Shown piece after piece: positions 1-23,734 of a stretch of DNA of 23,734 nt (the stretch's first letter is position 1; each line of letters opens with the position of its first letter). Under the pieces are notes generated by a model. That model saw only the letters and a program-made list of their open reading frames with translations. It was not told where the DNA came from and made no database searches. Made by a program: the position numbers and the translations under genes. This stretch comes from a virus. Where the stretch lies: the IMG/VR virus record IMGVR_UViG_3300044940_000699, positions 1 through 23,734 of that record, one strand, 5' to 3'.

Positions 1-66
1 ATGTTTTATCGTCAAACAAAACTGGTTATAGTCTCCAGATTTAAGGGTAAAAAATTAAGACTGAGA

Positions 67-1239
67 ATGAGCAAACAACAGACTCGAATATATATGGATT
101 ATCAGGCATCCACGCCAATCGACAAACGCGTGGCGGAGGTAATGCACGCCTGCTATGGATTTGCGGGTAACCCTCACGCATCAGAACACGCGTTCGGTTG
201 GGATGCTCACGCAGCTATTGAACGAGCAACATCTGAATTAGCTACCGTTCTGAATGTTGATGAAGATGAAATCATTTATACGTCGGGTGCGACTGAATCG
301 AATAATCAGGCAATCATAGGAATAGCCGAAAACGCCCCCGCAGCACGCAAGAGAATTCTCATCAGCAGCATTGAACACGCCTGCGTTTATAGTGCAGCAC
401 GCATAGCTGCAAAACGCTACGGCTGTACTGTCGAGATATTGCCGGTGGATGTGCGAGGCATAGTAGATTTAGATTATATAGAGGGGGTTGTTGGGGATGA
501 CACACTGATTATTTCAGTTATGGCTGTGAACAATGAAATTGGAACCATTCAACCGATTGAAGAAATTGGCAGAATCTGCAAAAAAGTTGGCGCTATCTTC
601 CATACGGATGCCACACACAAACTCGGAACTGGAAGGTTTGATGCGTCCGTCGCCGACATGGTGAGCTTGTCATCGCACAAAATTTACGGACCGAAAGGAA
701 TTGGAGCGCTGTATATCAGCAGGCCGCTTCAAAGAAGCATCTCACCACTAATTCATGGCGGCGGGCAGCAGAATGGATTGCGTGCGGGAACTTTGCCTGT
801 TCCACTGTGCGCGGCATTAGCACGCGCTGCCACTTTGATGGTTGATGAAGAATCCGCAGCGGAGAGATTGCGTATTCAGTCGTTTAGAAATCAGTTTGTG
901 AAAGAAATATTGTCGATAGATGATAGCTTTTTCGAGAATGGAATCAGCGGCGCATTACGCCACCCCGGAAATACGAACATCTGCTTTAAGGGAATGGATG
1001 CTCAAAGCCTTCTAACAATGCTTCAGCCGAACATTGCTGCATCCACCGGCTCAGCATGTCATTCCGGCACTACAGAGCCTTCACACGTTCTGCGAAGCAT
1101 CGGCAGAAATGACGCTGAAGCATCAGCCTCTATTAGATTCGGGTTTGGGCGCTTTACAAACGAAGAAGAAATAGACGCCGCTGTTGCGATCATCGCTGAA
1201 GCAATCGAACGCAACAAAGCTGTTCGCATAGCGAGCTAA
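67..1239 (+). CDS. Cysteine desulfurase, IscS/NifS-like (PLP enzyme)
   Basis: This enzyme would take sulfur from L-cysteine as a persulfide, giving alanine and sulfur for Fe-S clusters, tRNA or DNA thiolation. Counting from the ATG at 1 (the frame is open from there), visible features are SGATESNN near 95-102, VNNEIG, HTDA with Asp203, the PLP lysine K227 in SSHKIYGPKG, RAGT, and the persulfide cysteine C353 in STGSACHSG. The ATG at 67 is preferred because homologues begin just before the YxDYQA motif; it gives 390 residues, normal for the family. The rest resembles alphaproteobacterial IscS, but the active loop reads SACHSG rather than SACTSA, and the IscU-binding C-terminal tail of true IscS is missing. 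It therefore looks like a specialised paralogue, as in DndA or SspA. It is on the opposite strand to the phage genes and is less GC-rich. The enzyme class is well supported; the sulfur acceptor is unknown. Confidence 0.9.
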   Translation: MSKQQTRIYMDYQASTPIDKRVAEVMHACYGFAGNPHASEHAFGWDAHAAIERATSELATVLNVDEDEIIYTSGATESNNQAIIGIAENAPAARKRILISSIEHACVYSAARIAAKRYGCTVEILPVDVRGIVDLDYIEGVVGDDTLIISVMAVNNEIGTIQPIEEIGRICKKVGAIFHTDATHKLGTGRFDASVADMVSLSSHKIYGPKGIGALYISRPLQRSISPLIHGGGQQNGLRAGTLPVPLCAALARAATLMVDEESAAERLRIQSFRNQFVKEILSIDDSFFENGISGALRHPGNTNICFKGMDAQSLLTMLQPNIAASTGSACHSGTTEPSHVLRSIGRNDAEASASIRFGFGRFTNEEEIDAAVAIIAEAIERNKAVRIAS

Positions 1240-1440
1240 TTACCACTCGCACAACGTTTTCCCAACTTCGTTGTGATCGAGGATTTGCCGCGCTGTGCCA
1301 TCAGTTAAGCTATCCTGCTTGCTGATATAAATTGGCCTGCCGATGGCGCAGAAGCTGTCAGTCACGCGACCATTTATCGCGCAGGCGTTCAGCAGCATCG
1401 CCATCAGCAAGAGTGCGACGGTTTTTGTCTTGGACTTCAT
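1240..1440 (-). CDS. o-spanin-like outer-membrane lipoprotein (Rz1 type)
   Basis: This 66-residue protein has a basic start, a hydrophobic stretch and a lipobox LNAC with the lipidated cysteine at residue 20. Lipidation would leave a short mature periplasmic protein of about 47 residues. A PIYIS..D.LTDGTA..IL.HN pattern with cysteines at 31 and 64 follows, as I remember from small phage Rz1-like lipoproteins. The gene starts inside the 3' end of the i-spanin gene in another frame (83-base overlap), the classic Rz/Rz1 arrangement, and is last in the lysis cassette. Its stop directly abuts the stop of the cysteine desulfurase (TAATTA). A GAGAAAA stretch just upstream of the ATG may serve as ribosome binding site. 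Role inferred: joining with the inner-membrane spanin to fuse inner and outer membranes at the end of lysis. Confidence 0.66.
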   Translation of the reverse strand: MKSKTKTVALLLMAMLLNACAINGRVTDSFCAIGRPIYISKQDSLTDGTARQILDHNEVGKTLCEW

Positions 1441-1609
1441 GGGATTTTCTCACGTTTTCGGATTGCGTTTCCAGTGCATCCACCCGCTCGGCATTCCGAC
1501 CAGCGCGACGAGCAGCGAGCAGAATGCCGAGGAATGAAAGCGCCGCCATGCACCACGCCACTACGCGCAGCGCATTGGTGGTGAAGAAGGCTCTGAGGGC
1601 GGCAATCAT
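1358..1609 (-). CDS. i-spanin-like inner-membrane protein (Rz type)
   Basis: From the ATG at 1609 this is an 83-residue protein with one N-terminal transmembrane helix (about residues 12-34). A charged, probably helical periplasmic part rich in Arg, Glu and Lys follows. That is the i-spanin layout. The ATG at 1609 overlaps the TGA of the endolysin gene (ATGA) and has AAGAAGG upstream at good spacing, so the longer frame up to 1690 is rejected: it only extends back through the endolysin. The o-spanin candidate begins inside its 3' end in a different frame. Together with the endolysin and holin candidate this makes a complete lysis cassette. No sequence family was recognised; the call rests on topology, overlap and position. 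A small holin is an alternative. Confidence 0.6.
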   Translation of the reverse strand: MIAALRAFFTTNALRVVAWCMAALSFLGILLAARRAGRNAERVDALETQSENVRKSHEVQDKNRRTLADGDAAERLRDKWSRD

Positions 1610-2268
1610 ATTTTGCCTTCTTTCCGGGCTTGGTAACGGCTCCACGCGATATAGAGCAGCGCCATCGCCAGCACCGCGACGATTGCCCACGGCGCGGCCT
1701 GCGCCAGCGTCGTTGCAAGCGGCATGGCAGGCTCCAGCGTTTCGATGGCCTGCGACACCGCACCTATGCCAACACTGGCCACACCGCCGATTTTGGTGGC
1801 AACCATCGTGTCGGTGCTTCCGATAGGCTTAATCTGGTTCAGCGCATCCTTGGCAGTGGCAGGCGGCTTGGTGTCGATGTCGTTGAAGAACATATGGCCG
1901 CTGGTGAAATATACCGGCTTCTTCCCACGCGACCATGCTGGTTTGACTGCCGGGGTGTGGTAGTGCGTGCTGGCGTTGGTGGGGTCAACCAGCTGGTGAT
2001 CGACCGCTTTCATAGCGATTTCCACGCATTTATTGAACCACGCGCCGGAAGCTTTGAAAATCCGCGCCCGATTCGGATCACTCGTATTCCAGCAGCTGAA
2101 TTGGTACGGCTGGATGCACACGCTTTCTACATCATCCGGCCAGTTCGGGAGTGCCACCCGGTTCATTACCACGCAAGCAATGGCGGTTGCATCCTGAATG
2201 TCATGGGGTTTGGCCTCGCCGTAGAGTGTGCGTGCCAGCGTGTCGATATGTTCGGCTTTCGTTGTCAT
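1606..2268 (-). CDS. Endolysin, SleB-type cell wall hydrolase with C-terminal membrane helix
   Basis: This 220-residue protein carries a Hydrolase_2 (SleB) domain over about residues 8-130: ARTLYGEA with Glu18, AIACVVMNRV, QPYQFSCWN, THYH at 101-104 and a GH pair at 124-125. SleB-type enzymes cut peptidoglycan glycan strands. A linker rich in Ala, Thr and Gly is followed by a hydrophobic segment at about 190-210 and a basic tail (RYQARKEGK). The enzyme may thus be tethered to the inner membrane, or the helix may itself contribute to membrane permeabilisation. The start at 2268 is set by a near-perfect AAGGAGG five bases upstream; the in-frame extension to 2370 runs back into the holin candidate and is rejected. 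It lies 11 bases downstream of that gene and overlaps the i-spanin by ATGA. Confidence 0.88.
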   Translation of the reverse strand: MTTKAEHIDTLARTLYGEAKPHDIQDATAIACVVMNRVALPNWPDDVESVCIQPYQFSCWNTSDPNRARIFKASGAWFNKCVEIAMKAVDHQLVDPTNASTHYHTPAVKPAWSRGKKPVYFTSGHMFFNDIDTKPPATAKDALNQIKPIGSTDTMVATKIGGVASVGIGAVSQAIETLEPAMPLATTLAQAAPWAIVAVLAMALLYIAWSRYQARKEGKI

Positions 2269-2279
2269 AAAAGCCTCCT

Positions 2280-2528
2280 TTAAGGTTGGGTGATAAGTTG
2301 TTTGATGCCCTGCCACAGCGCCAGCAGCAGGCCGGAAATTGCCGCCGCGATGCAGGAGCGTTTCGTCCATTTGATGATTTCATCGGAGCCGGTGCGGGAT
2401 TTCCGCAGGTAGAGCATGTCGGCCTGCATCGCGGTGGGGTCGGTGGTGTCCACGCCATATTTGGTCAAGGTGTCTTCGATCCCCTCGCGCACGGCGGCAC
2501 GAATGGCTTTTGTTAATTCTTCTTCCAT
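2280..2528 (-). CDS. Small membrane protein, holin or antiholin candidate
   Basis: From the ATG at 2528 this is an 82-residue protein. Its N-terminal half is acidic and helical (EEELTKAIRAAVREGI), followed by a charged ML.LRKSR.GSDEIIKW segment and one transmembrane helix at about residues 58-78. Short one-helix proteins of this type are common directly upstream of phage endolysins, and the distance to the endolysin is 11 bases. A TTG four codons upstream is also in frame, but GGAG lies within that stretch at the right distance from the ATG, so the ATG is chosen. It is the first gene after a terminator, so lysis expression here probably depends on read-through or a nearby promoter. The membrane topology is clear; holin function is a guess from position. 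Confidence 0.6.
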   Translation of the reverse strand: MEEELTKAIRAAVREGIEDTLTKYGVDTTDPTAMQADMLYLRKSRTGSDEIIKWTKRSCIAAAISGLLLALWQGIKQLITQP

Positions 2529-2540
2529 TGATTGCTCCAA

Positions 2541-2566
2541 TAAAAAAACCGCCTCAGAGGGCGGTT
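2541..2566 (-). terminator. Rho-independent terminator before the lysis cassette
   Basis: On the minus strand the 7-base stem AACCGCC/GGCGGTT closes a 6-base loop and is followed by a run of T residues (2542-2548 are all A on the plus strand). It lies after the tail genes and 13 bases before the ATG of the holin candidate. Late transcripts from the tail operon would be cut or reduced here. Confidence 0.75.
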
Positions 2567-2630
2567 GCTACTGCTACACCTGCTACGATTGCTACATCTG
2601 CCGGTGTGCTACACTTGCTACGGTTGCTAC
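2567..2630. repeat. Tandem GCTAC repeat, 9-base period
   Basis: The plus strand shows GCTAC at 2567, 2573, 2582, 2591, 2608, 2617 and 2626, with a degenerate GCCGG at 2600. The spacing is mostly nine bases, with one step of six and one of eight. On the transcribed minus strand it reads GTAGCA followed by three variable bases. It fills the space between the stop of a 28-codon gene and the terminator stem. Its function is unknown; it could be a replication-slippage product or a binding array. Confidence 0.7.
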
Positions 2631-2631
2631 G

Positions 2632-2718
2632 CTAAGGAGGCTCCACCGATAGGATTTTGCGGAACTCCTTGGCCAAGGGGTCGTTAAACACTCTCTGATA
2701 TCCAAATGCGGTTGCCAT
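2632..2718 (-). CDS. 28-residue small protein, unknown function
   Basis: An ATG at 2718, five bases after the stop of the DUF2793 gene, opens a 28-codon frame ending in TAG at 2632. The peptide begins MATAFGYQRV and ends in KILSVEPP. It has mixed charge and no membrane segment or cysteine. There is no good Shine-Dalgarno sequence, but the closeness to the upstream stop would allow translational coupling. It fills what would otherwise be an empty gap before the repeats and terminator. I do not recognise it. It could be a short tail-region protein or a chance frame. Confidence 0.4.
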   Translation of the reverse strand: MATAFGYQRVFNDPLAKEFRKILSVEPP

Positions 2719-2723
2719 AGTGA

Positions 2724-3428
2724 TTACCAGTGCCACGGACCACGGAAGGTCAGATACTGCACATTGATCCGCACCAGCCCGCCGGTGAAGGAACCGGCGT
2801 CCGGCGTGAGTAGCAACGGTGTGTCGCTGTAATAGCTGACCGGGTGGTAGGTCAGGCCGATATTGGTGGAATCCGCGCCGGTGCCGATACCATTGCCATA
2901 GCGCGATGTATCGCCGGACACGCCCACGCCGAAGCTGGTGACTGTGCCGGTGACTGCTTCCATCACCCGCGTATTCACGGCCAGCACGGTTGAACGGTTG
3001 GGAATCAGCATGGCAGTTTCATCGCCAAGGCTGAGGTCAACATCATCCTGCCAGCGCAGCACGCGCATATATTCGCCGCCATCGCGCATAATCAGGCCGT
3101 AGGGAACCCAAGCAGAGCCGTCATAGGCCATGCGGGAATCCAGCGACTCCACCACCGCATCCATCCATTTGAAGGGCGCGTAAAACACCCAGCCGCCTGT
3201 CTGGTATTGCGCCAGCTGGTTGGCGTGTCCGGTGAAATCCCCGGATGGGATGCTACCAACGATATACAGATCACCCGCCGCAGGGCTGCCGGGTGGTGCG
3301 TCGGCAATATCCGCCACCACCGGCGTGACGAACGCATCGAGCTTATTCAGCCCTTCATTATGCGTGACTTCTTTTTGGGCTTGGCCTGAGACAATATAAG
3401 GCAAGCCCAGACGTGCTGTCTGAGACAT
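2724..3428 (-). CDS. DUF2793 tail-tip or fibre protein
   Basis: This 234-residue protein begins with the DUF2793 signature RLGLPY...GQAQKEVTHNE..N.LDA, followed by AGDLYIV and W..Y.P..GW.FYAP. Such proteins are encoded after the GTA TIM-barrel tail gene in alphaproteobacterial prophages and are thought to be part of the distal tail or a fibre. The C-terminal half (about residues 120-234) is not part of the recognised motif and may be the receptor- or glycan-binding part: it is rich in Gly, Thr and Tyr and looks like beta structure. GGAGG five bases before the ATG gives a firm start. It is separated from the upstream tail-tip gene by only 21 bases. Confidence 0.85.
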   Translation of the reverse strand: MSQTARLGLPYIVSGQAQKEVTHNEGLNKLDAFVTPVVADIADAPPGSPAAGDLYIVGSIPSGDFTGHANQLAQYQTGGWVFYAPFKWMDAVVESLDSRMAYDGSAWVPYGLIMRDGGEYMRVLRWQDDVDLSLGDETAMLIPNRSTVLAVNTRVMEAVTGTVTSFGVGVSGDTSRYGNGIGTGADSTNIGLTYHPVSYYSDTPLLLTPDAGSFTGGLVRINVQYLTFRGPWHW

Positions 3429-3449
3429 GGAATCCTCCGGTAATGTTGG

Positions 3450-6400
3450 TTAAATGCTGGCGCTGGCGGCGTATCCCCGGCCAACCACTGCGGAAAGCTG
3501 ATAGACTTTTACGCTCACGCTGCTTTGCAGGCTGCCGAAATCGGCAGTTTGCTCGGCGGCGCTATAGCTGGCGGTTGGGCTGATAGTGGAAATCGTTCGC
3601 ACTACTGTGCTGCCATCAAGGATTTCCACCTCGTAGCGTTCGCTTTCCTCACCCAGCGGAATGTCCACCCCGTCGCGCCATTCCGCATCGACGCGAGAAC
3701 GGCGCACCCAGCTGATCGTTAGATTGCCGGAGCCGTCGCGCAGGCCTGTCACATGCACCGGCGCGAAGGGTTTCAGGCTTCGCCCGCTATAGGTAAAAGC
3801 CACCTCGTCGGTATTACCCAGCGAGTTGCCAACGCTTACCGCCTTGTAGAACAGTTCGCGCCCGATCAGGTTGTTAGCGATTGCGGTCGTATATAAGGCC
3901 GGAGAAAGCAGGATAAACCTGTCCCCGGCGGTATGACTACCCACCGCCCATTCCGTACCCTGCCGCCCCCGCAAAAGCCGGGAAAGGCGATAGGTACGCT
4001 CGCCGATCAACTCCGCATTCTGGAATTGCACCAGCTCGTCACCGATTAAAGCAGCATTCGCTCCGTTCGGCACGGCCAGTTCACTGACGCTGGCGAGGCT
4101 TCCGGCGGTTAACACCACCTCCACGAGATTCACCTGATCCCATGTTTCCGTGATACCGGCGGCAAGGTCGGTGATGATCGCGCCGAACGTGGCCGCACCT
4201 TCCAGTCCGGCCAGCAGGTTGAAGGTATTGCCGCCATCTTCCCCGCCATCGTCGGAACGATAGATTGCTGCACCGTTCCAATCCGCGCCATCGGGAGCCA
4301 CGCCAAGGCGCAGTAATCCCTGACTTTGCACCGTATCCACCGGCAGCGGCGGCGCGTCCACAAACTGAAGCAGCGTTTCCGGCACCAGCACCGGCGGCGT
4401 GATGTTGCGCGATGTCTCACCCGGTGGGGTGTAGAAATCGTAGGAACTCACATCCTCCGCCACGGCGTTGATTTTCATCAGGCCGTTGGCTTCCATGTCG
4501 GTTTTGATGACGCGCATTTCATGTGCTACCCCGGAAACGGTCACGGTGATGACGTCGGTCGGTTCAAGCCGTACATATTTAGGCGGCACGGTCAGGCTAA
4601 AACTCAGGCGTTCCTTCCATGTGCCATACAGGGTAATATCCGCTACCTGCTTGGCCTGCGTTGCGCCCATAACGATGGGAAGGTTCATCGTTACCTGATC
4701 CACCGCACGCACCACCTGCCGCTGGGAAGTCTGCGTCACCGGGTCATAATTAAATGGCCGGTCGAGATAGGTCACATTGACGCGCTGGGGCAATTCAAGC
4801 TCCTGCGCGTAATGGATCTCCAGCACATCCTGCACACCGCTCTTGGCGCTGGGGATGAGGTCAGCTTCCGGGATGGATTTTACCGACGCATTGCCACGCG
4901 GCACGCATTTAAGAATGCCATCGCTTTCCACCACATCGAAAAAGAAACCACTGGCCAGCTGCTCCAGCGCGTTCCGCACCGTGATCGGCTGTTGCAGGAT
5001 GAACCCTTCCAGCGAGGCGGTCAGGCGGGTGACGTCATAATCCGAAGGCGTAAGGCCTGCGGCTTGTAACAACTCTGCCACCACCGCGCCCAGCGTGGAA
5101 GCGCCCAGCTTGCCGTTCACCCAATGCCCCGTTGCCCACAGGATAGAATCCTGCCACACGCCTTCCAGATCAGGCCAGAAAGAAAATGGCCTGGCGTCCC
5201 ACGTCCAGATAAAGCGCCGTGCCACAAGGCCGCTATTGCCGGAGGCGGTTTCCCGCGCTTCCAGATAATCCAGCGTGCTATCCAGTGCCACACGCTGCGC
5301 CTGAAAATCCACTCGGCCTTTGGAGCCGCGAGGGAAGAAACTCTCGCTGGAAGTCGGATCATAGAACACGTTGGGCTGGTTGGTGCAGCCATCCACCGAA
5401 GGAAAGCCGAACTCGGTAAACCACACGGGTTTCATTTTGGCAGTCCAAGCGGTCGCAACCGCATTCGGGTTTACATGGGTGTTCTTCCACCAGTGTTCGA
5501 GGTTTTTCCATGCGTAGGTCGGATCACCGCCATAGCTGGTTTGCCCTGTGCGAGCCACGGAATCGGCATAGTAATAATCCCAGCCTTCGCCGCTCTCCCA
5601 ATATTCGGTGATAAGCTCCGGCGTGATCTGGATTTGCGGCAAGTCCGGTGTCAGCGGAAAATAGCTATCAATCCCCACAAAGTCGATATTGGCCGAAGCC
5701 CAGAGCGGATCGAGGTTAAACCAGCCACCGGTGCTGTGATATTCGCTCCAGTCGGCGGCATAGGTAATCAGCGTTCCGGGCATGGCGGCTTTCACGCTGC
5801 CCGCTAAACTCACCAGCTGCGCCACCGCCGGATAGCTTCCGGGCGAATCGGTAAAGCCGGTCATGCCGATCAGCTCCGAACCGATGACGAACGCATCCAC
5901 ATCGCCACTGAGCAAATTGGCGTAGTGCATGATGAAGGCGTTATAGCCGTTGGTTTTGGTGAACCAGCTGGCCGCATCGGTGGCGTTTGCAGGTTCGATG
6001 CGCCCGCGCCACGGCTTCGGCACCGGCGTAATCGTATCCACGAACGGCATGGGGTAAAGCATGACATTCAGGCCACGGCTTTTCAGTTCCGCACAGAGTT
6101 GCACCACCGTATGATCGGAAGGCGTGCCGCCATAGGTGGGCGTATCCTCATCGAAAAACAATACCGTTTGAGCCGAAGCGCGGCTGATACCCGCCACGCT
6201 CCAATCCTGCGGCAGCACCTGCGTGGTGCCTTGGAATTCCACCTTGGGGATGATTTCGCAATCCCCGGCATCGGTGGAAGTGGCGAACCACGTCACCACC
6301 ACCGCCACCCATTCCAGATTCGGCAGCACCTTCAGCAACTGGTCAATCGCCACCTGCACATCGGCTTTGCCTTCGTAATTGTGCATGTTGATGCTTTTCT

Positions 6401-7202
6401 TGTCGCTGGAAGGTGTGAAGGCTCCGCCGAAATAAGCATAGTAACCGTCCTGCTTGGTGGTGACCTGCGTGCCATAGACAAATTCCCCCGCGCCGGGGAT
6501 TATCACGATGTCTTTGACCTTATCTTCCACGCTGTGCTGGAATTTGACCGTATGGCGCACCTCGAACGTAAAATTGGGGATGCGGTTGCCGTAAGCGGCC
6601 AGCGGAAAATCCTCCACCACCACATAGGCCATGCCCCGATGTGCCGGGATCGTCCCAGCTGGCAGGTATTTGGCCATGATGTCATCGACACCTTGCTCTT
6701 CATCGCCGAAATGGACGTTATACTTGCCCTGCGCGGCGGAGAGTTCGGTTTCCGTCAGCACCTTGCTATCCGCCCAAACGCGGATCACTTCGTCAATCTC
6801 ACCCTCGCAAATGGCAATCGCCAGCGTGACATAATACTCATAGGAAATCGTGGTCTGGCTGGTCGTGGTTTTGCCGCCACCACCGCCTTTACCGCCGCCG
6901 CTGGAGGTTTGTGTGGTGGTTTTCTCGCTGCGGACTTCTTTAATATCGGTTGCCCAGATGACGTTTCCGGCCAGCCGCATCGTGCCATACACCCTTGGAA
7001 TGATGTTCCCGTAAGTAGAAATCTGCGCCCGGAGGTCAGCGAGGCGCGGTCCTTCCTGCGTCGGCAGCTGCACGCGCTGGCTTTTCGGGAAGAACGCACC
7101 CGCAGCCATACCGCCCAGATTCGCGCCAAGGATTGCCCCGGAGGGACCACCCAGCACAAAACCGGCCACGCCGCCAACAACAGGAAGGACAATATCAGCC
7201 AT
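3450..7202 (-). CDS. GTA TIM-barrel tail protein (host specificity / tail hub)
   Basis: At 1250 residues this is the largest gene and matches the GTA gp15-type baseplate protein, normally about 1300 residues. Residues 1-40 are hydrophobic and glycine-rich (PVVGGVAGFVLGG). A Gly/Lys/Thr-rich low-complexity loop lies near 100-118. The GTA TIM-barrel-like region covers about 240-650, with HYANLLSGDVDAFVIGSELIG and VWFTEFGFPSVDG as landmarks. A phage-tail-3 type hub region follows (about 720-960; YAQELELPQRVNVTYLDRPF). The C-terminal 100 residues look like a fibronectin-type beta domain (LRDGSGNLTISW). It would form the tip hub that contacts the cell. The start lies four bases after the NlpC/P60 stop, with no strong ribosome binding site, so coupled translation is likely. 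Confidence 0.92.
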   Translation of the reverse strand: MADIVLPVVGGVAGFVLGGPSGAILGANLGGMAAGAFFPKSQRVQLPTQEGPRLADLRAQISTYGNIIPRVYGTMRLAGNVIWATDIKEVRSEKTTTQTSSGGGKGGGGGKTTTSQTTISYEYYVTLAIAICEGEIDEVIRVWADSKVLTETELSAAQGKYNVHFGDEEQGVDDIMAKYLPAGTIPAHRGMAYVVVEDFPLAAYGNRIPNFTFEVRHTVKFQHSVEDKVKDIVIIPGAGEFVYGTQVTTKQDGYYAYFGGAFTPSSDKKSINMHNYEGKADVQVAIDQLLKVLPNLEWVAVVVTWFATSTDAGDCEIIPKVEFQGTTQVLPQDWSVAGISRASAQTVLFFDEDTPTYGGTPSDHTVVQLCAELKSRGLNVMLYPMPFVDTITPVPKPWRGRIEPANATDAASWFTKTNGYNAFIMHYANLLSGDVDAFVIGSELIGMTGFTDSPGSYPAVAQLVSLAGSVKAAMPGTLITYAADWSEYHSTGGWFNLDPLWASANIDFVGIDSYFPLTPDLPQIQITPELITEYWESGEGWDYYYADSVARTGQTSYGGDPTYAWKNLEHWWKNTHVNPNAVATAWTAKMKPVWFTEFGFPSVDGCTNQPNVFYDPTSSESFFPRGSKGRVDFQAQRVALDSTLDYLEARETASGNSGLVARRFIWTWDARPFSFWPDLEGVWQDSILWATGHWVNGKLGASTLGAVVAELLQAAGLTPSDYDVTRLTASLEGFILQQPITVRNALEQLASGFFFDVVESDGILKCVPRGNASVKSIPEADLIPSAKSGVQDVLEIHYAQELELPQRVNVTYLDRPFNYDPVTQTSQRQVVRAVDQVTMNLPIVMGATQAKQVADITLYGTWKERLSFSLTVPPKYVRLEPTDVITVTVSGVAHEMRVIKTDMEANGLMKINAVAEDVSSYDFYTPPGETSRNITPPVLVPETLLQFVDAPPLPVDTVQSQGLLRLGVAPDGADWNGAAIYRSDDGGEDGGNTFNLLAGLEGAATFGAIITDLAAGITETWDQVNLVEVVLTAGSLASVSELAVPNGANAALIGDELVQFQNAELIGERTYRLSRLLRGRQGTEWAVGSHTAGDRFILLSPALYTTAIANNLIGRELFYKAVSVGNSLGNTDEVAFTYSGRSLKPFAPVHVTGLRDGSGNLTISWVRRSRVDAEWRDGVDIPLGEESERYEVEILDGSTVVRTISTISPTASYSAAEQTADFGSLQSSVSVKVYQLSAVVGRGYAASASI

Positions 7203-7206
7203 AGGA

Positions 7207-7692
7207 TTATTTCAGCGATTGGAGTTGTTTCGTTTTGAATCGGTAAACGTGGGTGAGCATTCGCAGCCACGCATCGGAAAGCGGTTGTTCCACCACTTTT
7301 CCCGCACTGGAATTGCAATGAATTAGTCCCGCGCCGCCGGTGGGATATTCCGTCAGCAAGCCCACATGCTGCGGATCGCGGAATGTGCGGAATAACAGCA
7401 CATCGCCTTGCGTCATTTTTTCTTCCGGCACTTCGCGTAAGTGCCGCTGAATAGCGCCCACCAGCCGCCCGCGCTCCGGGTACATGGAATAATTGAACTC
7501 ATCATGCCGGGAGAGCGGATTGCCTTCACCGTCCTGCAATCCCAGCTCGTCAATCACGCCGATAATCAGGCCGATGCAATCCACCCCACCAGCGCCAGCC
7601 TTGGATTTCTTCAAGCGCCCTTGGTGGTGATACTTCGTGCCGAGCCATGTGCGGGCTTGCGCTACGATCTGTTGTTTCGTGACTTTACTCAT
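7207..7692 (-). CDS. NlpC/P60-family tail peptidase
   Basis: This 161-residue protein belongs to the phage NlpC/P60 group encoded between DUF2163 and the GTA TIM-barrel gene. The catalytic cysteine is C39 in GGVDCIGL, the histidine is probably H109 in PQHVGLL, and a third polar residue may be H125 in LIHCN. A QGDVLLF motif at 95-101 is also typical. NlpC/P60 enzymes cut peptide links in peptidoglycan; at the tail tip this would help DNA pass the cell wall. The start overlaps the end of the DUF2163 gene by eight bases and the stop lies four bases before the next gene, so the three are translated as a block. Confidence 0.9.
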   Translation of the reverse strand: MSKVTKQQIVAQARTWLGTKYHHQGRLKKSKAGAGGVDCIGLIIGVIDELGLQDGEGNPLSRHDEFNYSMYPERGRLVGAIQRHLREVPEEKMTQGDVLLFRTFRDPQHVGLLTEYPTGGAGLIHCNSSAGKVVEQPLSDAWLRMLTHVYRFKTKQLQSLK

Positions 7693-8548
7693 TGCGGTTT
7701 CCCTTACTCATGGTTCCCGCCGTGGTGAGCAGCGCGTCCACGCCGGGGACATACGGCTCGCCACGGAAATTAAGGATATTGCTGAATTTGCCCTGACAGG
7801 TTTCATGGGTTTTGTCGCACCCGGCGATGATCTTGAATTCATCGCCCACTTGGAGCGATTTACCCATTGGTAACGCCAGCACCACCTGCGCGGAGGCGAA
7901 TTCTTTTACCTCCATGCGCCGCCCGTCATTATTGCCGCTCGTCCATTCCACTTCGCCGCCGGTGAACCAACCTGCCGCCTGCGTCAGTGCGGAAGCCTTA
8001 AACGTCTGGTTATTCACCACTTCGGTGATCGTTGTGGTAACGGTAAAGCTGGCCAGTGCCACTTTGCAGCGGCTATCGCCCAGCACGGCGCGGCAGGATG
8101 GCGAATACACCTCGCCGATGGCCTGGCTTAAATGCTGCGTCAAGCCGCGCACTTCGGCATGGAACATCTGCGCGTTCAGCGTCACTTCGCCCAGCCGCCC
8201 GCGCTTCACCACCAGCTTTCCTTGGCTCAAATCCTCATAATTCACCATGAAGATTTCGATTTCGGCATAGTCATAAAGGCCAGCCAGTAAGTCGGATTCC
8301 GTGATTTTGGAAGGAAACGTCTGTCCTTCCAGATCAAGGTTATCCACGCTCATGTTGGATTTGCTTTCCACCGTGGTGGGCGTGAATCCGGCGATGGAGT
8401 CATATTCCAGCGAGTCAATCACCAGCGCCCGGTCGTGATCGGTAAAGCCAAGCTCGGTCGTGTCCTGCCGTGTGAGCCGCCAGCAGGTGGCAAGTGTAGT
8501 CAGGCCGCTGCCGAAATGCGCTTCCAGTTGTGGGGAAATATTTCTCAT
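7685..8548 (-). CDS. DUF2163 tail-tip protein (GTA gp13-like)
   Basis: This 287-residue protein matches the DUF2163 / TIGR02218 family. It has an N-terminal LATCWRLTR..T.LGFTDHD motif, a cysteine pair CRAVLGDSRC in the middle, and the closing CDKTHETC..KFSN..NFRGEPYVPG motif. The paired cysteines in these motifs suggest an iron- or iron-sulfur-binding distal tail hub, as reported for GTA tail proteins; that part is family knowledge. Normally the DUF2460 gene sits directly upstream. Here a plus-strand antiporter gene separates them by about 1.26 kb, yet the ribosome binding site AAGGA five bases before this ATG is intact. Transcription from the upstream tail genes must cross the antiporter in antisense, unless a promoter lies nearby. 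Confidence 0.9.
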   Translation of the reverse strand: MRNISPQLEAHFGSGLTTLATCWRLTRQDTTELGFTDHDRALVIDSLEYDSIAGFTPTTVESKSNMSVDNLDLEGQTFPSKITESDLLAGLYDYAEIEIFMVNYEDLSQGKLVVKRGRLGEVTLNAQMFHAEVRGLTQHLSQAIGEVYSPSCRAVLGDSRCKVALASFTVTTTITEVVNNQTFKASALTQAAGWFTGGEVEWTSGNNDGRRMEVKEFASAQVVLALPMGKSLQVGDEFKIIAGCDKTHETCQGKFSNILNFRGEPYVPGVDALLTTAGTMSKGNRNE

Positions 8549-8556
8549 GGAATTCC

Positions 8557-8584
8557 TTGTAAAAATTGGTGATTTTGCTATTTC
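8557..8584 (+). promoter_or_regulatory. Weak candidate promoter for the antiporter gene
   Basis: The AT-rich gap 8549-8615 lies between the divergent starts of the DUF2163 and antiporter genes. It holds TTGTAA (8557-8562), sixteen bases, then TATTTC (8579-8584). The match to sigma70 boxes is poor, but the distance to the ATG at 8616 would fit. Listed only because a plus-strand gene here needs its own promoter. Confidence 0.2.
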
Positions 8585-8615
8585 TATTCAGAAGTTTATT
8601 TACATTAGGCGCAGC

Positions 8616-9806
8616 ATGGATTTTACTAATCAGTTAATTTTTTTCAGTGGGTTACTGCTGTGTCTCAGCATTCTGGCGGGTCTCGTTTCTAAACGCACGG
8701 GTGCGCCGTTGATTCTTGCCTTTTTAGGCGTCGGCATTCTGTTCGGTCAGGATGGTCCCGGCGGAATCGCTTTTAATGACATGGAACTTGGTTATTCCAT
8801 CTGTTCTTTCGCCCTTGCCATTATTCTGTTCGATGGCGGCATCCATACACCTCTAAGACATTTCCGTGTAGCAGCGCGCCCCGCCTTTCTTCTGGCAACA
8901 CTTGGAGTATTATTGACCGCCGCCGTTACCGGCGTTGGCATGTGGTACTTTCTGAATGTTGATATATTACAGGCGTTGCTATTCGGTTCGATCGTCGCGT
9001 CCACGGATGCCGCAGCAGTATTTCTGTTACTGCGTCAACGGGGTGTGCAACTGGAACCGACCATGTCCAGTACGCTGGAGGTGGAATCGGGTATTAACGA
9101 TCCTATGGCTATATTCCTGACCCTTACCTTCGTTGAACTAATCCTCGGCCAGAATAGTGGTAACACCTGGCTTCATATTTCTGGTGAATTCATTCGTCAA
9201 ATGGGTATCGGAGCCGCTTTTGGTTTTGCAGGTGGAAAGCTAATCGCATGGTTTTTTGATAGGGCTGACCTTGATTCCGGTTTATATCCCATCTTCGCAC
9301 TTGCAGGTGGCCTCTTGGTTTTCGGAGCCACCAACATGCTGGGGGGCAGTGGATTCCTTGCCGCATATGTTGCAGGCCTGATACTCGGTAATCATGAGTA
9401 CAAAACAAAGAAACTCGTGCAGCAATTTATGGATGGAATGGCATGGCTCTCTCAGCTCGGTATGTTATTGGTTTTAGGACTGCTAGTAACGCCAAGCGAA
9501 TTGATCAAGGATATTCCTATAGCTATCGTTATCGCCGGGATACTTATTTTTGCAGCACGTCCCATCGCCGTTTTCATTTGTCTGGCATTTGAACGATTCA
9601 CCGGCAAAGAGAAGCTATTTATTTCATGGGTAGGGCTTCGCGGAGCAATCCCCATTTACCTTGCGATCATTCCGGTCATGATGGGGCTGGAGGGACATTA
9701 TTTTAATATCGCATTCATCGTGGTGCTTTGTTCCTTATTTCTACAAGGCTGGACAATACGTTCAGTCGGTAGAATGCTCGGTGTTAAACGGAAGTTAGAA
9801 ACGTAA
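8616..9806 (+). CDS. K+(Na+)/H+ antiporter, CPA1/NhaP2-like, without C-terminal domains
   Basis: This 396-residue, 12-13 helix membrane protein exchanges a monovalent cation for protons. CPA1 motifs are present: FLGVGILFGQDGPGG, STDAAAV with Asp131, the paired N161-D162 in VESGINDP, GGSGFLAAYVAGLILGN, and SWVGLRGAIPI at 337-347. These are closest to NhaP2/CvrA K+/H+ antiporters, which normally run to over 550 residues with TrkA-C and further cytosolic regulatory domains. Those are absent here, so it is a membrane core only. The ATG at 8616 matches the family N-terminus and has TAGG six bases upstream. The frame extends back to 8460, but that part lies over the DUF2163 coding sequence and is rejected. 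It stands alone on the plus strand within the tail operon, four bases from the DUF2460 stop, and is AT-richer than its neighbours. Confidence 0.9.
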   Translation: MDFTNQLIFFSGLLLCLSILAGLVSKRTGAPLILAFLGVGILFGQDGPGGIAFNDMELGYSICSFALAIILFDGGIHTPLRHFRVAARPAFLLATLGVLLTAAVTGVGMWYFLNVDILQALLFGSIVASTDAAAVFLLLRQRGVQLEPTMSSTLEVESGINDPMAIFLTLTFVELILGQNSGNTWLHISGEFIRQMGIGAAFGFAGGKLIAWFFDRADLDSGLYPIFALAGGLLVFGATNMLGGSGFLAAYVAGLILGNHEYKTKKLVQQFMDGMAWLSQLGMLLVLGLLVTPSELIKDIPIAIVIAGILIFAARPIAVFICLAFERFTGKEKLFISWVGLRGAIPIYLAIIPVMMGLEGHYFNIAFIVVLCSLFLQGWTIRSVGRMLGVKRKLET

Positions 9807-9810
9807 TACG

Positions 9811-10392
9811 TCATACGCGCACCTCAATCAGTGGTATGCTGTTCCAGCTGCCCGCATCAAAACTATCCAGCGAAAGCGCCAGTTCATCGGTATCGAAGCG
9901 CACCGGCACATCGAATTCAAAATCTGCCGTGAGTGTGCCGGAAAGTGACGTGGTAATAATGCCGGTGGCGGTGTCGATGCTCCAGCCGCTGGCTTGCAGG
10001 ATGCTGTCCTCATAGAGTTGCACCGTTCCGGCCACCGGTTTGGTGATGATCCGCTCGGATACCACCGCGCCGCTGACATATTGCTTCACCAGCTGGTGTT
10101 CCTCACCCTCCAGCGCCAGCAATGGCTGGTTGATGGCCTTAAAATCGCCCCAATCCTTGAAGCGAAACCCCACCGCCTTGCCACGACGCGCACGGAAGAA
10201 CGCAATCAGCGCCTGCCACTGCGTTTCGGTTTTCACGCCGGAGGCGACATTGTACCGCGCACGCGCTTGGCTCCATTTGCTGTTACGCTGCTCATGCCCG
10301 GATACGGTGGCCACCACGTCGGTTAAGAAAGTGGGTCCGCCGGTCGCGCCATAGCTGATGTCGCTGGGGAATTGGATTTCTGCGAAGCTCAT
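9811..10392 (-). CDS. DUF2460 distal tail protein (GTA gp12-like)
   Basis: This 193-residue protein matches DUF2460 / TIGR02217. It starts with the FAEIQFP..ISYGATGGP motif, has R..KWSQARARYNVA, then the conserved GFRFKDWGDF, and a beta-rich C-terminal half. In GTAs and related phages it is the distal tail protein joining the tail tube to the tip. AAGGAGG lies five bases before the ATG, and the ATG overlaps the tape measure stop as ATGA. Its stop lies four bases from the convergent antiporter stop. That is unusual, because in the standard order DUF2163 follows directly. Confidence 0.9.
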   Translation of the reverse strand: MSFAEIQFPSDISYGATGGPTFLTDVVATVSGHEQRNSKWSQARARYNVASGVKTETQWQALIAFFRARRGKAVGFRFKDWGDFKAINQPLLALEGEEHQLVKQYVSGAVVSERIITKPVAGTVQLYEDSILQASGWSIDTATGIITTSLSGTLTADFEFDVPVRFDTDELALSLDSFDAGSWNSIPLIEVRV

Positions 10393-12296
10393 AAGTTCCT
10401 CCTTGCCCGTTCAATCGAACGCGCCATATCCGCCGCAATCTGGCCTTGGCTTTGCCGGAAGCTGCGAACGTCCGGGGTTTGAATGTTCATATTTACCATG
10501 ATCGGAGCCGGAGCCATGCCGTTGGCGGGCATAATGTGCATCGGCGTGTTACCCGCAAAAGCGAGTTCGGGACCGCGTTCACCAACAATGCCGAATTTAC
10601 CCGGCTGAAGTCTGCCGCCATCGGCGAAGAAGCCACCGAAGAAATTGCCAATGCTGGAGAGCATCCCGCCGAATCCACCACCGCCACCGCTGCTACCACC
10701 ACCGAACATGCCGCCGATGGAACTAAACAGCCCGTCAATGATGCCGCCCTTGCCGGAGATGCCTAAATCCTTCAGGGCATATTGCAGCAGGGTGCGGTTC
10801 AGATCGGACAGGAAGCCCTTGAAGAAATCGCCGAAGCCATCAAAGCGACCACCAATCGCATCGAGTGAATCGGCGATGGTGCCTTCCATTGATTCGCCGA
10901 TACGGGAAAACTCACCTTCGATAGTTTCGCCGGTTTTCTTGCTGGCTTTGCCCAGCCGTTCCCCGGCCTGTTCCACCGCCCGCCCGAACGTGTCCTGATT
11001 GATATAACCTTTCTCCAGCAGCATGTTCAGCTGCGCCATCTCTTCGTTGTAGCGTTCCAGCGGCGTGCGCGTGGCCTCGAAGATGCGCTTTGCTTCCTGT
11101 TGCAGCTTATTCAGCCCTTTGACGGCTTTTGCGGTTTCCTCCACCTTTTCCGGGGTGGCGGTTTCGCCGAACAATCCATCCAGCGACTGATTCTTGGCAG
11201 CGCGGGCTTCCACAATTTTCGCGGCGGCGTCCTGAATCTCCGCATCAATGGCGCTGTTGAATTCCTGCGCTCTGGCCAACGCCTTATCAAACGCGGTTCC
11301 CATCGCATCGAGCAGGCCGGTTTCCAGCGCGGCGCGGGTGTTCTCGAAAGAAATGCCGCCCAGCGGGTTATTGACGAAATTCGCCAAATCCTGTCCCAGC
11401 GCCTCGAAGCGTGAGGAAATAGCATCGCCAAAGGCATTGAACGCATCGCCCACGCCTTCAAACACGGCAATGAATAGATTGCCGAATTTAATCACTTCCG
11501 CGATGAAAGCCTTAAAGCCCAGCCGGAAAGGTTCAATCGAATCGGTAATCAGCTGCGCCAGCCATTTGATTTTATCGGCAATGAAAATCAGAATATCCGT
11601 CAGGCCTGCATCGCCAATGGCTTTCACCAGTTTGGAGAACGCATCACCCATGTTGGAGAGTGCGACATTCAGCGTTCCGGCCTGTTCCTTCATGGCTCCG
11701 GCGAATTGCACATCGCCGATAGAGCGCAGATAGCCTTCAATCTCCTTGGCATTTTTGCCCACCGTAGTGCTGACGCCTTGGAAGGTGAAGGTCACCTGAT
11801 CGCCCTGTGCGCGGGACTTAATCCCGAATTCTTTCAGGCGCTCGAATTCACCCGTCGCAGCATCGGCCACGGCTTCGATCATCTGGTTGAGGGATTTTCC
11901 CATTGCCGTAGCGGTATTGCCGTAAGAGGTGAGTGCTTCCTCGGAAGGCGTCAGCCCCAGCGCCTTCAGCTTGATGAAGGCATCCACCACTTCTTCCAGC
12001 TGAAAGGGCGTAGTGGCGGCAAAGTTTTCGATGAAGCCGAAAGCAACGCTCGCCTTATCCGCCGAACCGGTGACAGTGCGAAGGCTCGCTTCCAGCTTCT
12101 CGAATTTGGTAATGGTGTCGGTGATCTGCTTGCCGACAAAGGCCGTAGCCATCAATCCGCCGACGCGCTGCAACCCGCCACCCAGCCTTTTGAACCGCCG
12201 ATCCATATTATCCACCCCAGACTGAATCTGGGTGAATGCGGCTTGGGTCTTGTTCACCGCACGGATAATGAATTGGGCACTGCTAAACACGGCCAT
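10389..12296 (-). CDS. Tail tape measure protein
   Basis: This 635-residue protein sits between the tail chaperone genes and DUF2460, the tape measure position. Residues 1-230 resemble the conserved N-terminal region of phage tape measure proteins (LEASLRTVTGSADKASVAFG, TTPFQLEEVVDAFIKLKALG). Hydrophobic amphipathic stretches follow at about 230-320 and charged helices at 350-480. A glycine-rich linker (about 540-560) leads to the typical C-terminal FADGGRL.PG.FGIVGERGPELAF motif. It sets tail length and helps eject DNA; at about 0.15 nm per residue the tail would be near 95 nm. The start has no strong ribosome binding site and lies inside the end of the frameshifted chaperone frame, which suggests coupling to it. 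Confidence 0.9.
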   Translation of the reverse strand: MAVFSSAQFIIRAVNKTQAAFTQIQSGVDNMDRRFKRLGGGLQRVGGLMATAFVGKQITDTITKFEKLEASLRTVTGSADKASVAFGFIENFAATTPFQLEEVVDAFIKLKALGLTPSEEALTSYGNTATAMGKSLNQMIEAVADAATGEFERLKEFGIKSRAQGDQVTFTFQGVSTTVGKNAKEIEGYLRSIGDVQFAGAMKEQAGTLNVALSNMGDAFSKLVKAIGDAGLTDILIFIADKIKWLAQLITDSIEPFRLGFKAFIAEVIKFGNLFIAVFEGVGDAFNAFGDAISSRFEALGQDLANFVNNPLGGISFENTRAALETGLLDAMGTAFDKALARAQEFNSAIDAEIQDAAAKIVEARAAKNQSLDGLFGETATPEKVEETAKAVKGLNKLQQEAKRIFEATRTPLERYNEEMAQLNMLLEKGYINQDTFGRAVEQAGERLGKASKKTGETIEGEFSRIGESMEGTIADSLDAIGGRFDGFGDFFKGFLSDLNRTLLQYALKDLGISGKGGIIDGLFSSIGGMFGGGSSGGGGGFGGMLSSIGNFFGGFFADGGRLQPGKFGIVGERGPELAFAGNTPMHIMPANGMAPAPIMVNMNIQTPDVRSFRQSQGQIAADMARSIERARRNL

Positions 12297-12788
12297 TTTT
12301 CTTGCTCACTGCATCATGTTGAAGTTCAAAAAACGCGACCCACTCCGTGAATTCCACGGTGGTCATCCGCTCAATGTCCGAAAGCCGCCTGTTCAGGCGA
12401 TAGGCCAGTGCTAACTGGTTGCGTCGGAGTGCGTCGCGTCGGAGTTTCCCTTGACCTGCTCCACGCTCTGGAAGAAGTGGCGCTCGATCTCGTCATTGAT
12501 GCGTAGGATTACGCGGCAATCCCCGAAATTGAGCAGATCATCTTTATCTTCCATTTTGAACAGGCGGTTGCCGTCCTTATCGCGGGCTTTGACGATCAGG
12601 GAATAAACGGCGTTTTCAATGCCGGAGGCCTTCTTGCCCGCCACCCGCTGAATCAGGCTGGCTTCCGCCATCGTCATCGGCAGGATATGGATTTGCAGGG
12701 GATTCTCCGGCTCGCCCCATTCCGGCACGGCAATCACCAGCCGGTCTTGTCCTTGATAATGCTGCTTTACGCGCTCAATCGTTTTCAT
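12283..12788 (-). CDS. Tail assembly chaperone, -1 frameshift fusion (lambda gpGT-like)
   Basis: A -1 slip at G GGA AAC (12450-12444) joins residues 1-115 of the short form to a 53-residue extension, giving 168 residues. The extension begins LRRDALRRNQLALAY and contains RRLSDIERMTTVEFTEWVAF, followed by FELQHD. This is the kind of short helical T-domain found in such fusions. It ends at TAG 12285-12283, fourteen bases inside the tape measure gene. It explains the otherwise empty 12297-12410. In lambda the equivalent site G GGA AAG gives a gpG to gpGT ratio needed for tail assembly; the T part recruits tail tube protein. The extension has no start codon of its own with a ribosome binding site that I could see. 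Confidence 0.75.
12411..12788 (-). CDS. Tail assembly chaperone, short form (lambda gpG-like)
   Basis: This 125-residue protein lies between tail tube and tape measure, the tail assembly chaperone position. It begins MKTIERV and has a PMTMAEASLIQRVAG helix and a KARDKDGNRLFKMEDKDDLL segment typical of such chaperones. They bind the tape measure protein and help the tube polymerise, and they are not in the mature virion. AAGGGGGAA before the ATG gives a strong start. Codons 113-115 form the slippery sequence described separately, ten codons before the TAG stop. Ribosomes that do not slip make this product. Confidence 0.8.
   Translation of the reverse strand: MKTIERVKQHYQGQDRLVIAVPEWGEPENPLQIHILPMTMAEASLIQRVAGKKASGIENAVYSLIVKARDKDGNRLFKMEDKDDLLNFGDCRVILRINDEIERHFFQSVEQVKGNSDATHSDATS
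12444..12450 (-). promoter_or_regulatory. Programmed -1 ribosomal frameshift site G GGA AAC
   Basis: On the minus strand codons AAG GGA AAC contain the heptamer GGGAAAC in the X XXY YYZ phase; GGA is codon 114 of the chaperone. Shifting back one base opens a 53-codon frame. Just downstream a 9-base GC-rich direct repeat (12436-12444 and 12421-12429) occurs; whether it forms a stimulatory structure is not clear. Confidence 0.75.
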
Positions 12789-12798
12789 GGCTTCCCCC

Positions 12799-13194
12799 TT
12801 ATGCTGCTACGGTTTGTTCAGTCAGCGCCCCGTTGCCGGTGAAGCTGAAGGTGACTTCCACCAGCCCATCGAAAGATGCGCTGTAGGAAATGGAGGTCAC
12901 AATGGCGTCACCGCTCCAGTAGGTCGCGCCGGTGTCATCACCTTCCGGGTAAAGGTTGAGGGTGACGGTAGCGCCTGCGGTCAATTCGCCTTGGCCGGTG
13001 GTATCGGTTTCATCCCAAAACCCATCCAGACTGCCTGACCAGCTTTTGATGGTTGCCTGATTTTTGCGCCACTCGGTGCCGATGATGGACGCATCCACCG
13101 TGTCGGACGTGATTTCCAGTGACCATGATTTTACTTCTGCGACTTGGGACGATCCGACAAAGACCTTCCCCTCGCTGCCAGCGTGGGTAGCCAT
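12799..13194 (-). CDS. Major tail tube protein
   Basis: This 131-residue protein is rich in Ser, Thr, Gly and beta-forming residues, as tail tube subunits are. The N-terminus GKVFVGSSQVAEVKSWSLEIT, the central FWDETDTTGQGELTAGA and the closing VEVTFSFTGNGALT fit the phage tail tube family, with TVTLNLYPEG between them. It would polymerise in rings around the tape measure protein. Position also agrees: after the tail terminator-like gene and before the chaperones. AGGAGA lies upstream of the ATG at 13194. Only ten bases separate it from the chaperone gene. Confidence 0.82.
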   Translation of the reverse strand: MATHAGSEGKVFVGSSQVAEVKSWSLEITSDTVDASIIGTEWRKNQATIKSWSGSLDGFWDETDTTGQGELTAGATVTLNLYPEGDDTGATYWSGDAIVTSISYSASFDGLVEVTFSFTGNGALTEQTVAA

Positions 13195-13221
13195 AATGAT
13201 TCTCCTATGATGTTGTGTTGG

Positions 13222-13665
13222 TTAAACGGGCGTTTGCGGCGCGTTTTCTTTGACGCAGTAAAGCACCGCGAAAGTAAGGGTGATGACAGCCACCGGCTTT
13301 TCCCCTTCGCCGGAAAGCTGGGTTGCAGTGCTTTCCAGCGAGATGTCTTTCACCAGTCCGGCAAGTGTCGGGTCGGCGGCGATCAGCTGCTCCACCTCTA
13401 AAGCCAGCGCGTCGGCTTCGGCGTCAATATCGCCTCTGGCCTTGAGATAGCCTTCCATCGCCAGCTGTAACTGGCGGGCTTGCGTGCGTGGTCGCTGCAT
13501 GGAGCGTTCCCCGATATTTTCCTGCGGCGTGTACACCAACAGGGCGGGGAGTTTCGCATCATCCAGCGGATGCACGCGGGAGGAAAAGACGCGGTTTCCG
13601 GCCTCGGTATTGCCATTGAGCAATGCCACCACCGCCTGCCGGATTTGTGTGCGAGCATGGCTCAT
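13222..13665 (-). CDS. Tail terminator-like minor tail protein
   Basis: This 147-residue protein begins with RTQIRQAVVALLNG, then RVFSSRVHPLDDAKLPALLVYTPQE, a predicted alpha/beta fold with a helix, strand and loop order like lambda gpU or DUF3168 proteins. The middle has EADALALEVEQLIAADPTL and a final beta strand region. Its position directly before the tail tube gene is that of the tail terminator, which caps the growing tail. The ATG overlaps the preceding stop (ATGA) and TTGGAGG lies upstream. The exact family was not recognised, so the role depends on position. Confidence 0.6.
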   Translation of the reverse strand: MSHARTQIRQAVVALLNGNTEAGNRVFSSRVHPLDDAKLPALLVYTPQENIGERSMQRPRTQARQLQLAMEGYLKARGDIDAEADALALEVEQLIAADPTLAGLVKDISLESTATQLSGEGEKPVAVITLTFAVLYCVKENAPQTPV

Positions 13666-13973
13666 AACGCCTCCAATATCAGTTCGGTGATGCCTTCACT
13701 GTCCGGGCGGATGGTCACCACCTCATATTCATCGCCGCCGATGGTGAAGCTGTCACCGGTGGCGATTTCCGGAACATCGGCGGTGCGAACCGATAGCACG
13801 GGGTGGTTGGCGACCACCTCCACCGATTCGCCGCCGACCAATTCCGAATAGGCCTGAAACATCCCTGATACCGGGCGGGTGGCTCCCCCTTGCGGGGAAT
13901 AGAGAACCTCCCGCCCGTCCAGCGTTTCAAGCAGCGTGAGATGGTGGCCGTGCATGTCATCCATGAACGCCAT
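13662..13973 (-). CDS. Head-tail joining protein candidate (gpFII-like)
   Basis: From the ATG at 13973 this is a 103-residue, acidic, beta-rich protein. It has an N-terminal MDDMHG.H segment, EVLYSPQGG, a long middle with VRTADVPEIATGDSFTIGG, and ends DEYEVVTIRPDSEGITELIL. The last part, a predicted beta-barrel with a solvent loop, is like head-completion or head-tail joining proteins. The gene lies between the decoration protein and the tail terminator-like gene, the right place. An in-frame GTG at 13976 is possible, but the ATG at 13973 shares a base with the TGA of the preceding gene (TGATG), which supports coupled initiation. Further in-frame ATGs follow at codons 4 and 7. Family assignment is uncertain. 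Confidence 0.55.
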   Translation of the reverse strand: MAFMDDMHGHHLTLLETLDGREVLYSPQGGATRPVSGMFQAYSELVGGESVEVVANHPVLSVRTADVPEIATGDSFTIGGDEYEVVTIRPDSEGITELILEAL

Positions 13974-14302
13974 CACAGCCCCACATTCAAAAGCACATGC
14001 ACGTTGCTATCGCCGGAAGCCGCCGCTGCCGCCGCCACACCGATAAGGGTATTATCGGTGGCCGTGGTGGTGACTTCACTTTCGCTATCGTCCCAGTACA
14101 GCTTTGCGCCTTGCGTCACCGCGCCGCTGGCCTTGGGCAGGCTGAATACGCCGCATACATGCACCGCGCCTGTTTTGCCGTTGGCGATGTCGGTTTTAGC
14201 AACGCCGCCAATGGTGCCGACTAGCACGAACTGGCCGGACGTAATATCCGCGCCAGCGGTATAGTTGAGGGTTTTACCCTCCTGAACATAGTTGGTAGCC
14301 AT
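13973..14302 (-). CDS. DUF2190 capsid decoration protein
   Basis: This 109-residue protein matches the DUF2190 family: NYVQEGKTLNYTAGADITSGQFVLVG, then GVAKTDIANGKTGAVHVCGVFSLPKA and GAKLYWDDSES. Such proteins are small beta folds encoded just after the major capsid protein, and are thought to stabilise or decorate the capsid; some are annotated as capsid cement. AAGGAG lies seven bases before the ATG. A terminator stem stands between this gene and the capsid gene upstream, so its expression depends on read-through or on a separate promoter. Confidence 0.85.
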   Translation of the reverse strand: MATNYVQEGKTLNYTAGADITSGQFVLVGTIGGVAKTDIANGKTGAVHVCGVFSLPKASGAVTQGAKLYWDDSESEVTTTATDNTLIGVAAAAAASGDSNVHVLLNVGL

Positions 14303-14328
14303 GAGATTTCTCCTTGAGTTTTAGGCAT

Positions 14329-14350
14329 AAAAAAAGCGGCCAAAAGCCGC
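14329..14350 (-). terminator. Terminator-like hairpin after the major capsid gene
   Basis: On the minus strand GCGGC TTTTG GCCGC forms a 5-base all-GC stem and is followed directly by seven T residues (14329-14335 are A on the plus strand). It lies 26 bases after the capsid stop. It would let capsid mRNA outnumber that of the genes downstream. Confidence 0.7.
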
Positions 14351-14376
14351 CGGTTGGGTAGGAATGATAGAAGGGT

Positions 14377-15738
14377 TTACGCGCCCGGATTCTTATACAG
14401 GGTACGGAATTCCAGCGGCGCTGCCGCCGCGTCGATACGCACCTTGTATTCCACCCCGTCAATCGTCCAGCCGTCTTGCTGGTCAAGGAACGGCGCGGCA
14501 ATGCCATCCAGATAACCCACTTCAATCGTATCGAAGGTGTTCGGGTCAGCGGCCAGATACCATGCGGTAGTGGAGGCATCATCCAACCGCGCATCTACAA
14601 TGATTTCCGCTGCACCACGCACCGGGTTCGGCACGCGACTGTTGGTTTTGGATGGGTCGGTTTCCGAGGTCATCAGTATCCGCGCCGTGTCCTCCTGTGC
14701 GGCAGGCACAATCAGGAAGGAAGGCCGGATATTGAGCGTGGCCGTGCCATCCTTTTGCGTCCGCATAGCTGTGCGCCCAGCACCAACGCTTGCGGCGGTA
14801 ATCGCCGTGCCGCTGCTTGCCAGATTGTTGTGGTCAGCATGGAACAGCGCCACACTGTCGCTCATCGCCGGATTATCAATCAGGATGCTGAACACCAGAT
14901 CACCCACCGTCCGCGCCGCCGCACGCCCCATCTTGCGGGGAATGTCGGTAAACGCCATCAGATCATCATTGATGATTGCCTGCCGGGTGATAGAAAACAG
15001 CTTGCCGTAAGTGGCCAGCTTAATGCTTTCCGCCCGTTCGCCAATAGTGCCGTGCTTGTATTCACCACTTTCGGGGATTTCATCCAGCTTTTCAAACACG
15101 CCCAGCCCAACGCGGCTGTGGGTTTTGAAATCCGTCAGATTGCCGGTGCGGGTGAACATCGTAAAGACTTCCTCCGCTTCCTCATAACCGCGCAGCATGG
15201 CCTTGCGGGAGTTATTCTCCAGCAGTTTCGGAAAGTCACTGGTGGAATGGGTGAAAGCACGCGCTACCAGCTCGCGCTTATCCATATGCGCGGTGCGAAT
15301 GCCGCGCAGTTCCAGCGATTGCCGCGCCATCTCCAGCAGTGTATAGCCCACCAGTTCCGTGGGCTTAACATCCTTGCCAGCGATACCGGCGCGGTAGGCA
15401 ATGGCATCTTCAGCGGCGCGGGAGAATTTCTCCACCTCCGTATCGCCGATTTCAATGCGCTGATTGCTTGCCACCGGTTCCTCGCGCTTGCCGATTGCCT
15501 CCAGCAGCAGCTTGCGGGCTTCGCCCACATCCACCGCCGGATCATCAAGGCATTGGTCACGCAAAGCGATATGATCGCCGTGCTTATCAAACAGGCTGCG
15601 GATTTCCGTGCGGCGGGCTTTCTCCGCGTTCAGGGCTTCCTGCCGCACCTGATCGACATTAACAGGTGGTGTTTGGGGCGGCGTTGCGGGAATCGCGTTT
15701 TCAGCACGTTCCCCGGTTTCTTTGACTGCTTCTGGCAT
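14377..15738 (-). CDS. Scaffold/capsid product from an internal start within the fusion gene
   Basis: Inside the fusion gene, codons for PKKETTM encode AAAAAGGAG seven bases before an in-frame ATG at 15738 (codon 189). This is as good a ribosome binding site as any in the window. Initiation there would give a 453-residue protein with the scaffold-like helical part and the full capsid part, without the protease. The start falls exactly in the Pro/Gln/Lys-rich linker between the domains, as expected if selected. Lambda C/Nu3 and Mu I/Z use a similar nested design for scaffold. Not proven: it could be a chance purine run. Confidence 0.5.
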   Translation of the reverse strand: MPEAVKETGERAENAIPATPPQTPPVNVDQVRQEALNAEKARRTEIRSLFDKHGDHIALRDQCLDDPAVDVGEARKLLLEAIGKREEPVASNQRIEIGDTEVEKFSRAAEDAIAYRAGIAGKDVKPTELVGYTLLEMARQSLELRGIRTAHMDKRELVARAFTHSTSDFPKLLENNSRKAMLRGYEEAEEVFTMFTRTGNLTDFKTHSRVGLGVFEKLDEIPESGEYKHGTIGERAESIKLATYGKLFSITRQAIINDDLMAFTDIPRKMGRAAARTVGDLVFSILIDNPAMSDSVALFHADHNNLASSGTAITAASVGAGRTAMRTQKDGTATLNIRPSFLIVPAAQEDTARILMTSETDPSKTNSRVPNPVRGAAEIIVDARLDDASTTAWYLAADPNTFDTIEVGYLDGIAAPFLDQQDGWTIDGVEYKVRIDAAAAPLEFRTLYKNPGA

Positions 15739-16302
15739 GGTAGTCTCCTTTTTAGGTTGGGTTGGTTGTAAGGGAAGGCTTTCGGCCTCCAGTTTCCTGC
15801 CAATGCCAACGGATGCGTCGGCGGGAATATCGACCAGCGAGATTTCCATCGGCGTCCAGCGGACGACACGGTAACGGGCTGGCTGGTTTTCGGGTTCTTC
15901 AATTAGTTTGCGCTCATGGATGCGGTAGGCCACCGACACGTTGCGCAGGATTCCGTCGCGCACGTCCTGCCACAGGCCTTCCACCTCAGCGCGTTTGGAT
16001 AGGCGGATTTCCGCATAGCCACGGCCATTTTCAATCCATGCCCGTTCCACCACGCCAATACGGTTTTCCCGCTCGCTGCGGTCATGGTTATACAGCACCG
16101 GCGCGGCATTATTCAGGCGGGAGAAATCCACTTCCTCCGCTGCATGTCCCAGCACTTCCACCCACGCATCGCCAAACAGCGACTGGCGGGTGACGGGTTC
16201 CTCCGAAGAAAAAGAAAGCCGCACGAGGCGGCTTTCAGTGTCCACGATGGAGCGGGAGGTTAAATCAATCGTCCTTGTCAGTATTTCCGGTTGGTTTGTC
16301 AT
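14377..16302 (-). CDS. Prohead protease / major capsid protein fusion
   Basis: This 641-residue protein joins two head functions. Residues 1-170 form a prohead protease: RLVRLSFSSEEPV at the start, the catalytic histidine probably H73 in YNHD, the serine probably S123 in LRNVSVAY, and the closing EISLVDIPADASVGIGR. About 190-300 is charged and helical, like a scaffold. From about 310 to the end is the capsid part, with RKAMLRGYEEAEEVF and GVFEKLDEIPESGEYKHG. Such fusions are known in proteobacterial phages; autocleavage would free the capsid subunit. The ATG at 16302 is chosen because GGAGG lies nine bases upstream and the earlier residues (to 16503) only mirror the portal gene. It overlaps the portal end by 38 bases. 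An internal start is listed separately. Confidence 0.88.
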   Translation of the reverse strand: MTNQPEILTRTIDLTSRSIVDTESRLVRLSFSSEEPVTRQSLFGDAWVEVLGHAAEEVDFSRLNNAAPVLYNHDRSERENRIGVVERAWIENGRGYAEIRLSKRAEVEGLWQDVRDGILRNVSVAYRIHERKLIEEPENQPARYRVVRWTPMEISLVDIPADASVGIGRKLEAESLPLQPTQPKKETTMPEAVKETGERAENAIPATPPQTPPVNVDQVRQEALNAEKARRTEIRSLFDKHGDHIALRDQCLDDPAVDVGEARKLLLEAIGKREEPVASNQRIEIGDTEVEKFSRAAEDAIAYRAGIAGKDVKPTELVGYTLLEMARQSLELRGIRTAHMDKRELVARAFTHSTSDFPKLLENNSRKAMLRGYEEAEEVFTMFTRTGNLTDFKTHSRVGLGVFEKLDEIPESGEYKHGTIGERAESIKLATYGKLFSITRQAIINDDLMAFTDIPRKMGRAAARTVGDLVFSILIDNPAMSDSVALFHADHNNLASSGTAITAASVGAGRTAMRTQKDGTATLNIRPSFLIVPAAQEDTARILMTSETDPSKTNSRVPNPVRGAAEIIVDARLDDASTTAWYLAADPNTFDTIEVGYLDGIAAPFLDQQDGWTIDGVEYKVRIDAAAAPLEFRTLYKNPGA

Positions 16303-17788
16303 CGGATGGTTCCTCCTTTTGGGTTTTGCCGTGCGTGCTGGTGCTGAAGGTGATGCCTGCCTCTGTTTCCTGCTCGCGTTCCTGTTTGATTTGCTCGAAT
16401 ACGTCCTGCGGATTGCCCCCGCGTTCGCGCACCACCTGCGACCGTGACTTAAAGCCCGCCGCCACCGCTTTTTCCTCAGCGTTGACTTCACGCTGCGGGT
16501 CAATCCACGGCATGATGGGTCCTTGGAAGCTGGCTTTCTTCAGCGAACGCGGGTTGATGCTGCCTTCAGCAATCGTGATCTGCCCGGACAACACGGCCAT
16601 ATCCACGAAGCGTTCCCAGATGGGATGCACGCAGCGTTCAATGAAATAATCGCGCAGCACGCCGTAATGGATGGATTGCTCTACCAGTTCCTGACGCTGG
16701 GCGCTATAGGTGCCGTTGTAATCCTTGGCGATGCTGGAAAAGCCGGTGGCTGTTCCCGCTGCCACCGCCCGCAGCTGTGAATTGCGGAATTGCTCCAACA
16801 TGGCGTTGGGGCGGTTGCTATCAATCATGCCGATTTCCTCACCGGGCAGAAGATTGTCAAAAATCATCCCCGGCTGCATTTTCATCAGCCGGTTGCCCGC
16901 GCCATCCACCTGCGTGGAACTCATCGGCGCATCCAGATTCTTGCGCACATAGGCGCAGATACTGGCCGCCACCTTCGCCGCCAGCCGCTCGGAAAGCTCG
17001 TAATCCTTAATATCCTCCATGCGCGTCATTACGCTGGCGAAGATGGAAACACCCCGTGTCTGCGCGATGCGGTCAGCGGTTTTCAAATGGATGATTTTCT
17101 CCGCCGGATAGCGCTTCACGTCCCGTTTTGTGACAAAATTATGCCGGTCACCCGGATGATCCTTGTAGAGGAAGTAGGCACGCGGCTTGCGCCATCCGTT
17201 CTTTTCCACTCCGTGGATGATGCGTTTGCGTTCGTCATGGTAATCAAAGGGCAGATAATCGGCTTCAATGAGTTCCAGCGAATACGGCACGAGCGTACCG
17301 TGATCGAGCGCCGCACCCGTGCCTTCAATATGTTTTACCAGCACTTCGCCATCCCGGAACCAGCACCGCGCCAGCAGGCGAAGCATCTGGTTCCAGTGCA
17401 ATTCCCACGTCACTTCCGGGAAGCGAATCCATTCTTCCCATAATTCCACCAGCTGCTCGTTGATTTCCTTGGCCAGTTCGCCACCGGCACGCTTGACCTG
17501 CGGTTCAATGGTAATCCCGCGCCCGACCACATTATTGACAAGGCAGTTCAGCACGCCCCGCGCCAGATCGTGGTTTTCATCCAGATAGCGGGCTTGCAGG
17601 CGGAGGGATTCCCCGGCGCGTTCCACCACCGCATCGCCGCTGCCCGGATCGGTTTTGATTTTCCGCAGGCGGGAGGGTTGGGCTGCTTCATAGGCACGCT
17701 GGGCATGGAGAATCTTCCGCGCCGTATCGCGGCGCAATGCCGCCTCCGGTGAGAACATCTCAATGGTTCTGTCGAGTAAATTAGTCAT
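16265..17788 (-). CDS. Portal protein, lambda type
   Basis: This 507-residue protein matches the lambda-type portal family (lambda gpB, 533 residues). Landmarks are ARYLDENHDLARGVLNCLVN and NVVGRGITI near 67-95, WFRDGEVLVKH, and the EADYLPFDY region. A second set is VKRYPAEKIIHLK, RGVSIFASVMTRMEDIKDYE, and LRAVAAGTATGFSSIAKDYNGTY in the C-terminal half. Twelve subunits form the DNA gate at one capsid vertex, where terminase docks. The start overlaps the stop of the gpW-like gene by eight bases and the end overlaps the fusion gene by 38, so head genes are packed as in lambda (W, B, C). The acidic and basic tail (TQKEEPSDDKPTG) is in the overlap. Confidence 0.92.
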   Translation of the reverse strand: MTNLLDRTIEMFSPEAALRRDTARKILHAQRAYEAAQPSRLRKIKTDPGSGDAVVERAGESLRLQARYLDENHDLARGVLNCLVNNVVGRGITIEPQVKRAGGELAKEINEQLVELWEEWIRFPEVTWELHWNQMLRLLARCWFRDGEVLVKHIEGTGAALDHGTLVPYSLELIEADYLPFDYHDERKRIIHGVEKNGWRKPRAYFLYKDHPGDRHNFVTKRDVKRYPAEKIIHLKTADRIAQTRGVSIFASVMTRMEDIKDYELSERLAAKVAASICAYVRKNLDAPMSSTQVDGAGNRLMKMQPGMIFDNLLPGEEIGMIDSNRPNAMLEQFRNSQLRAVAAGTATGFSSIAKDYNGTYSAQRQELVEQSIHYGVLRDYFIERCVHPIWERFVDMAVLSGQITIAEGSINPRSLKKASFQGPIMPWIDPQREVNAEEKAVAAGFKSRSQVVRERGGNPQDVFEQIKQEREQETEAGITFSTSTHGKTQKEEPSDDKPTGNTDKDD

Positions 17789-18008
17789 CGCTGAAATCCG
17801 CCAAGGCTGCTTGCTGGTTATTTTGAATCACTTGCTGGAAGGCCTGCACGCGCCGCTCCCAATACTGAATCTGCTCCCGAATCTCGCGGGTATTGGCGAG
17901 CGTCAGGCTGCGCCCGTTCATGGAATAGCTCTGGCCTTTGGCCACGGCCAAATCCGCCGCAATCCACGCATCCAGCGCCGTTTGCGCCTGTTCAAGAGTG
18001 AGTGCCAT
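17781..18008 (-). CDS. gpW-like head-tail connector, DUF6148 type
   Basis: This 75-residue protein reads ALTLEQAQTALDAWIAADLA followed by VAKGQSYSMNGRSLTLANTR, then an EIREQIQYWERRV helix. Two helices with a short beta hairpin between them is the gpW pattern, and I recognise the GQSY..NGR.LT segment from the DUF6148 family. It lies between terminase and portal genes, where lambda carries W. Its likely job is to close the DNA-filled head and receive the tail. AAAGGAA lies upstream of the ATG. It follows the terminase by eleven bases. Confidence 0.82.
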   Translation of the reverse strand: MALTLEQAQTALDAWIAADLAVAKGQSYSMNGRSLTLANTREIREQIQYWERRVQAFQQVIQNNQQAALADFSDD

Positions 18009-18019
18009 AGAAGGTTCCT

Positions 18020-19849
18020 TTAGTTAAAATTCCAGTCATCAAAGCCCATCCAGCCATCGCTTGCGGGCGTGGCGGGTTCGGGTTTTTGTTTCGTGATCCG
18101 TTCGCGTTCCATTTCCTGCACCAGCGCATCCAGATTCGGGTTCAGGATGTAGAGCGCCGCCAGCGCATAGACCCGGCAATCCAGCGCTTCGTTGCGTTGC
18201 CCTTTGGCCAGCACCCAGTGGCGCGTCGGGTGGCCGTTCACGAATTTGGTTTTTACCCGCTCGGATGTCAGTTGCCGGAAGTAATCCTCCGGGTATTCCG
18301 CCGGAAAGTGGCAGTAACCGGCTCCCGGCTGGTGAATCTTCAGCCGTGCGTAAATCATCTGCTTGGCCGTGTCGGTTCCCAGCGTAAACAGCTTCACTCG
18401 CAGCTTGTTGGTACGGCTGAAGCGGCTGACCAATGGCCTGCCGATTTGTGACGCGCCTTTAATCGCAAACACCCGGTCATGCTCGCGGGCTTTGCAATAT
18501 TCATAGACTTTCTGCGTGTAATGCCCGCCGGTGTCGATGCAGGCGCAGCCCAGCGAAAGGCTTACTCCGTCGCTCCGCTGGAAGGGCTGGCGCAACACGC
18601 GATCCAAATCCTCCCACAGCTTGGCCTGCGCCGGGTCACCATGCAGCACATGGTATTGCAGCGACCAGCTTTCTTGCCCAATGCCCCAGCCAACTATTTC
18701 CGCTTCCAGCCGGTCGTCCTGCACGTCCACCCCGGCAGTAATCACCACCACGCCAACGGGTGCGATGCGTCCCCAGTTCTCTTTGCGACTGAGCAGGCCG
18801 GTGTGATCCACGCCCTCGGTGGCTTCCTTCCATGTTTCGCCCAGCGAGGTATTCACCCACACTTTCAGCGTTTCCGGCAGGCGCTTGGCTTTGAAGAAAT
18901 TCTCCACCATCTCGCCCCAGCGCACCCACGGGCTGTAAAGCTCCGAGATATGAAACCCCGCGACGCCGTTAAATTCAGCCTGCGCCCGCCATTCACCCTT
19001 GGCCAGCATCCACGGCTTGTCACTGTCATGCAGCACCGCCGCGCAATGCTCACATTCGTAATGCGCCGCATCCGGCTTATTGCGGTCAAACTTCACCTGC
19101 GCCCAGCGCAAGGTCTGGAACACGCCGCATTCCGGGCAAGGCACGAAGAACAGTCGCTGATCGCTTTGCTGAAAACGGGCTTCTATTTTGCTTTCGCCCT
19201 CAATCGTCGGCGTGCTGGCCGATACCAGAAGCCGGTTCCAGAAGGTGGTGGTACGTTTTTGCGCCAGCGAGCCGGGATCACCCTCACTACCGGCGGAAGT
19301 GGGATAGCGGTCTTCCTCATCAAGCAACACAATCCGTATCGGGCGACTGGCCAGTGATGACGGGCTATTAGCGCCCGCCATCGTCAAATGCCCGCCATTG
19401 AATTTCTTATGCAGCAGCGTGTTGTCGCTGTTGCGGCTTTTCGGGTCTTTGAACAATTCCGTCAGCGCGTCCGAATCGCGGATCATCGGCGCAAGGCGGT
19501 CTTTGCTCCATGCCTCCGCCATCTCCAGCGTGGGCTGGATGAACAGAATCGGCGATGGGTCTTGGTGAACGAAGTAACCCAAGATGTTATTCAGAATCTC
19601 GGTTTTGCCGATTTGCGCGGAGGTCATAAACACCACCTCGCGCACGCCGGGTTCATTCACTGCATCCATCATGCCGCGCTGATAGGGTGCGCGGTCAGTC
19701 CGCCACCTTCCGGGCTCGGCGCTTGCTTCCGGGCTGAGTTTTCGGTTTTCGTCCGCCCACTGACTTACGGTCAGTTCCGGCGGTGGCATCCACACCTGCC
19801 GGACTTTCTGCATCAGCTTCTGGTAGTGCGTCATCATGGGCGAGTTCAC
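18020..19849 (-). CDS. terL: Terminase large subunit, GpA family
   Basis: This roughly 609-residue ATPase/nuclease cuts concatemers and drives DNA into the prohead. Walker A is TSAQIGKTE (76-84, Lys82) and Walker B is IVLLDEEDRYP (173-183). A zinc-binding-like CPEC...CEHC lies at 238-269. The nuclease half begins near GVDVQDDRLEAEIVGWG, with acidic residues, and continues with CIDTGGHYT. The family is GpA (lambda gpA, 641 residues), consistent with a cos-type packaging enzyme. The start is uncertain: a GTG at 19849 has GAAG six bases upstream, while ATGs at 19837 and 19834 lack a good site. All lie within the small subunit gene, an overlap of about 140-155 bases, long for this window. Confidence 0.92.
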   Translation of the reverse strand: MNSPMMTHYQKLMQKVRQVWMPPPELTVSQWADENRKLSPEASAEPGRWRTDRAPYQRGMMDAVNEPGVREVVFMTSAQIGKTEILNNILGYFVHQDPSPILFIQPTLEMAEAWSKDRLAPMIRDSDALTELFKDPKSRNSDNTLLHKKFNGGHLTMAGANSPSSLASRPIRIVLLDEEDRYPTSAGSEGDPGSLAQKRTTTFWNRLLVSASTPTIEGESKIEARFQQSDQRLFFVPCPECGVFQTLRWAQVKFDRNKPDAAHYECEHCAAVLHDSDKPWMLAKGEWRAQAEFNGVAGFHISELYSPWVRWGEMVENFFKAKRLPETLKVWVNTSLGETWKEATEGVDHTGLLSRKENWGRIAPVGVVVITAGVDVQDDRLEAEIVGWGIGQESWSLQYHVLHGDPAQAKLWEDLDRVLRQPFQRSDGVSLSLGCACIDTGGHYTQKVYEYCKAREHDRVFAIKGASQIGRPLVSRFSRTNKLRVKLFTLGTDTAKQMIYARLKIHQPGAGYCHFPAEYPEDYFRQLTSERVKTKFVNGHPTRHWVLAKGQRNEALDCRVYALAALYILNPNLDALVQEMERERITKQKPEPATPASDGWMGFDDWNFN

Positions 19850-20282
19850 TCAATGCTTCATAAATCGCCCGTTTCAGGAACCGCTCAATCTCGGTCGGTT
19901 CCTTCAGGGCGGCGATCTGGAAGGCGCTTTTGCTCGGTATGGCAAGCAGCCGCATCCGGCAGGCAGAAACTTGCTGCATCCAGTCATGTTCAATCGTTTC
20001 AATCGGAATCAGTTGGTTACGAAGTGCGGCCACTTCGAGTTCGGTTTTATCGGCCTGCGCCTTAATCAGCCGGGCGCGTTCGTGATGCGTGTCACGCGGC
20101 GCGTCGGCATTGCCATAGGCGCGATCCTGCAAATAGCGCACATAGTGCTGCACGCAGCGCACCAGATCGTATTTGCCTTTGTCGGCCTTGGGGATGATTC
20201 CATCCCGCGCCAGCTGCTGCACCCGGCGTTCGGTCAGGTTCAGGAACCGCGCAATGACTGCTACCTTGTGAAGAATTTGCAT
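19695..20282 (-). CDS. Terminase small subunit, Nu1-like
   Basis: This 195-residue protein starts with a winged helix-turn-helix: VAVIARFLNLTERRVQQLAR followed by DGIIPKADKGKYDL, like the MerR-type DNA-binding part of lambda Nu1. A helical middle (ERARLIKAQADKTELEVAAL) probably mediates assembly and binding to the large subunit. The C-terminal tail is basic (RKPKTQPGSKRRARKV). It would bind the cos packaging site, which has not been located here. AGGAA lies upstream of the ATG at 20282. The gene overlaps the large subunit by about 150 bases in another frame, and follows the methyltransferase gene by 12 bases. Confidence 0.85.
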   Translation of the reverse strand: MQILHKVAVIARFLNLTERRVQQLARDGIIPKADKGKYDLVRCVQHYVRYLQDRAYGNADAPRDTHHERARLIKAQADKTELEVAALRNQLIPIETIEHDWMQQVSACRMRLLAIPSKSAFQIAALKEPTEIERFLKRAIYEALSELAHDDALPEADAESPAGVDATAGTDRKSVGGRKPKTQPGSKRRARKVAD

Positions 20283-20294
20283 GAAGGGTTCCTA

Positions 20295-20972
20295 TCATGA
20301 CGTGATAATCCACCCCGCAAACTCTCCAAACCGAAACCATTCCGCTGCATTTTCTCCCAGTATGGCAGGATCAAGCGGGCGTTGAACGCCGCCGAGTGAT
20401 AATTCCTTGGCGATGATATGCTCAGGGCTGACACCCGCCGCCACTTTGCCCGCAAGCGTCAACCGCCACAGCACCGTGGCTTGATAGCCTGTTGCTGCTT
20501 CGCATTTATCGACAATCACAATCGCGCCGCCGGGTTTAAGGGAGGCGCGGAGCTTGGCAATAAACGCCGCCCGCGCACCCACCGGCATGAACATCATGAC
20601 GAGGTAACACACGGCCACATCGAACGGCTCATAATCAAACCGGCAGGCATCCATCTGCACCAGATGCTCCTTGCCCGGTCCCGAATACTGGCCGCACATT
20701 TCCGCGCTTGGCTCTATCGGCACCAGCCGCGCCTGCCGCTGCGTGAGCGCCGCTTCCAGCGCCTTGCCGATATTGCCGGTGGATGCGCCGATGTCATAGA
20801 CCAGCCCACCTTGCGGGATATAATGGCGGGCGATATGCGCCACCGCGCCGGTCACCAGATCATACCAAGGCAGTTGTTCGCGCACATGCTGGTTGAAACT
20901 CTGGGCAACACCGGCGTGCTCGAACGTCCATTCCTTCGGTATGTCCATTACGGTGTGGGAAGTGCTGTCCAT
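20295..20972 (-). CDS. SAM-dependent methyltransferase, CmoA-like
   Basis: This 225-residue class I methyltransferase has motif I VYDIGASTGNIG (58-69), an acidic residue after strand 2 (E87), D108 at strand 3, DVAVCYLVMMFMP at strand 4 and LKPGGAIVIVDK (145-156) at strand 5. The N-terminus (FEHAGVAQSFNQHVREQLPW followed by YDLV) recalls CmoA, which makes carboxy-SAM for tRNA uridine 34. Whether this protein uses SAM or carboxy-SAM, and on what substrate, cannot be read from the sequence. It lies between a HAD-like gene (25-base overlap) and the terminase small subunit, so it is part of the operon. A second ATG at codon 9 (20948) is possible, but the first has a GAGA-like site upstream. Confidence 0.75.
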   Translation of the reverse strand: MDSTSHTVMDIPKEWTFEHAGVAQSFNQHVREQLPWYDLVTGAVAHIARHYIPQGGLVYDIGASTGNIGKALEAALTQRQARLVPIEPSAEMCGQYSGPGKEHLVQMDACRFDYEPFDVAVCYLVMMFMPVGARAAFIAKLRASLKPGGAIVIVDKCEAATGYQATVLWRLTLAGKVAAGVSPEHIIAKELSLGGVQRPLDPAILGENAAEWFRFGEFAGWIITS

Positions 20973-21370
20973 TGTTCGTTCTCAAATACTTTGACGGATG
21001 GAATACCGAATTCTGCATACATGGCCTGCGTGCGCGGGTTGCTTTCAATCGCCAGATATTGCTGGCCGCTTTTCCCATGCTTCGGCAGCACCAGCTGCTC
21101 CAGCATGATGCGCTTGGCGATATGCGGCGGTTTGTAATAGCGGTTAAAATGCGCTTCCTGCGGTATCCACCCGGCCTTGAAGTAGAGGCTATCAAGCGTC
21201 GGCTGCTTGTGCTTCTCAGGCCGCGCCGTCATCAGGATGGTGTGATAGGGCGCAACCAGACTCACCAGCCAGTTGCGGTAGGTTTCCTGCTGGATTTGCA
21301 GGGCAAAGGGTTTGCGCTTCTCATGACTATTGGCCACCAGCGTATAATTCAGATCGAGCAGAATAATCAT
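20948..21370 (-). CDS. HAD-superfamily phosphatase-like protein
   Basis: This 140-residue protein fits a small HAD fold: motif I DLNYTLV (D6, N8, T10) at the N-terminus, motif II ILMTARPEK (T48), then a helical region with KPPHIAKRIMLEQL. A late strand LAIESNPRTQAMYAEFGIPS is in the motif IV position. HAD enzymes use the first Asp as nucleophile and normally the third residue is Asp as general acid/base. Here it is Asn, and motif IV has Glu109 and Asn111 in place of the usual acidic pair. It could thus be weak, altered or non-catalytic. The ATG overlaps the stop of the ParB/methyltransferase gene (ATGA) and GGGAG lies upstream. Substrate unknown; nucleotide or nucleic-acid end phosphates are possible given the neighbours. 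Confidence 0.65.
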   Translation of the reverse strand: MIILLDLNYTLVANSHEKRKPFALQIQQETYRNWLVSLVAPYHTILMTARPEKHKQPTLDSLYFKAGWIPQEAHFNRYYKPPHIAKRIMLEQLVLPKHGKSGQQYLAIESNPRTQAMYAEFGIPSVKVFENEQWTALPTP

Positions 21371-22881
21371 AACTTCACTCCCAGCCGCCGGGAGAAGGCC
21401 TGCTTCGCTTCAGCCACCAGCCCCATGCGGCTGCCATCAGGATAGGGAAGATCAAACTCAAATTCGAGTGCTGCTTTCAGTCTTTTGATATTGATTTCCC
21501 GTGGTTTACCGCAAATGGCCTGCACGTTGCTGTTGCTTTCATCCACCTGCACGGCGAGGAAGAATTGCTTGAACAATTCGTAAAACTCCCGCTGCGAGTG
21601 GTACTTCTGCACTTTCGGCGAAGTGGCAATATCGCCCAGCGTAATGCCCGGTTCATAATCCAGCTTGAACAGCACCGCGCCGGATTGTCGTTCATTCAGC
21701 GAGTGGTAACCGCTAAGCTGCTTGATGTTGATATGGTTGATGGCAGAGGCCACTGCGTAAAGCTGGGTCGTATCATCGGCCAGCGCCGCACAGATACAGG
21801 CGATATGCTCCCGGTCTGCCTGAAACGGCACGCTGTTCAGCACGCTGGAAATGAAAATCGACGAATAGTGCAGCTTCTGCGTACCAATCGCATGGAGAAA
21901 CTCCCGCGTCAGCGCGAGGCTGGCTTCCTTGTCGATTTCATCGCTTTCGCCCACCCGGTACGGCTCAAACGGCGTGACCGTAATGCCCATGCTGCGAAGG
22001 ATGCGGGTTTCATGCAAATGTCCCGCACCAAAATCCAGCACGCAGCGTCCATGCTGTTTGATCCAGCGTTCACGGTTGGCAGCCTCGTGAATGTCAAAGG
22101 CCTTGGCGGTAGAATCACCTGCCACCGCAAAGATAAACCCGCGCCCAAGGCTGTTTCTCACCTGACGCAGGCGCCGGAAGGAATTATGGCGCAGCAGATC
22201 CTCGTAACGCCTGTGGATGTCAAAATCCATCGACAGGTAATTGAGCATCGCTTCCGCCAGCTGGCCTTCCGCGTCAGTGACAAACACCACCGGCACTTGT
22301 TCCAATCCCAATTCGGCACAGTGCTGCAAGCGGCCAATGCCATTGACCACCCGGTAATCCCGCGTGGCCACCACCGGCATCATAATCCCGCGCCGCTTCA
22401 GCGTCTTGGCGATGTTCAGCGAATAACCCTTCCACCGGCCTTTGTTCGCCTTTAAGAAAGGCGCGATAGGATGCGGCTTGGCATTCAGGCATGGATAAAA
22501 CTCCGGGCTATCCACCGCCTTATCAGGCAGGCCTTCAGCCAGCTTACGCACATCCGACGCCTGCATCCGGGCAGTCATATCCGCCACCGTGTCGCTCTGG
22601 CCTAAATCATTGGTGGCGCGGTTAAACACCACGTTGACGCCTTTGCGCTCTGCCAAATCCATTGGGCGCGTGACTTCCACTGGCAACTGCGAGGCTCCCA
22701 TGCGGCAGGCGACATGGTGACGCTGGTGGCCGGAGATGATTTCCCCGTCCGGCGTCGCATAAAGCGGTAGCAGAAAGCCCAGCTTGCGGAGGCTGAGTTC
22801 AATCAAATCCAGCCGCTCCGGGTCTGCCACACGCGGGTTATAGGTCGAGGGCGCAATATCGTTGACGTTTACCAGTTTCAT
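21367..22881 (-). CDS. ParB-ParB-methyltransferase-like fusion protein
   Basis: This 504-residue protein seems to have three parts. Residues 1-72 are a ParB/Srx-type domain with PSTYNPR and the ParB box GHQRHHVACRMG (51-62). Residues about 133-205 look like a second, more divergent copy (IMMPVV...DYRVVNGIGRLQHCAELG). Residues about 275-410 resemble a SAM-dependent methyltransferase: CVLDFGAGHLHET (280-292), E306 after strand 2, and SSIFISSVLNSVPF (340-353). A helical C-terminal part follows (REFYELFKQFFLAVQVDESN). ParB-type domains bind and hydrolyse CTP or cut DNA; ParB/methyltransferase pairs occur in phages beside terminases. Role inferred: recognising and modifying or marking phage DNA. 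It overlaps both neighbours by ATGA. I do not know a characterised member. Confidence 0.72.
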   Translation of the reverse strand: MKLVNVNDIAPSTYNPRVADPERLDLIELSLRKLGFLLPLYATPDGEIISGHQRHHVACRMGASQLPVEVTRPMDLAERKGVNVVFNRATNDLGQSDTVADMTARMQASDVRKLAEGLPDKAVDSPEFYPCLNAKPHPIAPFLKANKGRWKGYSLNIAKTLKRRGIMMPVVATRDYRVVNGIGRLQHCAELGLEQVPVVFVTDAEGQLAEAMLNYLSMDFDIHRRYEDLLRHNSFRRLRQVRNSLGRGFIFAVAGDSTAKAFDIHEAANRERWIKQHGRCVLDFGAGHLHETRILRSMGITVTPFEPYRVGESDEIDKEASLALTREFLHAIGTQKLHYSSIFISSVLNSVPFQADREHIACICAALADDTTQLYAVASAINHINIKQLSGYHSLNERQSGAVLFKLDYEPGITLGDIATSPKVQKYHSQREFYELFKQFFLAVQVDESNSNVQAICGKPREINIKRLKAALEFEFDLPYPDGSRMGLVAEAKQAFSRRLGVKL

Positions 22882-23468
22882 AATCCAAGCCGCTTTTTCA
22901 GTTCTGCGATGATTTCTTTTTTCTCAAAGCCCACATCCTGCTTCATGGCCTCCAGCCATTCGAGATATTGCTCTCGCGGGATAGGGAATGTGTAACCACC
23001 AATCCGGGCGGAGGTGTCGGCTTCTTCGATGTCGTCCTCGCCATCCTCACCGAACCCATCGGCCAGCTCATCCAGCGATGCCTGAATCTCCTTCAGTTCC
23101 TCCGCGTTGAAACCCAGCATGTCGGTGTCATAGGAGGCGTCATCCAGTTCGGTGATCTCCAGCTGGAGCAGCGCCTTATCCCATTCCGATTCCTCACCCA
23201 CGCGGTTATCGGTGATGCGGTAGGCCTTGATCTGCTCCTGTGTTAATTCCGTGGCCACATGCACCGGCACTTTCTTTAAGCCCAGCCGCTTGGCCGCTTC
23301 AAAGCGCACATGCCCGACCACGATCACCATTTCCTTGTCGGTGACAATCGGCTGGCGGAAGCCAAACTCCTTGATGGAGGCAGCGACCTTTTCAATGGCG
23401 TGTGCGTTAATCCTTGGATTCCGCGCATAGGGAATCACCTGATCCAACGGAACCAGTTCAATCTTCAT
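22878..23468 (-). CDS. ParB/Srx-domain protein
   Basis: This 196-residue protein has a ParB N-terminal domain: KIELVPLDQVIPYARNPR (2-19), IKEFGFRQPIV and the ParB box VGHVRFEAAKRLG (51-63), followed by VPVH. A TQEQIKAYRITDNRV helix is also typical of phage ParB proteins. The C-terminal half is acidic (residues 137-151, many Asp/Glu) with a final helical region. It has no partition partner ParA here, so a role in plasmid-like partition is unlikely. Phage ParB/Srx proteins of this kind usually sit upstream of terminase, often with DNA methyltransferases. AAGGAGA lies eight bases before the ATG. It is the first gene of the leftward operon, as the 5' side (23469-23551) has no minus-strand gene. 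Confidence 0.85.
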   Translation of the reverse strand: MKIELVPLDQVIPYARNPRINAHAIEKVAASIKEFGFRQPIVTDKEMVIVVGHVRFEAAKRLGLKKVPVHVATELTQEQIKAYRITDNRVGEESEWDKALLQLEITELDDASYDTDMLGFNAEELKEIQASLDELADGFGEDGEDDIEEADTSARIGGYTFPIPREQYLEWLEAMKQDVGFEKKEIIAELKKRLGL

Positions 23469-23488
23469 CTCACTATCTCCTTGGTTTT

Positions 23489-23505
23489 TGCGAAGTGATT
23501 TCGCA
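23489..23505. promoter_or_regulatory. Palindrome in the leader of the ParB operon
   Basis: TGCGAA GTGAT TTCGCA is a perfect 6-base inverted repeat with a five-base centre. It lies a few bases upstream of the ribosome binding site of the ParB gene. A second inverted repeat, TTTCGTTTTTT at 23511-23521 and AAAAAACGAAA at 23561-23571, flanks the AT-rich stretch. These could be operators or mRNA hairpins controlling the leftward operon. No convincing -10/-35 pair was found. Confidence 0.35.
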
Positions 23506-23551
23506 GGGCATTTCGTTTTTTGTTTTTGGGTTATTGTTATTTCTCAATCGG

Positions 23552-23734
23552 ATGTGCCGAAAAAAACGAAACGAAATCGACATTTTGAAGCTGGCGCTGG
23601 GGAAATTCCGCGCTCGCGGCGTACCCGTGCAGGCCGGGCTGGAAGGACCCGCCGCGCTCGCTCCGGTTCAACCAACTGAAAAACATATTAAAACAGCGTT
23701 GATTGCAGCTGCACGCCTGTTATCCAATAGAAGG
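23552..23734 (+). CDS. Partial unknown protein, divergent from the late operon
   Basis: From the ATG at 23552 a plus-strand frame stays open for 61 codons to the window edge. It begins MCRKKRNEIDILKLALGKFR and later has EKHIKTALIAAARLLSNRR. The composition (Ala, Leu, Lys, Arg, few rare residues) and GC-rich third positions from 23588 look like real coding sequence. The frame is also open upstream, so an earlier GTG (23495) or TTG start is possible. No clear ribosome binding site is seen. If real, it is transcribed away from the ParB operon and the AT-rich space between is a divergent control region. Other short frames overlap here on the minus strand, so this remains a candidate. Confidence 0.42.
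   Translation, partial: MCRKKRNEIDILKLALGKFRARGVPVQAGLEGPAALAPVQPTEKHIKTALIAAARLLSNRR

Follow-up and report, generated by a model that had tools for sequence, protein, structure and literature searches.

A conserved block of phage genes located beside the DNA-packaging genes appears to encode a variant of the CmoA-CmoX DNA carboxymethylation system (PMC12783734), wherein the C5-cytosine-methyltransferase homologue CmoX is replaced by a predicted transferase of a different fold class. We consider this the most likely reading, with a probability of about 0.72, although carboxy-SAM synthesis, carboxymethyl transfer and the DNA target are inferred from gene association and sequence. The block was examined in a window of 23,734 nucleotides that spans positions 1 to 23,734 of the IMG/VR virus record IMGVR_UViG_3300044940_000699. 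Four minus-strand genes overlap by 4, 4 and 25 bases and are followed, after a gap of 12 bases, by the terminase genes, as listed below.

22878 to 23468, minus strand: ParB-domain protein of 196 amino acids (P0001), found with CmoX cassettes as well as with M504 cassettes.
21367 to 22881, minus strand: M504, a 504-amino-acid fusion of a ParB domain, a divergent ParB domain and a class I SAM-transferase domain (P0002), the proposed carboxy-SAM-dependent DNA transferase.
20948 to 21370, minus strand: HAD-like protein of 140 amino acids (P0003), seen with M504 but not with CmoX.
20295 to 20972, minus strand: CmoA homologue of 225 amino acids (P0004), the proposed carboxy-SAM synthase.
19695 to 20282, minus strand: terminase small subunit (TerS; phrog_57, 2.2e-31).
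18020 to 19849, minus strand: terminase large subunit (TerL; phrog_15, 3.6e-268).

The original prediction described the first four of these genes as a fused unit directly before the terminase genes, and this observation is confirmed in full at the level of gene positions. P0001 matches ParB_N (PF02195) with an E-value of 7.5e-09 and phrog_620 with 4e-51. M504 matches ParB_N at 2.4e-07 with two stretches, and both its second ParB copy (residues 156 to 211) and its transferase part (residues 275 to 377) are also seen, the latter as a match to Methyltransf_23 (E 6e-04) that falls below the Pfam cut-off. Over its full length, M504 matches PHROG 5475 (5.6e-105), which is the family of M504 itself and has no assigned function. 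P0003 matches phrog_32036 (6.6e-26). P0004 matches the CmoA profile TIGR00740 of NCBIfam at 1.6e-13 and E. coli CmoA in the PDB (4gek) at 4.8e-10. The block is far beyond chance, as it is conserved gene for gene in relatives down to about 45% identity and in many bacterial phyla.

To evaluate the fold of M504, we generated AlphaFold models. A model made from the single sequence was uninformative (pLDDT 32), whereas a model made with 46 homologues was confident (pLDDT 90, pTM 0.85). Foldseek comparisons with this model returned ParB/Noc structures and class I SAM-methyltransferases, mainly small-molecule enzymes such as CcbJ and glycine sarcosine methyltransferase, with whole-chain TM-scores that are low because these are matches to single domains. 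The first ParB domain retains the Box II arginine in the sequence S50-G51-H52-Q53-R54, which is invariant in all 46 homologues, whereas the second copy is divergent and reads NGIGR. The transferase part carries invariant D283, G287 and E306-P307, along with the segment N349-S350-x-P352-F353 after strand 4, which is invariant except at x. K423, K426, R231 and R237 are also invariant and are candidates for the carboxylate-binding residue. M504 contains no PP dipeptide, and so neither the SPPC motif nor the (D/N/S)PP(Y/F/W) motif of known DNA methyltransferases is present. A weak resemblance to TIGR04096, a DNA-phosphorothioation-associated putative methyltransferase, was also seen. Only 2 of 46 M504 members match this profile, at best with an E-value of 0.029, and the hhalign probability is only 3.6%, although the glycine-rich motif I and the FQK/VQK segments appear similar by eye. 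This kinship remains no more than a weak lead.

The link to carboxy-SAM chemistry came from a literature search, which identified the CmoA-CmoX-CmoY system of Synechococcus phage S-B43, described in December 2025 (PMC12783734). In that system, CmoA makes carboxy-SAM, CmoX (carrying SPPC and R350) makes 5-carboxymethylcytosine in DNA, and the amide ligase CmoY, which is frequent but not universal, adds glycine. The authors observed ParB genes nearby without a known role. Moraxella phage Mcat8 carries a CmoA that is 47% identical to P0004, and this gene is adjacent to a C5-MTase that is 44% identical to the verified S-B43 CmoX and that retains both SPPC and R350.

An alignment of all CmoAs was too divergent for a locus search, and a scan for the partners of CmoA was seeded with CmoAs of the P0004 clade (three linked to M504 and one linked to CmoX). 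Among the 80 viral loci returned, 40 have CmoX, 34 have M504, none has both, and 6 have neither, of which most are cut at a contig end. When all loci were pooled, in a set that was partly seeded with M504, 111 distinct CmoA sequences are found with M504, 36 with CmoX and none with both. In this pooled set the HAD-like gene accompanies M504 in 103 of 111 loci and CmoX in 0 of 36, whereas CmoY is found in 0 of 111 M504 loci and 17 of 36 CmoX loci, counts that are lower bounds because the CmoY profile was built from two sequences. A ParB gene lies beside CmoX or M504 in most loci. The few C5-MTase-like ORFs in M504 loci score only 24 to 52 bits, and the two distinct examples that were read through lack SPPC or R350.

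P0004 is nested among CmoAs that are paired with CmoX. On a tree of the inner CmoA clade, the partner changes 9 times, with at least 5 changes forced by supported branches and a range of 8 to 11 over bootstraps. The clearest example is a pair of loci, L164 (M504 with the HAD-like gene) and L175 (CmoX), whose CmoAs are 91% identical. A gene that keeps its own sequence while its neighbor switches between two transferases most likely delivers the same product to both, and for CmoX that product is carboxy-SAM.

The association between M504 and CmoA is also broad. Among distinct M504 loci with room for the gene, 145 of 146 include a CmoA, the exception being locus L299, which shows none despite 8 kb of room. 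Bacterial genome contigs with the set include those of alphaproteobacteria, Vibrio, Firmicutes (many), Bacteroidales, Desulfovibrionaceae, Verrucomicrobiota and Chloroflexi. The complete genomes of Gordonia phage Evaa, Aeromonas phage HJ05 and Pseudomonas phage PA_L9, which carry M504, contain no CmoX by a search in which a CmoX-bearing control record did match. The minimal set is ParB, M504 and CmoA, as found in HJ05, PA_L9 and the Vibrio locus L298, and the HAD-like gene is an extra component. Of 16 bacterial genomes holding the cassette, some of which are metagenome bins and may be incomplete, 15 lack CmoB over the cut-off and only the Vibrio has it. In these 15 genomes, the phage carboxy-SAM is probably not feeding a tRNA pathway of the E. 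coli type.

P0004 is far below the equivalog cut-off of TIGR00740 (50.9 against 193.3 bits), and it lacks R199, the residue with which E. coli CmoA binds the carboxylate (PMC3663124), having E at this position instead. However, E is also present in the verified S-B43 CmoA and in 37 of 38 CmoX-paired CmoAs, and for this reason we rejected the loss of R199 as disproof of carboxy-SAM synthesis. Across 199 sequences, E at this place goes with R or K eight residues later, whereas R at this place goes with V or S, and P0004 shares its E190/R198 arrangement with 35 of 38 CmoX-paired CmoAs. This pattern looks like an arginine that has moved, an inference made without a structure. The most divergent M504 phages, HJ05 and PA_L9, fit neither arrangement (N/W and T/W), and the claim is weaker for them. 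A DAHP synthase gene in HJ05 was considered as evidence for prephenate supply, but was given little weight because 209 phage records carry such a gene, many of them large T4-sized genomes.

The HAD-like protein is under strong constraint, as D6-x-N8-x-T10, T48-x-R50, K86 and E109-S110-N111 are nearly invariant over 143 sequences. Of the HAD motifs DxDx(T/V), T/S of motif II, K/R of motif III and the acidic motif IV, D6, T10, T48, K86 and E109 are conserved, but the usual second aspartate is Asn in 140 of 143 sequences. The HAD label rests on these motifs only, and no profile match is significant. The strict tie of this protein to M504 and its absence with CmoX suggest a role specific to the product of M504, although the gene is missing in some cassettes.

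In the model that best accounts for these findings, P0004 would convert SAM and prephenate to carboxy-SAM, as inferred from its close kinship and interchange with CmoAs that serve CmoX. M504, held on DNA by its two ParB-fold domains and perhaps switched by nucleotide bound in the intact first domain, would then move the carboxymethyl group to a base of phage DNA, as inferred from the natural replacement of CmoX by M504. C5 chemistry of the CmoX type is unlikely because M504 has no SPPC motif. P0001 would assist, as in CmoX cassettes, and the HAD-like protein may process or regulate the modification. The product would shield phage DNA from host restriction, as 5cxmC does against HhaI (PMC12783734). 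The positions of the genes, the folds as modeled, the co-occurrence and mutual exclusivity, the repeated partner switches and the absence of CmoX from complete genomes are direct results of our analysis, whereas carboxy-SAM synthesis by P0004, carboxymethyl transfer by M504, DNA as the target and protection against restriction are inferences, and any function of the ParB and HAD-like proteins is conjectural.

The interpretation offered in the original prediction is thus supported in part. Its proposal that the cassette modifies phage DNA is supported, and the condition it had set as grounds for rejection, a neighborhood in which the genes do not travel together, does not hold, because they travel together strongly. 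What it missed is that the fourth gene is a phage CmoA homologue, which ties the block to carboxy-SAM chemistry and to the CmoX system with the three-part protein in the place of CmoX. The direct role in packaging that it also raised has no support beyond position.

Among alternative explanations, the one that survives best, though we regard it as unlikely, is that M504 uses carboxy-SAM but acts on a tRNA, a protein or a small molecule, with its ParB domains serving another purpose. This view is consistent with the modest structural matches of the transferase domain to small-molecule N- and O-methyltransferases, with its lack of DNA-methyltransferase motifs, and with the classical role of CmoA in tRNA modification (PMC3663124). 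However, M504 replaces CmoX, a proven DNA enzyme, at the same place between ParB and CmoA, carries two ParB folds and lies by the terminase, and 15 of 16 genomes with the cassette lack CmoB. Somewhat less likely still is that M504 is an ordinary SAM-dependent DNA methyltransferase and P0004 a second methyltransferase, without involvement of carboxy-SAM. The absence of R199, the low score of P0004 against the CmoA cut-off and the match of M504 to a general methyltransferase profile favor this reading. We rejected P0004 as a plain methyltransferase because P0004-type CmoAs interchange between CmoX and M504 and because the verified S-B43 CmoA also lacks R199. In addition, a C5-MTase with Asn at the R350 position (locus L267) has no CmoA in its locus. 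The remaining possibility, that the ParB genes are partition or packaging factors and the enzymes unrelated passengers of the late operon, is very unlikely because, although the block is nearly always near terminase genes and phage ParB genes near terminase are common, the gene set is kept together in many phyla despite changes in order and strand, with the HAD-like gene first in Firmicutes and reversed in Evaa.

Several described systems are related to this cassette. The S-B43 system shares with it a phage CmoA homologue, a neighboring transferase with a ParB gene, and interchange of the transferase next to near-identical CmoAs, but CmoX and CmoY are absent here, and M504 and the HAD-like protein stand in their place. 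A survey of the ParB-CTPase fold (PMC12704722) lists ParB-Methyltransf_23 fusions, the architecture of M504, as enriched in phages and shows ATP binding by a bacterial ParB-SAM-methyltransferase fusion. This survey does not mention CmoA, and we found in it no cofactor, partner genes or reaction for these fusions. Relative to the E. coli CmoA/CmoB tRNA cmo5U34 pathway, P0004 is homologous to CmoA, but CmoB is absent, R199 is replaced, and M504 is not a CmoB homologue by any profile found. ParB-Methyltransf_23 fusions in phages and DNA carboxymethylation by CmoX are each already known, whereas a link between the two, with M504 in the place of CmoX, was not found in the papers searched, a set that excluded preprints and most subscription papers.

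We infer that M504 represents a second, unrelated class of carboxy-SAM-dependent DNA transferase. It is possible, although this extension is more tentative than the main reading, that M504 places the carboxymethyl group at a position other than cytosine C5, such as adenine N6 or cytosine N4, to yield a DNA base not yet described, and that the HAD-like protein takes part in its maturation. The authors of the CmoX study state that a preliminary search found no adenine-N6 or cytosine-N4 carboxymethyltransferase associated with CmoA in phages (PMC12783734). M504 is a widespread CmoA-linked candidate from another transferase class, present in phages of many bacterial phyla and in culturable phages (Evaa, HJ05 and Pseudomonas phage SM1). 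If this reading is correct, it would assign a function to PHROG 5475, give a meaning to a class of ParB-methyltransferase fusions, and probably reveal a new DNA base that serves as a chemical handle.

In the Aeromonas phage HJ05 locus (L020), a DAHP synthase gene (positions 6257-7420; PF00793, 1.2e-49) is located right after TerL. Although this gene could raise prephenate for CmoA, 209 phage records carry such a gene. Between the gene for the ParB-ParB-transferase fusion (M504) and the HAD gene, locus L016 carries a gamma-glutamyl cyclotransferase (12619-13041; GGACT/AIG2-like, 2.3e-13), which is also found in locus L018 and is a possible hint at amide-type hypermodification. In locus L017, a T4 RNA ligase 1-like gene (11648-12817; PF09511, 1.2e-25) is present between M504 and HAD. 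Furthermore, the cassettes of loci L106, L109, L125, L303, and L308 include two HAD genes, one before ParB and one after M504.

In locus L190, CmoA is preceded by a 197-aa ORF (7414-8007) with HPPC and ENPVG motifs, reminiscent of a short C5-MTase, whereas neither CmoX nor M504 is present. This ORF is possibly a third CmoA partner. Locus L267 encodes a CmoX-like C5-MTase that has SPPC but carries Asn in place of R350, and there is no CmoA in the locus. We view it as an ordinary methyltransferase relative that fits the R350 rule.

Close relatives of the window's cassette (up to 97% in M504) lie in alphaproteobacterial metagenome bins (loci L287-L292). The flank of L291 carries genes that look bacterial, so the window may be from a prophage of alphaproteobacteria. 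Within the CmoA homologue P0004 (window 20295-20972), positions 190 and 198 reflect a paired exchange of an arginine, wherein E190 occurs with R198 or R190 with V198 across 199 CmoAs. This exchange may mark two ways of binding the carboxy-SAM carboxylate.
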